From Pseudorhodoferax aquiterrae (GTDB lineage: Bacteria; Pseudomonadota; Gammaproteobacteria; Burkholderiales; Burkholderiaceae_C): a stretch of 64,000 nucleotides of DNA. The stretch covers positions 248,001 to 312,000 of the forward strand of contig NZ_BMYK01000006.1 of the NCBI RefSeq assembly GCF_014652235.1, in the 5' to 3' direction. The stretch's first letter is position 1. Each line of letters begins with the position of its first letter. Of the stretch, positions 1 through 64,000 are shown piece by piece. A program made the translations under genes and the position numbers. A model generated the notes under the pieces. The model was given only the letters and a program-made list of their open reading frames with translations, had not been told where the DNA came from and did no database searches.

Positions 1-445
1 CGCTGCCTGCTCATCGGTCCGCCCGCTCGCCCAGGGCGAGGATGTCCAAGGAGGCATGCCGTTGCAGGATGCATTCGGCACATCCGTCCACATGGCCGAC
101 GGACACGCGTGCGACACGCAGCGGCGGCCCGTCTCGGCCGCCGTCCCGGTGAAAGGCGTGGTGACCGCGGAGGGGGTCAGGCATCGTGACAGAGAACTGC
201 GCCATGCTCGGAAACTTCTGTGCAAAACGCAAGTTTTCCAGGCCGGGCCGCCGCCGAACCGGCCATCCGGTACCAGTAGTCGGTCCGTCGATGACGGCCG
301 TCGGCGCGTGAGCAACGCAGCGCTGTCGACCGCGGCCGCCTGGATCGATCGCGCGCGGTGAAGCTCGGCCCGTATTCCCACGGCATGGAGGCCTGATGGA
401 CCACGTGCCCCGGCCCCCCATCCCCGCGAACCTGGAGGCGACCAA
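1..445. other. No supported gene at left edge
   Basis: Open frames exist on both strands here, but none has a convincing start site, recognisable motif or protein-like composition. The long minus-strand frame across this stretch is Arg/His-rich and runs antisense through the better supported small genes at 446 and 875, so it looks like a high-GC shadow. I see nothing else I can name. Confidence 0.5.
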
Positions 446-745
446 ATGACTGCAGGAAGGTGTGGTGTTCCCGTGTATGTTTCCCTGGATGTGCCCATGT
501 TCCACTGCGTCGAAGGCTTTGTGCGCGTCGCCGCTGCTGTCGATGAACCGGGCGTCATGCACGTGGAGGTGTTCGGCAGCGAAGCCTGCATCCACGCCAT
601 CCACCTGGTCTTGCTTGAGGGCCCGATCGATGCGGAGCTGGACGGACGGACGATCCGCATGGTCCATTTCGCCGTGCGCAACGACGCAGACAAGCGCCGC
701 ATCGCCATGACGGTCCGCTTCCAGGAGTCGCCCCGGCACCGCTGA
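446..745 (+). CDS. Small hypothetical protein (99 aa)
   Basis: I do not recognise this family. The predicted product alternates hydrophobic and charged stretches as a folded beta-rich domain might (for example IHAIHLVLLEG and IRMVHFAVRNDADKRR), and has no signal peptide or membrane segment. A good ribosome binding site (GGAGG) lies about 8 nt before the ATG. It sits at the head of a run of small, same-strand stress-type genes. The protein-like composition and the ribosome site are the only support, so function is unknown. Confidence 0.5.
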   Translation: MTAGRCGVPVYVSLDVPMFHCVEGFVRVAAAVDEPGVMHVEVFGSEACIHAIHLVLLEGPIDAELDGRTIRMVHFAVRNDADKRRIAMTVRFQESPRHR

Positions 746-874
746 CGGCGGGCTCTCGTACCGGAACTTCTGGGTGTCTGTCCTACCCGCGGCCAGCAGG
801 TCCGGTGACGGCGTCCCGTTGCAGGGCTTCCTACCTTGTTCCTGAGCATGCCGCTCGAACAACCGGAGGCCACC

Positions 875-1153
875 ATGACCAAGGCGCAGAACGAACCGAA
901 CCTGCAAGCTCAGCCGGAGCAGTCCCGTCCTGCTGCGATCAACCCTGCGAGTGCCCAGGGGGGACAAGGCGACATGCTGCCGAGCATCGACGACGTCGAC
1001 ACGACCCGGACAGCCGGCGCCGTCGCGACACAGATGGACCGTGAAGGGCGGACCCTGGGTTCGGACGCACGGGCCGCCGACCATGGCACGCTGGACAAGG
1101 GCCTGGGGCCCGCCCAGGTGGAGGGCCGGCAGAAGCCTTCGCCTCGGAACTGA
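875..1153 (+). CDS. Small hydrophilic hypothetical protein (92 aa)
   Basis: A short, Gln/Asp/Gly/Arg-rich product with no hydrophobic core, no cysteine and no membrane segment, so probably disordered. I place the start at the ATG at 875 because GGAGG lies a few bases before it; a longer frame opens upstream at 836 without such a site. Composition resembles the other small hydrophilic gene at 25996. Such proteins are common near stress-response genes of Comamonadaceae, but no function can be assigned. Confidence 0.45.
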   Translation: MTKAQNEPNLQAQPEQSRPAAINPASAQGGQGDMLPSIDDVDTTRTAGAVATQMDREGRTLGSDARAADHGTLDKGLGPAQVEGRQKPSPRN

Positions 1154-1370
1154 CATGGCGCCGCGCCGCTTGGGGACCGACTGCCCCCGCATCCCCCGGG
1201 GGTGCGCTCCGACCACATGCAGACCACAGCGCAGCCTATGAGGCCAAGCGGCGGCGTCCTACCGCTCAAGGCCTTGCCATGTTCGAAAGTCATTTCGCCG
1301 GTGGATGTGATGAGGACAGCAGCCGGCAGACCAACAAACACAGCAACGTCTCACTTCTGAAGGACACCCT

Positions 1371-1772
1371 ATGAAAAAGCATCTTCTTTGGATCGCCCTG
1401 GCTGGCAGCGTCTTCGCCGCGACTGGCGCGAACGCGATGACCAAGGACGAGTACAACGTCGCCAAGGAGAAGATCTCGGCCGACTACAAGGTGGCCAAAG
1501 CCAAGTGCGACACCTTCAAGGACAACGCCAAGGACGTGTGCGAGAAGGAAGCCAAGGGCACGGAGAACGTGGCCAAGGCCGAGCTCGAGCAGCGCTACAA
1601 GCCCTCGAACGACCATGCCAAGAAGGTCGCCGAAGCCAAGGCCGAAATGGCCTACGAAGTCGCCAAGGAAAAGTGCGACGACATGAACGGCAATGCCAAG
1701 GACGCGTGCGAAAAGGACGCCAAGGCGCAGCACGAAGCCGCCAAGGCCGAAATCAAGCGCATGAAGGGCTGA
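1371..1772 (+). CDS. Secreted Lys/Ala-rich protein with two Cys-containing repeats
   Basis: The product (133 aa) starts with a clear Sec signal peptide (MKKHLLWIALAGSVF, cleavage likely after ANA near residue 22), so the mature part is probably periplasmic. The mature chain is almost entirely helix-forming Lys, Ala and Glu. It contains two copies of a roughly 35-residue unit, at about residues 40-75 and 95-129. Each carries two cysteines 12 apart in the pattern AKxKCD...NAKDxCEK, so an intra-repeat disulfide is plausible. GAAGGA precedes the ATG. Related uncharacterised proteins are common in Burkholderiales. Function is unknown; osmotic or envelope stress is a guess from composition and neighbours. 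Confidence 0.8.
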   Translation: MKKHLLWIALAGSVFAATGANAMTKDEYNVAKEKISADYKVAKAKCDTFKDNAKDVCEKEAKGTENVAKAELEQRYKPSNDHAKKVAEAKAEMAYEVAKEKCDDMNGNAKDACEKDAKAQHEAAKAEIKRMKG

Positions 1773-1900
1773 TCGACGCTGCAGGCCCGCGCACAGCGCA
1801 TCTTCCTACGCCAGCGCGGGCCCCTCGATCACCCATCGCCACCGCGCGCGGCGTAGCCTGAAGGCTGGGCTTGTCGCTCACCATCCAGGAGACCGAAAGA

Positions 1901-2125
1901 ATGGGAAACGAAGACATCAGCTTTGCACCGAATGCAACGGGCGCCGATCGCATCGACACCGGCTCCGACGAGGCTGTGCGCGTGTGGGCGCAACGCCTGA
2001 ACGTCAGCCCCGACCAGATCCGGGAGGCCGTCGACAAGGTCGGCGACCGCGCCAGCGATGTGGAGCTGCACCTCAAGGGCAGCCGCAGCACGACCAACGA
2101 CGACCGCGTGGAAGCGGCGGAGTAG
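1901..2125 (+). CDS. DUF3606 domain protein (74 aa)
   Basis: The central part matches the DUF3606 pattern: a DRIDTGSDEAVRVWAQRLNV segment, then SPDQIREAVDKVG, then a DVELHLKG end. This is a short helical fold that recalls small DNA- or protein-binding modules. The start is the ATG at 1901, with AGGAG about 10 nt upstream; an in-frame TTG at 1871 would add ten residues but lies before that ribosome site. The family has no established biochemical role and is often found beside stress and general-response genes, which fits the small genes just upstream. Confidence 0.8.
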   Translation: MGNEDISFAPNATGADRIDTGSDEAVRVWAQRLNVSPDQIREAVDKVGDRASDVELHLKGSRSTTNDDRVEAAE

Positions 2126-2169
2126 ATCCAGGACGGGTGCCCCCAGCGTGGTCGGCGGGTGCAGCAGTG

Positions 2170-3135
2170 TCAGTTCTGCATGCCGGCGCGTCGCACCGTG
2201 GCGCGCATGCGCGGCAACTCTTCCTCGATGCGCGCCGCCACCGCCTCGCCGGGCTCATAGGCCGGCTGCAGGCCGTTGTTGACCAGCCCTTTCTGCAGTT
2301 CGGCCGAAGCGGCGGTGTCGGCGATCGCCTTGTGCAGCGCGCCGCGTACCGCGGCCGGCAAGCCACGCGGCGCGACCACGGCCAGCCAGGAGTCCGCTGC
2401 AAAACCGGGGTAGCCGCTCTCGGCGATGGTCGGCACCTGGGGTAGTTGCGGCGCCCGGCTCTCGCCCAGCACCGCGATGGCCTTGACCTTGCCGGCCTTG
2501 AGCTGGGGCAGCGCAGCCGCCACGGTGTCCACACTCAGCGGAATCTGGCCGCCGATGAGGTCGGTCATCGCCGGTGCGCTGCCCTTGTAGGGGATGTGCG
2601 TGAGCTTGACGCCGGCGCGCTCCCACAGCATCTCGCCCGCGAAATGCCCGGTCGTGCCGTTGCCGAAGCTGCCATAGACGAACTTGTCGGGCGCGGCGCG
2701 CACGGCGGCGAGCAGCTGGCCAAAGTCCTTGGCCGGCACCGCAGGATGGGCCAGCAGGATCAGCGGCACCCGCGCCGTCATGCCCAACGGCTCGAAGCTC
2801 TTGAGCGCGTCGTAAGGCAGCTTGTCATTGAGGGCCGGGTTGATCGTGAAAGTCGAGCCCGAGCTGATCAACAGCGTGTAGCCGTCGGGCGCGGCGTTGG
2901 CTGCCGCGACCGCTCCCACCACCGTGCCGGCGCCGGCACGGTTGTCGGCCACCACGGGCTGGCCCAGGCGCTCGCCGAGGCTCTTGGCCACCAGCCGGCC
3001 CACCACGTCCACGGCCCCGCCGGGCGGGAACGGGATCACGAGCTGGACCGGCTTGGCCGGCCAGGCCTGCGCCCATCCGGGCGCAGGGGCCGCAAAGGCC
3101 GTGGCCAGGGCCATGCTTGCAACGAGGTACTTCAT
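2170..3135 (-). CDS. Bug/TctC-family tripartite tricarboxylate transporter binding protein
   Basis: A periplasmic solute-binding protein of about 321 aa. The signal peptide (MKYLVASMALATAFAAPAPG, AxA-type cleavage) is followed by the WPAKPVQLVIPFPPGG opening typical of Bug proteins, then the ADNRAGAGTVVGA and [11 protein letters not shown] motifs and the HIPYKGSAPAMTDLIGGQI ligand-loop region. These proteins deliver carboxylates or similar small ligands to TctAB-type permeases; no tctA or tctB gene is adjacent, which is usual for orphan Bug genes in this order. AAGGAG precedes the ATG. It lies downstream of the Lrp and M20 genes on the same strand (175-bp gap) and may share their substrate. 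The ligand cannot be read from sequence. Confidence 0.9.
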   Translation of the reverse strand: MKYLVASMALATAFAAPAPGWAQAWPAKPVQLVIPFPPGGAVDVVGRLVAKSLGERLGQPVVADNRAGAGTVVGAVAAANAAPDGYTLLISSGSTFTINPALNDKLPYDALKSFEPLGMTARVPLILLAHPAVPAKDFGQLLAAVRAAPDKFVYGSFGNGTTGHFAGEMLWERAGVKLTHIPYKGSAPAMTDLIGGQIPLSVDTVAAALPQLKAGKVKAIAVLGESRAPQLPQVPTIAESGYPGFAADSWLAVVAPRGLPAAVRGALHKAIADTAASAELQKGLVNNGLQPAYEPGEAVAARIEEELPRMRATVRRAGMQN

Positions 3136-3310
3136 GCTTTCTCCTTGGGGCTGGGGTTGAAAAATGGCGATCGCGCCGGCGCAGGGCGCAGGCATCCCCG
3201 CGCCGGTCCCGCGGGGTCGGCGAACAGAGGGCGTAGAGGTGGGCGGCCCGGGCGGACGCGCGGCTAGGAAGGCGGCGGGGGCTGGGCGCTGCAGTGCATG
3301 GCCGGCTCGC

Positions 3311-3823
3311 TCAGATCGGCAACTGCGTGGTCGACAGCACCTGCTTGAGCACCATGAACGTGCGCACCTGGCGCACGCCCGGCAGGTACAGCAGTTGCTC
3401 GGCGTGCAGGCGGTTGAAGCTGTCGTTGTCCTTGGTGCGCAGCATCATCATGTAGTCGAACTCGCCCGTGACCACATGGCATTCCAGGCAGCCGGAGACC
3501 TTCTGCGCGGCCTTCTCGAAGTCGGTGAAGGACTCGGGCGTGGAGCGGTCCAGCACCACGCCGATGATGACCAGCATGCCCGCGTTGAGCGGCCGCGGAT
3601 CCAGCAGGGCCACGATGCCCCGGATGAAGCCCTCCGCCTTGAGCCGTTCCACGCGGCGCAGACAGGCCGGCGCGCTCAGGTTGACCTTGGCCGCCAGCGC
3701 CACGTTGGAGATGGAAGCGTCGCGCTGCAGCGCGCGCAGGATGGCGCGGTCGATGCGGTCGATGCCGGCCACCGGCGCCTCGGCCTCGGGCGCGCTGCGG
3801 CTGCGCGTGCGCACGGCCTTCAT
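3311..3823 (-). CDS. Lrp/AsnC-family transcriptional regulator
   Basis: A 170-residue regulator: an unusual basic extension of about 20 residues, an N-terminal winged helix-turn-helix (IDRIDRAILRALQRDASISN...LSAPACLRRVERLKAEG), then a RAM-type ligand-binding domain (GMLVIIGVVLDR, GCLECHVVTGEFDYMMMLR, LPGVRQVRTFMVL). Family members bind amino acids or related ligands and switch oligomeric state on DNA. Its ATG overlaps the stop of the upstream M20 peptidase gene in an ATGA arrangement, so the two are translationally coupled and it may sense a product of the peptidase. Lrp-type AcdR proteins control acdS in other bacteria, and acdS lies 2.7 kb away; a role there is possible but unproven. Confidence 0.88.
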   Translation of the reverse strand: MKAVRTRSRSAPEAEAPVAGIDRIDRAILRALQRDASISNVALAAKVNLSAPACLRRVERLKAEGFIRGIVALLDPRPLNAGMLVIIGVVLDRSTPESFTDFEKAAQKVSGCLECHVVTGEFDYMMMLRTKDNDSFNRLHAEQLLYLPGVRQVRTFMVLKQVLSTTQLPI

Positions 3824-5244
3824 GCCGCAACGCCTGCGGCCGTGCGCCGTTGCGCGGCGATGGCCGGGCCTTGCTCCGCGAGATCCCAGAACAGGCCAGC
3901 CATGAGCTGCAGGCCCTCGCGCGCCACGCTGCCCAGCAGGTGCTCGTCGGGCGCGTGCTGGCTGCACGCCGGGTAGGAGTGCGGCACCCACAGCGTGGGC
4001 AGGCCCAGCAGGTCGGCGAACACGTCGTTGGGCAGCGAGCCACCGAAGTTGGGCAGCAGCGCGGGCGCCTTGCCGGTGCTGCGGCGCATGGAGTCCAGCG
4101 CCCAGTGCACCCAGGGGTCGTCGGGGTCCAGCCGCGTGGCGCCCATGGCCTCGCCGTCGGGCTCGACGGCCACATCGTCGAACCCCTGCTGGTCAAGGTG
4201 CGCGCGCAGGTGCTCGACGAAACGCGCGCTGTCGCTGCCGACCACGAAGCGGATCTGGCACAGCGCGAAGGCCTCGCCCGGGATCGCGCCCACCGGCGCC
4301 TCGGGGTTGCCGGTCTTGAAGGCCAGCACCTCGAGGGTGTTCCAGGCGTAGACGCGCTCGGTCGGCGTCAGGCCCGGCTCGCCCCAGTCGGGGTCGATCG
4401 GCGGGTCGGCCGGCCCGCCGCCGACCTCGATGGTCGACAGCGCCTGGCGCACGTTGGCCGGCAACGCGTCGGGCAGCAGGCCGGGCACCAGCACACGGCC
4501 GCGCGCATCGACCAGGCTCGCGATGGCATGGGCCAGCCGCGTGCCGGCATTGCGCAGCAGGCCGCCCCAGTTGCCCGAATGGTGGCCGCCCGGCCGCAGC
4601 CGCACGCGCAGCCGGAAGTTGAAGAAGCCGCGCGAGCCCAGGAACAGCGTGGGCCGCGGCGCCGCCACGCGCGGCCCGTCCGAGGCGATGAAGAGGTCGG
4701 CCGCCAGCGCTGCGCGGTGCAGCGCGCAGAAGGCGCGCAGGCCGGGCGAGCCGATCTCCTCGCCCGTCTCCAGCACGAGCTTGAGGTCGTAGCCCAGCCG
4801 GCCGCCGCGGGCCTGGAGCACCAGCGCCAGCGCCGCGAGGTTGATGCTGTGCTGGCCCTTGTTGTCGGCGCTGCCGCGGCCGTACCAGCGGTCGCCCTCC
4901 ACCGTCACGCGCCAGGGCGACAGGCCTTCGCGCCATTGCGCATCCTGGCCGCGCACCACGTCGGCATGGCCGTAGCTCAGCACGCAAAAGCTCGCGCCGG
5001 GCTCGCTGCGCTCGGCGACCAAGAAGGGGCCGCCGCCGGCCACGGGGTTGTCGAGAATGCGGCAGGCGAAGCCCATGGCCTGCAGTTCGGGCGTGATGTC
5101 CTCGGCCAGGTAGGCGTGCAGCGCCGGCCCGCCCGCGGGGTTCTGGCTCTCGGTGCGCTGCGCCACGCGGCGCGACAAAGTGTTGAAGAAGTGCCCCTGG
5201 TCGAAGTGGGCCGCCGCGGCGGCCAGGGCGTGTTCTCTGCGCAT
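3820..5244 (-). CDS. M20-family metallopeptidase (dipeptidase/deacylase-like)
   Basis: A 474-residue M20 hydrolase. Metal and catalytic motifs appear in order: SYGHADVV (His ligand and Asp, about residue 95), YGRGSADNKGQ (bridging Asp, about 128), ETGEEIGSPG (catalytic Glu and ligand Glu, about 161), GHHSGNWGG in the lid/dimerisation domain, and a C-terminal PHSYPACSQHAPDEH segment with the last His ligand. Such enzymes cleave dipeptides or N-acyl amino acids. The start at 5244 has AGGAG just upstream; a much longer frame extends to 6513 but crosses the divergent LysR gene and is not credible. It is divergent from that LysR gene and coupled to the downstream Lrp gene. Confidence 0.88.
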   Translation of the reverse strand: MRREHALAAAAAHFDQGHFFNTLSRRVAQRTESQNPAGGPALHAYLAEDITPELQAMGFACRILDNPVAGGGPFLVAERSEPGASFCVLSYGHADVVRGQDAQWREGLSPWRVTVEGDRWYGRGSADNKGQHSINLAALALVLQARGGRLGYDLKLVLETGEEIGSPGLRAFCALHRAALAADLFIASDGPRVAAPRPTLFLGSRGFFNFRLRVRLRPGGHHSGNWGGLLRNAGTRLAHAIASLVDARGRVLVPGLLPDALPANVRQALSTIEVGGGPADPPIDPDWGEPGLTPTERVYAWNTLEVLAFKTGNPEAPVGAIPGEAFALCQIRFVVGSDSARFVEHLRAHLDQQGFDDVAVEPDGEAMGATRLDPDDPWVHWALDSMRRSTGKAPALLPNFGGSLPNDVFADLLGLPTLWVPHSYPACSQHAPDEHLLGSVAREGLQLMAGLFWDLAEQGPAIAAQRRTAAGVAA

Positions 5245-5298
5245 TCGGAAGTCTCCTGGTGGTGTCGGTGGATGGGGACGAAGGACCGGGACGAGCGC

Positions 5299-5327
5299 AT
5301 GGTAGGCAGCACGCTGGCTTGCGAGAA
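5299..5327 (-). promoter_or_regulatory. Candidate promoter of the M20-Lrp operon
   Basis: Reading the minus strand, a TACCAT -10 (5304-5299) lies 17 bp downstream of a weak TTCTCG -35 (5327-5322). The implied transcription start near 5292 places the dyad at 5348-5366 about 65 bp upstream, the usual recognition position for LysR activators. The -35 is poor, as expected for an activated promoter. Predicted by eye only. Confidence 0.3.
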
Positions 5328-5347
5328 GCAGAAAATTCAGAAGCTCC

Positions 5348-5366
5348 GTTTGCCAAAATGGCAAAC
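5348..5366. promoter_or_regulatory. Perfect dyad, probable LysR operator
   Basis: GTTTGCCA and TGGCAAAC are perfect 8-bp inverted arms around AAA. The core TGCCAAAATGGCA also fits the T-N11-A rule for LysR-type boxes. It lies 22 bp before the LysR start at 5389 and in the divergent gap to the M20 gene, so it could serve both autoregulation and control of the peptidase operon. Confidence 0.55.
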
Positions 5367-5388
5367 CGTCTGACTCCCGGAACCCGCC

Positions 5389-6351
5389 ATGGCCTTGTCG
5401 CACCGGCTCCAGAGCACCGCCCTGCGCTACTTCCTCGAGGTGGTGCGCTGCGGTTCGATCAGCGAGGCCGCGCTGCGCGTCAACGTGGCCGGCTCGGCCG
5501 TGAGCCGGCAGATCGCCGGGCTCGAGCAGGCGCTGGGCCTGGCCCTGTTCGAGCGCCGGCCGCGCGGCATGACGCTGAGCCCGGCCGGCGAGCTGCTGGC
5601 CGAGCATGCGCGCAAGTCCGGGGCCGACGCCGAGCGCATCGTCGCCAGCATGCAGGCCTTGCAGGGCCTGGGCAGCGGCCATGTGCGCGTCGCGAGCTCC
5701 GAGGGCTTCGCGCTGCAGTTCCTGCCCACGCTGATCGACGAGTTCCTGGCCCGGCACCGCGGCGTCACCGTGCACCTGGGCGTGGCGGCGCCGGCCGAGG
5801 TCACGCAGCGCGTGCGCCAGGCGGCCTGCGACATCGGCGTCGTGTTCAGCTACAGCCGCGTGGGCTACACCGACGTCAAGGTCGCACACCGCCAGCCCGC
5901 GCCCGGCATGGCCGTGATGCGCACGGGGCACCCGCTGGCGCAGCACAAGCAGATCACGCTGGCGCAGCTGCAAGGCCATCCGATGGCGCTGCCCGGCACG
6001 GACACCACGCTGCGCCAGCTGTTCGACATCGCCTGCATCAAGCAGCGCGTGTCCGTCGACACGGTGTTCACGAGCAACTACGTGGGCGCGCTGCTGCGCT
6101 TCGTGCGGCTGCGCGATGCGGTCACGCTGGCCAGCGAGATCTCGGTGCTGGGCCTGCTGGCCGAGGAAGGCCTCTGCGCCGTGCCCATCCGCGACCGCAC
6201 CTTGAGCGGGCGCGACATCGAGGTGCAGATGCGGCCCGAGCGCGCGCATCCCGAACTCGTGCGCGTGTTCCGCGATTTCCTGATCGCGCAGCTGGCCGCG
6301 CCGCGTGGCAGCGGCCGGCCGGCGGGCAGGAGCAGGAGCGCCAGGGGCTGA
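5389..6351 (+). CDS. LysR-family transcriptional regulator
   Basis: A 320-residue LysR regulator. The N-terminal winged helix is clear (LRYFLEVVRCGSISEAALRV, AGSAVSRQIAGLEQALGLAL, FERRPRGMTLSPAGE), followed by a two-lobed effector domain beginning near residue 93 (GHVRVASSEGFALQFLPTLI). It is divergent from the M20 peptidase gene and the spacer holds a perfect dyad with a LysR-type core, so the M20-Lrp operon is the best predicted target. It is also immediately upstream of and codirectional with acdS (173-bp gap), so a role there cannot be excluded. The ligand is unknown. Confidence 0.9.
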   Translation: MALSHRLQSTALRYFLEVVRCGSISEAALRVNVAGSAVSRQIAGLEQALGLALFERRPRGMTLSPAGELLAEHARKSGADAERIVASMQALQGLGSGHVRVASSEGFALQFLPTLIDEFLARHRGVTVHLGVAAPAEVTQRVRQAACDIGVVFSYSRVGYTDVKVAHRQPAPGMAVMRTGHPLAQHKQITLAQLQGHPMALPGTDTTLRQLFDIACIKQRVSVDTVFTSNYVGALLRFVRLRDAVTLASEISVLGLLAEEGLCAVPIRDRTLSGRDIEVQMRPERAHPELVRVFRDFLIAQLAAPRGSGRPAGRSRSARG

Positions 6352-6372
6352 CATTCTTGGATTGAAATTTTG

Positions 6373-6445
6373 TTGCGTGCCGCGCCTACGGCGCGCATGC
6401 AAACGCCGAAAGCGCGTGCAATGCCGAAACTCGAACGGCATCGCA
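6373..6445. promoter_or_regulatory. Dyad-rich region upstream of acdS
   Basis: Two imperfect inverted repeats lie in the gap before acdS. The first, 6373-6402, has CGCGCC-TAC-GGCGCG with flanking TTGC/GCAA. The second, centred at 6431, has ATGCCG-N9-CGGCAT with flanking TGC/GCA. Either could be a regulator site (LysR or Lrp type) or, for the first, an RNA hairpin. No strong sigma-70 promoter was found, so the role is open. Confidence 0.3.
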
Positions 6446-6524
6446 CCGCCTGATTTCGCAACCCTGTTTCGCGGCATGCCTCCTATGCTTTGGGCCATCG
6501 ACCACCCGCCCACCAGGAGCCCGC

Positions 6525-7541
6525 ATGAACCTGCAGAAGTTTCCCCGCCACCCGCTGACCTTCGGCCCCACCCCCATCCAGCCGCTCCAGCGCCTGAGCG
6601 CCCATCTGGGCGGCGAGGTGCAGCTCTACGCCAAGCGCGAGGACTGCAACAGCGGCCTGGCCTTCGGCGGCAACAAGACGCGCAAGCTCGAGTACCTGAT
6701 CCCCGAGGCCATCGAGGGCGGCTACGACACGCTGGTGTCCATCGGCGGCATCCAGTCCAACCAGACGCGCCAGGTCGCCGCCGTGGCTGCGCACCTGGGC
6801 ATGCAATGCGTGCTGGTGCAGGAGAACTGGGTCAACTACGCCGATGCCGTGTACGACCGCGTGGGCAACATCGAGCTCTCGCGCATCATGGGTGCCGACG
6901 TGCGGCTGGACGCCTCGGGCTTCGACATCGGCATCCGCAAGAGCTGGGAAGAGGCGATGGACAGCGTGCGCCGCGCCGGCGGCAAGCCCTTCCCGATCCC
7001 GGCTGGCTGCTCCGAGCATCCCCGGGGCGGCCTGGGCTTCGTCGGCTTCGCCGAAGAGGTGCGCCAGCAGGAAAAGGAGTTGGGCTTCCAGTTCGACTAC
7101 ATCGTCGTCTGCTCGGTCACGGGCAGCACGCAGGCCGGCATGGTGGTGGGCTTCGCAGCCGACGGCCGGACCGACCGCGTGATCGGCATCGACGCCTCGG
7201 CCAAGCCGCAGCAGACCTTCGACCAGATCCTGCGCATCGCCAAGAACACCGCCCACCTCGTGGAGCTGGGCCGCGACATCACCGCCAAGGACATCGTGCT
7301 GGACACGCGCTTCGGCGGCCCCGAGTACGGCCTGCCCAGCGAAGGCACGCTGGAGGCCATCCGCCTGTGCGCGCGCCAGGAAGGCATGCTGACCGACCCG
7401 GTGTACGAGGGCAAGTCCATGCACGGCATGATCGAGATGGTGCGCCAGCGCGAGTTCCCGTCCGGCTCGCGCGTGCTGTACGCCCACCTGGGCGGCGTGC
7501 CCGCGCTGAGCGCCTACAGCTACCTCTTCCGCAACGGCTGA
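6525..7541 (+). CDS. acdS: 1-aminocyclopropane-1-carboxylate (ACC) deaminase
   Basis: The PLP enzyme that cleaves ACC, the plant ethylene precursor, to ammonia and 2-oxobutanoate in the cytoplasm. The 338-residue length is the family norm. The sequence follows the family throughout: [36 protein letters not shown] with the PLP lysine (about residue 51), [33 protein letters not shown] with the conserved Glu/Leu that separate ACC deaminase from D-cysteine desulfhydrase, and the final [21 protein letters not shown] lies 6-7 nt before the ATG. It suggests association with plants or roots. A small ORF follows after 4 nt. No adjacent divergent AcdR-type gene is present; the nearest Lrp gene is at 3311. 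Confidence 0.96.
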
Positions 7542-7545
7542 GCCC

Positions 7546-7962
7546 ATGCGCCAGCCGCCCGCCATGCAATGGATCTGCGCGCGTGGCGTGCTGGGCGCCG
7601 CGCAGGCGGCCGCCGCGGCCTTCGCGCGCGAACACGGGCTCGCGGTGGAACTGCGCGACCTGGCCGAGGGCGCCGCGCAGCTGGAGGCCAGCATCGCCTG
7701 CGAGACCCACTGGCGGCGCGGCCTGCGCGAGCGCGTGGACAGTCCGCTGGAAAGCTGGATCGCCCGCGTGCCCGGCCCCGTGCTGTGCATCGCCGAAGGC
7801 GGGCGCGCGCAGGCCGAATCGCTGCGCGCCTTCGTGCCCGCGGGCCGCGCCTACCTGGGGCTGTGGGGCGAGGAGGCGCTGCAGCCCCAAGCCATTGCGC
7901 TGGCGGCCCGGCAGCTGCTGCAGGCCGGCGCCGCGCGCGCGCTCATGCCGGCGGTGGACTGA
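7546..7962 (+). CDS. Hypothetical protein co-transcribed with acdS
   Basis: A 138-residue protein of no family I recognise, starting 4 nt after the acdS stop and so almost certainly in the same transcript. It is Ala-rich, with an alternating alpha/beta look: AREHGLAVELRDLAEG, then GPVLCIAEGGRAQAESLRAF, then GRAYLGLWGEEAL, ending in a helical ALAARQLLQAGAARAL. No signal peptide or membrane segment is seen. A second in-frame ATG at 7564 could be the true start. It ends 16 bp before the convergent binding-protein gene. A link to ACC or 2-oxobutanoate use is only inferred from the linkage. Confidence 0.65.
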   Translation: MRQPPAMQWICARGVLGAAQAAAAAFAREHGLAVELRDLAEGAAQLEASIACETHWRRGLRERVDSPLESWIARVPGPVLCIAEGGRAQAESLRAFVPAGRAYLGLWGEEALQPQAIALAARQLLQAGAARALMPAVD

Positions 7963-7978
7963 GCCGCCGTCCGTTCGT

Positions 7979-8764
7979 TCAGAGCGGAATGTCGCCGGTC
8001 GGGCGGCCGAGCCATTTGTTGGAGAGGCGGTCCGCTTCGCCGGACTTGCGCGCCTCGGTCACGATGTCGTTGATCCTGGTGCGCAGCTTGTCCTCGCCCT
8101 TCGGGATTCCGATGAAGTTCGGGCTCTGGCTCAGCAGCAGCTTGTACTCCAGCCCGAGCTGCGGCTGCGTCTGCATGAGCCGGGACACCGCCGGCTGGCT
8201 GCTGCCGACCGCGGGCACCTGGCCGGAGCCCAGCGCGGCGATGGTCGCGGCATGGTCCTCGAAGCGCATCAGCGTGGTGCCCTGGGGCGCGACCTTGGTC
8301 AGCTCCTGGTCCTCGATCGTGCCGCGCGTCACGGCCACCGACTTGCCGTCGAGGTCGGCGAAGCTCGTGATCGTGACGGACTTGGGCGCGTAGATGCCGC
8401 TGACGAAGGGCGAGTACGCGGCGCTCGTGAAGTCCACGACCTTCTCGCGCTCGGCATTGCGCGCCAGCGTGGAGACCACGATGTCGACCTTGCGCGTCTG
8501 CAGGTAGGGCACGCGGTTGGTGCTGGTCACCGGCACCAGCTCGGCGCGCACGCCCAGCTTGGCGGCGATGTAGTTGGCCATGTCCACGTCCAGGCCCTGG
8601 GGCTTCATGTCGACGCCGACGAAGCCGTAGGGCGGATAGTCGGTCGGCACCGCGGCGCGGATCACGCCGGCCTTGACGATGTCGTCCAGCGCGTTCTGGG
8701 CGAGCGCGCCCATGCTGGTCAGAACGCATGCGGCGCAGACGATGGTGCGGCGAAGAAGAGGCAT
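7979..8764 (-). CDS. Family 3 (amino-acid type) ABC transporter substrate-binding protein
   Basis: A 261-residue periplasmic binding protein with a signal peptide ending in GALA/Q and the family 3 sequence: IVKAGVIRAAVPTDYPPYGF, then DVDMANYIAAKLGVRAELVPV with the acidic ligand-site motif, TRKVDIVVSTLARNAEREKVVDF, and a C-terminal GIPKGEDKLRTRIND. Such proteins bind polar amino acids or related compounds. No family 3 permease or ATPase is adjacent; instead the gene is downstream of a racemase-like enzyme and a polyamine-type permease pair on the same strand, so it may supply another importer or use an unlinked one. The start at 8764 follows from the signal peptide. Confidence 0.88.
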   Translation of the reverse strand: MPLLRRTIVCAACVLTSMGALAQNALDDIVKAGVIRAAVPTDYPPYGFVGVDMKPQGLDVDMANYIAAKLGVRAELVPVTSTNRVPYLQTRKVDIVVSTLARNAEREKVVDFTSAAYSPFVSGIYAPKSVTITSFADLDGKSVAVTRGTIEDQELTKVAPQGTTLMRFEDHAATIAALGSGQVPAVGSSQPAVSRLMQTQPQLGLEYKLLLSQSPNFIGIPKGEDKLRTRINDIVTEARKSGEADRLSNKWLGRPTGDIPL

Positions 8765-8799
8765 GGCAGAACTCCGGTGCGGTTGGAAAAACGGGGTGT

Positions 8800-9585
8800 T
8801 CAGAGGGCGGAACCGTCGGCCAGGCGCTTGGCGAACAGCTGGCCATAGCCGGGCCGCGCGCCGGCGACCTGCAGCGTCTCCAGGCAGTGCCAGAACGAGG
8901 CCTGCACGGCCGAGATGACGGGCTTGCCCAGCGCCTGCTCGAGCGCCTCGATGGCCCCGACCGAGCGGAAGTTGGTGCAGCTGATGAAGATCGCGCTGGC
9001 CTCGGGGTGGTCCACCGAGCGGACCAGGTCGTAGACCTTCTCGAGCGGCACCTCCGCCAGCGCACGGTCCTCGTCGATGCGCAGGTTGGCGTGCCGCACG
9101 ACCTGGTGCCCGTTCTCTTCCAGGAAGCGGATGGCCTTGGCATGCACGGCATCCACGTAGGGCGAGGCCAGCGCCACCTTGCCCGCCCCCACTTCCTTCA
9201 GCGCCGCCAGCGTCGCGGTGGACGCGGTGTTGACGCGCACGCCGGGCACCCATTGCTGCATCTTCGCGATCAGCGCGTGGTCGTAGGCCGTGCCGTGCAG
9301 GAACGACGCACTCGTCCCGCCGAAGCACATCAGGTCGATCGGCGCCGAGCCCACCAGCCGGGCCGACTGCGCCAGCTCCGGCGAATTCATCATCTCCTCG
9401 ATGCCCTCCACCGTGACCTTGGGCAGCTTGATGCGCGTGGTGTGCACGGAGACGCCGGGCGCCGCCATCGCCGACCACTCGGCATCCATGACGATGCTGG
9501 AGGCGATGTAGATCAGGCCGAGCCTGCAGAGATGGCCGGAGCCGTCGTAGCGGAAGACCGGTGGGGGCGTTGTGTTGGGATGCAT
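8800..9585 (-). CDS. Asp/Glu racemase superfamily enzyme (maleate isomerase / arylmalonate decarboxylase-like)
   Basis: A 261-residue enzyme of the two-cysteine racemase fold. Candidate catalytic cysteines are in PIDLMCFGGTSASF (about residue 86) and IFISCTNFRSV (about 200), the spacing seen in maleate cis-trans isomerases and arylmalonate decarboxylases; the VNTASTATLAALKEVG segment also fits that branch. These enzymes move or remove a group next to a carboxylate by Cys-based acid/base chemistry. It lies in a minus-strand run with two polyamine-type permeases and a family 3 binding protein, implying that the imported compound is isomerised or decarboxylated. Substrate is undetermined; hydantoin or amino-acid racemase is an alternative. 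Confidence 0.75.
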   Translation of the reverse strand: MHPNTTPPPVFRYDGSGHLCRLGLIYIASSIVMDAEWSAMAAPGVSVHTTRIKLPKVTVEGIEEMMNSPELAQSARLVGSAPIDLMCFGGTSASFLHGTAYDHALIAKMQQWVPGVRVNTASTATLAALKEVGAGKVALASPYVDAVHAKAIRFLEENGHQVVRHANLRIDEDRALAEVPLEKVYDLVRSVDHPEASAIFISCTNFRSVGAIEALEQALGKPVISAVQASFWHCLETLQVAGARPGYGQLFAKRLADGSAL

Positions 9586-9609
9586 GGATTGCGACAGGCC
9601 GAAGGCAGC

Positions 9610-10428
9610 TCAGTGCCCCTCGATGTTGAGAATCTTCCCGAGGCCCAGGAAGTAGTGGGCGAAGGCCAGCACGGTGGCCGTCACCGCGATGTAGACCACC
9701 GAGAGCGCGGCCAGCGTCGGGTCGGCGAACTCGCGCACGTAGTTGTACATGGCCACCGGCAGCGTCTGCGTGTCCTGCGTGGTCACGAACAGCGAGGCCG
9801 TGAACTCGCTGAACGACATGATGGCCGCGAACAGCCAGCCGCCGAACAGGCCCGGTGCCAGCAGCGGCACCGTCACGGTCAGCAGCACCTTGCGCGGCGA
9901 GGCGCCCAGGCTGGCCGCGGCCTGCTCCAGGCGTTCATCCAGGTTCTCCATGGACACGTAGACGCTGCGCATCACGAAGGGCAGCACCAGCATGACGTGG
10001 CACAGGATGGCGATGCCGTAGCCGCGCTGCACCGAGGCCTGCGAGACCAGGATCAGCAGCCCCAGCCCCAGCGTGAAGTGCGGCACCACCAGCGGCGAAT
10101 GCAGGATGGCCAGCAGCGTCGCCTTGCCCTTGAAGTCCAGCCGCTTCACGGCGATCGACAGCCCGGTGCCGATCACCAGCGCCAGGAACGAGGACCAGCC
10201 CGTGATGACCAGGCTGGCGCGGAAGCCGTGCTGGAAGTCCGGGTAGCTGAAGACGCGCCCGAACCACTTCAGCGAATACGCGCTGGGCGGGAACGCGAGG
10301 ATGGCCTTCTCGTTGAAGGCGGCGATGGTGACCACCACCACCGGCAGCAGCACGAAGGCCAGCAGGATGGCGATCAGCACGGGGCCGGCGATGCGCAGCG
10401 GCAGCGGCAGGGCGCTCTGGATCTTCAT
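9610..10428 (-). CDS. PotC-type ABC transporter permease
   Basis: A 272-residue inner-membrane permease with six predicted hydrophobic segments, starting with a long one (ISGPVLIAILLAFVLLPVVVV region, about 14-34). The cytoplasmic EAA loop that contacts the ATPase is visible as EQAAASLGASPRKVLLTVTV (about 175-194). It resembles PotC/YdcV-type subunits of the polyamine/opine importer family. It begins 4 nt after the stop of the upstream permease gene, so both are in one operon with the binding protein at 11325. The matching ATPase is probably the gene at 17543 rather than a neighbour. Confidence 0.9.
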   Translation of the reverse strand: MKIQSALPLPLRIAGPVLIAILLAFVLLPVVVVTIAAFNEKAILAFPPSAYSLKWFGRVFSYPDFQHGFRASLVITGWSSFLALVIGTGLSIAVKRLDFKGKATLLAILHSPLVVPHFTLGLGLLILVSQASVQRGYGIAILCHVMLVLPFVMRSVYVSMENLDERLEQAAASLGASPRKVLLTVTVPLLAPGLFGGWLFAAIMSFSEFTASLFVTTQDTQTLPVAMYNYVREFADPTLAALSVVYIAVTATVLAFAHYFLGLGKILNIEGH

Positions 10429-10432
10429 GGTG

Positions 10433-11281
10433 TCAGTGGCCGCCGATCGTCTTCAGGCGCCGGGTCAGCTGGGCCAGCGCCAGCAGCGCGGCGGCGGTCA
10501 GCAGCAGACCCACCACGCTCAGGCTCGCGGCCAGCGGGAAGTTCATGGACGAGAAGCCGAGCTGGTAGACCAGCGTGGACACGGTGGGCACGCGGCCGCC
10601 GCCGATCATCTGCGGCGTGGCGAAGGCGCTGAAGGTCCAGGCGAAGGCGGTGGTGATGCTGGCCAGGATGCCGGGCATGGACAGCGGCAGCGTGACCGTG
10701 AGGAAGGTCTTGACCGGGCCCGCGCCCAGGCTTTGCGCGGCCTTCTCGTAGTCGCGGTCGATGTGCGAGATGGCCGTGGCCAGCATCAGCACCACCACCG
10801 GAATGGTCACGTGCACGAGTGCCACCAGCACGCCCAGGTGCGTGAACATGAGTTCGAGCGGCCACTCGATCAGGCCGAGATGGCGCAGCACGCCGTTGAT
10901 GAAACCGTTGCTGCCCAGCACCGCGATCCACGAGTAGGTGCGCACGATCTCGCCCAGGAACAGCGGCGTGATGGACACCACCAGGATGAAGGACTTGAGC
11001 GCGCGGTGGCGCACGCGCACCAGCGCATAGGCCAGCGGGTAGGCCACCAGCAGCGAGAACACCGTCGTCTCCAGGCTCAACAGCAAGGTGTTGGCGAACG
11101 CGCTGAGGTAGATCGACTTGGTCAGCCCGCTGAAGTTCTCCAGCGTGAAGCCGCCCACGTCCAGCGAGCCCGGCACGAAGGCCCGGAAGCTGAACTGCAG
11201 CACGGCCAGCAGGGACACGGCGATGCACGCCGCAACGATGACGGCCGGAGACACCAGCCAGGCGCGTAGATCGGAACGCAT
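10433..11281 (-). CDS. PotB-type ABC transporter permease
   Basis: A 282-residue permease with six predicted membrane segments (first near residues 12-32, PAVIVAACIAVSLLAVLQF). The EAA loop is EKAAQSLGAGPVKTFLTVTL. The long periplasmic stretch after segment 1 (VPGSLDVGGFTLENFSGL) is typical of PotB/PotH subunits. I use the ATG at 11281, which has AAGG upstream; an in-frame GTG at 11287 is the alternative. It is the second gene of the operon after the binding protein and pairs with the permease at 9610 to form the heterodimeric membrane channel. Confidence 0.9.
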   Translation of the reverse strand: MRSDLRAWLVSPAVIVAACIAVSLLAVLQFSFRAFVPGSLDVGGFTLENFSGLTKSIYLSAFANTLLLSLETTVFSLLVAYPLAYALVRVRHRALKSFILVVSITPLFLGEIVRTYSWIAVLGSNGFINGVLRHLGLIEWPLELMFTHLGVLVALVHVTIPVVVLMLATAISHIDRDYEKAAQSLGAGPVKTFLTVTLPLSMPGILASITTAFAWTFSAFATPQMIGGGRVPTVSTLVYQLGFSSMNFPLAASLSVVGLLLTAAALLALAQLTRRLKTIGGH

Positions 11282-11324
11282 GCCCACCCTTCTCGAAACC
11301 CAGTTGCCCGATGTCGCGGGGAGA

Positions 11325-12353
11325 TCAGTTCATGATGTTTTCGGTGAACCACTTGCGCCACTCCGCGGTCTTCTCGGCGCGCAGCTTGTTGTCGATCACG
11401 ATGGTCTGGGTGTCCCACTGCTCCTTGGTCGTGAACACGCCGGGCAGCTTGGCGTCCTCGGCCGACACCTTGGCGTTGCCGACGACCGGGCTGGCCTTCT
11501 TGGACGCGACGATCCGGGACTGCACGTCGGCCGACAGCGCGATGTTCAGGAACTTGTAGGCCAGGTCGGCCTTGGTCGTGCCCTTCATGATGGCCATGGT
11601 GTCCACGCCCAGCACGGCGCCTTCCTTGGGCATCACGACCTTGATCGGCACGCCCTGGCTGGCCATGTGGTACGCGTTCATCGACAGGATCACCTCCACC
11701 GGCGTCTCGCCCGTGGCGATCAGCTGCTGCGCGTTGGCGTCGTTGGTGTAGAAGGCCTTGAAGTTGGGTTTGAGCGCCTTGAGCTTGTCCTGGCCCTTCT
11801 CCCAGCTCGCGGCATCGCCGCCCGACAGCATGGCCGACACCGCGATGATGTGGCTGGGGTCGAAGTCGGGCGCGCTGAGCTTGCCCTTGAGCGCCGGGTT
11901 CCACAGGTCGTTCCAGCTCTCCAGCTTGATGCTCGCGGGCACCAGGTCCGGGCGGTAGCCGATGGAGTAGACGTACGCCCAGCTGCCGATGTGGAAGGGG
12001 CTGATCTTGGCGCGGTCGACCAGGTGCGCGTAGTTCGGCAGCTTGGCGGTGTCGATCTGCTCGAACAGGTTGCTGCCCACGTACAGCCAGCCCACGTGCG
12101 AGGTCGTGAAGGTGATGTCGCTCTCGGGCTTGGTCGCGAGCTTGGCCTTGTTCAGGCGGTCGATGGTGCCGCCCGTCACGTACTTCACGGGCACGCCGGT
12201 CTGGCGCGTGAATTCCTTGCCGATGTTCTCGTCGATGAGGTCGCGGAAGCTGCCGCCCCAGGTGCTCACCACGAGCGCGTTGTCCTGTGCCCAGGCGGTG
12301 GTGCCGCCCAGCGTGGCCGAGAGCGCGCACAGAGTCAGAAGCTTGCGAATCAT
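11325..12353 (-). CDS. PotD-type ABC transporter substrate-binding protein
   Basis: A 342-residue periplasmic binding protein. The signal peptide (MIRKLLTLCALSATLGGTTA, cleavage near AWA/Q) leads into ALVVSTWGGSFRDLIDENIG, the opening of the polyamine/opine binding family, with YVYSIGYRPDLVPASI and ESWNDLWNPALKGKLSAPD further on. It delivers its ligand to the two permeases just downstream. GAGG precedes the ATG. The gene is divergent from the ridA-like gene at 12643 and the 289-bp gap contains a long inverted repeat. A polyamine, opine or similar cationic or amino compound is the likely ligand; I cannot choose among them. Confidence 0.9.
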   Translation of the reverse strand: MIRKLLTLCALSATLGGTTAWAQDNALVVSTWGGSFRDLIDENIGKEFTRQTGVPVKYVTGGTIDRLNKAKLATKPESDITFTTSHVGWLYVGSNLFEQIDTAKLPNYAHLVDRAKISPFHIGSWAYVYSIGYRPDLVPASIKLESWNDLWNPALKGKLSAPDFDPSHIIAVSAMLSGGDAASWEKGQDKLKALKPNFKAFYTNDANAQQLIATGETPVEVILSMNAYHMASQGVPIKVVMPKEGAVLGVDTMAIMKGTTKADLAYKFLNIALSADVQSRIVASKKASPVVGNAKVSAEDAKLPGVFTTKEQWDTQTIVIDNKLRAEKTAEWRKWFTENIMN

Positions 12354-12496
12354 TGATTGACCTCGATCGTGAAAGTGAAAGATCTGCCGGTACCGGCCAT
12401 GCCCGGGTGCCGCCGCCGCGCCACCCCGCACCACGGACCGGATCATGGGAAGCCCGGCCGGCACGGCCAAGTCGCCTTTTACGTAGAGGTGCCTCA

Positions 12497-12537
12497 AATT
12501 TTCCGAGGGGGCCGGCGCCCCGTCCGGCTCGGAAATT
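12497..12537. promoter_or_regulatory. Inverted repeat in the divergent potD-like/ridA-like gap
   Basis: AATTTTCCGAG (12497-12507) and CTCGGAAATT (12528-12537) form arms around a GC-rich centre that itself contains GGGGC-CGGC-GCCCC. The position, 144 bp before the binding-protein start and 106 bp before the ridA-like start, suits an operator for the nearby LysR regulator (13798), but a transcript hairpin is also possible. Confidence 0.35.
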
Positions 12538-12642
12538 CCTAAACGGTCGCCCGGAAAAAACAAATGGCGTCCCGGGCCGGTGCGGATGACCATGGCGCTC
12601 CCGACGCCCGCGGCGTCATCCGCCACCCGCCCTGCAGCGACC

Positions 12643-13056
12643 ATGAAGCACACCCGCATCCGCCCTTTCAACACCAAGGTCACCTATCCGGAACAGAAGC
12701 TGGACAATGACCTCTGCCAGGCCGTCGTCGCCCGCGGCCGCACCGTTTTCCTGCGCGGGCAGATCGGCCAGAACCTGGACACCTCCGAGAGCGTGTGCAT
12801 CGGCGACGCGGGCGGGCAGGCCGAGCAGGCCATGGCCAACATCGCCATGCTGCTCGAGGAGGCCGGCGGCGAGCTGCAGGACATCTGCAAGATCACCATC
12901 TACCTCACCGACCCGCGCTACCGCGAGGCCGTCTACCTCGTGGTCGGCCGCTGGCTCAAGGGTGTGTTCCCGGTGTCCACCGGCATCGTGGTCTCGGTCC
13001 TGGCCCGGCCCGAATGGCTGGTGGAGATCGACGCCACGGCTGTCATTCCTGATTGA
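12643..13056 (+). CDS. RidA (YjgF/YER057c/UK114) family protein
   Basis: A 137-residue member of the RidA superfamily. It shows the family plan: VVARGRTVFLRGQIGQNLD, then GQAEQAMANIAMLLEEAGG, DICKITIYLTDPRYREAVY, and PVSTGIVVSVLARPEWLVEID ending in the conserved Glu. Archetypal RidA hydrolyses reactive enamine/imine intermediates and has a conserved Arg in a CVRVxR-type strand; here that position lies in SVLARPEW, so an Arg is retained but the context differs from archetypal RidA. It is probably a catabolic subfamily member. The DUF1028 gene follows after 5 nt, so the pair is an operon divergent from the ABC transporter operon. Confidence 0.88.
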   Translation: MKHTRIRPFNTKVTYPEQKLDNDLCQAVVARGRTVFLRGQIGQNLDTSESVCIGDAGGQAEQAMANIAMLLEEAGGELQDICKITIYLTDPRYREAVYLVVGRWLKGVFPVSTGIVVSVLARPEWLVEIDATAVIPD

Positions 13057-13061
13057 GCGCG

Positions 13062-13733
13062 ATGACGTTCTCCATCGTTGCGCGCTGCCCTGCCACCGGC
13101 CAGTTCGGCGCGGCCGTGGCCTCGTCCTCGCCCGCCGTGGCGGCGCGCTGCGTGCGCGGCCGCAAGGGCGTGGGCGCCGCCGCCAGCCAGAACATCACCG
13201 ACCCCGACCTGGGCCCGCTGCTGCTCGATCGGATGGCCGCCGGCAAAACGCCCGAGCAGGCCGTGGCCGAACTGCGCCAGCGCCCCTTCATCGACTACCG
13301 CCAGCTCATGGCCATCGACGCGCACAACCCGCCGGTGGTGTTCACGGGCGCCAACGCGCTGGGCACCCTGGCCAGCGTGGTGGGCACGCATGCGGCCTGC
13401 GCCGGCAACATGCTGCACGACCACGGCGTGCCGGCCGCCATGCTGGCCGCCTTCGAGCAGGCCGAGGGCGCGCTGGCCGAACGCCTGATGCAGGCCATGC
13501 TGGCCGGCCAGGCGGCCGGTGGCGAGGAAGGCCCCTTGCACTCGGCCGGCCTGCTGGTCTACGGGGCGCAGAACTGGCCCATCGTGGACCTGCGGCTGGA
13601 CTGGGTCGAGGCCGATCCGGTGCAGGCGCTGTACGCCACCTGGAAGGTCTACGAGCCGCAGCTGCTGGCCTACGTCACGCGGGCGCTGGACCCGCGCGCG
13701 GCGCCCAGTTTCGGCGTGCCGGGAGACCTCTGA
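13062..13733 (+). CDS. DUF1028 family protein (Ntn-hydrolase-like)
   Basis: A protein of about 223 residues that fits DUF1028 end to end: TFSIVARCPATGQFGAAVAS at the N terminus, CVRGRKGVGAAASQNITDP, a GNMLHDHGVPAAML segment, and GPLHSAGLLVYGAQNWPIVD. Members resemble Ntn hydrolases; no reaction is well established. I use the ATG at 13062, because the family starts at this TFSIVAR motif; a TTG nine bases upstream overlaps the ridA-like stop. DUF1028, RidA, M20 deacylase and polyamine-type ABC genes recur together in proteobacteria, and all are present here, which argues for a joint catabolic role. Confidence 0.88.
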   Translation: MTFSIVARCPATGQFGAAVASSSPAVAARCVRGRKGVGAAASQNITDPDLGPLLLDRMAAGKTPEQAVAELRQRPFIDYRQLMAIDAHNPPVVFTGANALGTLASVVGTHAACAGNMLHDHGVPAAMLAAFEQAEGALAERLMQAMLAGQAAGGEEGPLHSAGLLVYGAQNWPIVDLRLDWVEADPVQALYATWKVYEPQLLAYVTRALDPRAAPSFGVPGDL

Positions 13734-13797
13734 AGGGCGCGTCGCTACACTGGCCCGTTGCCTTTTCGCGCCGCGCCCGGGCGCCCTTCTGACCGAC

Positions 13798-14781
13798 ATG
13801 CTCAACCGCGTTTCCCTGCGCCAGATGGAGTACTTCGTCGCGACGGCCAAGCACGGCAGCATTGCCGCGGCCTCCGCGCAGATCCACATCTCCTCGCCCT
13901 CGATCTCCGCGGCCATCGCCCACATCGAGAGCGAACTCAACGTGCAGCTGTTCGTGCGCCATCCGTCCAAGGGGCTCGGGCTGACGGCCATCGGCACGCT
14001 GGTGCTGAACCAGTGCGAGGACGTGCTCGAACGCTCCTCGCGCCTGTACGAGATCGCATCGGACGCGGGCGACGTGATGCAGGGCCCGCTGCGCGTGGGC
14101 AGCTTCCAGTCCCTGACGGCCATGATCGCGCCGGAGGTCATCTACGGCTTCGCCCGCGCGTTCGAGAAGGTCGAGATGCAGATGGTGGAGGGCGACCAGG
14201 AAGTCCTCATGAACAAGCTGCGCGCGCTGGAGATCGACCTGGCGCTGACCTACGACCTGCGGCTGGACGAGGACATCGCCTTCGAGAGCCTGGCCACGCT
14301 GCCGCCCTATGTGCTCGTGAGCGAGCTGCACCCGCTGGCGCAGCAGAAGGCCGTGACCTTCGAGGAACTGGCGCCGCAGCCCTTCGTGCTGCTGGACCTG
14401 CCCATGAGCCGCGAGTACTTCACCTCGCTGTTCGCCAGTGCCGGCGTGACGCCCAACATCGTGGCGCGCTCGCGCTCGGAGGAGGTGGTGCGCTCCATGG
14501 CCGCCAACGGCATCGGCTATGCGCTGTTCAACGTGCGGCCCAAATCCAACCTGGCGCTGGACGGCAAGCGCCTGGTGCGCGTGCGCCTGGCCGGCAAGCA
14601 CCGTCCCATGCTGCTGGGCCTGGCCACCTACAAGCCCATGAAGCAGTCCCGGCTGACCCGGGCCTTCATGGACCGCTGCCGTGCCTACATCTCGGACCAG
14701 TACATCCCGGGCATGAGCGCGGCGAGTTTCTTCGACCCCCATCTCGTGGTGCCCGAGGCGCCACCGGCACCACCCACATGA
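13798..14781 (+). CDS. LysR-family transcriptional regulator
   Basis: A 327-residue LysR protein with the N-terminal helix-turn-helix (LRQMEYFVATAKHGSIAAAS, SSPSISAAIAHIESELNVQL, FVRHPSKGLGLTAIG) and an effector domain from about residue 97 (GPLRVGSFQSLTAMIAPEVI). The ATG at 13798 is chosen because the family domain begins about seven residues in; the longer open frame overlaps the DUF1028 gene. Its stop overlaps the start of the ArgE-like gene (ATGA), so regulator and deacylase are coupled. The likely targets are its own operon and the transporter genes around it. Confidence 0.9.
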   Translation: MLNRVSLRQMEYFVATAKHGSIAAASAQIHISSPSISAAIAHIESELNVQLFVRHPSKGLGLTAIGTLVLNQCEDVLERSSRLYEIASDAGDVMQGPLRVGSFQSLTAMIAPEVIYGFARAFEKVEMQMVEGDQEVLMNKLRALEIDLALTYDLRLDEDIAFESLATLPPYVLVSELHPLAQQKAVTFEELAPQPFVLLDLPMSREYFTSLFASAGVTPNIVARSRSEEVVRSMAANGIGYALFNVRPKSNLALDGKRLVRVRLAGKHRPMLLGLATYKPMKQSRLTRAFMDRCRAYISDQYIPGMSAASFFDPHLVVPEAPPAPPT

Positions 14782-15950
14782 CCCCTGCCCGCTCCGCCAG
14801 CGTCGCCCTGCTGGAGACGCTGATCGCCTTTCCCTCGGTCTCGCTGCGGCCCAACGACGGACTCATCGCCGCGGTGCAGGAGATCCTGGCCCGGGCCGGC
14901 ATCGATTCCACGCGCGCGCCCGACCCCGAGGACCCGCGCCGCACCAACCTGTTCGCCTCGGTCGGCCCCGCGGGCGTGCCGGGCGTGCTGCTGTCCGGCC
15001 ACACCGACGTGGTGCCCGTGGACGGCCAGCCCTGGACCTCGCCGCCCTTCGAGGCCACGCACCGGGACGGCCGCATCTACGGGCGCGGCGCGGCCGACAT
15101 GAAGGGCTTCGTCGCCTGCGCGGTCACGGCCATGGTGGCGGCGGCCGGCCGGCCGCTGCGGCGCCCGCTGCAGCTCGCGCTGTCCTTCGACGAGGAGATC
15201 GGCTGCGTCGGCGTGCGCCACCTGCTGCGCCGGCTCGAAGGCCATTTGCCGGCGCCCGAGCTGTGCATCGTCGGCGAGCCCACGCTGATGCGCATCGGCA
15301 CCGGCCACAAGGGCAAGGCCGCCTACCGGGCGGTCTGCTGCGGCCAGGCCGGCCACTCGGGCCTGGCGCCGCAGTTCGTCAACGCCATCCACATGGCCGC
15401 CGACCTCGTGGCCTCGGCGCGCGCGGTGCAGCGCGCGCTGGCCGAGAGCGGCCCGCGCGAGGACGGCTACGGCGTGCCCTACTCCACCGTGCACGTGGGC
15501 ACCATCCAGGGCGGCCGCGCGCTCAACATCGTGCCGAGCGAATGCACGGTCGACTTCGAGATCCGCAACGTGGCGCAGGACGAACCCGCACAGATCCTCG
15601 CGCGCATCCTGCAGGACCTGGCCGCGCGCGTGCAGCGCGAGGCCCAGCATGCCGACGCGCCGCTGCCCGAGATCATGCTGCGCAACAGCTACCCCAGCCT
15701 GTCCACACCCGACGACGCGCCGGCCGTCGGCCTGCTGCGCACGCTGCTGCCCGAGGGCACGCCCACCACCCGGGTCGACTACGGCAGCGAGGGCGGCCTG
15801 TTCAAGCAGTGCTGGGAGCAGACGCCCGTGCTGGTCTGCGGCCCCGGCAGCATCACCGTGGCGCACAAGGCCGACGAGTACGTGGAGCTGGCCCAGCTGG
15901 ACGCCTGCGACCGCATGCTGGCCGGGCTTGTCGACTTCCTCTGCCGCTGA
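14778..15950 (+). CDS. M20 deacylase, ArgE (acetylornithine deacetylase)-like
   Basis: A 390-residue M20A enzyme. Active-site motifs in order: LLSGHTDVVP (His/Asp, about residue 77), YGRGAADMKGF (about 108), LSFDEEIGCVG (Glu pair, about 140), CIVGEPT (Asp/Glu ligand region), SGLAP with the lid-domain His, and VAHKADEYV (last His). ArgE-type enzymes remove N-acyl groups from amino acids. Its position in a catabolic cluster with ABC transport, RidA and DUF1028 suggests a substrate other than acetylornithine, so I do not give it the argE symbol. Translation is coupled to the upstream LysR gene. Confidence 0.88.
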   Translation: MTPARSASVALLETLIAFPSVSLRPNDGLIAAVQEILARAGIDSTRAPDPEDPRRTNLFASVGPAGVPGVLLSGHTDVVPVDGQPWTSPPFEATHRDGRIYGRGAADMKGFVACAVTAMVAAAGRPLRRPLQLALSFDEEIGCVGVRHLLRRLEGHLPAPELCIVGEPTLMRIGTGHKGKAAYRAVCCGQAGHSGLAPQFVNAIHMAADLVASARAVQRALAESGPREDGYGVPYSTVHVGTIQGGRALNIVPSECTVDFEIRNVAQDEPAQILARILQDLAARVQREAQHADAPLPEIMLRNSYPSLSTPDDAPAVGLLRTLLPEGTPTTRVDYGSEGGLFKQCWEQTPVLVCGPGSITVAHKADEYVELAQLDACDRMLAGLVDFLCR

Positions 15951-15959
15951 TCGGCCCGG

Positions 15960-15985
15960 CCGCAGCATGCTGCGGTCCACGGACC
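15960..15985. terminator. Possible bidirectional hairpin between convergent genes
   Basis: A perfect 16-bp palindrome (CCGCAGCA/TGCTGCGG, 15960-15975) followed by GGTCC-AC-GGACC sits in the 64-bp gap between the convergent deacylase and monooxygenase genes. There is no T-run on either side, so intrinsic termination is uncertain. Confidence 0.35.
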
Positions 15986-16014
15986 CGCGGCCGCTGCTGC
16001 ACGCCTGCGCGCGC

Positions 16015-17274
16015 TCAGCTCTTCTCGTAGGACAGGTAGCCCTGCTGCAGAAGAATGTGGTCGGCGATGTACTTGGCGTCGTGCCACACGCCGTAGATGA
16101 ACGACGAGGCGCGGTTCACGAGGTTCGGCAGCCCCAGGAAGTAGATGCCGCTTTCGGCCGAGATGCCGCGCTTGTGGTACGGCTCGCCGTTCTCGTGGAA
16201 GGCATTGACCTTGAGCCAGCTGAAGTCGAACTGAAAGCCCGTGGCCCACAGCACCGTGGTGATGCCGGCCTGTTGCAGGTCCAGGCGCAGGATGGGCTCC
16301 GTCAAACAGCGCGGGTCGGGCAGCAGCTCCCAGGCCTCGGGCTCGGGCGGCAGCGCCAGGCCGTTCTCGGCGATGTAGGCATCGGCGTCGCGCAGCACGT
16401 CGAAGTAGGCCTGGTCGCCCTCGGCCACGTTCCTGGCCAGGCCCTCGGCGAAGCGCATCACGCCGTTCTCGTAGGACTCGGTCAGGCCCACCAGCTCGAT
16501 GCCGGCATGCGCCAGGCGCCGGAAGTCCACCGTCTTGCCGCCCTCGTAGCCGCTCACGGCGAAGGCCACGTGCTTCTTCTTGGGCTTGACGCGCACCTCG
16601 TCCCACAGGCCCAGCGCGCCCAGCCACCAGCAGTAGTCGCGGCCCCGGTAGGAGCGCGGCGGGCGGTAGTGCTCGCCGACCGACAGGTAGACCTTGCGGC
16701 CGGCCTGGCGCAGCTCCTCGGCGATCTGCGAGCCCGAGGCGCCCGCGCCCACGACCAGCACCGCGCCGTCGGCCAGCTGGCCGGGATTCTTGTAGGCCGA
16801 GGAATGCAGCTGCGCAACGGGCGCATCGGCCGGCACGATGGCGGGATAGGACGGCACCTGGAACGGGCCGGTGGCGGCCACCACGTTCATGGCCTCGATC
16901 ACGCCCTCGGAGGTGCTCACCTTGAAGCCCGGGCGGCCGCGGTGGCGCTCGACCTGCAACACCTCCACGCCGGTGCGCACGGGCGCCCTCAGCATGGCCG
17001 CGTAGTCCTCGAAGTACTGGGCCATGCGCTCCTTGGGCGGAAAGGCCTCGGGCGACACGCCCTCGAACGCCAGGCCCGGAAAACGGTCGTGCCAGGCCGG
17101 GCCGTTGGCCACCAGCGAATCCCAGCGCTCCGTGCGCCAGCGCTCCGCGATGCGCTTGCGCTCCAGCACCAGGTGCGGCACACCCATGGCGGCCAGGTGC
17201 TCGCTCATCGCGATGCCGGCCTGGCCTGCGCCTACCACCAGCGTGTTGATTTTCTCCACTGACTCCACTGCCAT
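16015..17274 (-). CDS. Flavin-containing monooxygenase-like NAD(P)/FAD oxidoreductase
   Basis: A 419-residue class B flavoprotein. The FAD motif GAGQAGIAMSEHL (about residues 16-28), the WRTERWDSLVANGPAWHDRF segment, a second Rossmann motif GAGASGSQIAEEL (about 174-186) for NADPH, and the late ATGFQFDFSWLK motif are all present. Such enzymes oxidise amines, sulfides or ketones with O2 and NADPH. It is convergent with the ArgE-like gene and divergent from the PotA-type ATPase gene, inside the transport/catabolic region, so a nitrogenous substrate is plausible. Substrate is not determined. Confidence 0.85.
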   Translation of the reverse strand: MAVESVEKINTLVVGAGQAGIAMSEHLAAMGVPHLVLERKRIAERWRTERWDSLVANGPAWHDRFPGLAFEGVSPEAFPPKERMAQYFEDYAAMLRAPVRTGVEVLQVERHRGRPGFKVSTSEGVIEAMNVVAATGPFQVPSYPAIVPADAPVAQLHSSAYKNPGQLADGAVLVVGAGASGSQIAEELRQAGRKVYLSVGEHYRPPRSYRGRDYCWWLGALGLWDEVRVKPKKKHVAFAVSGYEGGKTVDFRRLAHAGIELVGLTESYENGVMRFAEGLARNVAEGDQAYFDVLRDADAYIAENGLALPPEPEAWELLPDPRCLTEPILRLDLQQAGITTVLWATGFQFDFSWLKVNAFHENGEPYHKRGISAESGIYFLGLPNLVNRASSFIYGVWHDAKYIADHILLQQGYLSYEKS

Positions 17275-17542
17275 TTGGTATTCCTCAGAAGCATCGACGC
17301 TGGTGGTTTCGGCCGGGCGAGCCGGCGCTGCCAGACACCGATGGGGGCCGAGTCTGATGAAGCGGGCCCTGTTTGAGAACCACGTTTTTCAGACGCAAGG
17401 CTTAGGAAAAAGCGAAGCGGCGCGGCCTCGCTCGCGGGGCGCGCCACGCCCCAGGGGGGAGGCGTCCGTTTCGTTTTTTCCGAGGGGCAGCCTCAATTTC
17501 TGCAAAGGCCCGCGGGCGGCCGATTGGCTTATCGTCCCCGGC

Positions 17543-18673
17543 ATGCATCCAGTCCCATCCGAGCCCGGCCCGGCCGCGGCCGACACGGCCGTCAGCCTCG
17601 AGGGCGTGGTCAAGAAGTACCGCGACCAGACCGTGCTGCGCGAGGTCTCGCTGAAGATCCGGCGCGGCGAGTTCCTGACCCTGCTGGGCCCGTCCGGCTG
17701 CGGCAAGACCACGCTGCTGAACCTGATCGCCGGCTTCGCCGAGGCCGACCGCGGCGAGGTCTTCATCGACGGCCGGCCCGTGACCAGCGAGCCGCCGCAC
17801 CGGCGCCGGATCGGCCTGGTGTTCCAGAACTACGCGCTGTTCCCGCACATGACGGTGGAGCGCAACATCGGCTACGGCCTGCGCATGCAGGGCGTGCCCC
17901 CGGCCGAAGCGGACCGGCGCATCCGCGACGCGATGGCCATGGTCAAGCTGGACGGCCTGGGCCACCGCAAGCCGCGCGAGCTGTCCGGTGGCCAGCAGCA
18001 GCGCGTGGCGCTGGCCCGCGCGCTCGTGATCCAGCCCAAGGTGCTGCTGCTCGACGAGCCCTTCTCGGCCCTGGACAAGAGCCTGCGCGGTTCCATGCAG
18101 GTGGAGATTCGCGAGATCCAGCGCCGCCTGGGCCTGACCACGGTGTTCGTCACGCACGACCAGGGCGAGGCGCTGGCCATGTCCGACCGCATTGCGGTGA
18201 TGTCGGGCGGCGTGATCCGCCAGATCGCGCCGCCGGCAGAGCTTTACCAGAACCCGCAGGACCCCTTCGTCGCCTCCTTCCTGGGCGACGTGAACATCCT
18301 GCCCGCCCACTACCACGGGCGCGGCGCGGGCGACGTGCAGCTGCGCCTGGGCTCGGGCCTCATCAGCCTGTCGCAGGACCGGCTCGTGCATGCCTCCCAC
18401 GAGGGCGCGCGGCTGGACGTCTACGTGCGGCCCGAGCACCTGCGGCTTGAGAACCTGCACCCGGCCTCGGTGCTGAGCGGCACGGTGGTGAACCATGTGT
18501 TCCAGGGCGACCACATCAACACCTTCGTCGACGTGGACCTGCCGATGACGGCGCGCCAGATCGTCACCGTGCGCAGCCCGGGCCTGGCGGCCATGCAGCA
18601 ATGGCCCGTGGGCGCGGTCGCGGGCCTGGCCCTTGCAGACGAAGGCGTGAGCGTCTTCAGCCCGCAGCCATGA
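17543..18673 (+). CDS. PotA-type ABC transporter ATP-binding protein
   Basis: A 376-residue ATPase. Walker A GPSGCGKTT (about residues 50-58), Q-loop VFQNYALFPHMTV, signature LSGGQQQRV, Walker B VLLLDEPFSALD, and switch His in FVTHDQGEAL are intact; the C-terminal part from about 245 is a TOBE-type regulatory domain. It fits the polyamine/opine importer family and is the likely motor for the binding protein and permeases at 9610-12353, from which it is separated by 5 kb. The ATG at 17543 precedes the ATPase domain by about 20 residues. Its stop overlaps the next gene's start (ATGA). Confidence 0.92.
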   Translation: MHPVPSEPGPAAADTAVSLEGVVKKYRDQTVLREVSLKIRRGEFLTLLGPSGCGKTTLLNLIAGFAEADRGEVFIDGRPVTSEPPHRRRIGLVFQNYALFPHMTVERNIGYGLRMQGVPPAEADRRIRDAMAMVKLDGLGHRKPRELSGGQQQRVALARALVIQPKVLLLDEPFSALDKSLRGSMQVEIREIQRRLGLTTVFVTHDQGEALAMSDRIAVMSGGVIRQIAPPAELYQNPQDPFVASFLGDVNILPAHYHGRGAGDVQLRLGSGLISLSQDRLVHASHEGARLDVYVRPEHLRLENLHPASVLSGTVVNHVFQGDHINTFVDVDLPMTARQIVTVRSPGLAAMQQWPVGAVAGLALADEGVSVFSPQP

Positions 18674-19674
18674 GCGCAGCGCTGCCCTCCACCATGCAGG
18701 CCATCGTCGCCCGCGCCCCGGGCGATGCCAGCGTGCTCGTGCTGGCCGAGCGGCCCGTGCCCGAGCCCGCCGCTGGCGAGGTGCTGCTGCGCGTGCGGGC
18801 CGCCGGCATCAACCGGCCCGACATCATGCAGCGCCAGGGCATCGCCAAGCCCGCGCCCGGTGTCACCGACGTGCTGGGCCTGGAGGTCTGCGGCGAGGTC
18901 GTCGCCTGCGGCCCCGGCGTGGCCCCTGCATTGCTGGGCCAGCGCCGCATGGCCCTGGTGCCGGGTGGCGGCTACGCGCCCTGGTGCGTGGCGGCGGTCG
19001 CGCACGCGTTCGCGGTGCCGGAGCGGCTCTCCGACGCCGAGGCCGCGGCCCTGCCCGAAGGCCTGTTCACGGTCTGGCACAACCTGTTCGAGCTGGGCCG
19101 GCTGGCCATGGGCGAGACCGTGCTCATCCACGGCGCGGCCGGCGGCATCGGCACGCTGGCCGTGCAGCTGGCGCATGCGGCCGGCTGCAGCGTGGTCGCG
19201 ACCGCCAGCGACACGGCCCGCTTCGCCGAGCTGCAGGCCCTGGGCGCCGACCGCGTGGTCTGCTGGCCCACCACCGACTTCGTGCAGGCCTGCCTGGATT
19301 TCACCGGCGGCCGCGGCGTGGACGTGGTGCTGGACATGGTCGGCGGCGACTACGTGCGCCGCAACCTGCAGGCCCTGGCCTTCGGCGGCCGGCATGTGAG
19401 CCTGTCCTTCCTGCAGGGCTCGGCCGTGACGGTGGAGCTGCTCACGCTGATGCAGCGCCAGCTCAGCCTGCATTCTTCGACCATGCGCCCGCAGACCCAT
19501 GCCGAGAAGGCGCGCATGGCGCAGGCGATCGCGCGCCATGTGCTGCCGCTGCTGGCCAGCGGGCGCATCGCGCCGCGCCTGCATGCGCGCTTGCCGCTGG
19601 CCGAGGCGGCGCAGGCCCATGCGCTGCTGGAAAGCGGCCAGGTGTTCGGAAAACTCGTGTTGGAGCCGTCATGA
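18670..19674 (+). CDS. NAD(P)H quinone oxidoreductase (MDR superfamily)
   Basis: A 334-residue medium-chain reductase of the zinc-independent quinone oxidoreductase branch (PIG3-like). The N-terminal GroES-like domain has GEVLLRVRAAGINRPDIMQR and GLEVCGEVVACG; the Rossmann domain has VLIHGAAGGIGTLAVQLAHA (about residues 151-170) with the NADPH-binding AAGGIG motif, then DVVLDMVGGDY. No zinc-ligand cysteine set is present. It reduces quinones or enones using NADPH. The ATGA overlap with the ATPase gene puts it in the same transcript, though a direct role in the imported compound's breakdown is only inferred. Confidence 0.9.
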   Translation: MSAALPSTMQAIVARAPGDASVLVLAERPVPEPAAGEVLLRVRAAGINRPDIMQRQGIAKPAPGVTDVLGLEVCGEVVACGPGVAPALLGQRRMALVPGGGYAPWCVAAVAHAFAVPERLSDAEAAALPEGLFTVWHNLFELGRLAMGETVLIHGAAGGIGTLAVQLAHAAGCSVVATASDTARFAELQALGADRVVCWPTTDFVQACLDFTGGRGVDVVLDMVGGDYVRRNLQALAFGGRHVSLSFLQGSAVTVELLTLMQRQLSLHSSTMRPQTHAEKARMAQAIARHVLPLLASGRIAPRLHARLPLAEAAQAHALLESGQVFGKLVLEPS

Positions 19675-19682
19675 CACCACCC

Positions 19683-19760
19683 CGTCTGGACTTCTTCACT
19701 GCGTGTGGAAGTCCAATACCCCTCAAGGGGCGCACCCAGCGGTCCGGCAGAGCCGGCCCC
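19683..19760. repeat. Intergenic repeat, copy A (degenerate)
   Basis: This gap contains CACTGCGTGT, then a C-rich/G-rich core (CCCCTCAAGGGGCGC), then a GCCGG-rich tail. The same order occurs near 36630 (same strand) and 34990 (opposite strand). It is the shortest and most diverged of the three. It looks like a scattered, hairpin-forming intergenic element, not a gene. Confidence 0.45.
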
Positions 19761-19860
19761 GCGGGTGCCCTGGCATGACCTGCTCCGCGGTCTTCGGAGC
19801 CTTTGCGTGCAACCCACGCTGTGCCGTGCGGATGGCGCGCGCAGCAACCGAGCCCATGAC

Positions 19861-20475
19861 ATGAAGCTTCTATATGCCCCCACCTCGCCCTTCGTGCGCA
19901 AGGTCATGGTCTGCGCCCACCTGAGCGGCCAGGCCGAGCGCATCGCGTGGCTGGACAGTGCCGCCCACCCGGTGCGCCGCGACGAACGCATCGCGGCGCA
20001 CAACCCGCTCGCCAAGGTGCCGACCCTGGTGCTGGACGACGGCCAGTCGCTCTACGACAGCCGCGTCATCTGCGAGTACATCGACAGCCTGGGCAGCGCC
20101 GGCATCTTCCCGGCGGCGGGCCCGGCACGCTGGACGGCGCTGACGCGCCAGGCCCTGGGCGACGGCCTGCTCGACGCCGCGCTGCTCGCGCGCTACGAGC
20201 ACACCGCGCGGCCGGCCGAACTGCAGTGGCCGGTCTGGCGCGAGTCGCTGCTGACCAAGGTCGCGGCCTGCCTGCAGTCCATCGAGGCGATCGCGCCCGC
20301 ACTGGCCACGGCCCGCCCGACGATCGGCGAGATCGCCCTGGGCTGCGGCCTGGGCTACCTGGACTTCCGCTTCCCCGAACTGGACTGGCGCGCCGGCCAT
20401 CCCGCCGCCGCGCGCTGGTACGCCGGCTTCGCGCAACTGCCGGCCATGCAGGCCACCCTTCCCCACGACGCTTGA
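19861..20475 (+). CDS. Glutathione S-transferase family protein
   Basis: A 204-residue cytosolic GST. The N-terminal thioredoxin-like domain shows LLYAPTSPFVRKVMVCAH, with the Ser at about residue 9 in the catalytic position of bacterial GSTs, then the cis-Pro segment NPLAKVPTLVLDDG and YDSRVICEYID for the gamma-glutamyl contact. The helical domain follows from about residue 85. It conjugates glutathione to electrophiles or acts as an isomerase. It heads a three-gene run with the dehydroquinase-like and 2-hydroxyacid dehydrogenase genes (8-nt and 2-nt gaps). Confidence 0.9.
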   Translation: MKLLYAPTSPFVRKVMVCAHLSGQAERIAWLDSAAHPVRRDERIAAHNPLAKVPTLVLDDGQSLYDSRVICEYIDSLGSAGIFPAAGPARWTALTRQALGDGLLDAALLARYEHTARPAELQWPVWRESLLTKVAACLQSIEAIAPALATARPTIGEIALGCGLGYLDFRFPELDWRAGHPAAARWYAGFAQLPAMQATLPHDA

Positions 20476-20483
20476 AAGCACCC

Positions 20484-20957
20484 ATGCCCGACACCGCCAC
20501 GCCCTCCCTCACGGTCTGGTTCCTGAACGGCCCCAACGCCAACCTCTACGGCCTGGACGCCAACAAGACCTACGGCAGCGACAGCTTCCCGCAGCTGCAG
20601 TCGCGCTGCGAGCACAAGGCCGCGTCGCTCGGCGTGCAGCTGCGCTTCCTGCAGTCCAACCACGAGGGCCAGTTGATCGACTGGATCCAGGAGGCCCGCG
20701 GCGTGGCCGACGGCATCGTCATCAACGCGGCCGGCCTGACCTACACCTCGATCGCCATCCTCGACGCGCTGCTGGCCTTCCCGGGCAAGATCATCGAGGC
20801 CCACATGAGCAACATCTGGAAGCGCGAGCCCTTCCGCCACCACTCCTTCATCTCCAAGGCGGCCGATGGCGTGATCGCGGGCCTGGGTGGCGACGGCTAC
20901 GAATTCGCCATCGAGGCCGTGGCGCGCCTGGTGCGCAAGAGCCGCCAGGGCAGCTGA
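20484..20957 (+). CDS. Type II 3-dehydroquinate dehydratase-like protein with altered active site
   Basis: A 157-residue protein of the AroQ (type II DHQase) fold. Family landmarks are clear: FLNGPNANLYG, QSNHEGQLIDWI, IEAHMSNIWKREPFRHHS and GVIAGLGGDGY. Two active-site positions differ from AroQ. The lid-loop Arg (REP motif before the catalytic Tyr) is Asp25 in GLDANKTYG, while Tyr30 is kept. The His of the NP(A/G)xxTHTS motif is Tyr87 in INAAGLTYTS. In AroQ these residues support enolate formation, so ordinary dehydroquinase activity is doubtful. It lies between GST and 2-hydroxyacid dehydrogenase genes, not with shikimate genes, and is probably a neofunctionalised paralogue. Confidence 0.82.
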   Translation: MPDTATPSLTVWFLNGPNANLYGLDANKTYGSDSFPQLQSRCEHKAASLGVQLRFLQSNHEGQLIDWIQEARGVADGIVINAAGLTYTSIAILDALLAFPGKIIEAHMSNIWKREPFRHHSFISKAADGVIAGLGGDGYEFAIEAVARLVRKSRQGS

Positions 20958-20959
20958 CG

Positions 20960-21904
20960 ATGGCAGCGCCCCTCGGCACCCTGGTCTTCTACAGCGACTT
21001 CGACGACTTCGGCACCTGGAAGGACGCGCTGCAGGCGCAGCTGCCGCAGCTGCAGGTGCTGCCTGCCTGCGCCGTGGAGCGGCCCGAAGACGTGCACTAC
21101 GCGATGGCCTGGAAGCCGCCCGCCGGCTTCTTCCAGCAGATGCCGAACCTGCGCCTCATCGTCAACCTGGGGGCGGGCGTCGACGCGCTGGTGGGCCGCG
21201 CCGACCTGCCGGCCGGCGTTCCCATCACGCGCATCACCGACCCGCAGATGGCGCGCATGATGGCCGGCTACGTGCTGTTCGCCGTGCTGCGCCATGCGCG
21301 CGACATTCCGCATTTCGAGCAGGCCCAGCGGCGCGGGGAATGGGCCTACCGCCACCCCCGCTCCCCGCAGGAAACCTCCGTGGCCGTGCTGGGCCTGGGC
21401 CAGCTCGGCGCCACGGCCGCGCACGAGGTGCAGCGCCAGGGCTTCCGCACGCTGGGCTGGTCGCGCAGCCCGCGCCAGATCGACGGCGTGGCGTGCTTCT
21501 CGGGCGCAGAGACGCTGGACGGCGTGCTCGGCCAGGCCGACATCGTGGTGCTGATGCTGCCGCTCACGCCTGAGACCCACGGCCTGTTCGACCGCGCGCG
21601 GCTGCAGCGGCTGAAGCCGGGCGCCGCGTTCGTCAACGTGGCCCGGGGCGCGCTGGTCGACCAGGGCGCGCTGACGGCGCTGCTCGCCGATGGGCACATC
21701 GGCAGCGCCACGCTGGACGTGTTCGCGCGCGAACCGCTGCCGGCCGACGACCCGCTCTGGGCCATGCCCCAGGTGCTCGTCACGCCGCACCTGGCTTCGG
21801 TGGCGATCCCGTCCTCGTCGGCCCGGCAGATCGCGGCCAACATCCTGCGCGTGGCGGCCGGCGAGCCGCCGGACAACCGCATCGATCCGGCGCGCGGGTA
21901 CTGA
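20960..21904 (+). CDS. D-2-hydroxyacid dehydrogenase (GhrA-like)
   Basis: A 314-residue NAD(P)-dependent dehydrogenase of the D-isomer family, closest in layout to glyoxylate/hydroxypyruvate reductase A. The cofactor motif is GLGQLGATAAHEV (about residues 143-155). The catalytic triad is visible as Arg in FVNVARGALVDQ, Glu in DVFAREPLP and His in VLVTPHLAS. It reduces 2-oxoacids to D-2-hydroxyacids. It starts 2 nt after the dehydroquinase-like stop and is the last gene of that run, so the three probably act on one carboxylate substrate. Confidence 0.9.
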   Translation: MAAPLGTLVFYSDFDDFGTWKDALQAQLPQLQVLPACAVERPEDVHYAMAWKPPAGFFQQMPNLRLIVNLGAGVDALVGRADLPAGVPITRITDPQMARMMAGYVLFAVLRHARDIPHFEQAQRRGEWAYRHPRSPQETSVAVLGLGQLGATAAHEVQRQGFRTLGWSRSPRQIDGVACFSGAETLDGVLGQADIVVLMLPLTPETHGLFDRARLQRLKPGAAFVNVARGALVDQGALTALLADGHIGSATLDVFAREPLPADDPLWAMPQVLVTPHLASVAIPSSSARQIAANILRVAAGEPPDNRIDPARGY

Positions 21905-22014
21905 GCGTCCGCGGCGCAGGGCGCTGCACCGCGTCTGTCAGACAAGACCGCGACCTGCCGTCCAGGGGCGTACGGCCCATGGCGCCGTGGCTATAGTCGG
22001 TCGCTGCTTTGCCC

Positions 22015-23952
22015 ATGACTTCCCCGGCCGCCCCACCACTGCAGTTGTCCCAGCTCGGGGAGGAGATGCGCTACCGCCTGCTGGTGGAGGCGGTCACCGA
22101 CTACGCGATCTTCATGCTGGACGCCGAGGGCCGGGTCGTGAGCTGGAACCCGGGCGCACAGCGGCTCAAGGGCTACACGCCCGCGCAGATCCTGGGCCAG
22201 AGCTTCTCCAGCTTCTATACCGAGGCCGACCGGCTCGCCGGCCTGCCGGCCCGCGCGCTCGTGACGGCGGCCACGCAGGGCCGCTTCGAGGCCGAGGGCT
22301 GGCGCGTGCGCAAGGACGGCAGCCGCTTCTGGGCCCTGGTGGTGATCGAGCCGATCCGCGGCGAGGACGGTGCCATCGTCGGCTATGCCAAGGTCACGCG
22401 CGACCTGACCGAACGCCGCGCCGCCGAAGAGAACCTGCGCCGCAGCGAGCAGCAGTTCCGCGTGCTCGTGCAGGGCGTGACCGACTACGCCATCTACATG
22501 CTGGATACGCAGGGCCTGATCGCCAACTGGAATGCCGGTGCGCAGCGCATCAAGGGCTACAGCGCGGCGGAGGTCGTGGGCACGCATTTCTCGCGCTTCT
22601 ACCGTGCCGAGGACCGTGCCCGCAACGAGCCCGCCAAGGCCCTGGCCACCGCCGCGCGCGAGGGCCGCTTCGAGGCCGAGGGTTGGCGCGTGCGCAAGGA
22701 CGGCAGCGAGTTCCGCGCCAACGTGGTGATCGACGCCATCCGCGACGACGACGGCCGCATCGTCGGCTTCGCCAAGATCACGCGCGACGTGACGGCCCAG
22801 CGCGCCGCCCAGCAGGCGCTGGAGCGCGCGCGCGAGGCCTTGTTCCAGTCGCAGAAGCTGGACGCCATCGGCCAGCTCACGGGCGGCGTGGCGCACGATT
22901 TCAACAACCTGCTGATGGTGGTGATGTCCAGCCTGAGCCTGGCCCGGCGGCGCCTGCCCGACGATCCCAAGCTGGTTCAGCTGATCGACAACGCGCTCAA
23001 CGGCGCGCGCCGCGGCGCCGCGTTGACGCAGCGCATGCTGGCGTTCGCGCGGCGCCAGGACCTCAAGCCCACGGTGGTGCATCTGCCCGCGCTGGTCGAG
23101 GGCATGGCCGAGCTGCTCACGCGCACGCTGGGCAGCACGGTGCAGGTGCAGACCGCCTTCGCGCCGGACCTGCCCCCGGTGCTGGTGGACGCCAACCAGC
23201 TCGAGCTGGCGCTGCTGAACCTGGCGGTCAACGCCCGCGACGCCATGCCCGATGGCGGGCGCTTGTCGCTCAGCGCGCAAGAGGAGACGCTGGCACAGGC
23301 CGGTCCTGCCGCGCCGGGCCGCTATGTGCGGCTGGCCGTGGCCGACAGTGGCAGCGGCATGGACGCGGCCACGCTGGCGCGCGCGACCGAGCCCTTTTTC
23401 ACCACCAAGGGGGCCGGCAAGGGCACGGGCCTGGGCCTGGCCATGGTCCATGGCCTGGCGGGGCAGTCGGGCGGCGGCTTCATGCTGCAGAGCCAGCCCG
23501 GCCAGGGCACCACGGCCACGCTGTGGCTGCCGGTGGCCCAGGACGACGCACCGGCCACCGCGCAGGCGCGGGCCGCCGTTCCAGCGCCCGCTGCGTCGGC
23601 GCTGCGCGTGCTCGCCGTGGACGACGACCCCCTGGTCCTCACCAACACCGTGGCCCTGCTCGAAGAGCTGGGCCACACCGCTCTGCAGGCGGCCACGGCC
23701 GACGAGGCCCTGCGGCTGCTGCGCGCCGATGCGACCATCGCGCTGCTGGTCAGCGACCATGTGATGCCGCACATGACCGGCGCGCAGCTGATCGCCACCG
23801 TGCGCCACGAACGCCCGCAACTGCCCGTCGTGCTGGCCACGGGCTATGCGGAACTGCCGGCCGGACTGCCGCCGCGCACCGTGCGCCTGGCCAAGCCCTT
23901 CGACCAGGCCGCACTGGCGCTGGCCATCGCCGAAGCGCTGGCCGACCGTTGA
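22015..23952 (+). CDS. Hybrid sensor histidine kinase: PAS-PAS-HisKA-HATPase-REC
   Basis: A 645-residue cytosolic kinase with no membrane segment. Two PAS domains (about residues 18-140 and 145-268) are a tandem duplication of 128 residues; both contain GRFEAEGWRVRKDGS. A coiled segment leads to the HisKA H-box GQLTGGVAHDFNNLL (His near 298), then the ATPase domain with N-box LNLAVNARDAMPDGG, G1 VADSGSGMD and G2 GKGTGLGLAMVHG. A C-terminal receiver has the phospho-acceptor Asp in VSDHVMPHMTG. The ATG at 22015 is preferred to the TTG six bases upstream. A single-domain response regulator follows. The signal is unknown; small ligands, light or redox are usual for PAS sensors. Confidence 0.92.
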   Translation: MTSPAAPPLQLSQLGEEMRYRLLVEAVTDYAIFMLDAEGRVVSWNPGAQRLKGYTPAQILGQSFSSFYTEADRLAGLPARALVTAATQGRFEAEGWRVRKDGSRFWALVVIEPIRGEDGAIVGYAKVTRDLTERRAAEENLRRSEQQFRVLVQGVTDYAIYMLDTQGLIANWNAGAQRIKGYSAAEVVGTHFSRFYRAEDRARNEPAKALATAAREGRFEAEGWRVRKDGSEFRANVVIDAIRDDDGRIVGFAKITRDVTAQRAAQQALERAREALFQSQKLDAIGQLTGGVAHDFNNLLMVVMSSLSLARRRLPDDPKLVQLIDNALNGARRGAALTQRMLAFARRQDLKPTVVHLPALVEGMAELLTRTLGSTVQVQTAFAPDLPPVLVDANQLELALLNLAVNARDAMPDGGRLSLSAQEETLAQAGPAAPGRYVRLAVADSGSGMDAATLARATEPFFTTKGAGKGTGLGLAMVHGLAGQSGGGFMLQSQPGQGTTATLWLPVAQDDAPATAQARAAVPAPAASALRVLAVDDDPLVLTNTVALLEELGHTALQAATADEALRLLRADATIALLVSDHVMPHMTGAQLIATVRHERPQLPVVLATGYAELPAGLPPRTVRLAKPFDQAALALAIAEALADR

Positions 23953-24041
23953 AGGACGCGCAACGCCGTCCGGCGGCGTCCTACGCGCATCTGCGCCCTC
24001 GCGCGGCTGCTCTGACCGGCGCGGGCCCGCACCATACCAGG

Positions 24042-24419
24042 ATGAACCGTCCCGCCTCGCCGCTCGTCGTCTTCCTCGTCGAAGACAACGCCTTGATCCG
24101 CGACAACCTCATCGTGGCCCTGGAGGAACTCGTGGACATGCGCGTGGTGGCCTGGGCCGAATCGGAGGAGGCCGCCGCCGAATGGCTGCGCGAGCACCCG
24201 GACGGCTGGCAGCTGGCGGTGATCGACCTGTTCCTGCGCGACGGTTCGGGCCTGGGCGTGCTGCAGGCCTGCCGTTCGCGCGATCCGCGCCAGCGCGCCG
24301 TGGTGCTGACCAACTACGCCGACGTCGACATCCGCGCCCAGTGCCTGGCGCTGGGGGCCGATGCGGTGTTCGACAAGTCCACCGAACTCGACGCTTTCCT
24401 CGAGTTCTGCGAACGCTGA
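24042..24419 (+). CDS. Single-domain response regulator
   Basis: A 125-residue stand-alone receiver domain. The acidic pocket is in FLVEDNALIRDNL (about residue 12), the phospho-acceptor Asp in AVIDLFLRDGSGLG (about 63), the Thr/Ser switch in VVLTNYAD and the Lys in VFDKSTELD. There is no output domain, so it likely relays phosphate or acts by protein contact. It lies 89 bp after the hybrid kinase gene and is its likely partner. It ends 4 bp before the convergent esterase gene. Confidence 0.9.
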   Translation: MNRPASPLVVFLVEDNALIRDNLIVALEELVDMRVVAWAESEEAAAEWLREHPDGWQLAVIDLFLRDGSGLGVLQACRSRDPRQRAVVLTNYADVDIRAQCLALGADAVFDKSTELDAFLEFCER

Positions 24420-24423
24420 AACC

Positions 24424-25455
24424 TCAACGCCGGCGCGCGAACTGGCGCTGCGCGAAGGCCCAGACCAGCCGCGAGGCGTCCGGCCCGTCCGGATCGCCGT
24501 AGGCCTGCGTGGCCGCGCCGCCGCTCCAGGCGTGGCCCAGCGCCGGAATCTCCACCAGCGTGGCCATGGTGCGCTGGCGCACGCGGTAGTCGGTCACCCG
24601 CATGGCGTGGCGCTTGCCGCGCTGCACCGCCCGCGCCTCGCCGGGCAGCGCCTGCGCGGCCTGGGCCCAGGCCAGGGCCGCAGCCGCGCCGTTGCGCGGT
24701 GCGACCACGCGGTCCTGGCCGCCCTGGATCACGAGCAGTGCGGGCCAGTGCGCCAGCATGGCGTCGGGCGTCGCGGCCAGCGCATCCGTCGCGCCGTGGC
24801 CGGCCATGGCGCGCAGGGCCGAGGCCGTGCTGTGGGCCGTTCCCGGCGGCACCCCCGAATGCATGGCGACGGCCTGGAAGCGCTCCGGATAGCGTGCCGC
24901 GACCAGCGCCGCCATGCCGGCCCCGGCCGAAAGACCGGCGATGGCCACGCGCGTGCGGTCGCCGCCGTACAGCGTGCAGACTTGCTCGACCGCCTGCAGC
25001 ACCAGGGCGGCCTCGGCAAAGGCACGCTGGGTGCGCGTTTCGTACCAGTTCCAGCAGCCGTTGGGGTTGGCCAGGCGGTCCTGCTCGGGGTAGAGCACGG
25101 CGAAGCCGGCGCGCGCGGCGATCAGGTGCATGCGCGTGCTGGCTGCAAAGCGCGCGGCGTTCTGGTCGCAGCCGTGCAGCATCACCACCACCGGGATGCG
25201 CTGGCCCGGCAGGCGGCCCGCCGGCAGGAACAGCCGGTAGCGCCGCTTGCCGGCCGGCGCCACCGCCACGCCCCAGAGCCAGCGCCCGCCCGACGACCTG
25301 GCCGGCGCGGTCTTGGCCCGCGTGCGCACGCGCTGGGCTGCGGGGAGTGCCTTGGCCGGGCTGGCCTTGCTGCGGCGCGGCCTGGATGGCATCAAGGGCG
25401 CCAGACTGCTCGTGAACAGCCGCGTGAGGTTCTTCAGGGTCTTGCGTCGGAGCAT
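24424..25455 (-). CDS. PHB depolymerase-family esterase (feruloyl esterase-like)
   Basis: A 343-residue alpha/beta hydrolase of the extracellular PHB depolymerase/LpqC type. The oxyanion region is VVVMLHGCDQNAARFA (about residue 92), the nucleophile is Ser in AIAGLSAGAGMAAL (about 171), an Asp lies in IQGGQDRVVAP, and the His is in IPALGHAWSGG. The N terminus is basic and lacks a clean signal peptide. There is no obvious ribosome site at the ATG, so the true start may be internal (Met near residue 22). The gene's upstream region is occupied by the palindromic element at 25482-25755, only 26 bp away, so transcription must start in or beyond it. Confidence 0.85.
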   Translation of the reverse strand: MLRRKTLKNLTRLFTSSLAPLMPSRPRRSKASPAKALPAAQRVRTRAKTAPARSSGGRWLWGVAVAPAGKRRYRLFLPAGRLPGQRIPVVVMLHGCDQNAARFAASTRMHLIAARAGFAVLYPEQDRLANPNGCWNWYETRTQRAFAEAALVLQAVEQVCTLYGGDRTRVAIAGLSAGAGMAALVAARYPERFQAVAMHSGVPPGTAHSTASALRAMAGHGATDALAATPDAMLAHWPALLVIQGGQDRVVAPRNGAAAALAWAQAAQALPGEARAVQRGKRHAMRVTDYRVRQRTMATLVEIPALGHAWSGGAATQAYGDPDGPDASRLVWAFAQRQFARRR

Positions 25456-25481
25456 GGAGGCGGAAGCGGCCGAAGAGAGGG

Positions 25482-25755
25482 CTCAGAGGGTGTTTCCGAA
25501 ATCAATAGGCCGACGTGTGGCCCCAGGGCGCGGCCAATCAAGGCGCAAGGCGCCGTGCGGGCTGTCTGCCCGCACAAGCCTTGCAACGCCGAGTGGGCGT
25601 GCCCTGGGGCCGCACCCTTCGGGCCGGGGCGCCCTGCGGCCATGGGCTGCGTTGCGCCACTTGGCCGGGCTGCAGCACGGCCTGCGTGTCGCGCCTTGCC
25701 CATGACCGCAGGGCACCCCGGCGTGGGCCTATTCATTTCGGAAACACCCTCTGAG
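25482..25755. repeat. Nested palindromic MITE-like element (274 bp)
   Basis: The element is bounded by 34-bp terminal inverted repeats (25482-25515 and 25722-25755; CTCAGAGGGTGTTTCCGAAA at the outer end) with two mismatches. Inside are two more inverted repeats: 25515-25531 with 25598-25614, and 25624-25647 with 25698-25721 (22 of 24 match). The first encloses a perfect 8-bp stem (GTGCGGGC/GCCCGCAC, 25555-25575). It encodes no credible protein and no transposase. I see no clear target-site duplication. It lies between the divergent esterase and the small gene at 25996 and is probably a mobilised or folded repeat; one copy is present in this window. Confidence 0.75.
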
Positions 25756-25995
25756 ACAGCTTGCACCGAGTGTGCCAGCGCCGCATGTCACACGCTGCGG
25801 CGCCCGGTGGCCAGCGCGATGCCGGCCAGCACCGCGACCAGTCCCCAGAATTCTCCGCCCATGTCCTGGTCTCCCAGGCCACAGCCTACGCGATGCAGGC
25901 CCTGGCCCGGCGCCCGAATCGGCCTGCGCCTACACCGCCGGCCGAGCTGCCGGGCCGAGCATGGGGCCTTGTCCAACGACACACAGGAGCAGCCA

Positions 25996-26211
25996 ATGTC
26001 CAAGAAGCCCTCTCCCACCCGCAGCGACATGGACGGCGACCCGCAGGCCCAGGCCCACGGCAAGGTCGCCAACGACCGCAACCAGCCCACGCCGGGCGGC
26101 GCCACGCAGATCCACCAGTCGCAGCGCTCTCCGGCCAGCCGGAACGACCGCGAATCGCAGATCGGCTCGGGCAACCAGGTGCGCAGCCGCCAGGGCGGCA
26201 CGGGGCGCTGA
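25996..26211 (+). CDS. Small hydrophilic protein (71 aa)
   Basis: A very polar, probably disordered product rich in Gln, Arg, Ser, Asn and Gly, with no hydrophobic core. AGGAG lies about 6 nt before the ATG, and a factor-independent terminator follows at 26329, so the small transcript is credible. No family is recognised. Composition recalls small stress-linked proteins of Burkholderiales and the gene at 875. Confidence 0.6.
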   Translation: MSKKPSPTRSDMDGDPQAQAHGKVANDRNQPTPGGATQIHQSQRSPASRNDRESQIGSGNQVRSRQGGTGR

Positions 26212-26328
26212 GCCGCGCGGCACCGCATGCAGGCCGCCAGCGCGGCCTTAAGTTCCCCCTAAGTCTGGGGCCGGAGAATTCTCACCGGCAGCCCGCACTT
26301 CTCCCCCTCCTCCCTCAGGGCTGCCTTT

Positions 26329-26357
26329 GACCCGCTTTCGCGGGTTTCTCTTTTTCT
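26329..26357 (+). terminator. Intrinsic terminator
   Basis: ACCCGC-TTTC-GCGGGT forms a 6-bp GC-rich stem with a 4-nt loop, followed by TTCTCTTTTTC. It closes the small gene at 25996. The rest of the 348-bp stretch from 26212 to 26559 contains nothing else I can name except the leader of the next gene. Confidence 0.7.
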
Positions 26358-26559
26358 GTTTCACGATGAGGCCCCCGGGTGCGAACCGACCTGGGCGGGG
26401 CGCCACAGCCGCCATTGGTCCCCTGTTTCGTGCCCTGCGGGTGCGCCCACGGCGCGAGGCAGCGCCCTCGTGCGGGAGTCGTCTGCCACCGTGGCATTGA
26501 CCGCGCTCAATGACCATGGGGCGTCGTCGGCACATCATGGTGCAGGAGAGAAGCATGCG

Positions 26560-27648
26560 ATGAAACGACGAGATGTGCTCATCGGGGCAGGCGGCGCAGT
26601 CCTGCTTGGCGGGGCTGGCGCATTCGCTTGGCGTCAGGCGACCGGTTCGATGGACGCGTACGAGACCTTTGTCCATCGACTGCGGGCGCCCCTGCCCGCA
26701 TCGCCCGGAATCGGGGATCTCATCCGCTATGCGACCCTCGCCGCCAACGGCCACAACACCCAGCCCTGGCGGTTCCGCGCCGGGCAGAACTGGATCGACA
26801 TCCTTCCTGACCTGTCCCGTGCCACGCCCGTCGTCGATCCGGATGCGCACCATCTGTTCGTCAGCCTTGGTTGCGCGGCCGAAAACCTCGCCATCGCGGG
26901 CGTGGCCGCCGGGCGGCCCGGCACGATGGAGGTGGGGGCGGACGGCGGCATCCGCTACGCCTTCGAGACGGGCCGGCCACAGGACGATCCTCTGCTGGCC
27001 GCCATCGCGCGGCGGCAATCCACCCGCGCCGTCTATGACGGCCGCCCCGTCGCACCGGCGGACATCGACATGTTGCGGCGGGCGGCCGAAAGGCCTGGGG
27101 TGCGCGTCATTTTCCTGACGGAGCGTTCCCGGATCGACAGCTTGCGGGACCTCGTCGTCGCCGGCAACGGTGCGCAGATGGCCGATCCGGCCTTCATGGC
27201 GGAGCTGAAGCACTGGCTCCGGTTCAGTCCTCGCCACGCCACGGCGTCCGGTGACGGCTTGTTCTCGGGTTCGAGCGGCAATCCTGCGCTGCCCGATGCC
27301 GTCGGCAGCCGCGCCTTCGACCTGTTCTTCACCGCTAAGGCCGAAAACGACAAATACGCCCGCCAGATCGATTCCTCGGCTGGGATCGCGGTCTTCCTCA
27401 CCGAGCACCAGGACCAGGCCCACTGGATCGCGGCCGGCCGCGCCTGCCAACGCTTTGCGCTGACGGCGACCGCACTCGGGCTGAAGCATGCGTTCGTGAA
27501 CCAGCCCGTCGAGGTGGTGCGGCTGCGCCCGGAGCTGGCGGCGCTGGTGGGCGAGCCTGGCTTGCGGCCCGACATCGTGATGCGCTTCGGCCGCGGGCCT
27601 GCGCTGCCGTTCTCGCTCCGGCGCCCCGTTGCAGCCGTGACGGCCTAG
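26560..27648 (+). CDS. Tat-signal nitroreductase-family (Acg-like) protein
   Basis: A 362-residue protein with a twin-arginine leader: MKRRDVLIGAGGAVLLGGAG, hydrophobic to about residue 24, so it is probably exported folded with its flavin. The body resembles the Acg branch of the nitroreductase superfamily: LIRYATLAANGHNTQPWRF (the FMN-binding SxHNxQPW-like motif, about 49-67), LFVSLGCAAENLAIAG, a RRQSTRAVYDGRPV segment, and a C-terminal GLKHAFVNQPVEV. Acg-type proteins have half of the fold adapted to cover the flavin. GGAGAG precedes the ATG. Codon choice seems less extreme in GC than in neighbours, so recent acquisition is possible. Function is unknown. Confidence 0.8.
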   Translation: MKRRDVLIGAGGAVLLGGAGAFAWRQATGSMDAYETFVHRLRAPLPASPGIGDLIRYATLAANGHNTQPWRFRAGQNWIDILPDLSRATPVVDPDAHHLFVSLGCAAENLAIAGVAAGRPGTMEVGADGGIRYAFETGRPQDDPLLAAIARRQSTRAVYDGRPVAPADIDMLRRAAERPGVRVIFLTERSRIDSLRDLVVAGNGAQMADPAFMAELKHWLRFSPRHATASGDGLFSGSSGNPALPDAVGSRAFDLFFTAKAENDKYARQIDSSAGIAVFLTEHQDQAHWIAAGRACQRFALTATALGLKHAFVNQPVEVVRLRPELAALVGEPGLRPDIVMRFGRGPALPFSLRRPVAAVTA

Positions 27649-27882
27649 CCGTGCCGTCCGCACAGCTTGTCGACAAGATCTCGCGTCTGGGGCTGCAGCT
27701 GATCGCAGCGCTGGCCTTGCATGGTCCCGCCAAATGGATGCGCGACCTCCCGGGTTGGTCCGCTGCAACCGGTCCGGCAGGATGCGGCAAGAAGGCATGA
27801 GCACGGGCGTGCCTCCGAAACCTGGCAGACGATGCACGCTCCCGCCGGCGGCCGTTCCTCGATCGCGCATCCCCACCCGCGC

Positions 27883-28836
27883 TCAGCGCGGCACGGGCTG
27901 GGGCGCCTGCAGGTCCGGGTGCGCGCGCAGCGCATCGGCCAGGTAGTCGGCGAACACGCGCACCTTGGCCGGCACGTGCTGGCGGTCGCGGTAGCACAGG
28001 AAGAACTCCAGCGGCTCGGGCGCGATGCGCGGCACTTTTCTGCCGCGCGGGGCCTGCACGAAGAGCGGCTCCAGCAGGCCCTGCGCCACCAGCGGCCTGG
28101 CGATGAACCAACCCAGCCGCGTGATGCCTGCGCCGTGCACGGCCAGCATGGCCAGCGTGTCGACGTCGTTGGCCACGGCCGCGGCCTTGAGCTCAGGCAC
28201 CACGCGCGTGCCCTCGCGCAGGTAGGGCCAGGGCATGACCCTGCCATCCGCCTCCATGCGGTAGAGCAGGCAGTCGTGCTGCGCCAGGTCCTCGGGCGTG
28301 GCGGGCCGCCCGCGGCGCGCCAGGTAGGACGGCGCGGCACAGAACACCATGGGCACGGCCGCGATGCGCCGCACCACCATGCCGGGCTCCAGCGCATTGC
28401 GGTAGCGGATGCTGATGTCCACGTCTTCCTTGAGCGCGTCGATGGGCCGGTCGGCGATGACGAGCTCCACCGCCACGCGCGGATGGGCCGCGATGAAGGG
28501 CGGCAGCAGCGGCGCCAGCATGTTGCGGCCGAAGGCGGCCGCGCAGGAGATGCGCAGCCGGCCCTGCGGCTGGCCCTCCAGGTCGGCGATGTCGGACTCG
28601 GCCATTTCCAGCTGCGCGAGCACGGGCGCCACGCGCGCCCGGTACAGCGCGCCCGCGTTGGTCAGCGCGAGCGAGCGCGTCGTGCGCGTGAGCAGCCGTG
28701 TGCCCAGGGCCTGCTCGAGCCGTGCGATGTTCTGGCTCGCCGCCGCGGGCGTGATGCCGAGCTGGCGTGCGGCCGCCGCGATGCTGCCGCCCTCGACGGC
28801 CTTGAGGAAGGTTTCGATGCCGCGCAGTTGGAGCAT
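27883..28836 (-). CDS. LysR-family transcriptional regulator (AaeR/DmlR-like branch)
   Basis: A 317-residue LysR protein. The helix-turn-helix reads LRGIETFLKAVEGGSIAAAA, TPAAASQNIARLEQALGTRL, LTRTTRSLALTNAG, with the effector domain from about residue 90 (GRLRISCAAAFGRNMLAPLL). The start at 28836 puts the domain at the N terminus; an upstream Met at 28881 is possible. It is divergent from the small DUF2798 gene at 28982, its most likely target. AGTC and GACT half-sites (28871-28886) lie in the shared gap. Confidence 0.9.
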   Translation of the reverse strand: MLQLRGIETFLKAVEGGSIAAAARQLGITPAAASQNIARLEQALGTRLLTRTTRSLALTNAGALYRARVAPVLAQLEMAESDIADLEGQPQGRLRISCAAAFGRNMLAPLLPPFIAAHPRVAVELVIADRPIDALKEDVDISIRYRNALEPGMVVRRIAAVPMVFCAAPSYLARRGRPATPEDLAQHDCLLYRMEADGRVMPWPYLREGTRVVPELKAAAVANDVDTLAMLAVHGAGITRLGWFIARPLVAQGLLEPLFVQAPRGRKVPRIAPEPLEFFLCYRDRQHVPAKVRVFADYLADALRAHPDLQAPQPVPR

Positions 28837-28981
28837 GGGAACGGCCTGTGGGTGGGCATGTCGATTCGATAGTCTAGCCATCGACTGCAACAGGCGATCC
28901 GGGTCTACCGCCGATGGCTGCAAGTCCCTAGAGTGCGGTCCGCAAGCTTGCGTCCACCCCTGTGTCGTCTCCCTTCAGAAC

Positions 28982-29239
28982 ATGTCTTCCCAAAACGTTT
29001 CTCCCCGCACCTGGAAGCTTCCCAAGCGCATGGCCCCCGTGGCCTTCGCGTTCTACATGGCCGGCATCATGGCCTTCCTCATGAGCATGGTGATCGTGGC
29101 CGCCAATGGCGGCGCGGACGCGCGCTTCCTCGAGCGCGTGCTGGCGTCCTATGCGCTGGCCATGCCGGCGGCCTTCGCCAGCGTGATGCTGGTGCGTCCC
29201 GTGGTTCTGCGCCTGGTCGGCTGGACCGTGCGCGCCTGA
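28982..29239 (+). CDS. DUF2798 membrane protein (85 aa)
   Basis: A small inner-membrane protein with two predicted membrane helices (about residues 20-42, VAFAFYMAGIMAFLMSMVIV, and 55-78), matching the DUF2798 plan. No biochemical role is established for the family. It is divergent from a LysR gene, an arrangement typical of members induced by that regulator. Its stop abuts the stop of the convergent ABC ATPase gene. Confidence 0.85.
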   Translation: MSSQNVSPRTWKLPKRMAPVAFAFYMAGIMAFLMSMVIVAANGGADARFLERVLASYALAMPAAFASVMLVRPVVLRLVGWTVRA

Positions 29240-30298
<1,059 letters not shown>

Positions 30299-30303
30299 GG
30301 TTC

Positions 30304-31125
30304 TTATCCGCCTTTGACGCCGCCGGCCGTCAGGCCGCCGACAATTTCTTTCTGAATCACCAGCGTGAGCACCAGCACCGGCAGCGTGACCAGGAGCGCC
30401 GCGGCCGCCAGCGGCCCCCAGGCGATCTGCTCGAAGGTCAGCACGTTGTAGATGGCGACGGGCAGGGTGCGCGTCTCGCGCCCGGCCAGCACGGCGCCGA
30501 AGATGAAGTTGTTCCACGAGAAGATGAAGGCCAGGATGGCCGCCACCGTGATGCCGGGCCGCGCCAGCGGCAGCGCGATGTGCCGAAAGCGCTGCCAGGG
30601 CGAGCAGCCGTCCATCACCGCGGCCTCGTCGAGTTCGAGCGGCAGCGTCTCGAAGTAGCCGGCCACGATGTAGACCATGATGGGCACCGTGATCACGAGG
30701 TGCGTGATGACCACGGGCGCCAGCGTGCCCGTGAGGCCCAGCGCCTGGAACAGCGTGAACAGCGGGATCAGAAAGCTGATGGCCGGCGTCATGCGCGCGA
30801 CGAGGATGGTCAGCAGCAGCTTCCTGGCCTTCAGCCGCGCGATGCCGTAGCCGGCCGGCACGCCGATCAACAGCGCCACCAGCGTGGCCAGGCCGGAGAC
30901 CGTGACGCTGTTGAGGAAGTACTGGAAGAAGGGCCCGCTGTCGAACACCTTGCGGAAGTTGTCCAGAGTGGGCGGGCTCGGGATGAACACCGGCGGGTAG
31001 GCCAGGTTGTCGACCTCGTTCTTGAAAGCCAGCGACAGCATCCAGAGGAAGAAGCCGATGGCCGGCGAGACGAGAAGGAACACGCACAGCGCGAGCAGCG
31101 CCTTGTCGATGAGCTTACGCGTCAT
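30304..31125 (-). CDS. ABC sugar transporter permease (MalG-type)
   Basis: A 273-residue permease with six predicted membrane segments; the first is at about residues 8-30 (KALLALCVFLLVSPAIGFFL). The EAA loop is LDEAAVMDGCSPWQRFRHIALPL, which docks on the ATPase. The FKNEVDNLAYPPVFIPSPPT stretch after the first helix is typical of MalG/UgpE proteins. Its start overlaps the end of the other permease gene by 11 nt, so the two are coupled. Confidence 0.93.
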   Translation of the reverse strand: MTRKLIDKALLALCVFLLVSPAIGFFLWMLSLAFKNEVDNLAYPPVFIPSPPTLDNFRKVFDSGPFFQYFLNSVTVSGLATLVALLIGVPAGYGIARLKARKLLLTILVARMTPAISFLIPLFTLFQALGLTGTLAPVVITHLVITVPIMVYIVAGYFETLPLELDEAAVMDGCSPWQRFRHIALPLARPGITVAAILAFIFSWNNFIFGAVLAGRETRTLPVAIYNVLTFEQIAWGPLAAAALLVTLPVLVLTLVIQKEIVGGLTAGGVKGG

Positions 31126-31981
31126 AGCGGGACCGTTCCTTGAGCCAGAACAGCAGCAGGCTCAAGGCCACCACGAGCACGAAGAACACCACGACCACGG
31201 CCGAGGCCTTGCCGATCTGGTAGAACGAAAACGCCTGCAGGTACAGATACAGGTTGATGGTTTCCGACGAGGTGCCGGGCCCGCCCTGCGTGATCACGTA
31301 GATGGTGTCGAAGGTCTTGAGCGCGTCGATGAGCCGCACCACGGCCGCGACCATGATGAAGGGCATCAGCAGCGGCAAGGTCACGTAGCGCAGCGTCTGC
31401 CAGCGCGTGGCGCCTTCCATGTGCGCGGCCTCGAACGGGTCGGTCGGCAGCGAGGCCAGGCCGCCCAGCACGATCAGCATCACGAGCGGCGTCCACTGCC
31501 AGATGTCGACCAGCACCAGGCAGGGAATCGCCAGCATGGGCGAGTAGACCCATTCGCTGGGCGGGATGCCGACCAGCGACAGCAGGTAGTTCAGTACGCC
31601 CTGCTGCGGGTGGAACATCATGACCCAGACCAGCGCGATGGCCACCGGCGTGGCCATCATGGGCAGCACGAAGGCGCCGCGCCAAAAGCCGCGGCCCGCG
31701 AACTTCTGGTGGAAGACCAGCGCGGCCGCCGTGCCCAGCACCAGCGGCGCGATGACCGCCAGCGCCGTGAACACCAGCGTGTGCAGGATGGAGACCAGGA
31801 AACGCGTGTTCGTCGCCAGCTCTGCGTAGTTCGCGAGGCCCACGAACTGCGCCTTGGAGCCGATCTTCCAGTCGAACAGGCTCATCCACAGCGTGAACAT
31901 CCAGGGAAAGACGATCACGGCCAGCACCACCAGCACGGCCGGCAGCACGAACCACAGGAAGGGCGAGACGCGCTTGCGCAT
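31115..31981 (-). CDS. ABC sugar transporter permease (MalF/UgpA-type)
   Basis: A 288-residue permease with six predicted membrane segments (first at about 7-29, FLWFVLPAVLVVLAVIVFPW). The WMSLFDWKIGSKAQFVGLANY segment and the EAA loop FEAAHMEGATRWQTLRYVTL are typical of UgpA-like subunits. The start codon shares a base with the binding-protein stop (TGATG), and the end overlaps the next permease. It forms the channel with the permease at 30304. Confidence 0.93.
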   Translation of the reverse strand: MRKRVSPFLWFVLPAVLVVLAVIVFPWMFTLWMSLFDWKIGSKAQFVGLANYAELATNTRFLVSILHTLVFTALAVIAPLVLGTAAALVFHQKFAGRGFWRGAFVLPMMATPVAIALVWVMMFHPQQGVLNYLLSLVGIPPSEWVYSPMLAIPCLVLVDIWQWTPLVMLIVLGGLASLPTDPFEAAHMEGATRWQTLRYVTLPLLMPFIMVAAVVRLIDALKTFDTIYVITQGGPGTSSETINLYLYLQAFSFYQIGKASAVVVVFFVLVVALSLLLFWLKERSRYDA

Positions 31982-33300
31982 CAGCTCTCGGACTTGGCCA
32001 GCACGGGCGCGAACTCGGCCGTGGCCTTCTTGAGTTCGGCCGCCACGTCGGCGCCGGTCAGCATGTTGTTGAGCGCGATGCCGTAGACGTCGCGGAACTC
32101 GGTCACGGGCTCGATGATGGGCAGGCCGGGCTTGGCGATGCGCAGCGATTCGGCCACGGCCGTGAGCCAGGCGGCAGGCACCTTGAGGTTGGCGATCGCC
32201 TCCTTGTCGCCGTAGGCCGACAGCCGCACCGGCGCGCCCGAGCCCGTGGCCAGCATGCGCGCCTGCATGGCCTTGCCCGTCGCCCAGACGATGTACAGGA
32301 AGGCCGCACCCTTCTTCTGCGAGAAGGACGAGACGCCGATGCCGTCGCCGAAGGTGGCCGAGACCTGGGCCTTGGGCCCGGGCGGCATCACGCCGTAGCC
32401 GACCTTGCCGACCACCTTGGACTTGGTGGGATCCTCCAGCGGCGGTGCGAAGCCCGAGCCGTCGATCCACATCGCGGCCTTGCCCTGCAGGAACAGGCTC
32501 TGCGCCTCGTTCCAGTTGTAGCCCGCGATGCCGGCCGGCCCCGTGGTCTTGAGCAGGTCGCGGTACAGCGTGGCCGAGGCGACGGCCTCGGGCGTCTCGG
32601 TCGCCAGCTTGCCGTTGGCGTCGAAGAACTGGCCGCCCCAGCCCAGGAAGAAGCCGGTCCACAGCGGCACGTTGGCGTTCTTGAGGCCGCGGCCGACGAA
32701 GCCGGCGACGCCGTTGGCCGGGTCGTGCAGCTTCTTCGCGGCCTCCAGGATCTCGGCGTAGGTCTTGGGGTAGGCCACGCCCTTGGCCGCGAACAGCTCC
32801 TTGTTGTAGTACAGGATCCAGGGGTCCAGGTTCAGCGGCAGGCTGTCGATGCGGCCATCGCTTTGCGTGGCGTAGAACATGCCGCCGGCGGAGTAATCCT
32901 TCTGGTCGAAGTCCGGCGGCGCGGCGCTGGCGAACAGCGGGCGCAGGTCTTCCATCCACTTGCCCTTGGCGAACTGGCGCTTTTGCACGTGGTAGGACAG
33001 GTGCACCACGTCGAAGCTCGTGCGGCCCGAGTTGAACTCGATCACGGTCTTCTGGCGCGACTGCTGCTCGGGCATCTGCTCGGCGCCGACCTTGATGCCG
33101 GTGAGCTCCTCGAACTCCTTCTGGTGGCGCTGCAGCAGCTCGCCGCGCGGGCTCTTGATCAGGTGCACCTCGATGCTGGTGCCGGCGTGGCGCTTCCAGT
33201 CGAAATTGCCCTGGGCGAAGGCGGCAGGCAGGCTGCCGATGGCGGTGGCGCCGGCGGCGGCCTGCAGCAGGTCGCGGCGCTTGAAGGCGGGGTGGTGCAT
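31981..33300 (-). CDS. ABC sugar transporter substrate-binding protein (Tat leader)
   Basis: A 439-residue family 1 binding protein. The leader has a twin-arginine motif (FKRRDLLQAAAGATAIGSL, cleavage near AFA/Q), so export through Tat is predicted. The mature chain shows LQRHQKEFEELTGIKVGAE, DVVHLSYHVQKRQF, PWILYYNKELFAAKGVAYPK and the ATFGDGIGVSSFSQKKGAA segment usual for UgpB/MalE-like proteins. It captures the sugar for the two permeases downstream. Linkage to FucU-like, DapA-like and lactonase-like genes suggests a deoxysugar or related aldose; the ligand is not readable from sequence. Confidence 0.92.
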   Translation of the reverse strand: MHHPAFKRRDLLQAAAGATAIGSLPAAFAQGNFDWKRHAGTSIEVHLIKSPRGELLQRHQKEFEELTGIKVGAEQMPEQQSRQKTVIEFNSGRTSFDVVHLSYHVQKRQFAKGKWMEDLRPLFASAAPPDFDQKDYSAGGMFYATQSDGRIDSLPLNLDPWILYYNKELFAAKGVAYPKTYAEILEAAKKLHDPANGVAGFVGRGLKNANVPLWTGFFLGWGGQFFDANGKLATETPEAVASATLYRDLLKTTGPAGIAGYNWNEAQSLFLQGKAAMWIDGSGFAPPLEDPTKSKVVGKVGYGVMPPGPKAQVSATFGDGIGVSSFSQKKGAAFLYIVWATGKAMQARMLATGSGAPVRLSAYGDKEAIANLKVPAAWLTAVAESLRIAKPGLPIIEPVTEFRDVYGIALNNMLTGADVAAELKKATAEFAPVLAKSES

Positions 33301-33323
33301 GGCTGTTGTCTCCGTGGTGGTGT

Positions 33324-34238
33324 CTACAGGGTGGCGAAATCGCAGCCCAGCGTGCGGTAGGCGGCGCGCACGGCCTCTTCCTCGTCGGGCGCCAGGCGTG
33401 AGAGCGGGGCGCGCACATGCAGCCAGCCGTCGTCGCCCGTCTGCTCGGCCAGCGCGGTCTTGTAGGCGCTCACGAAGGGCATGTGGGGCCGCAGACTCAG
33501 CAGGGCCAGCAGGCCCTGCATCAGGGCCTGGTCGGCGGCCGAGACCGCGGCGGGGTGCGACACCACGCGGCGCATCAGGTGCGGTGCCAGGTTGGCCAGG
33601 CCGTTGACCGAGCCGGCGCCGCCGGCCCGCATCACCGGCGCGACATCGGGCTCGGCACCGACCAGCGTGCCCAGTTGCGGGAAGGCCTTGACCAGGCCCA
33701 GAGAATGCGCGCGGTCGCCCGTGCTGTCCTTGATGCCGACCACCACGCCCGGGTGCGCATCGGCCAGCGTGGCGATGGCCGCATGGCTGAAGCCCACGTT
33801 GCTGAGCGCGGGGAACTGGTACAGCAGCACGCGCAGCGCGTCGCTGCCGATGCCGCGCACCATCTGCGTCACCGCCTCCACCACGCCCGCGTCGCGCGGG
33901 TGGTTGAAGTAGAAGGCCGGCATGTAGAGCTGGCGCGTGCAGCCCAGCGCGACGGCATGGCGGCCCAGCGTGACGGCATCGCCCAGGGCGCAGGCCGTGG
34001 TGCAGACGATGGTCTGTTCGGGCCGGATGCCGTCGGCCAGCGCGGCTTCGAGCAGCGCCTGGCGTTCGGCCACGGTCAGGGCCGGCCCCTCACCCGTGGT
34101 GCCGAACAGCGTGATGCCCTCGCTGCCGGCGGCCAGCATGCGGTGCGCCTGGGCCAGCGTGCGGCCGGTGTCGACGGCGCCGCTGGCCGTGAAGGCCGTG
34201 GCCAGCGCAGGCCACAGGCCGGTGATGGCATGCGTCAT
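33324..34238 (-). CDS. DapA/NanA-family aldolase or dehydratase
   Basis: A 304-residue (beta/alpha)8 enzyme of the dihydrodipicolinate synthase/N-acetylneuraminate lyase superfamily. GTTGEG (46-51) binds the 2-oxo carboxylate, Tyr140 in LLYQFPAL is the proton relay and Lys170 in VVVGIKDSTGD forms the Schiff base. True DapA usually has YNxP, where this has YQFP, so the substrate is probably a sugar-derived 2-keto-3-deoxy acid. In this operon it could cleave a 2-keto-3-deoxy-fuconate-type intermediate, a reaction known in this superfamily, or act as a keto-deoxy-sugar-acid dehydratase. Its start overlaps the GntR stop (ATGA) and the binding-protein gene follows. Confidence 0.87.
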   Translation of the reverse strand: MTHAITGLWPALATAFTASGAVDTGRTLAQAHRMLAAGSEGITLFGTTGEGPALTVAERQALLEAALADGIRPEQTIVCTTACALGDAVTLGRHAVALGCTRQLYMPAFYFNHPRDAGVVEAVTQMVRGIGSDALRVLLYQFPALSNVGFSHAAIATLADAHPGVVVGIKDSTGDRAHSLGLVKAFPQLGTLVGAEPDVAPVMRAGGAGSVNGLANLAPHLMRRVVSHPAAVSAADQALMQGLLALLSLRPHMPFVSAYKTALAEQTGDDGWLHVRAPLSRLAPDEEEAVRAAYRTLGCDFATL

Positions 34239-34987
34239 CGCGTGCGTCTCCTCGGGGTGTTGTTGGGGGGAACGAAGGCAGGCAGCGACACGGCGCCGGG
34301 GCCGGTCAGCGCGTGCTGGAGCGCGCTGTCCATGTGGGCGTCGAGCAGGCGCACGGCGGCCTCGGCGTCGCGGCGCGCCAAGGCCGCGACGAACGCGAGG
34401 TGCTCCTGCATCGCGGGGATCAGCCGGGCCGGCGTGATGACCGCCTGCTCCAGCCGGATCAGCCGGATGCGCAGGCTGTTCACGCGGTAGATCTCCGACA
34501 GGATCTCGTTGCCCAGCGCATCGACCATGCGGTCGTGCAGGCCCCAGTCCACGGCCTGGGCGTCGTCGAGCAGCGCGGCGTCGGCGCGGCCGGTGCTGGC
34601 GCGGTCGATGATGTCCTGGTGCGCGGCGGTGAGCGCCGCCAGTTCCTCGGCCGTGACCACGGCCGCGAAGTGGCGCACGGCTTCGCGCTCGATCATCGCG
34701 CGCAGCTGGAAGGCGTTGCGCACGAGCTTGAGGTCCACATGCGCGATCTGCAGGCCGCGCTGCGGCACGGTCTTGACCAGGCCGGCCGCTTCCAGGCGCG
34801 GGATCATCTCGCGCACCGCGCCCAGCGGCATGTCCAGCAGCGTCATGAGTTCGCGCTGCGAGACGAACTGGCCGGGCTTGATGCCGCCTTCCAGGATCTG
34901 CTGCGTGAAGCCCTGGTAGGCGCGCGCGCGCTGGCTGGTCGCCTCGGGGGCGACCACGGCCAGGCGGCGACGCGAAGCGGCGTTCAT
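34235..34987 (-). CDS. GntR-family (FadR/FCD subgroup) transcriptional regulator
   Basis: A 250-residue regulator: a winged helix-turn-helix at about residues 15-75 (ILEGGIKPGQFVSQRELMTL, GAVREMIPRLEAAGLVKTVP) and an all-helical FCD ligand-binding domain (FQLRAMIEREAVRHFA, the WGLHDRMVDALGNE metal/ligand His segment, and a late HLAFVAALARRDAEAAVRLL). FCD regulators sense sugar acids and other carboxylates. It is first in the operon and overlaps the DapA-like gene. The dyad in the divergent promoter at 35561 is its likely operator, linking it to the mutarotase and reductase genes. Confidence 0.92.
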   Translation of the reverse strand: MNAASRRRLAVVAPEATSQRARAYQGFTQQILEGGIKPGQFVSQRELMTLLDMPLGAVREMIPRLEAAGLVKTVPQRGLQIAHVDLKLVRNAFQLRAMIEREAVRHFAAVVTAEELAALTAAHQDIIDRASTGRADAALLDDAQAVDWGLHDRMVDALGNEILSEIYRVNSLRIRLIRLEQAVITPARLIPAMQEHLAFVAALARRDAEAAVRLLDAHMDSALQHALTGPGAVSLPAFVPPNNTPRRRTR

Positions 34988-35070
34988 GCCGCCGGGCCGC
35001 CCCAAGGCATGAAGCGCCCCCCCGGGGGGCAGCGAAGGACACGCAGTGCCGGGCGTGGGGGCCTCGTGCT
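34985..35070 (-). repeat. Intergenic repeat, copy C (inverted)
   Basis: On the minus strand this gap reads GCCCCCACGC, then CACTGCGTGTCCTTCGCTGC, a CCCCCC/GGGGGG hairpin core and GGGCGGCCCGG. The same order is found on the plus strand at 36625 and, more weakly, at 19683. It lies between the mutarotase-like and GntR genes. Confidence 0.5.
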
Positions 35071-35075
35071 CGTGC

Positions 35076-35498
35076 TCACTTCAACACACCTTTCTTGAGG
35101 AGGATGTTGGCGTAGGTGCGCGTGTCCCCGGTCGCCACCACGGCGAAGGCCTTGGCCGCGCGCTCGTAGAAGGCGTAGCGGTCCAGCGCGCCCGGCGCGG
35201 CCTCGCCATGGCGGGCCAGCACCTCGGTGAACTGCGCGACGGCCGGCGGCACTTCGTCGGCCCGGCCCACCACCTGCATGGTGCAGGCCGGCTGCGGCAC
35301 GAAGTCGTCCAGCGGCAGCAGCGAGAGGACGGCGTCGAGCACCGCGTCGGCCGGGATGCCGGGCAGGCGGATCAGCCGCTGCGCGTGCGTGGCGGCCGGG
35401 AAGAAGCCATCGGCCAGCACGATCTCGTCGCCATGGCCCATGGACGCCAGCGCGTGCAACAGGTCGGGCGAGAGCAGGGGAGACAGGTTCTTGAGCAT
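35076..35498 (-). CDS. RbsD/FucU-family sugar mutarotase (L-fucose mutarotase-like)
   Basis: A 140-residue protein of the RbsD/FucU family, which interconverts sugar anomers. LLHALASMGHGDEIVLADG carries the conserved His (about residue 22) and Asp; the TRTYANILLKKGVL end holds the conserved Tyr and Asn of the FucU branch. Its likely role is to supply the anomer used by the divergent aldo/keto reductase. The start at 35498 follows family length; an upstream start adding 13 residues is less likely. It is divergent from the reductase gene and heads the minus-strand operon side. Confidence 0.88.
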   Translation of the reverse strand: MLKNLSPLLSPDLLHALASMGHGDEIVLADGFFPAATHAQRLIRLPGIPADAVLDAVLSLLPLDDFVPQPACTMQVVGRADEVPPAVAQFTEVLARHGEAAPGALDRYAFYERAAKAFAVVATGDTRTYANILLKKGVLK

Positions 35499-35551
35499 GG
35501 GCCGCGCATGGTGCCCAGCGCGCCTGCCTTCTCCCATCGGCAGATGCCCTG

Positions 35552-35580
35552 TTGACGAACTGACATGTTAGTCATACGGT
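35552..35580 (+). promoter_or_regulatory. Promoter with operator-like dyad for the aldo/keto reductase gene
   Basis: TTGACG (35552-35557) is a good -35; 17 bp later TACGGT (35575-35580) is a weak -10. The spacer ends in TGAC-ATGTTA-GTCA (35561-35574), a dyad placed where a bound repressor would block RNA polymerase. The GntR/FCD protein at 34235 is the obvious candidate. Confidence 0.5.
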
Positions 35581-35610
35581 CAGCGGCATTTTTTCGAAGG
35601 AGACGGATTG

Positions 35611-36627
35611 ATGCCGAACCAGCGCGCGATGCGCTTTCCCGCCTGCACCGACGGCGCGCGCCTGGGCCTGGGTGGCGCGCCGCTGGGCAACCTGTTCCGC
35701 GCCGTGACCGAGGCCGATGCCCAGTCCGTGCTGGCCGCCGCGCTGGCCGACGGCTGCCGCAGCTTCGACACCGCGCCGCACTACGGCAACGGCCTGTCCG
35801 AGCAGCGCTTCGGCCAGGCGCTGCGCGCGCTGCCGCGCGAGCGCTTCGTGCTGTCGAGCAAGGTCGGCCGTGTGCTGCGGCCCGATGCCGGCGCCGCGCG
35901 CGCGCAGAACGGCTATGTGGACGTGCTGCCGTTCACGCAGCGCTGGGACTACTCGGCCGCCGGCACGCGCCGCAGCGTGGAGGACAGCCTGCAGCGCCTG
36001 GGCCTGGCGCGGCTGGACGTGGCCTATGTGCACGACTGCGACGCCGCCACGCACGGCGATGCGCATCCGCAGGTGCTGGCCCAGGTGCTGGGCGAGACCC
36101 TGCCCACGCTGCGCGCACTGCAGCGCGAGGGCCTGGTCGGTGCGGTCGGCCTGGGTGTCAACGACGTGCAGGTCTGCCTGGACGTGCTGGCGCAGGCCGA
36201 GCTCGACGCGCTGCTGCTGGCCGGCCGCTACAGTCTGCTCGACCACAGCGCGCTGGCGGCCCTGCTGCCGCTGTGCGTGCAGCGCGGCGTGCGCATCGCG
36301 CTGGGCGGCGCGTTCAACTCCGGCATCCTGGCCACGGGCGTGCTGGGCAGTGCCGAGCCGCGCTTCAACTACGCGCGCGCGCCGCAGGCCTGGGTGGACC
36401 GCACGGCCGCCATCGAGCGCGTCTGTGCCGAGCATGGCGTGCCGCTGCGCGCGGCGGCGCTGCAGTTCCCGCTCGCGCACCCGGCCGTGGACATCGTGGT
36501 GGCCGGTGCACAGGATGTCGCCCAATGGCGGGACAGCCGCGCCATGCTGGCCCAGCCGATTCCTGCTGCGTTCTGGCAGGCGCTGCGGGACCAGGGCCTC
36601 TTGCCGGCCGAGGCCCCCACATCATGA
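35611..36627 (+). CDS. Aldo/keto reductase (L-fucose/D-threo-aldose dehydrogenase-like)
   Basis: A 338-residue NAD(P)-dependent AKR of the aldose dehydrogenase branch. The catalytic Asp and Tyr appear in CRSFDTAPHYGNGLSEQRFG (about residues 49-68), the Lys in FVLSSKVGRVLRP and the His in VAYVHDCDAATHGD. In this branch aldoses are oxidised to lactones. I use the ATG at 35611, with AAGGAG upstream; the overlapping TTG is unlikely. With a FucU-type mutarotase on one side and a lactonase-like gene on the other, oxidation of L-fucose or a similar pyranose to its lactone is the best guess. Pyridoxal dehydrogenase-like AKRs are a sequence-level alternative. Confidence 0.87.
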   Translation: MPNQRAMRFPACTDGARLGLGGAPLGNLFRAVTEADAQSVLAAALADGCRSFDTAPHYGNGLSEQRFGQALRALPRERFVLSSKVGRVLRPDAGAARAQNGYVDVLPFTQRWDYSAAGTRRSVEDSLQRLGLARLDVAYVHDCDAATHGDAHPQVLAQVLGETLPTLRALQREGLVGAVGLGVNDVQVCLDVLAQAELDALLLAGRYSLLDHSALAALLPLCVQRGVRIALGGAFNSGILATGVLGSAEPRFNYARAPQAWVDRTAAIERVCAEHGVPLRAAALQFPLAHPAVDIVVAGAQDVAQWRDSRAMLAQPIPAAFWQALRDQGLLPAEAPTS

Positions 36628-36708
36628 AGCCCCCACGCTCATCGCTTCGCGTATCGCTGCCCCCCAAGGGGGCGCGTCAGCCGCTTCGGGCGGCCGGGCG
36701 CTGCTGAC
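36625..36708 (+). repeat. Intergenic repeat, copy B
   Basis: Between the reductase and the lactonase-like gene lies GCCCCCACGC, a CGCTTCGCGTATCGCTGC stretch, a CCCCCCAAGGGGGCGCG hairpin and GGGCGGCCGGG. It matches copy C (34985-35070) read on the opposite strand and copy A near 19683 in the order of its parts. The hairpin could weakly attenuate or process the transcript. Confidence 0.5.
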
Positions 36709-37533
36709 ATGATCGACGCCCACTTCCACATCTGGCGGCTGGACCGCGGCGACTACGGCTGGCTCACACCCGCGCTGGGCCCCATCCACCGCGACGTGCA
36801 GCTGTCCGACTGGCGCGCCGTGAGCGCACCCTGCGGCGTGCAGGGCGGCGTGCTCGTGCAGGCCGCCCCGACCGAGGCCGAGACCGCGTTCCTGCTGCAC
36901 GAGGCCGCCCAGGCGCCCGAGGTGCTGGGCGTGGTCGGCTGGGTCGACCTGCTGGCAGCGGAGGCGCCCGCGCGCATCGAAGCCCTCGCGCGCCAGCCCA
37001 AGCTCAAGGGCCTGCGGCCCATGCTGCAGGACCTCGCCGACCCGGACTGGATCCTGCAAGGCGCGCTGCGGCCCGCGTTGGCCGCCATGGCACGTTGCGG
37101 CCTGGTGTTCGACGCGCTGGTCCAACCCCGGCACCTGCCGCGCATCCTGCGCCTGGCCGAACGCCATCCGGACCTGCGCATCGTGGTCGACCATGGCGCC
37201 AAGCCTGCGATTCCGGGCGATGCCACGGGCTGGGCCGAATGGACCCAAGGCCTGCAGGCGCTCGCCGACGAGACCCCCGTCTTCTGCAAGCTCTCCGGCC
37301 TGTGGACGGAGGCCGCCCGGGGCGCGCCGGTGGATGCCCTGGAACGCCATGCGCGCTGGCTGCTGGCCACGTTCGGCCCGCAGCGCTGCCTGTGGGGCAG
37401 CGACTGGCCCGTGCTGGAGCTGGCGGGGGGCTATGGCGCGTGGCTGGCCGCGGCCCGGCGGTGGGTGGCGCCGCAGGACCAGGCCGCCGTGTTTGGCGGC
37501 ACGGCACGGCAGGCCTACCGGCTGGGCGCCTGA
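36709..37533 (+). CDS. Amidohydrolase-family lactonase (L-fucono-1,5-lactonase-like)
   Basis: A 274-residue COG3618-type metal-dependent hydrolase. MIDAHFHIWRLDRGDYGWLT gives the N-terminal HxH metal motif (His5, His7); the barrel continues with GWVDLLAAEAP, KLKGLRPMLQDLADPDWIL, VVDHGAKP with a conserved His, and LWGSDWPV with the catalytic Asp. Members hydrolyse sugar lactones such as L-fuconolactone or L-rhamnonolactone. It follows the reductase gene on the same strand, and together they would convert an aldose to its free acid. A different small lactone cannot be excluded. Confidence 0.88.
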   Translation: MIDAHFHIWRLDRGDYGWLTPALGPIHRDVQLSDWRAVSAPCGVQGGVLVQAAPTEAETAFLLHEAAQAPEVLGVVGWVDLLAAEAPARIEALARQPKLKGLRPMLQDLADPDWILQGALRPALAAMARCGLVFDALVQPRHLPRILRLAERHPDLRIVVDHGAKPAIPGDATGWAEWTQGLQALADETPVFCKLSGLWTEAARGAPVDALERHARWLLATFGPQRCLWGSDWPVLELAGGYGAWLAAARRWVAPQDQAAVFGGTARQAYRLGA

Positions 37534-37728
37534 CCGCCATGGCCCGGTCGGGCGGCGCAGATGCCGCTGGCCGCGGGCCGCGCCGAATCTAGGGCCTGCC
37601 GCTGCCTGCGAACCGCCGCCGTGCGCAAAGATGCGTTGCAGAAACGGCGGCGCCGGGCGGCGCGTGCGTTCCTACACTGCACCGCGATCCGGCCGCCACG
37701 GCCACCAGAACCGAGGGAGACAAAGGCA

Positions 37729-38823
37729 ATGAGAGCAGCAGTCCTGGAAGAGTTCGGCCAGCCGCTGGTGTTGCGCGACCTGGCCGTCGCCGACCCGGGA
37801 CCGCACGAGGTGCTGCTGCACACGGCGGCGGTCGGCCTGTGCCACAGCGATCTGCACTACATGCAGGGCATGCGCAAGATCCCGCTGCCGGGCGTGCTGG
37901 GGCATGAGGTCTCCGGTGTGGTCGCTGCCGTGGGTGCGCAGGTCAGGGATCTGCAGCCGGGCGACCACGTGGTGGGTGCGCTGTCGGTCTTTTGCGGCAT
38001 GTGCCACCAGTGCCTGGGCGGCCGCTTCGCGCTGTGCATGGACACCGAGGTCAAGCAGCCGCCCGGGCAGGCACGCCGCCTGGCCCATGGCGGCCGGCCG
38101 GTGAGCCAGGTGTTCAACCTTTCGGGTTTTGCCGCGCAGATGCTGGTGCACCGCAACGCGCTGGTCCGCATCCGCAAGGACATGCCGCTGGACCGCGCCG
38201 CGCTGCTGGGCTGCGCCGTCATCACCGGCACCGGTGCAGTGTTCCGCAATGCGCAGGTCCCGGCCGGTGCGTCGGTCGCGGTCGTCGGATGTGGCGGCGT
38301 CGGGCTGGCGGCGGTCAATGGTGCCGCCATCGCCGGCGCCGCGCGCATCGTCGCGATCGACAACGTGCCGGCCAAGCTGGCGCTGGCACGCCGCTTCGGC
38401 GCCACCGAGACGCTGCTGGCCAGCGAGGGCGACGTGGTGGCGCGGGTCCAGGAACTCACGCAGGGCGGCGTGGAGTATTCGTTCGAGTGCATCGGCCTGC
38501 CCGCCACCTTGGAGCAGTGCTTTCGCATGCTGCAACCGGGCGGCACGGCCACCATCGTCGGCCTGTTCGGCCCGGGGGTGAAGGCGAGCATCGAGGGCAG
38601 CGAGTTCTTCCTGGAGAAGAAGATCCGCGGGTCGGCGCTGGGGTCGGCGCGCATCCGCGAGGACATTCCGCGCCTCGTGGAGCTGTACCTCCAGGGCCGC
38701 TTGAACCTGGACGACATGGTGTCGCGGCGCATCCGGCTGGACGACATCAACGAAGGCTTTGCCGCGATGGCGCGGGGCGAAGTCGCGCGCAGCGTGGTCG
38801 TGTTCGACGGTGTGGGTGCGTAG
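37729..38823 (+). CDS. Zinc-dependent alcohol dehydrogenase (MDR family)
   Basis: A 364-residue medium-chain dehydrogenase. Catalytic zinc ligands are in VGLCHSDLHY (Cys about residue 37) and VLGHEVSGVV (His about 60); the structural zinc loop CGMCHQCLGGRFALC has all four cysteines. The Rossmann motif is VVGCGGVGLAAVNGA (about 184). It resembles the class III-like/NAD-dependent branch that oxidises primary alcohols or hydroxyacyl compounds. The ATG at 37729 is chosen by family length, with GGGAGA upstream. A Bug binding-protein gene follows on the same strand and may import a related substrate. Confidence 0.88.
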   Translation: MRAAVLEEFGQPLVLRDLAVADPGPHEVLLHTAAVGLCHSDLHYMQGMRKIPLPGVLGHEVSGVVAAVGAQVRDLQPGDHVVGALSVFCGMCHQCLGGRFALCMDTEVKQPPGQARRLAHGGRPVSQVFNLSGFAAQMLVHRNALVRIRKDMPLDRAALLGCAVITGTGAVFRNAQVPAGASVAVVGCGGVGLAAVNGAAIAGAARIVAIDNVPAKLALARRFGATETLLASEGDVVARVQELTQGGVEYSFECIGLPATLEQCFRMLQPGGTATIVGLFGPGVKASIEGSEFFLEKKIRGSALGSARIREDIPRLVELYLQGRLNLDDMVSRRIRLDDINEGFAAMARGEVARSVVVFDGVGA

Positions 38824-38896
38824 GCGCCCCACCGGACAGCCGCGGCGCGTGCCGCGTTCGACAGGCGTTCCTGCCTCATCACCCCTGGAGACCTGC

Positions 38897-39880
38897 ATGA
38901 CCGACACCGTCCTGTCCCGTCGCACCGCCGCCGCATCCGTGCTGGCGCTGCTGGCCGCACCGGCCCTCGCCCAAAGCGGCGATTGGCCCAGCAAGCCCAT
39001 CCGCCTGGTGGCGCCGGGTGCCGCCGGCGACGGCGTGGACATCTTCGCGCGCATGATCGCGGCGCAGTTGCAGACCGTGCTCAAGCAGGCCGTCTACGTG
39101 GAGAACAAGGTCGGCGCCAACAGCGTCATCGGCAACGACTTCGTGGCCAAGGCAGCGCCGGACGGCTACACCCTGCTGCTGTCGCCATCGTCGTCGATCG
39201 CCATCAGCCCGCTCGTGATCCCCAAGATGCCCTACGACACGCAAAAGGACCTGCTGCCCGTGGCGCAGGTGGGGGCCAGCGGCGTGCTGCTGATCGCCAA
39301 CCCGGCCAGCGGCTTCGCGAACCTGGACGACATGGTGCGCCATGCGCGCGCCAACCCCGGCAAGCTGTCCTACGGTTCCTGGGGGACGGGCTCGACCGGC
39401 CACCTGGCGATGGAGGGCATCAAGGCGCATTACGGGCTGGACATGCCGCATGTGCCCTACAAGGGCACGGCGACCGAGCTCAACGATCTGCTGGCCAACA
39501 ACATCAGCGTGGGCTTTCTGGACATCGCCTCGCCGGTGCCGCACGTCCACAGTGGCAAGCTGGTGGCCCTGGGCGTCACGGGAACCGGCCGGGGGCCGGC
39601 GCTGCCGCAGGTGCCCACGCTCACGCAGCAGGGGTACAAGTTCGATGTGGACGGCTGGTACGGCCTGTTCGCGCCGGCCGGAACGCCGCCCCAGATCGTG
39701 CGCCGGCTGAACGCGGAGATCAACCGCATCCTGGCCACGCCAGCCGCCCGCGAGCATTTCGCCAAGCTCAACATGCCCGCGCCACCGCTCAAGGACGCCG
39801 ACGCGTTCGCGGCCACCGTCAGGAACGACATTGCCACCTGGCAGGCGCTGGCCCGGGCAGCCCGGCTGACCAGCGGTTGA
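38897..39880 (+). CDS. Bug/TctC-family binding protein
   Basis: A 327-residue periplasmic protein. A signal peptide ([21 protein letters not shown]; the double Arg could be a weak Tat motif) precedes [51 protein letters not shown] and [18 protein letters not shown], all standard Bug landmarks. The usual PFPPGG loop is changed to APGAAGDG, which may alter the ligand. TGGAG precedes the ATG by about 9 nt. It follows the alcohol dehydrogenase gene with a 73-bp gap. The ligand is unknown and no TctAB permease is nearby. Confidence 0.9.
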
Positions 39881-39984
39881 GCGCGCGGGCGCCGGGGGGG
39901 CGCTTGCGCGGCCGCGCCTCGCAGCCGGCATCGGTGACCGCGAACGCCGCTAGGATTGGCCCTCCAAGCTCTTCGGGACCTTCC

Positions 39985-40305
39985 ATGCTGATCACCACCA
40001 CACCGGCCATCGAGGGCAAGCGCATCACCCGCTACTGCGGCGTGGTCGCGGGCGAGGCCATCCTCGGCGCCAATGTCTTCAAGGACATGTTCGCCGGCAT
40101 CCGCGATCTGGTCGGCGGCCGTTCGGCCACCTACGAGCGCGAGTTGCAACGCGCGCGCGACATCGCCATGCGCGAGCTGCAGGAGCGCGCGCAGGAAGCC
40201 GGCGCCAACGCCGTGGTCGGCGTGGACCTGGACTACGAGGTGCTGGGGCGGGACAACGGCATGCTGATGGTCTCGGCCAGCGGCACGGCCGTGGTCGTCG
40301 AGTAG
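39985..40305 (+). CDS. YbjQ/UPF0145 family protein
   Basis: A 106-residue member of the YbjQ (DUF74) family, with [20 protein letters not shown] at the start, [20 protein letters not shown] in the middle and [17 protein letters not shown] toward the end. Members form pentameric rings and their function is not established, with heavy-metal or heterocycle binding sometimes proposed. No linkage to neighbours is evident; the LysR gene follows after 15 bp, and GC-rich inverted repeats fill the gap. Confidence 0.9.
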
Positions 40306-40320
40306 GGCGCCCGCGCGCCC

Positions 40321-41235
40321 ATGCCCGCGTTCGACGACGAGGCGATCACGCTGCGCCAGCTGCAGGTGCTGCTGGCCTTCATGGAAACCGGCAACCTCGC
40401 GCGCGCGGCCGAGCGGCTGCAGACCAGCGCCGTCAGCGTGCACCGGGCGCTGCACGCGCTGGAGGAGGCGCTGCGCTGCGTGCTGTTCCGCCAGGAGGGC
40501 CGCAACCTGGTGCCCACGGCCGCGGCCCAGCGCCTGGCCGAGATGGCGCGCGACATGGACCGGCTGCTGGCCGACGGCGTGCGCGCCACGCGCGAGATCG
40601 CCGGCTACGCGGCCGACCGCATCCGCATGGGCTCCATGTACTCGCTGACCAGCCGCGCCGTGCCGGCCCTGGTGCTGGGCATGAAGCAGCGCAAGCCTGC
40701 CGTGCAGACCGAACTCGTGCTGGGCTCCAACGCCGACCTGCTGGCGCGGCTGCGCGAAGGCACGCTCGATGCGGCGCTGATGGCCGTGCCGCGCGGCGCG
40801 GCCGACGTGGAGTCCGAGCCGCTGTTCGAGGACGAGACCTTCTTCGCCGCGCCGGCGCAGTCGCCCCACGCGCAGCGCACCGAGGTCGACCTGGGCGCCT
40901 GCGCCGACGAGCGCTTCGTGAGCCTGGCCGAGGGCTTCGCCACGCACGACAGCTTCACCGAGGCCTTCCGCATCGCCGGCTTCGCGCCGCAGATCGCGAT
41001 GCAGACGGGCGACATCTACTCGCTCATGAACCTCGTGGACGGTGGCGTGGGCTGCACGCTGCTGCCGGGCCGCATGCGCCACGTGCTGCCGGCCAACGTG
41101 CGGCTGGTGCCGCTGCAGGCGCGCTTTCGCGTGCGCCAGACCATCGCGCTGAACTTCCTGCGCTCGCGCGAGCGGGATCCGAACCTGCTGGCGCTGCTCG
41201 CGGTCAGCCGCACGCTCAAGGCCTCGCTGCGCTGA
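40321..41235 (+). CDS. LysR-family regulator, probable malonate regulator (MdcR-like)
   Basis: A 304-residue LysR protein with helix-turn-helix LRQLQVLLAFMETGNLARAA, SAVSVHRALHALEEALRCVL, FRQEGRNLVPTAAAQ and an effector domain (DRIRMGSMYSLTSRAVPALV from about residue 99). It lies 2.5 kb upstream of mdcA with one gene between. A T-N11-A dyad sits about 63 bp upstream of predicted starts for both that gene and mdcA, so it is the natural candidate to activate both. The mdcR assignment rests on position and these sites. Confidence 0.82.
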   Translation: MPAFDDEAITLRQLQVLLAFMETGNLARAAERLQTSAVSVHRALHALEEALRCVLFRQEGRNLVPTAAAQRLAEMARDMDRLLADGVRATREIAGYAADRIRMGSMYSLTSRAVPALVLGMKQRKPAVQTELVLGSNADLLARLREGTLDAALMAVPRGAADVESEPLFEDETFFAAPAQSPHAQRTEVDLGACADERFVSLAEGFATHDSFTEAFRIAGFAPQIAMQTGDIYSLMNLVDGGVGCTLLPGRMRHVLPANVRLVPLQARFRVRQTIALNFLRSRERDPNLLALLAVSRTLKASLR

Positions 41236-41236
41236 G

Positions 41237-41252
41237 CGCGGGTTAACCCGCG
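41237..41252. promoter_or_regulatory. Perfect 16-bp palindrome after the LysR gene
   Basis: CGCGGGTTAACCCGCG is a perfect palindrome starting just after the LysR stop. It may be a weak terminator hairpin or a protein site; there is no T-run. It precedes the LysR-type dyad at 41256. Confidence 0.4.
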
Positions 41253-41255
41253 ATC

Positions 41256-41320
41256 CTTCCGCGCGGCGGAAGCTTCGACTCCGCCTTGTGATTGATGGCA
41301 GTCCCATGGCTGCCTATGGT
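41256..41320 (+). promoter_or_regulatory. Promoter and LysR-type site of the lipoprotein hydrolase gene
   Basis: A dyad CTTCCGC-GCG-GCGGAAG (41256-41272) contains a T-N11-A core. TTGATG (41292-41297) and TATGGT (41315-41320), 17 bp apart, form a good sigma-70 promoter with a start near 41327. The dyad centre is then at about -63, the classic LysR recognition position. Confidence 0.55.
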
Positions 41321-41388
41321 CGGCGCTGTCCGGACGCCGCACGCACTCCCGCTGCCGCGCCGCGGGCGCCAAGAACGAGGAGACCACC

Positions 41389-43587
41389 GTGAGACCATGG
41401 ATCGGACTGGCGGCCGTGCCGCTCTTGTTGCTGGGTTGCGCCAGCGGTGGCGACAGCCACAAGGACCGGCGCGCCGGGCAGGTGGAGCGCTTCGAGACCG
41501 TGTCCAGCGTCGACGCCTACAACGGCGCCACGCCGGCCGGTGCCGCCGGTCCCTACACCGTGGTGACGGGCATCGTGCACGGCAAGCTCGACCCGACCCA
41601 CCCCGACAACGCCGGCATCGTCGACCTGGACAAGGCGCCGCGCGAGGCCGACGGCCAGGTGCGCTACACGACCGACGTGGTCATCCTGCGGCCCAAGAAC
41701 GCGGCCCAGGCCCGGCGCGTGCTGTTCTACGACGTGGTCAACCGTGGCCGCAAGCTGGGGCAGGGTCTGTTCGTCGGCGGCGGCGCGCTGGCCACCGGCG
41801 CCGCGCCGGGCGCGGACTACCCCTCGCTGCTGCGCCAGGGCTACACCGTGGTCTGGAGCGGCTGGCAGGGCGACCTGGCCCAGTCGGGCAATGGCGCGGC
41901 GGCCGACCTCGGCACCGCGTTCCCGACCGCCCGCAACGCGGACGGCAGCGCCATCACCGGCCTGGTGCGCGAGGAGTACGTGCCCGACTTCGCGGGCGTG
42001 CCCAACCTGCCGCTGAATTACCCGCCCGCCTCGCTGACGGACCGCTCCGAAGTGGTGTTCACGGCGCGGCAGACCTACTACAACGCAGCCGGCCAGCAGA
42101 CCTACGATGCACCCGCTGCGCCCGTGACCGACTGGGAGTACGTGACGAACGCCAACGGCTCGGTGTCGGTGCGCTTCACCGCGCCGGCCAGCGTGCCCGA
42201 TGCCCAGGGCGGCAGCCAGCCACCGGATGCCGGCACCATCTACAACTTCACCTACCGGGCCAAGGACCCCAAGGTGCTGGGCATCGGCTTCGCGGCGGTG
42301 CGCGACCTCGTGAGCTTCCTCAGGCACGACGCGGCCGATGCGCAGGGCCACCCCAATCCCGTGGCCGACCTCAAGGCCGCGGCCTGTGCGGCCGGCAGCA
42401 ACTGCCCGGCCAATCCTTCCGGCCATTTCGACCTGGCCCTGGGCGAGGGCCTCTCGCAGTCGGGCCGCTTCCTGCGCGACTTCCTGTACCAGGGCTTCAA
42501 CAAGGACAGCGCGGGCCAACCGGTGTTCGACGGCATGATGGCGCTGATCCCGGCCGCCCGGCGCACCTGGATCAACGCGCGCTTCGCGCAGCCCGGGCGC
42601 TGGTCCAAGCAGCATGAAGACCACTTCATGGTGGGCGACCAGTTCCCGTTCGCCTACAACGTGACCACCGACCCGGTCAGCGGCGCGACCGACGGTCTGC
42701 TGCGCCGCTGCCAGCAGAGCAGCACCTGCCCCAAGATCATGCAGCTGGACGGCAGCTACGAGTGGTGGGGCGGTCGGGCCTCGCTGGTCGTGACCGATGG
42801 CGCGGGCCGCGACCTCACGCTGCCCGACAACGTGCGCTACTACCTGGTGCTGGGCACCGGCCACGGCGGCGGCGCCGGCGTTACCACGGGCGTGCTCACG
42901 CAGCCCGCTGCGGGCGCGACCTGCCGCTTCGCCAACAGCCCGGTCTCCATGGGCCAGACGCAGCGGGCGCTGGTGCCGGCGCTGGAAGCCTGGGTGCTGC
43001 GCAACACGCCGCCGCCGCCGTCCAGCCATCCCACCGTCGCGGCCGGCACGGCCGTGGCGCCCACCGCTGCGGCCATGGGCTGGCCCGATCTGTCGGCCAT
43101 CAGCGTGCCCAACGGCGCCGCCGCCACGCCGCTGGCGCTGTCAGTGCCGCTGGCGCGCCACAGCCAGCTGTTCGTGACCGACTACCGCGCGCCTGCACCC
43201 GCGGTCGACCTGGCCAGGGGCTACGCCGTGCTGGTGCCGCGGGTGGACGCCAACGGCAACGAGGTCGGTGGCCTGCGCATGCCCGAGCTGGCGGTGCCGC
43301 TCGCCACCTACACGGGCTGGAACGTGCGCGGCGCGGGCCATGCGGCCGGCGAGAGCTGCGCCTCCTCGGGCAGCGCGCTGCCGCTGGCCGTGACGGCCGC
43401 CACCCGGGCGCCGGGCGACCCGCGCGCGCCGCTGTCGGCGCTGTACGCCGGGCGGGCCGACTACCTGGCCAAGTTCGGTGCCGCGGCCGACGCGCTCGTG
43501 GCCGGCGGCTACTACACCGCGCTGGAGGCCGGCAACGCCAAGGCCGCGGCGGCCGCCGTCTCGGCCGCGCTGCTGCCGGCGCCCTGA
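41389..43587 (+). CDS. Large lipoprotein, alpha/beta-hydrolase domain protein
   Basis: A 732-residue predicted lipoprotein: the leader AAVPLLLLGCASGG has a lipobox with Cys17, placing it on a membrane surface. The long chain matches the large alpha/beta-hydrolase domain proteins of unknown function found in proteobacteria; the probable nucleophile is Ser in GEGLSQSGRFLRDFLYQG (about residue 360), with VVNRGRKLG and EWWGGRASLVVTDGAG as other landmarks. It starts with GTG, preceded by GAGGAG. It lies between the LysR gene and mdcA and has its own LysR-type promoter resembling that of mdcA, so it may release malonate or a related acid from an ester or amide; that is inference. Confidence 0.8.
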   Translation: MRPWIGLAAVPLLLLGCASGGDSHKDRRAGQVERFETVSSVDAYNGATPAGAAGPYTVVTGIVHGKLDPTHPDNAGIVDLDKAPREADGQVRYTTDVVILRPKNAAQARRVLFYDVVNRGRKLGQGLFVGGGALATGAAPGADYPSLLRQGYTVVWSGWQGDLAQSGNGAAADLGTAFPTARNADGSAITGLVREEYVPDFAGVPNLPLNYPPASLTDRSEVVFTARQTYYNAAGQQTYDAPAAPVTDWEYVTNANGSVSVRFTAPASVPDAQGGSQPPDAGTIYNFTYRAKDPKVLGIGFAAVRDLVSFLRHDAADAQGHPNPVADLKAAACAAGSNCPANPSGHFDLALGEGLSQSGRFLRDFLYQGFNKDSAGQPVFDGMMALIPAARRTWINARFAQPGRWSKQHEDHFMVGDQFPFAYNVTTDPVSGATDGLLRRCQQSSTCPKIMQLDGSYEWWGGRASLVVTDGAGRDLTLPDNVRYYLVLGTGHGGGAGVTTGVLTQPAAGATCRFANSPVSMGQTQRALVPALEAWVLRNTPPPPSSHPTVAAGTAVAPTAAAMGWPDLSAISVPNGAAATPLALSVPLARHSQLFVTDYRAPAPAVDLARGYAVLVPRVDANGNEVGGLRMPELAVPLATYTGWNVRGAGHAAGESCASSGSALPLAVTAATRAPGDPRAPLSALYAGRADYLAKFGAAADALVAGGYYTALEAGNAKAAAAAVSAALLPAP

Positions 43588-43601
43588 GATGAACCGCGCG
43601 C

Positions 43602-43671
43602 CGACCGTTCCTCCGTGCGTAACGGTCGCGGTCCGCGCTTGATTGATGGGCCGGCAGTGCGCGCGTACCGT
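43602..43671 (+). promoter_or_regulatory. mdc operon promoter with LysR operator
   Basis: CGACCGTT (43602-43609) and AACGGTCG (43621-43628) are perfect 8-bp arms separated by 11 bp, an ideal T-N11-A LysR site. TTGATG (43643-43648) and TACCGT (43666-43671) are 17 bp apart, giving a start near 43678, so the dyad is centred at about -63. The -10 is weak, as expected for an activated promoter. Confidence 0.65.
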
Positions 43672-43697
43672 CGCTCCACCCTGGCAGGAAGAGCTCG

Positions 43698-45380
43698 ATG
43701 AAACCCACCGACTGGAACACCCGCGCGCAGCAGCGCACCGCCCGCCTGGCGCGTGCCGCGCAGGCGCTGGGCCCGCAATTGCGCGGCAAGGTGGTGGCGG
43801 CGGACGCCGTCACCACGCTGCTGCAGGCCGTGCTGGAGCCCGGCGACCGGGTCTGCCTGGAAGGCAACAACCAGAAGCAGGCCGATTTCCTGGCCAAGGC
43901 CCTGGTACAGGTCGATCCCGCGCAAGTGCACGGCCTGCACATGGTGCAATCGGTGCTGGCGCTGCCCGAGCACCTGGACCTGTTCGAGAACGGCATCGCC
44001 AGCCGGCTCGACTTCAGCTTCTCGGGCCCGCAGGGCGCGCGGCTGGCGCGGCTGGCCTCCGGCGGGCGCATCGCCATCGGCGCGATCCACACCTACCTGG
44101 AACTGTTCGCGCGCTACTTCGTCGACCTCACCCCGCAGGTGGCGCTGGTGGCCGCGCACGCGGCCGATGCCCAGGGCAACCTCTACACCGGCCCGAACAC
44201 CGAGGACACGCCGGCCATCGTCGAGGCCACGGCCTTCTCGGGCGGCATCGTGGTCGCGCAGGTCAACGAACTGGTCGACGGCGCGACGACGACATTGCCG
44301 CGCATCGACATCCCGGCCGACTGGGTCGGCTTCGTCGTGCAGGCGCCCACGCCCAACTTCATCGAGCCGCTGTTCACGCGCGACCCGGCGCAGATCAGCG
44401 AGATCCAGGTGCTGATGGCCATGATGGCGATCAAGGGTATCTACGCCGAGTACGGCGTGCAGCGGCTCAACCACGGCATCGGCTTCGACACGGCGGCCAT
44501 CGAGCTGCTGCTGCCCACCTACGGCGAGCAGCTGGGCCTGAAGGGCAAGATCTGCCAACACTGGGCGCTGAACCCGCACCCGGCGCTGATCCCGGCCATC
44601 GAGGCAGGCTGGGTGCAGTCGGTGCACTCCTTCGGCTCCGAGCTGGGCATGGAGGACTACATCCGTGCCCGCTCCGACGTGTTCTTCACGGGGCCGGACG
44701 GCAGCCTGCGCAGCAACCGCGCCTTCTGCCAGGCGGCCGGCCACTACGCCTGCGACCTGTTCATCGGCTCCACGCTGCAGATGGACCTGGAAGGCAACAG
44801 CTCCACGGCCACGCTGGGCCGCATCGCGGGCTTCGGCGGCGCGCCCAACATGGGGGCGGATGCGCGCGGCCGGCGCCATGCCAGCCCGGCCTGGCTGAAG
44901 GCCGGGGCGCAGGCGCGCACGGGCCAGCGCGGCGCGGCCGGCACGCCGCGCGGGCAGAAGCTGGTCGTGCAGATGGTGGAAACCTTCCGCGAGCACATGC
45001 AGCCGGCCTTCGTCGACCGCCTGGACGCCTGGACGCTGCAGGAGCAGGCCGGCATGGCCCTGCCGCCCATCATGGTCTACGGCGAGGACGTGACGCACGT
45101 GCTGACCGAGGAAGGCATCGCGAACCTGCTGCTGTGCCGCAGCGACGAGGAACGTGAACAGGCCATCCGCGGCGTGGCCGGCTACACGCCCGTGGGCCTG
45201 GGCCGCGACAAGCGCATGGTGGAGAACCTGCGCGACCGCAAGATCGTCCAGCGTCCGCAGGACTTGGGGCTGGACCCCCGCGAAGCCACGCGCAAGCTGC
45301 TGGCCGCGCGCAGCATGCGCGACCTGGTGCGCGCATCCGGTGGGCTGTACCAGCCGCCCAAGCGGTTCCGGAACTGGTAG
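43698..45380 (+). CDS. mdcA: Malonate decarboxylase, alpha subunit (acetyl-S-ACP:malonate ACP transferase)
   Basis: A 560-residue protein of the MdcA family, which swaps acetyl for malonyl on the acyl carrier subunit. Family segments include VVAADAVTTLLQAVLEPGDR, VCLEGNNQKQADFLAKAL, GPNTEDTPAIVEATAFSGGI, a long VYGEDVTHVLTEEGIANLLL and the RDLVRASGGLYQPPKRFRNW end. It begins the operon mdcA-C-D-[Bug]-E-G-B-H. GGAAGAG lies a few bases before the ATG. Malonate is taken to acetate and CO2 in the cytoplasm. Confidence 0.95.
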   Translation: MKPTDWNTRAQQRTARLARAAQALGPQLRGKVVAADAVTTLLQAVLEPGDRVCLEGNNQKQADFLAKALVQVDPAQVHGLHMVQSVLALPEHLDLFENGIASRLDFSFSGPQGARLARLASGGRIAIGAIHTYLELFARYFVDLTPQVALVAAHAADAQGNLYTGPNTEDTPAIVEATAFSGGIVVAQVNELVDGATTTLPRIDIPADWVGFVVQAPTPNFIEPLFTRDPAQISEIQVLMAMMAIKGIYAEYGVQRLNHGIGFDTAAIELLLPTYGEQLGLKGKICQHWALNPHPALIPAIEAGWVQSVHSFGSELGMEDYIRARSDVFFTGPDGSLRSNRAFCQAAGHYACDLFIGSTLQMDLEGNSSTATLGRIAGFGGAPNMGADARGRRHASPAWLKAGAQARTGQRGAAGTPRGQKLVVQMVETFREHMQPAFVDRLDAWTLQEQAGMALPPIMVYGEDVTHVLTEEGIANLLLCRSDEEREQAIRGVAGYTPVGLGRDKRMVENLRDRKIVQRPQDLGLDPREATRKLLAARSMRDLVRASGGLYQPPKRFRNW

Positions 45381-45393
45381 GGAGAGGCAGACC

Positions 45394-45726
45394 ATGAGCG
45401 ACGTTCCTGCGGGCCTCGAAACCCTGGATTTCTCCTACACCGGCGGCCGGCCCGCGGGTGCCTTCGCCCCGGTGCTGGTCGGCGTGGTCGGCTCGGGCAA
45501 CCTGGAGGTGATGCTGGAGGCCACGCCCAACGACGACTGCAGCGTGCGCGTGGAAACCTCGGCACGCGGCTTTGCGCCGATCTGGCAGGCCGTGGTGGAC
45601 GATTTCCAGGCGCGGCATGGCCTGGCCGGCGTGCGCGTGTCCATCAACGACATGGGTGCCACGCCCGCCGTCGTGAGCCTGCGGCTGGACCAGGCCGTGG
45701 CCGCCCTGCCCAAGGAGGTTTCATGA
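45394..45726 (+). CDS. mdcC: Malonate decarboxylase, delta subunit (acyl carrier protein)
   Basis: A 110-residue acyl carrier protein. The prosthetic-group Ser is in VGVVGSGNLEVMLE (about residue 30); the 2'-(5''-phosphoribosyl)-3'-dephospho-CoA arm attached here carries acetyl and malonyl groups between subunits. It starts 13 bp after mdcA and overlaps mdcD by ATGA. MdcB and MdcG, encoded downstream, make and attach the cofactor. Confidence 0.93.
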   Translation: MSDVPAGLETLDFSYTGGRPAGAFAPVLVGVVGSGNLEVMLEATPNDDCSVRVETSARGFAPIWQAVVDDFQARHGLAGVRVSINDMGATPAVVSLRLDQAVAALPKEVS

Positions 45727-46628
45727 CCAGCTACGCCGAATGCTCGGCGCGCGAGCGCCTGGACCTGCTGCTGGACGCCGGCAGCTTCCACGAATGGCTG
45801 CCGCCGGCCGAGCGCCTGACCAGCCCGCACCTGGCGCAGCTGGGCGTGCCCTCGGCCTTCGACGACGGCGTGGCCATCGGCCGCGCCCTGCTCGATGGCC
45901 AGACGGTCTTCGTCGCCGCGCAGGAGGGCGCGTTCATGGGCGGCGGTGTCGGCGAGGTGCATGGCGCCAAGCTCGTGGGCCTGCTGCGCCGTGCGCTGCG
46001 CGACCGGCCGGCCGCGGTGCTGCTGCTGGCCGAATCGGGCGGTGTGCGCCTGCACGAAGCCAACGCCGGGCTGATCGCGGTGTCCGAGGTCATGCGCGCC
46101 GTGCTCGACGTGCGCGCCGCCGGCCTCCCGGTGGTGGTGCTGATCGGCGGCGCCAACGGCTGCTTCGGCGGCATGGGCATCGTGGCGCGCTGTGCCGACC
46201 AGATCGTCATGAGCGACGTGGGCCGGCTGGCCATGTCCGGGCCGGAGGTCATCGAGGCCTCGCATGGCGTGGACGAGTACGACGCACGCGACCGCGCGCT
46301 GGTCTGGCGCACGAGCGGCGGCAAGCACCGCTGGCTGACCGGCGACTGCGATGTGCTGGTGGAGGACGACGTGGCGGCCTTCCGTGCCGCCGCCATCGCG
46401 GCGCTGAGCGCGGCACGTCCCGTGAGCCTGCAGGCCCTGGAAGACGAGCATGCGCTGCTGGCCGGGCGCCTGGCCGCCGTGCCCGAAGCGCAATGGAACG
46501 ACGGCGTGCACGACGACGCCACCCGGCTGTGGGAGCGCCTGGGCGTGCCCGATGCGCGGCGCGTGCCCGCCCTCGACGTGGCGGCGCTGCTGGCGCTGCG
46601 CACCCTGCACGGCACCACCGCCGCCTGA
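45723..46628 (+). CDS. mdcD: Malonate decarboxylase, beta subunit
   Basis: A 301-residue subunit related to carboxyltransferase N-terminal domains. The oxyanion/acyl-binding stretches EGAFMGGGVGEVHGAKLVGL, LLLAESGGVRLHEANAG and VVVLIGGANGCFGGMGIVAR are typical of MdcD. With MdcE it removes the carboxylate of malonyl-S-ACP. Translation is coupled to mdcC. A Bug gene, not mdcE, follows after 25 bp, an unusual insertion in the operon. Confidence 0.94.
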   Translation: MTSYAECSARERLDLLLDAGSFHEWLPPAERLTSPHLAQLGVPSAFDDGVAIGRALLDGQTVFVAAQEGAFMGGGVGEVHGAKLVGLLRRALRDRPAAVLLLAESGGVRLHEANAGLIAVSEVMRAVLDVRAAGLPVVVLIGGANGCFGGMGIVARCADQIVMSDVGRLAMSGPEVIEASHGVDEYDARDRALVWRTSGGKHRWLTGDCDVLVEDDVAAFRAAAIAALSAARPVSLQALEDEHALLAGRLAAVPEAQWNDGVHDDATRLWERLGVPDARRVPALDVAALLALRTLHGTTAA

Positions 46629-46653
46629 TTTCACAACGACCGGAGACAAGACC

Positions 46654-47640
46654 ATGCACCATTTCCTCGACCGCCGCAGCCTGCTGCGCGCCGGCGCCGC
46701 CGGCCTCGCGCTGAGCGCCCTGGGCGCGCGCGCCCAGTCCGGCTGGCCCACCAAGCCCGTCACGCTGATCGTGCCGTTCCCGGCCGGCGGCGGCACGGAT
46801 GCGTTTGCGCGCCCGCTGTCGGCCCAATTCGCCAAGCAGACCGGCAAGCAGCTCATCGTGGACAACCGCGGCGGTGCCGGTGGCACGCTGGGCGCGACCA
46901 TCGCCGCGCGCGCCCAGCCCGATGGCTACACGCTGTTCATGGGCGCGATCCACCATGCCATCGCGCCCTCGGTCTACCCCAAGCTCGAGTACGACCTGCA
47001 GCGCGACTTCGTGCCGCTGGCGCTGCTGGCCGAGGTGCCGCAGGTGCTGGTGGTCAATCCCAAGCGCGTGACGGCGCCGGACTTCAAGACCTTCCTCGCG
47101 GAACTCAAGAAGAACCCCGGCAAGCTCAACTACGCCTCGGCCGGCGGCGGCACCTCGCACCACCTGGCGGGCGAGCTGTTCAAGCTGCAGACGGGCACCT
47201 TCATCACCCACATCCCCTACCGCGGCGCGGGCCCGGCGCTGCAGGACCTGATCTCGGGCAACGTCGACATGATGTTCGACGGCCTGGGCTCCTCGGCCGC
47301 GCACATCAAGGGCGGTCGCATCAAGGCCCTGATGGTGGCCGGCGCCCAGCGCAACGCTTCGCTGCCGGACGTGCCATGCGCGGCCGAGCTCGGGCTGCCC
47401 GACTACAAGGTGACGACCTGGTACGGCCTGTGGGCGCCCAAGGGCACGCCGGCCGAAGCCCAGGCGCGCATGGTCGAGGAGGTCAAAAAGGCCGGTGCGG
47501 CCGACGAGATCCGCGCGGTGTGGGCCAGCAACGGCGCGCAGTTCGGCAACCTGACGCCCGCACAGTTCGGCGACTACGTGCAGGCCGAGATCGCGCGCTG
47601 GGCCGGCGTCGTCAAGGCCGCCAACATCAAGCTCGACTGA
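46654..47640 (+). CDS. Bug/TctC-family binding protein inside the mdc operon
   Basis: A 328-residue periplasmic protein with a Tat-like leader (LDRRSLLRAGAAGLALSALG, cleavage near ARA/Q), then WPTKPVTLIVPFPAGGGTDA, VDNRGGAGGTLGATIAA, QPDGYTLFMGAIHH and IPYRGAGPALQDLISGNVD. The PFPAGG motif is canonical for Bug carboxylate binders. Its position between mdcD and mdcE (25- and 21-bp gaps) argues that it captures malonate for uptake. No TctA/TctB or MdcF/MadLM-type permease is seen here, so the membrane partner must be elsewhere. Malonate as ligand is inferred from context. Confidence 0.92.
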   Translation: MHHFLDRRSLLRAGAAGLALSALGARAQSGWPTKPVTLIVPFPAGGGTDAFARPLSAQFAKQTGKQLIVDNRGGAGGTLGATIAARAQPDGYTLFMGAIHHAIAPSVYPKLEYDLQRDFVPLALLAEVPQVLVVNPKRVTAPDFKTFLAELKKNPGKLNYASAGGGTSHHLAGELFKLQTGTFITHIPYRGAGPALQDLISGNVDMMFDGLGSSAAHIKGGRIKALMVAGAQRNASLPDVPCAAELGLPDYKVTTWYGLWAPKGTPAEAQARMVEEVKKAGAADEIRAVWASNGAQFGNLTPAQFGDYVQAEIARWAGVVKAANIKLD

Positions 47641-47661
47641 ACCCTGCATCTGGAGCCCGCC

Positions 47662-48369
47662 ATGCCGCTCGCCTGGAACGATCTCGCCACCCAACTGTTC
47701 GGCCCCGACCATGGCATCCAGGCCGAGGGCGAGTTCCTGCACGGCACGGCGCGGTTCGATGGCATGCCGATCACCGTGGTCGGCACAACGGGCCACGCGC
47801 CCATCGGCGTGGCGCTCGCGCTGGCCCAGGCGCGCGTGGTGCTGGACACCATGGCCCGGCACCCGGGCCGGCCGCTGCTGCTGTTGATCGACACCCAGGG
47901 CCAGCAATTGCGCCGGCGCGACGAGCTGCTGGGCATCAACCGCGCGATGGCGCATTTGGGGTCGGCGATCGACCTGGCGCGCCGCCGCGGCCACCGCGTG
48001 CTGGGCCTGGTCTACGACCAGGCGCTGTCGGGCGGTTTCATCACCTCGGGCCTGATCGCCGATGCCTGCTATGCGCTGCCCGAGGCCGAGATCCGTGTCA
48101 TGCGCATCCCGGCCATGGCGCGCGTGACCAAGCTGCCCGAGGCCCTGCTGACCGAGCTCTCCAAGGCCAACCCGGTGTTCGCGCCCGGCGTGGACAACTA
48201 CGTGGCCATGGGCGGGGTGCGCGCGCTCTGGCAGGGCGACCTGCGGGCTGCGTTGCGCGCGGCGATGGCCGAGACGCCGGTGGCGGATCTGCGTGCGCAG
48301 GACGGCGCAGCGCGCGGCGGGCGCCAGCTGGCCGCGGCCGTGGTGCAGAAGGTGCTGGACGCGGCATGA
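47662..48369 (+). CDS. mdcE: Malonate decarboxylase, gamma subunit
   Basis: A 235-residue subunit related to carboxyltransferase C-terminal domains. The segments EFLHGTARFDGMPITVVGTT, RPLLLLIDTQGQQLRRRDEL and VYDQALSGGFITSGLIADAC are characteristic, the last being the Gly-rich acyl-oxyanion loop. It forms the decarboxylase with MdcD, acting on malonyl-S-ACP. Its end overlaps mdcG by 4 nt. Confidence 0.94.
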   Translation: MPLAWNDLATQLFGPDHGIQAEGEFLHGTARFDGMPITVVGTTGHAPIGVALALAQARVVLDTMARHPGRPLLLLIDTQGQQLRRRDELLGINRAMAHLGSAIDLARRRGHRVLGLVYDQALSGGFITSGLIADACYALPEAEIRVMRIPAMARVTKLPEALLTELSKANPVFAPGVDNYVAMGGVRALWQGDLRAALRAAMAETPVADLRAQDGAARGGRQLAAAVVQKVLDAA

Positions 48370-49025
48370 CGGTGCTGCACCGCCACCAGCTCGTGCGCCT
48401 GACCGGTGCCGGTTGGCAGCGCGTGCTGGACGGTGCCTGGGACGCACAGGCGCAGGACTGTCTTGCGCACTGGGCACGGCAGCGGCTGCCGCTGGTCGTC
48501 ACGCGGCAGCGGCCGCAGGCCCGGGGGGCCGTCGGCCTGGGCCTGCCCGCGCCGCACCGTTGGGAGCGCCGGCGCATTGCGCTGGCCGTACCGGCGGCGC
48601 ACATCGCGCGCCGGGAATCCTTTCCCCCCGCCTGTGCACTGGCTCCGCTGCTCAGCGCCGCCCAACGCCGGCCTTGGCGCGCGCTGTGCGGCGGGCTGAA
48701 CGCCCTCGGCGTCACCGCGCGCGTCTACGGCAGCCACGGCTGGCAGTTGCTGACCGGCTTGGACCACCTGCGCCCGGGTTCGGACATCGACCTGTGCATC
48801 GCCGTCGATGGCCCCGCGCAGGCCGACGCCGTGGCCGTGCTGCTGCAGTCCTGGTCGGACGGGCTGCGGCTGGACGGTGAACTGGTCTTCGCGGGCGACC
48901 GGGCCGTCGCCTGGCGCGAATGGCTGGCCTGGCGCGCGGGCCGCACGGCCAGGGTACTGGTCAAGCGGCTGGACGGCGTGGCGCTGATCGATGCGCCGTT
49001 CTGGCTGGCCGAGGAGACGGCATGA
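48366..49025 (+). CDS. mdcG: Malonate decarboxylase holo-ACP synthase (phosphoribosyl-dephospho-CoA transferase)
   Basis: A 219-residue nucleotidyltransferase. GSDIDLCIAVDG (about residues 138-149) is the metal-binding DxD motif of this family; GSHGWQLLTGLDHL precedes it. It transfers the 2'-(5''-triphosphoribosyl)-3'-dephospho-CoA made by MdcB onto the Ser of MdcC. It overlaps both mdcE and mdcB by 4 nt (ATGA), so the three are coupled. Confidence 0.93.
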   Translation: MTVLHRHQLVRLTGAGWQRVLDGAWDAQAQDCLAHWARQRLPLVVTRQRPQARGAVGLGLPAPHRWERRRIALAVPAAHIARRESFPPACALAPLLSAAQRRPWRALCGGLNALGVTARVYGSHGWQLLTGLDHLRPGSDIDLCIAVDGPAQADAVAVLLQSWSDGLRLDGELVFAGDRAVAWREWLAWRAGRTARVLVKRLDGVALIDAPFWLAEETA

Positions 49026-49879
49026 CGGTGCAGGCGCGCCGGTGCGCCGTGCGGGCCGGCGCCACGCCGCAGGCCATCGGGCGTGCGGCCACGCTGGCGC
49101 TGTACGACGAACTCGCGCTGAGCCCCAAGCCCGGCCTCGTGACACTGGTGGACAACGGCAGCCACGCCGACATGGACGCCCGCAGCTTCGTGCGCAGCCT
49201 GTTCGCGCTGCGCGGCTACTTTCCGCGCATCGCCGCACTGGGTCAGGTTGGTGCGGGCTTCGCGGCGCTGGAGCAGTGCGGCGTCGCGGCCGAGGCGCGC
49301 ATGCTGGCGGCCACGGGCGGCGTCAACACGCACCGCGGCGCGGTCTTCCAGCTCGGCCTGTTGTGTGCCGCGGCCGGTGCCGTGGCGCAACAGGGTGCGC
49401 CGCTGCGCCCCGCAGCCGTGCGTGCGGCCCTGGTCGCGCATTGGGGCGCGGCTCTGGCCCTGCGCGCCCAGCGCGCGCCCATACTGCCCGGTGGCCGGGT
49501 GGCGCGGCGCCTGGGCCTGCGCGGCGCCGCGCACGAAGCCGCAGCCGGCTTTCCGGTGCTGTTCGACACCGCGCTGCCTGCCCTGGTGGCCGCGCAGGCG
49601 CGCGGCCTGGCGCCGCGGCTGGCCCGGCTCGACGCGCTGTTCCATGTGATCGCCGTGCTCGACGACAGCAACCTCGCGCTGCGCGGCGGCCTCGCGGGCC
49701 TGCGCCATGCCCAGGCCGTGGCGCGCGGCTTCCTGGCCGCGGGCGGTGCGGCGCAGCCCGATGCGCTGGCGCGGGCGGCCGCCATCGGCCGCGATTTCGT
49801 GGCGCGCCGCCTGTCGCCCGGCGGCGCGGCCGACACGCTGGCCGCGGCCTGCTGGCTGCAGCGCCTGGCCGATCTCTGA
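49022..49879 (+). CDS. mdcB: Triphosphoribosyl-dephospho-CoA synthase
   Basis: A 285-residue CitG/MdcB-family enzyme that joins ATP and dephospho-CoA to form the malonate decarboxylase cofactor precursor. Family motifs are clear: YDELALSPKPGLVTLVDNGS, AATGGVNTHRGAVFQLGLL, and SPGGAADTLAAACWL at the C terminus. The mdcH gene follows after 1 nt. Confidence 0.93.
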   Translation: MTVQARRCAVRAGATPQAIGRAATLALYDELALSPKPGLVTLVDNGSHADMDARSFVRSLFALRGYFPRIAALGQVGAGFAALEQCGVAAEARMLAATGGVNTHRGAVFQLGLLCAAAGAVAQQGAPLRPAAVRAALVAHWGAALALRAQRAPILPGGRVARRLGLRGAAHEAAAGFPVLFDTALPALVAAQARGLAPRLARLDALFHVIAVLDDSNLALRGGLAGLRHAQAVARGFLAAGGAAQPDALARAAAIGRDFVARRLSPGGAADTLAAACWLQRLADL

Positions 49880-49880
49880 C

Positions 49881-50780
49881 ATGGCCTGGGGCCTCGTGTT
49901 CTCGGGCCAGGGCGGTCAGCATCCGGGCATGCTGCCCTGGCTGGCCGAGGACGGGCTCACGCGCAGCGTCGCCGCGCGGCTGGGCGTGGCCGACTGGCGC
50001 ACGGCCCTGGCCGACGCCGCGTGGGGCGCACGCAATGCCCACGCCCAGTGCCTGCTGACCGGGCTGGCACTGGCGGCCTGGTCACAGCTGGCGCCGCGGG
50101 TGCCGGCGCCCGCAGCCATTGCCGGCTACAGCGTGGGCGAGCTGGCGGCCTTCAGCGCAGCCGGCGTGTTCGATGCCGCCACGGCGCTGGACCTGGCGCA
50201 GACGCGGGCTGCCGCGATGGACCGCTGTGCCGCCTCAACACCGGGGGGGCTGCTGGGCTTGAGCCAGTGCGCACCGGCCCTGCTGGAGCGGCTGCTGGCT
50301 GCGGGCGGCCTGGCCATCGCGATCCGCAACGGCATCGACAGCGTGGTGCTGGGCGGCCCGCCCGCCGCGCTCGCGTGGGCCGAGGCGGCGGCCCAGGCGG
50401 CTGGCGCGCACGCCACGCTGTTGCGCGTGGCAGTGGCCTCGCACACGCCGGCCATGCAGCCCGCGGCCGCAGAATTCGCCGAGCATCTGGCGGGCCTGGC
50501 GCTGGCGCGCCCGCACACGCCGCTGTTCAGCAACGCGGCCGACCGCGTCGCCAGCGCCGCGCAGGCCCGCCAGGCGCTGGCCGCGCAGATCGCCACCACG
50601 GTGCGCTGGGACGAGTGCATGGACAACCTGCAGGCGCGTGGTGTCGACCGCGTGCTGGAGATCGGCGCCGGCCAGGCGCTGGCGCGGCTGTGGAACCAGC
50701 GCCACCCCGGCGTGCCGGCGCGCGCGGCCGACGAGTTCCGCAGTGCCCAGGCCATCGCCGCATGGCTCACGCGGGTCTGA
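49881..50780 (+). CDS. mdcH: Malonate decarboxylase-associated malonyl-CoA:ACP transacylase
   Basis: A 299-residue acyltransferase of the FabD type. FSGQGGQHPGML is the N-terminal oxyanion segment, AGYSVGELAAFSAAG holds the nucleophile Ser (about residue 91), and ASHTPAMQPAA the catalytic His (about 195). It charges the carrier protein with malonyl to start or repair the cycle. It is the last gene of the operon; no clear terminator follows. Confidence 0.93.
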   Translation: MAWGLVFSGQGGQHPGMLPWLAEDGLTRSVAARLGVADWRTALADAAWGARNAHAQCLLTGLALAAWSQLAPRVPAPAAIAGYSVGELAAFSAAGVFDAATALDLAQTRAAAMDRCAASTPGGLLGLSQCAPALLERLLAAGGLAIAIRNGIDSVVLGGPPAALAWAEAAAQAAGAHATLLRVAVASHTPAMQPAAAEFAEHLAGLALARPHTPLFSNAADRVASAAQARQALAAQIATTVRWDECMDNLQARGVDRVLEIGAGQALARLWNQRHPGVPARAADEFRSAQAIAAWLTRV

Positions 50781-50847
50781 GTCCTGCTGCCTGACACCGC
50801 GCCGGCCTTGTGGTGCAATGCCCTCTTTGCGCCTGGAGTGCCCCGCC

Positions 50848-52314
50848 ATGAACGCCCGTGTTCCCGCCAACGTGCTCGATGCCAGCGCCGCGCTGACCCA
50901 TGCCACGCGTGCCTGGGACGATGACATCGTCCGCCAGCTGACCGACTACATCGCCATTCCCGCCAAGTCGCCGTCCTTCGACCCGGACTGGGCCCGGCAT
51001 GGCCACCTGGACACCGTGCTGCGCAACGCCGCGGCCTGGGTCGAGGGGCAGAAGGTGCCGGGCCTGCAGCTCGAGATCGTGCGCCTGGAAGGCCGCACGC
51101 CGGTGCTGTTCTTCGAGATCCCGGCCAGCGGAACGGCCGCCACACAGACCGTGCTGATGTACGGCCACCTGGACAAGCAGCCCGAGTTCAACGGCTGGCG
51201 CCGCGACCTCGGCCCCTGGACGCCCAAGTACGAGGACGGCAAGCTCTACGGCCGCGGCGGTGCCGACGACGGCTACGCGGTCTACGCCAGCATCGCCGCC
51301 GTGCAGGCGCTCAAGGCGCAGAACGCGCCGCACCCGCGCATCGTGGGCCTGATCGAGACCTGCGAGGAAAGCGGCTCGCACGACCTCCTGCCCTACGTGG
51401 ACGCGCTGCGATCGCGCCTGGGCGACGTGGCGCTCGTGGTCTGCCTGGATTCGGGCGCCGGCAACTACGACCAGCTCTGGCTCACGACCAGCCTGCGCGG
51501 CATGGCCAGCGGCGTGCTCAAGGTCGAGATCCTGACCGAGGGCGTGCATTCGGGCGACGCCTCGGGCCTCGTGCCCTCGAGCTTTCGCATCATGCGCCAG
51601 GTGCTGGACCGGCTGGAGGACAGCGCCACCGGCCGCCTGCTGCCGGCCAGCTTCCACTGCGAGGTGCCGGCCGAGCGCCTGGCCCAGGCGCAGGCCACGG
51701 CCGCCATCCTGGGCGACGAGATCTACAAGCGCTTTCCCTGGGCGCACTACGACTGCGGCGGCGCCGTGCAGACCGCGCTGCCCACCACCACCGACCCGGT
51801 GCAGGCGCTGCTCAACCGCACCTGGATGCCCACGCTGTCGGTGACGGGTGCCGAGGGCTTCCCCGAACTGCGCAACGCCGGCAACGTGCTGCGGCCCTAC
51901 ACCGCGTTCAAGCTCTCGCTGCGGCTGCCGCCGCTGGTCGATGCCGCCGCAGCGGTGCAGGAACTCAAGGCGCTGCTCGAAGACAACGCACCCTACCAGG
52001 CCCGCGTGACCTTCCAGGGCGAGGGTGGCGCCACGGGCTGGAACGCGCCGGCCACGGCGCCCTGGTTCGAGAACGCGCTGAATGCGGCTTCGCAGGCCCA
52101 TTTCGGCGCGCCTTGCGGCTACATCGGCCAGGGCGGCACGATCCCGCTCATGAACATGCTGTCGGCAGGATTTCCCACGGCGCAGATGATGGTCTGCGGG
52201 GTGCTGGGCCCCAGGAGCAATGCCCACGGGCCCAACGAGTTCCTGCATGTGCCCTACGCCAAGAAGCTCACGGCGGCGGTGGCACAGGTGATCGCGGCCT
52301 TCCCGGCCGCATAA
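50848..52314 (+). CDS. M20-family dipeptidase
   Basis: A 488-residue M20 metallopeptidase of the large dipeptidase type. Metal-site motifs: LMYGHLDKQPE (His/Asp, about residue 106), YGRGGADDGYA (about 138), IETCEESGSHD (Glu pair, about 172), VVCLDSGAG (Asp ligand), and a C-terminal NAHGPNEFLHV with the last His. A lid domain carries EGVHSGDASG. It probably cleaves dipeptides with broad specificity. GGAG lies about 8 nt before the ATG. It follows mdcH by 67 bp and is convergent with the YidB-like gene. Confidence 0.9.
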   Translation: MNARVPANVLDASAALTHATRAWDDDIVRQLTDYIAIPAKSPSFDPDWARHGHLDTVLRNAAAWVEGQKVPGLQLEIVRLEGRTPVLFFEIPASGTAATQTVLMYGHLDKQPEFNGWRRDLGPWTPKYEDGKLYGRGGADDGYAVYASIAAVQALKAQNAPHPRIVGLIETCEESGSHDLLPYVDALRSRLGDVALVVCLDSGAGNYDQLWLTTSLRGMASGVLKVEILTEGVHSGDASGLVPSSFRIMRQVLDRLEDSATGRLLPASFHCEVPAERLAQAQATAAILGDEIYKRFPWAHYDCGGAVQTALPTTTDPVQALLNRTWMPTLSVTGAEGFPELRNAGNVLRPYTAFKLSLRLPPLVDAAAAVQELKALLEDNAPYQARVTFQGEGGATGWNAPATAPWFENALNAASQAHFGAPCGYIGQGGTIPLMNMLSAGFPTAQMMVCGVLGPRSNAHGPNEFLHVPYAKKLTAAVAQVIAAFPAA

Positions 52315-52320
52315 GCCGCT

Positions 52321-52821
52321 TCAGCGGCGCTGGCCGAAGGCTTCGAGCATCCCGAACAGGCCTTCGTTGCCGCCGCCCTCGCCGCCTTGCGGCAGTTGGC
52401 CCTGGGGCGTCATCTGATCGACCAGGCCGGGCAGGATCTGCGAGAGCTGGCTGGCCAGGTCGCCGCCACCCATGCCCAGTTGCGCGCCGAGCTCGGAGAG
52501 ACGGTCCTGGCCGAACACCTGGCCCAGCTGGTCGGCCGACACGGGGCGGTTCTGGCCCGTGCCGATCCACGAGCCCAGCACGTCGCCCAGGCCGGCCTGG
52601 TTGAACTGCTCGACCAGCCCGCCCAGCGGGCCGCCCTGGGCCTGGGCCGAGCGGCCCTGGCCGCCCATCAGCAGGCCCATGATGACCTGCAGCAGCTGAG
52701 GATTGCTGGCCAGCGCGCCGAGCAGGCCGCCCAGGCCGCCTTCGGTGTTCGCACCGGGCTGTTGGGGTGAAGACTGGCCGCCGTTCAGGACGGAACCGAG
52801 CACGGAATCGAGAAGGCCCAT
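52321..52821 (-). CDS. YidB/DUF937-family protein
   Basis: A 166-residue Gly/Gln/Leu-rich protein. It opens with MGLLDSVLGSVLNGGQ, and has the family core VEQFNQAGLGDVLGSWIGTG followed by GQDRLSELGAQLGMGGGDLA, as in YidB. The family is of unknown function. The N-terminal third is low complexity. It has its own start after a short gap to the MFS gene on the same strand and a stop 6 bp from the convergent dipeptidase. Confidence 0.9.
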   Translation of the reverse strand: MGLLDSVLGSVLNGGQSSPQQPGANTEGGLGGLLGALASNPQLLQVIMGLLMGGQGRSAQAQGGPLGGLVEQFNQAGLGDVLGSWIGTGQNRPVSADQLGQVFGQDRLSELGAQLGMGGGDLASQLSQILPGLVDQMTPQGQLPQGGEGGGNEGLFGMLEAFGQRR

Positions 52822-52886
52822 GGTTGCCTCGCAGATGGTGAACAAGGGGTGGGCATTGTGCGGCTGTGCCGTGTATACATGTGCAA

Positions 52887-54059
52887 CTATTTCACGCTGG
52901 CCGGGCGCCGGCGCGCGGCCAGCCAGACCAGGCCGGCGGCCGTGAGCGCCACCGGCACCAGCGAGCCGTAGTTCAGCAGCGTCCAGCCGCGCGTGGTGAC
53001 CAGCAGACCCGAGGCGAACGAGGTCAGCGCGAGCGTGGCGAACATGCAGAAGTTCAGCACCGCCTGCGCCTTGTCCTTCTCCTCGGCGGTGTAGGCCTGC
53101 AGCGACAAGGTCGTGGCGCCCGTGAACAGGAAGTTCCAGCCCACGCCGAGCGCGAACAGCGCGACCAGGAAATGGTGCAGTTCCACCCCCGACAGCGCCA
53201 TGGCGATGCAGGCCAGGTTCAGCGCCAGGCCCGCGGCCATGACGGGCAGCGCGCCGAAGCGCTTGATCAGGTGGCCCGTGAAGAAGCCCGGCGCGAACAT
53301 GCCGATGACATGCCACTCCAGCACCAGCGCGGCCGCGGAGAACGGCAGCCCGCATTGCTGCATGGCGATGGGCGTGGCCGCCATCAGCAGGTTCATGACG
53401 CCGTAGCCCAGCGAGCCGGCCAGCGCCGCGACGATGAACACGGGCTGGCGCACGATCTCGGCGAGCGGCCGCCCGCCGGCGCCGCCCTGCTGCGCCGCGG
53501 GCACGGGCGGAAAGCGGATGAAGGCCAGCAGCAGGGCCGACAGCAGGGCCGCCACGGCCAGCGCCACATAGGCCCCCGCGAAGGGCACGGCGAACCATTC
53601 GCGCGTGGCATTGGCCAGGTTCGGCCCGACGATGCCGCCCAGCAGGCCACCGGCCATGACCAGCGACACGGCCTTCTCGCGCTGCGGCGCGGCCGCCAGT
53701 TCGGCCGCGGCGAAGCGGTACAGGCTGGCGTTGGCGTTGTAGTAGCCGGCCACGACGGTGGCGCCGCACAGCAGCCAGAAATCGCGCGCCAGCACCGCGT
53801 ACAGGCACAGCAGCGCCGAAGCGCAGGCGACCGCCAGGCCGAGCAGGAAGGAGCGCTTGCGGCCCCAGCGCCGCTGCGTGCGCGCGACCAGGCCGGTGCT
53901 CAGCGCGCCGCCGACCACGTAGCCCATCACGGGCAGGGTCGCCATCCAGCCCAGCGGCGCCAGCGACCAGCCGACCAGGCCGTTGATGGCGATGAAGGTC
54001 ACGTTGTTGACCAGGAACAGCGCCTGGCACAGGGCGAGCAGCCAGAGGTTGCGGTTCAC
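52887..54059 (-). CDS. MFS transporter
   Basis: A 390-residue inner-membrane carrier with about 12 predicted helices in two halves. The loop 2-3 region has the MFS-type motif in VARTQRRWGRKRSFLLG, and the second half begins near residue 210 (FIVAALAGSLGYGVMNLLM). No substrate can be deduced. It starts with GTG, 13 bp after the rsmE stop, so it is in the amgK-rsmE transcript. Drug or metabolite efflux is plausible by family only. Confidence 0.85.
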   Translation of the reverse strand: MNRNLWLLALCQALFLVNNVTFIAINGLVGWSLAPLGWMATLPVMGYVVGGALSTGLVARTQRRWGRKRSFLLGLAVACASALLCLYAVLARDFWLLCGATVVAGYYNANASLYRFAAAELAAAPQREKAVSLVMAGGLLGGIVGPNLANATREWFAVPFAGAYVALAVAALLSALLLAFIRFPPVPAAQQGGAGGRPLAEIVRQPVFIVAALAGSLGYGVMNLLMAATPIAMQQCGLPFSAAALVLEWHVIGMFAPGFFTGHLIKRFGALPVMAAGLALNLACIAMALSGVELHHFLVALFALGVGWNFLFTGATTLSLQAYTAEEKDKAQAVLNFCMFATLALTSFASGLLVTTRGWTLLNYGSLVPVALTAAGLVWLAARRRPASVK

Positions 54060-54072
54060 GGCCGGCCCCCCT

Positions 54073-54786
54073 TCAGCCCTGCAATGCCGCGAGTGCGGCC
54101 AGCGGCGCGGTTTCGGCGCGCAGCACGCGCGGGCCCAGCGTCAGCGCGGCGAAGCCGGCGGCGGTGGCCAGGTCTTCCTCCTCGGCCGTGAGGCCGCCTT
54201 CGGGCCCGTTGAGCAGGGTGACGGCGCCGGCCGGCGCCAGCTGGCGCAGCGTGCGCGCACCGTCGCGCAGCGACAGCAGCAGCCGCTGGCCGGCATCGGC
54301 GGCCGGTGGACGCGCGAGCCAGGGCGCCAGTTCGGCCACCGGATGCACTGTCGGTACGCGGTTGCGCCCGCATTGCTCGCAGGCCGCCACGGCCACGGCC
54401 TGCCAGTGCGCGGCCTTCTTGGCCGCGCGCTCGCCCTGCAGGCGCAACACGCTGCGCGCGGAGACCAGGGGCTGCACGCTGGCGGCGCCGAGTTCGGCGG
54501 CCTTTTCGACCAGCCAGTCCATGCGGTCGTTGGCCGGCATCACGACGGCGAGGTGCACGGCCTGGGGCATCTCCCGCTCGATGGCATGGTGGGTGCCCAC
54601 GGCGACCTGCACCTCGCTGCGGCCCATCTGGGTGACGGTGGCCTCGAATTCACCGCCTTCGCCGTTGAACAGCGTCAGTGCATCGCCGGGCTGCAGGCGC
54701 AGCACCTGCACGTGGCGCGCGGCGCCGGCGGGCAGGGCCAGCGACAGGCCGCTGGCCAGCGCACAGGCACAGTGGATGCGCGGCAT
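54073..54786 (-). CDS. rsmE: 16S rRNA (uracil1498-N3)-methyltransferase
   Basis: A 237-residue SPOUT-fold methyltransferase. The N-terminal PUA-like part has RHVQVLRLQPGDALTLFNGE; the knot region has LLNGPEGGLTAEEEDLA (about residues 188-204) and LGPRVLRAETAPLAAL near the end, the RsmE signature for S-adenosylmethionine binding. It methylates N3 of U1498 in 16S rRNA. It follows amgK by 9 bp on the same strand. Confidence 0.93.
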   Translation of the reverse strand: MPRIHCACALASGLSLALPAGAARHVQVLRLQPGDALTLFNGEGGEFEATVTQMGRSEVQVAVGTHHAIEREMPQAVHLAVVMPANDRMDWLVEKAAELGAASVQPLVSARSVLRLQGERAAKKAAHWQAVAVAACEQCGRNRVPTVHPVAELAPWLARPPAADAGQRLLLSLRDGARTLRQLAPAGAVTLLNGPEGGLTAEEEDLATAAGFAALTLGPRVLRAETAPLAALAALQG

Positions 54787-54795
54787 GGCTGCCGG

Positions 54796-55917
54796 CTACA
54801 TCCGGCCGTAGGCGAAGCCCGTGACGGGCTCGGTGCCTTCGATCTGGTCGACGAGGCGCAGCAGCGGCGCGAGCTCGCGGTAGCGCCCGGCCGTCGCGCG
54901 GATGTAGCCGATGAAGCGCGGCGTGTCCGCCAGGTACTGCGGCTTGCCGTCGCGCAAGGTGAGCCGCGCGAAGATGCCGGCCACCTTGAGGTGGCGCTGC
55001 AGGCCCATCCATTCCACGGCGCGGTAGAAGGCGCCGAAGTCGTCGCCCCAGCCCGAGGCGCTGCGCTCGCCCAGCAGACCGGCCTTCTTCGCCTCCTGCC
55101 AGTAGCGCACGGTGATGTCGAGCACGAAGTCCTCGTCCCAGCTCAGGAAGGCATCGCGCATGAGGCAGGCGATGTCGTAGGTGATGGGGCCGTACAACGC
55201 GTCCTGGAAGTCCAGCACGCCCAGGCGCGTGGCGTCGCCGGGCAGCAGCATGAGGTTGCGCGGCATGAAGTCGCGGTGCACGTAGACGCTGGGCGCGGCG
55301 AGGTTCTCGGCCACGATGGCGGTGAAGGCCTGCTCCAGCGTGGCGCGCTGGGCGTCGTCCAGCACCACGCCGCGGTGCCGGGCCAAGTACCAGTCGGGAA
55401 ACAGCGCGAGTTCGCGGCGCAGCACGGCGTCGTCGTAGGCCGGCAGCACGTCGGGACGCGAGGCCAGCTGCCAGGCGATCAGCGCGTCGATGGCCTGGCG
55501 GTAGCGGCCCGCATTGGCGGCGGCGCTGGCCTGGTCCATGCCCTGCAGCATGGTCTGGGTGCCGAGGTCGGACAGCAGCAGGAAGCCTGAGGCCTGGTCC
55601 CATTCCTGCACCTCGGGCACGGTGAGGCCGGCCTCGCGCATCAGCGCGGCGATGCGCACGAAGGGTTCGCTGTTCTCCTTCTCAGGCGGCGCGTCCATGA
55701 CGATGCGGCTGCCGCCGCCGTCGGTCGCGATGCGCAGGTAACGGCGAAAGCTCGCGTCGGCGGAGGCCGGTTGCAGCGTGGCGGGGAGGAGGCGGTGGCG
55801 CGGCGCGATGGCGGCCAGCCAGCCATGGAACGCAGCTTCGCGCTGCGGGTCGGACCAGGCCACGGCTGGCGCCGTCTGCGGGCCTGGAACGCCGGTTGGT
55901 TCGGTCTTCTGGCTCAT
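54796..55917 (-). CDS. amgK: Aminoglycoside phosphotransferase-fold kinase, AmgK-like (anomeric MurNAc/GlcNAc kinase)
   Basis: A 373-residue kinase of the AmgK type, which phosphorylates N-acetylmuramate at the anomeric position in cell-wall recycling. The catalytic HRDFMPRNLMLL (Asp about residue 221) and the metal-binding LDFQDALYGPITYD match the family, as does SFRRYLRIATDGGGSRIVMD at the N terminus. It is divergent from lptD, as in many betaproteobacteria. The usual partner murU is not next to it; rsmE and an MFS gene follow. Confidence 0.88.
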   Translation of the reverse strand: MSQKTEPTGVPGPQTAPAVAWSDPQREAAFHGWLAAIAPRHRLLPATLQPASADASFRRYLRIATDGGGSRIVMDAPPEKENSEPFVRIAALMREAGLTVPEVQEWDQASGFLLLSDLGTQTMLQGMDQASAAANAGRYRQAIDALIAWQLASRPDVLPAYDDAVLRRELALFPDWYLARHRGVVLDDAQRATLEQAFTAIVAENLAAPSVYVHRDFMPRNLMLLPGDATRLGVLDFQDALYGPITYDIACLMRDAFLSWDEDFVLDITVRYWQEAKKAGLLGERSASGWGDDFGAFYRAVEWMGLQRHLKVAGIFARLTLRDGKPQYLADTPRFIGYIRATAGRYRELAPLLRLVDQIEGTEPVTGFAYGRM

Positions 55918-56010
55918 GGATAATCGATTCTACAAACCGGCTTGCCGGCAAGCCCCGGGGCTGGTGGCGGCTTCAGGCCCGCCCCTTCGTCCAACGCTAG
56001 ACTGCCCCGG

Positions 56011-58446
56011 ATGCCCGGACCGTCCCTGACTTCTTCGATGCCTCCCGTCCCTACCGTCCTGCCCGAGCGTTCTCCTGTCGGTGGTTTCGCCCTGTGCCAT
56101 GCGGCCGGCGCGGTGGCTGCGCTGGTGTTGCTGCTGGCCGCCGACGGCGCGCGCGCGCAGGCGGCCGCGGACACGGCGCCGCTGCAGCTCAAGCCCAGCG
56201 AGCGGCTGGCCGAACAGGTGCCGGCCGAACTGCGCGACCAGCTGCCGACCTTCTTTTCCGGCCAGCGCACCTCGGGCCGGCCCAACCTGGAGACCGTGAT
56301 CGAGGGCGACGCCATGATGCGGCGCGGCGACACCATGATCCAGGCCGACCGGCTCGAATACGACCAGGCCTCGGACCAGGCCAAGGCCCAGGGCCATGTG
56401 CGCATCAACCGCGCCGGCGATGTCTACGAAGGCCCGGCACTGGAACTCAAGGTCGATGCCTTCGAGGGCTTCTTCCAGAGCCCGCGCTACCAGCTGCTGC
56501 GTGCCGGCGCGCATGGGCAGGCCAGCCGCGCCGACTTCCTGGACGACAAGCGCTCGGTGCTGCACGACGCCACCTACACCACCTGCAAGCGCCAGCCCGG
56601 CCCGAGCTGGCTGCCCGATTGGGTGCTGACGGCCACCACCATGCACCTGGACACCGAGCAGGACGTGGGCGAAGCCCAGGGCGGCGTGCTGCGCTTCATG
56701 GACGTGCCGATACTGGCGCTGCCGACCTTCACCTTCCCGCTCAGCGACGCGCGCAAGTCGGGCTTCCTGCCGCCCACGGTGGCGCTGGACAACCTCAACG
56801 GCGTCGAGCTGCTGGTGCCCTACTACTGGAACATCGCACCCAACCGCGATGCCACGCTCTACCCCTCGGTCATGAGCAAACGCGGCGTCATGATGGGCGG
56901 CGAGTTCCGCTACCTGGAGCCGACCTACGCAGGCCAGCTGCGGCTGGACTACATGCCCAGCGACAAGCTGCGCGACCGCGACCGCTGGTCCTACGAGGCC
57001 AAGCATTCGGGCGTGATCCAGACCGGCATCAAGGGCCTCGGCAACCTGGCCTTCTCGCTGGACGCCAACCGCGTCAGCGACAACGACTACTGGCGCGATT
57101 TCCCGAGCACCACGACCTCGCTGACCGAGCGCCTGCGCACCACCGACGCCAACCTGCGCTGGGCGCAGGGCGACTTCTCGGCCGGTCTGCGCGCGCTCAA
57201 GTACCAGACGCTGCAGGACGTCAGCGCTCCCATCACGCCGCCGTACGATCGGTTGCCGCAGATCACGGGCCGCTATGGCCGTTACGACGTGGGCGGTTTC
57301 GACTTCTCGGTCGACGCCGACTACACGCAGTTCTCGGCCGACCGCACTTACACCCTGCAGCCCAATGCCAAGCGCGGTTTCCTGCTGGGCCAGATCAGCC
57401 GGCCCTGGGTGCGGCCGGGCTGGTTCTTCACGCCCAAGCTGCAGGTGCACGCTGCCAAGTACGAGTTCGACGCGCCGCTGGCCACCGGCGCCACCACGGC
57501 CACCCGCACCGTGCCGACCTTCAGCATCGACAGCGGCCTGGTGTTCGAACGCGACGCCAATTTCTTCGGCCGGGCCTGGCGCCAGACGCTGGAGCCGCGC
57601 GCGTTCTACGTGAACACGCCGTACCGTGAGCAGAACAGCCTGCCCATCTACGACACCAGCGCGACCGACTTCAATTTCGCGACGATCTACAGCGAGAACG
57701 CCTTCACCGGCAACGACCGCATCTCCGACAGCAACGTGCTCACGCTGGGCGTGGACACCCGCTTCCTCCAGCCGGACACGGGCGCGCAGGTGGCGCGCTT
57801 CGGCGTGGCGCAGCGCCTGCGTTTCAAGGACCAGCGCGTGTTCCTGCCGGGCGGTGCCGTCGTCGACGACCGCGTCAGCGACTTCCTGGCCGGCGCTTCG
57901 GTGAATTGGGATCCGCTGTGGTCGACCGACGCCACGGTGCAGTACAACCCCGACACGCGGCGCTCGGAGCGCTTCACGGTGTCCGGCAAGTACAGCCCGG
58001 GCAACTACCGCGTCGTCAGCACGGCCTACCGCATGCAGCGCGCCAGCAGCGGCCTGCCGGAGAGCGAGCAGGTCGACGTCGGCTGGCAATGGCCGCTCAA
58101 CGACCTCTGGGGCGACCGCGGCCAGGACCTGGGACCGGGCCGCGGCCTGGGTTCGGGCCGCTGGTACAGCGTCGGCCGGCTCGCCTACAGCCTGCAGGAC
58201 CGCCAGTTCGTGGACTCCATCATGGGCCTGGAGTACGACGGCGACTGCTGGATCGGCCGCGTCGTGGTCGAGCGCATCCAGCGCTCCAACGCCGCGGCCA
58301 ACAACAAGATCATGTTCCAGATCGAGTTCGTCGGTCTGGCGCGCCTGGGCTCCAGCCCGCTCAAGACCCTGCGCGACAACATTCCCCGCTACCAGTTCCT
58401 GCGCGAGCAGGTGACCACATCGAGCCGGTTCGGCTCCTACGAGTGA
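56011..58446 (+). CDS. lptD: LPS-assembly protein LptD
   Basis: An 811-residue outer-membrane protein. After a signal peptide (hydrophobic about residues 34-47, cleavage near ARA/Q), an OstA/LptA-like beta-jellyroll begins with VIEGDAMMRRGDTMIQADRL, followed by the C-terminal beta-barrel (from about residue 230) that ends in VTTSSRFGSYE. It inserts LPS into the outer leaflet with LptE. The ATG at 56011 leaves a long, basic leader; the Met at 56038 is an alternative start. surA overlaps its end (TGATG). Confidence 0.93.
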   Translation: MPGPSLTSSMPPVPTVLPERSPVGGFALCHAAGAVAALVLLLAADGARAQAAADTAPLQLKPSERLAEQVPAELRDQLPTFFSGQRTSGRPNLETVIEGDAMMRRGDTMIQADRLEYDQASDQAKAQGHVRINRAGDVYEGPALELKVDAFEGFFQSPRYQLLRAGAHGQASRADFLDDKRSVLHDATYTTCKRQPGPSWLPDWVLTATTMHLDTEQDVGEAQGGVLRFMDVPILALPTFTFPLSDARKSGFLPPTVALDNLNGVELLVPYYWNIAPNRDATLYPSVMSKRGVMMGGEFRYLEPTYAGQLRLDYMPSDKLRDRDRWSYEAKHSGVIQTGIKGLGNLAFSLDANRVSDNDYWRDFPSTTTSLTERLRTTDANLRWAQGDFSAGLRALKYQTLQDVSAPITPPYDRLPQITGRYGRYDVGGFDFSVDADYTQFSADRTYTLQPNAKRGFLLGQISRPWVRPGWFFTPKLQVHAAKYEFDAPLATGATTATRTVPTFSIDSGLVFERDANFFGRAWRQTLEPRAFYVNTPYREQNSLPIYDTSATDFNFATIYSENAFTGNDRISDSNVLTLGVDTRFLQPDTGAQVARFGVAQRLRFKDQRVFLPGGAVVDDRVSDFLAGASVNWDPLWSTDATVQYNPDTRRSERFTVSGKYSPGNYRVVSTAYRMQRASSGLPESEQVDVGWQWPLNDLWGDRGQDLGPGRGLGSGRWYSVGRLAYSLQDRQFVDSIMGLEYDGDCWIGRVVVERIQRSNAAANNKIMFQIEFVGLARLGSSPLKTLRDNIPRYQFLREQVTTSSRFGSYE

Positions 58447-59789
58447 TGCAACAGTCCAAGCGCCGCACGGCGCCCGCTACCTTCCTGACCGCGCTGGCAT
58501 TGGCCGCGGCCTGCTGGACCGCGCTGCCCAGCGCGGCGCAGGCCCAGGGCGCGGCGCGCGCGTCCGACTTCATCGTGGCCGTGGTCAATTCCGAGCCCAT
58601 CACCAACCTGGAGGTGCAGCGCCGCGTCGCGCGCCTCAACATGCAACTGCGCCAGCAGGGCGGGCGCATGCCCTCCCAGGCGGAGCTGTCGCGCCAGGCA
58701 CTGGAAAGCCTGGTCGTGGAGCGCGCGCAGTTGCAGCAGGCGCGCGAGATGGGCTTGAAGGTCGACGAGGCCGCCATCAACCTGGCCGAGCAGAACGTGG
58801 CGCGGCAGAACCAGATCGACGTGGCCGAGCTGCGCCGGCGCATCGTGCAGGACGGGATGACGACCGCGCAGTTCCGCAACGACCTGCGCGACCAGATCCT
58901 GATGTCGCGCCTGCGCGACCGCGAGCTCGATTCGCGCGTGCGCGTGAGCGATGCCGAAGTCGAGCAATACCTGCGCGAGCAGACGGATGCCGCCACGCCG
59001 GCGGCACCCACCGAGCTGAACCTGGCCCAGGTGCTGGTGGCCGTGCCCGAGAACGCCACGGCGGAGCAGGTTGCCGAGCGGCAGGCACGGGCGCAGGAGG
59101 TGGAAAAGCGCGCGCGTGCCGGCGAGGACTTCGCGGCGCTGGCGCGCAGCTTCTCCGACGCGCCGGACGCACGGGCCTCCGGTGGCGAGATGGGCCTGCG
59201 CAGCCCCGACCGCTATCCCGAGCTGTTCCTGCAGGCCACGGCCCAGCTGCCGGCAGGCGGCATCACGGCGCCGGTGCGCTCCGGCGCGGGCTTTCACATC
59301 CTCAAGGTGCTCGACAAGCGCCAGGGTGGCCTGCTGCAGAGCATCACCCAGCAGCACGCGCGCCACATCCTGCTGCGCGTCGATGCGCAGCAGACGGAGG
59401 CCAACGCGCGCGAGCGGCTGGCCACCATGCGCCGGCGCATCGAGGCCGGCCAGGCCGACTTCGCCGCGCTGGCCCAGGCCAGCTCGCAGGACGGCAGCGC
59501 GGCGCAGGGCGGCGACCTCGGCTGGTCCAACCCCGGCCAGTTCGTGCCCGAATTCGAGGAGGTGCTCGATGCGCTGCGCCCGGGCGAAATCTCCGAGCCC
59601 ATCGTCTCGCGCTTCGGCGTGCACCTGATCCAGTTGCTGGAGCGCCGCCAGTACCAGCTCAACCCACGCGAGCAGCGCGAGGTGGCGCGCAACATGGTGC
59701 GTGAACGCAAGATGGACGAGGCCTACCGCAGTTGGCTGCAGGAATTGCGCGGCCGCGCCTACGTCGAGCTGCGCCAGGCACCGCAGTGA
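58446..59789 (+). CDS. surA: Periplasmic peptidyl-prolyl isomerase/chaperone SurA
   Basis: A 447-residue outer-membrane protein chaperone. The signal peptide (about 1-33, cleavage near AQA/Q) is followed by an N-terminal helical domain ([20 protein letters not shown]), two parvulin domains (about residues 180-290 and 300-405, each with the GGEMGLRSP or [12 protein letters not shown] motif), and a C-terminal helix. It helps fold LptD and porins. Overlap with lptD at the start and with rsmA at the end (GTGA) shows a tight operon. Confidence 0.95.
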
Positions 59790-60544
59790 AGCACATCGCG
59801 CGCAAGCGCTTCGGCCAGCACTTCCTGTCCGACACCGGCATCATCGACGCCATCGTGCGCGCCATCGCGCCGCAGCCGGGCGATCCCATGGTGGAGATCG
59901 GGCCCGGCCTGGCGGCGCTGACCCAGCCGCTGGTCGAGCGCGTGGGCCGGCTCACCGTCATCGAGCTCGACCGTGACCTCGCTGAGCGCCTGCGCAGCCA
60001 TCCCCAGCTCGCGGTGGTCGAGTCGGACGTGCTCAAGGTGGACTTCGCCGCGCTGGCCGCTGCCGCCGGGCGCAAGCTGCGCGTGGTCGGCAACCTGCCC
60101 TACAACATTTCCACGCCCATCCTGTTCCACTTGCTGGAGCACGTGGCGCATGTGCGCGACCAGCATTTCATGCTGCAGAAGGAAGTCATCGACCGCATGG
60201 TCGCCGCGCCGGCGACGGCCGCCTACGGTCGGCTCAGCGTGATGCTGCAGTGGCGTTACGCGATGGAGGACGTGCTGTTCGTGCCGCCCGAGAGCTTCGA
60301 TCCGCCGCCGAAGGTCGACAGCGCGGTGGTGCGCATGGAACCGCTCGCGCAGCCGCCGGACGTGGATGTGGCGCTGCTCAGCGAACTCGTGCAGGTGGCC
60401 TTCAGCCAGCGCCGCAAGCTGCTGCGCCACAGCCTGGGCCGCTGGCTCGAGGCGCGCCAGTTCGGCGGCAGCTTCGACCTGCAGCGCCGCGGCGAGGAAG
60501 TGCCCGTGCCCGAGTACCTCGCCCTGGCGCAGGCGCTCCAATGA
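59786..60544 (+). CDS. rsmA: 16S rRNA (adenine1518/1519-N6)-dimethyltransferase
   Basis: A 252-residue KsgA/RsmA methyltransferase. [16 protein letters not shown] at the N terminus, [16 protein letters not shown] (S-adenosylmethionine motif I, about residue 37), [18 protein letters not shown] (the NLPY catalytic motif, about 106) and [17 protein letters not shown] are diagnostic. It starts with GTG, overlapping the surA stop (GTGA). pdxA, often between surA and rsmA in other bacteria, is absent here. A terminator follows. Confidence 0.95.
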
Positions 60545-60546
60545 AA

Positions 60547-60570
60547 AACGCCCGTCGTTCGACGGGCGTT
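60547..60570 (+). terminator. Hairpin terminator after rsmA
   Basis: AACGCCCGTC-GTTC-GACGGGCGTT is a 10-bp perfect stem with a 4-nt loop immediately after the rsmA stop. A-rich sequence precedes it; only a short T/C-rich stretch follows, so it is moderate. Confidence 0.6.
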
Positions 60571-60790
60571 CTCTGTGGACGACGCGGTGCGTCTCAGGCC
60601 GCTGCCAGCCAGTAGCCCGCGTTGAAGGGGCTGCTCATGCGCAGCGCCAGGGGCGAGACGTCGACCAGTTTGTCGGTGGGCATCTTCTCGCCCGATTCCG
60701 TCGTCGTGTCGGTGAGGGCGATGCCGGTGACGGCGCCGTCCTGCTGAGCCTCGTTCGCCCGTTCCGCTTGGCTGTTTTGTGCGGAACGGG

Positions 60791-61213
60791 CTACAGAAAA
60801 GAATAGAAACACCGGAACGGGATCTTGCGGTCGCCCCAGTAATCCGCGGCGTCGCGGAAGATGTCCAGCAGTTGCTCGCGCGCTTCCTTGTCGAACTTGG
60901 CGTTCGCGGGAATCTGTTCCAGCACGACGATGAAGCCGGGCTGCGGGCCGGACTTGTGCAGCGGATCCGTCATGCAGTCGTACAGCGCGTCGAAGTTCTT
61001 GCCGAAGTGCGTCGGGAAGGTGAACTGCTGCGCGATCAGGTCCAGCACGTCCTGCTTGCTCTGGGCGTTGGCCAGGTTGGCATAGAGGAAATGGTGGCCC
61101 ATGGACTGGGCGGCCTCTTGCAGGTCGGCAACGCGAAACGCCCGGATCGACTGGACGATGTTGGTTCGCACGGTACGCAGAGGCTGGTCCAGCTCCGCTT
61201 TAACGTTGGTCAT
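60791..61213 (-). CDS. Barstar-family ribonuclease inhibitor
   Basis: A 140-residue protein of the barstar family. The C-terminal two-thirds carries YANLANAQSKQDVLDLIAQQ, FPTHFGKNFDALYDCMTDPL (the inhibitory helix and loop, with Asp residues that mimic phosphates) and IVVLEQIPANAKFDKEAREQ. The start is the ATG at 61213 with GAGG upstream; a TTG one codon earlier is weaker. It lies 41 bp downstream of the RNase gene on the same strand, so it would protect the cell from that enzyme. Confidence 0.9.
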   Translation of the reverse strand: MTNVKAELDQPLRTVRTNIVQSIRAFRVADLQEAAQSMGHHFLYANLANAQSKQDVLDLIAQQFTFPTHFGKNFDALYDCMTDPLHKSGPQPGFIVVLEQIPANAKFDKEAREQLLDIFRDAADYWGDRKIPFRCFYSFL

Positions 61214-61254
61214 CAAAATACCTCGGTCTCACAAAAACAAGAATCGCCCGCCCT

Positions 61255-61653
61255 TCACGGCGCGATCTTGCGAAAACTCGCATAGTGGTCGCTGGTGTAG
61301 TAGCAACCATCCGGTGTCGTCGGACGCAGGCCCCCGCAGACGATGCGGCGCGCACCCCGGCTGCGTGCACCTTCCCTGGCCACGGTGTATTCGCGGTAGT
61401 AGCCGCGCTTCGCCACGGGCAATTGGCGCTCCCGGTTGAAGAACACCGTCCCGTCCTTCTCGTACGGAAATGGCCCGCCTTGCAGGATCCGCTGGTAGGT
61501 CGCCTGGCCCTCTCGGGGCAGGGCGTCCAGCGCCACGGTGGCGTCATCTGCCGAGGTCCGCGCCTGCACCGAAACAGTGCAGGCTGCCAGCGCCACCGCC
61601 AGCAGGCCGCGCCAAAGCGAACGGCTGGAGGTGGGACGGATCGTGGACAACAT
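61255..61653 (-). CDS. Secreted guanyl-specific ribonuclease (RNase Sa/barnase-like)
   Basis: A 132-residue microbial RNase. An N-terminal hydrophobic leader (about residues 14-30) ends in LAACTVSVQA; LAAC also fits a lipobox, so it may be secreted or surface-anchored. The mature domain has LPREGQATYQRILQGGPFPY and the active site: Glu88 in YYREYTV, Arg102/103 in RGARRIV and His123 in TSDHYASF. The inhibitor gene follows. The start at 61653 is uncertain (61686 possible). Role may be toxin against competitors or RNA scavenging. Confidence 0.85.
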   Translation of the reverse strand: MLSTIRPTSSRSLWRGLLAVALAACTVSVQARTSADDATVALDALPREGQATYQRILQGGPFPYEKDGTVFFNRERQLPVAKRGYYREYTVAREGARSRGARRIVCGGLRPTTPDGCYYTSDHYASFRKIAP

Positions 61654-61847
61654 GGAAAGAAGCTGGGCGCACAGACCGCACGGCACAGATGCACTGATTG
61701 GTGCGCGGGCTCCGGGTTAACCCCCGGATCGAAGCGCGCTAGTGTGCACTAAGGCCCCAGGAAAGGCAAGGCCCATGCCCAAAAAACAGGCACGGGCCGC
61801 AAGGGCTTGGCGTTGCACCAAGTTAGTGCTTGCTCGGCCCGCGAGGG

Positions 61848-64000
<2,153 letters not shown>

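Follow-up and report, generated by a model that had tools for sequence, protein, structure and literature searches.

A folded 266-bp element upstream of an esterase gene in Pseudorhodoferax aquiterrae, probably a non-autonomous IS5-type MITE, and its relatives across Burkholderiales

A 274-bp palindromic stretch lies upstream of an esterase gene in the window, the whole 64,000-nucleotide stretch of Pseudorhodoferax aquiterrae DNA analysed here, and raises the question of what such a nested structure is and how it came there. The sequence-only reading had considered a MITE that an IS enzyme moves in trans, a structured RNA and a binding platform. We interpret the element as a non-autonomous IS5-type MITE of 266 bp with a 3-bp TNA duplication, to which we assign a probability of about 0.93; no transposition was observed.

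The element and its insertion site

The palindromes described from the letters alone were all recovered. The terminal inverted repeats (34 nt, arms 25482-25515 and 25722-25755) are 94% complementary with two mismatches, and enclose two inner inverted repeats with 25-nt arms, I3 (25515-25539/25591-25615, 84%) and I2 (25623-25647/25698-25722, 92%), whose loops contain further stems. The perfect 8-bp hairpin corresponds to the stem GTGCGGGC/GCCCGCAC in the predicted fold. Folded alone, the element is predicted to form an outer stem, two hairpins of about 100 nt and a CCTTCGG mini-hairpin, with an MFE for 25482-25755 of -217.5 kcal/mol against -134.4 +/- 5.4 kcal/mol for 200 dinucleotide shuffles (z = -15.3), none of which was as stable. 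The palindromic stretch of 274 bp thus stands, but the mobile unit itself is the 266 bp from 25486 to 25751 (GAGGGTG...CACCCTC), since the outer CTCA and TGAG represent target sequence plus duplication.

Table 1 Coordinates of the element, its parts and the neighbouring gene in the window
Feature	Position	Strand	Basis
Esterase gene, PHB depolymerase family	24424-25455	-	PF10503, NF050058
CTCA: target C and left copy of the 3-bp duplication (TCA, 25483-25485)	25482-25485		flanks, G004 empty site GGCTCAGACAG
Left terminal inverted repeat, core part (GAGGGTGTTTCCGAAATCAATAGGCC..)	25486-25514	+	inverted repeats, copies, alignment
Hairpin 1 (~100 bp), inner conserved motif AGGCGC ... GCAAC, 8-bp tip stem	25515-25615	+	
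Mini-hairpin CCTTCGG of two pairs, separating the large hairpins at the four-way junction	25616-25622	+	
Hairpin 2 (~100 bp), conserved motif inverted (GTTGC ... GCGCCT)	25623-25722	+	
Right terminal inverted repeat, core part	25723-25751	-	
TGAG: right duplication copy (TGA where TCA is expected) and target G	25752-25755		

MITEs are elements of a few hundred bp in which a transposase gene is absent. The unit meets this size criterion and carries no plausible gene, as had been proposed; the open frames that cross it, for example 110 aa on the minus strand and 152 aa on the plus strand, are of a kind common in GC-rich DNA. The length and complementarity of the terminal repeats fit a MITE as well.

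The insertion lies in a CTCAG target, with the esterase gene to one side and, to the other, a small reading frame on the opposite strand. The esterase frame begins at 25455 on the minus strand, which leaves the 26-bp gap reported earlier. The element had been suspected of carrying or blocking the esterase promoter; a search of 25300-26050 gave no sigma-70-like site, an absence that proves little. Within the 64-kb window, the covariance model described below finds only this one element.

Mobility was inferred from copies and from an empty site. The host genome (a 7.1 Mb draft) contains seven full-length copies at 95% identity or more, the window copy included, and one further copy cut at a contig end; their different flanks place them at unrelated sites. 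A second genome of the genus (G002) contains one full-length copy together with deletion derivatives (loci L049 and L050) that have kept the end repeats but lost hairpin 1 or portions of both hairpins. At the esterase locus of genome G004, whose flanks are 92% identical, the element is missing: where the window carries GGCTCA, the element and TGAGACAG, G004 has GGCTCAGACAG, with CTCAG as the empty site, and the insertion therefore split C-TCA-G. A sequence without a second copy and present in all strains, which by the sequence-only reading would have argued against a mobile repeat, is not what was found.

The target duplications anticipated by that reading are only partly in place. Identical TNA flanks were identified at five of the eight full-length subfamily loci (counted without the truncated C40 copy and the G002 derivatives), two have no duplication, and the window copy has TCA on its left and TGA (25752-25754) on its right, though the empty site has TCA. 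Either a point change or conversion from a TGA copy may account for this mismatch; the two are not distinguishable here.

IS5-type insertion sequences with similar ends

An IS with the same terminal repeats was one of the expectations for a MITE moved in trans. IS5-type insertion sequences with the same target were found, but their ends are similar to those of the element rather than identical. It is because of these similar ends and targets that we assign the element to the IS5 type; together with the copies, the empty site and the duplications they support movement in trans, which is inferred.

In the host genome, IS5 transposase C-termini are located at the starts of two contigs. The fragment matches PF01609 above the cut-off and NF033580 below the cut-off on the fragment, and a profile search for a partner transposase with PF13340 gave no match in this genome. 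At the one side that is readable, the IS fragments end in GAGGGTGTATCTAAAATGATTC or in a version of it that has a further change, and TCAG and TTAG come next; 17 of 21 letters of this end are like the element end, as judged by eye. No intact partner IS is readable in the host genome, where each of the two copies, at contigs C15 and C16, is interrupted by a contig end. The IS5 transposase fragment is present in one of the six genomes of the genus, and copies of the MITE subfamily are present in two.

On a Comamonadaceae plasmid, a 1238-bp IS5-like element (L188, 744-1989) has the ends GAGGGTGTAGACGAAATCAACTGGCC in CTAAG, to be compared with GAGGGTGTTTCCGAAATCAATAGGCC of the window family. This IS is unannotated and its family assignment comes from DNA similarity and translation; an annotated IS5 element of P. 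putida (L187) resembles it. The commonest end of the superfamily described below, GGGCCTGTTAACACTACGGCAATG, is located at both ends of an 805-bp IS (L259, 2501-3305) annotated as IS5 family with a C-TA-G target, with 2 and 1 mismatches of 19. The BLAST match that led to this CTAG-type IS has only E = 0.6, and it carries weight because GGGCCTGTTAACACTACGGCAATG is found at both IS ends. Briefly, these IS5-family insertion sequences, whose targets are CTNAG or CTAG, share with the element similar terminal repeats, the same target and a duplication of 2-3 bp, and differ from it in their length (about 0.8-1.24 kb) and in having a transposase frame. We take the subgroups concerned to be IS1031 (TNA) and IS427 (TA). 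The name ISPsy19 appears as an annotation only under partial, weaker plasmid matches. The window element itself has no match in the plasmid and phage collections, and a G012 relative (locus L143) has none in plasmids.

By inference from these ends and targets, an IS5-family transposase would bind both ends of about 30 bp and insert the unit at staggered cuts around T-N-A.

A folded superfamily across the order and its branch at stop codons

The element is one member of an order-wide superfamily, which the sequence-only reading could not have revealed. Paired changes preserve the body of the members, whereas their sequences and ends have drifted apart. The weaker matches in its own genome number 57, and 32 of them lie outside the window-subfamily copies. 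Twenty of these 32, examined with their flanks, revealed a family of about 222 bp with different ends and a similar plan, 17 with ends of type GAACGTGTGAACGAACCG and 3 of another; relatives in other genera have yet other ends. Among 40 places examined, 35 have a convincing outer repeat of 186-329 bp, none was found at L133-L135, and those of L137 and L098 are doubtful and weak, respectively. A further end type, GAGCGTGAGAGGCAATTG, surrounds a related hairpin body on contig C33 of genome G000 (L097, 50-280).

A covariance model was built from the RNAalifold consensus of 24 aligned elements (273 columns); the consensus has 98 pairs, and in 81 of them both sides have changed with pairing retained. 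The model matches 27 of 40 sampled genomes of the family, with best matches of 260-271 bp in 19, 161-239 bp in 4 and 80-100 bp in 4, and, under stricter filters, 26 of 60 sampled genomes of the order; the own genome is included in both samples and some matches are partial. Among the matches listed, full-length ones occur in at least 12 families besides that of the host. The set of superfamily loci fetched numbered 60, with L161-L164 excluded because their best matches span only 80-100 bp; its 117 model matches collapse to 60 places and then to 46 members below 90% identity.

The plan of these members is nearly invariant. The length is 260-271 bp in 43 of the 46, and in the model-fitted alignment no unpaired base interrupts the four-way junction in any of these 43. 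Both hairpins contain the same partly unpaired motif, as AGGCGC...GCAAC in one and inverted as GTTGC...GCGCCT in the other, while the median pairwise identity among the 46 members is 46% with gap columns counted as mismatches; folding energies range from -103 to -228 kcal/mol. Longer members occur in genome G010 (L110, 144-441; L112, 109-433), where an extra hairpin is inserted in hairpin 1 and, in L112, an additional hairpin also stands at the centre. In locus L143 of genome G012, two elements (1501-1768 and 2564-2831, 795 bp apart) flank a single gene, which was considered as a transposase and rejected; by eye it resembles a class-II glutamine amidotransferase.

Across 103 superfamily loci, TNA flanks the element on both sides in 56 (identical in 51) and TA in 24, and our script detected no duplication in the other 23. 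These 23 are omitted from the frame and orientation tallies below, and the orientation tally also omits unresolved rows; locus L140 repeats L002 in the duplication, frame and orientation tallies.

The 222-bp sister family is closely associated with stop codons. It was investigated at 36 fetched loci (L209-L243 and L248, the last of another end type), which are not all of its copies, as the end gave 88 matches against 15 for a control pattern. TNA is present on both sides at 35 of the 36. Read in the element's own orientation, the duplication is TGA in 35/35, all in one orientation, and at 33 of 35 loci this TGA closes an open frame with 100 codons or more; the fetched flanks contain 168 other CTGAG sites, of which 26% do so. 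Nine of ten tested frames match Pfam domains in frame, several of the matches stopping only a few residues short of where the family ends, so the frames represent real gene ends. In the CTAG class of 268-bp elements a frame is present on at least one side in 20/24 (26 of 48 sides) where about 13/24 would be expected from a control (32% of 76 TAG sites), with no clear orientation (8 versus 4 one-sided cases among 22), and three of the six subfamily loci with TNA on both sides (L002, L006 and L007) terminate such a frame. Targeting of stop codons and selection at them cannot be told apart here. A search for a partner IS with the short 222-bp end as query gave nothing convincing (best rows E 0.1 to 5). 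On contig C55 of genome G000 (L047, 70-320), a 222-bp element lies directly against an IS-like end, GAGGGTGTATCTGAAAT, in the same CTGAG target, and two elements apparently used one site.

What keeps the arms paired, and known systems

Selection on a folded RNA would be expected to tolerate G-U far better than A-C, whereas changes in the arms of DNA would make both alike. With one almost constantly U-G pair excluded, we counted 138 G-U, 75 A-C, 161 other and 3976 Watson-Crick cells in the model-fitted alignment and 50, 29, 60 and 1494, respectively, in an unfitted MAFFT alignment. Because the overall ratio of G-U to A-C is only about 1.7-1.8, the pairing looks to be kept mainly at the DNA level, although this is not settled. 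The ratio varies among the parts, with 63 to 13 in hairpin 1 (partly from two neighbouring pairs), 32 to 36 in hairpin 2 (again without the U-G pair) and 43 to 26 in the ends. The 222-bp copies have 20 G-U, 18 A-C, 13 other and 2538 Watson-Crick cells (G-U to A-C by distinct types 12 to 17), and the window subfamily has 3 G-U versus 4 A-C. The structures behind the counts in the 222-bp, G012 and window-subfamily copies come from predictions on those very copies, a bias towards pairing. Two processes could maintain pairing at the DNA level, alone or together: template-switch correction of one arm from the other, and selection for a cruciform or folded strand.

A tentative reading, which we hold to be somewhat less than probable, is that the body has a function as a folded DNA (or RNA) device, maintained at about 268 bp across Burkholderiales with changing IS5-type ends, and that its 222-bp branch is a stop-codon inserter. 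Such a device would be a gapless four-way junction with two arms of about 100 bp presenting the same inner motif in mirror orientation, a single structural module carried by successive transposase types. The inserter, if real, would duplicate TGA in constant orientation behind a gene.

It is possible, if rather doubtful, that the element is an ordinary MITE whose functionless inner palindromes persist only by template-switch repair of arm from arm. Template switching was proposed for RNA stems by Monttinen and Loytynoja (PMC8794818), and it can maintain pairing without function. The G012 copies agree with this, as their paired changes have few intermediates (154 compensated cells versus 20 G-U, 7 A-C and 4 other; 36 compensated distinct types versus 11, 7 and 3), so that these more diverged copies are mainly compensated (154 versus 31 cells, 36 versus 21 types). 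The 222-bp copies show the opposite, mainly single-arm departures (51 versus 11 compensated cells, 40 versus 2 distinct types), with a variation of 1.4% in paired columns and 7.3% in unpaired ones; arm correction is therefore not instantaneous. Template switching alone also leaves unexplained the near-constant length, the junction without gaps and the unpaired motif in both hairpins.

We consider it unlikely that selection keeps the folded transcript of a structured non-coding RNA encoded by the element, with mobility secondary. The two-sided changes, the conserved unpaired letters in both hairpins and the excess of G-U over A-C in hairpin 1 and in the G012 copies would suit a transcript, and the 222-bp family, behind a stop codon in one orientation, would be transcribed if transcription runs on. 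However, the excess is small overall and in the ends and is not seen in hairpin 2, the 222-bp cells are nearly balanced with their distinct types leaning to A-C, as does the window subfamily, and the CTAG class lacks a clear orientation. In Rfam, the window element has only two weak matches to miRNA models, far below the cut-off, and four relatives have no match up to E = 1 and none above the gathering score. A structured RNA or binding platform, as raised at the outset, is neither shown nor excluded for this element. A recombination site of REP/BIME or attC type in place of an IS5-type MITE would share the folded hairpins, the intergenic position and the genomic repetition, but is very improbable, as REP/BIME units are short palindromes with a GTAG tip mobilised by RAYT (the REP and attC motifs being compared only by eye) and this anatomy is unlike the long terminal repeats and TNA or TA duplications found here, with IS5-like ends and an empty site.

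The kind of element, an IS5-type MITE, is known; for the superfamily with its near-fixed folded plan and stop-codon branch no name was found in the literature matches listed or in Rfam, and among those matches no paper was recognised as describing the element. Bacterial MITEs are usually recognised by a sequence common within a species or genus; here one architecture of near-fixed length is recognisable across an order by covariation, and a role of the inner structure in transposition or for the host therefore becomes testable. The stop-codon sister family, with its constant orientation, offers a direct test of targeting versus selection, and effects on mRNA 3' ends can be tested there as well.

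Polaromonas belongs to the same bacterial family as the host, and a MITE reported from its strain JS666 may therefore be a member of the superfamily. That MITE is named in a review (PMC10969869). RUP of Streptococcus pneumoniae is likewise a small MITE tied to a full IS by similar ends, in this case IS630-Spn1 with a TA target; it differs from the present element in its length of 107 bp and its IS630 type, and the available portion of the account gives no fixed architecture common to an order (PMC2229807). The CIR elements of Caulobacter and Brucella bear only a partial resemblance to MITEs, and no outer stem joining their arms is mentioned in the same portion, but like the present element they have two long inverted-repeat arms with a linker and are conserved across genera (PMC2229807).
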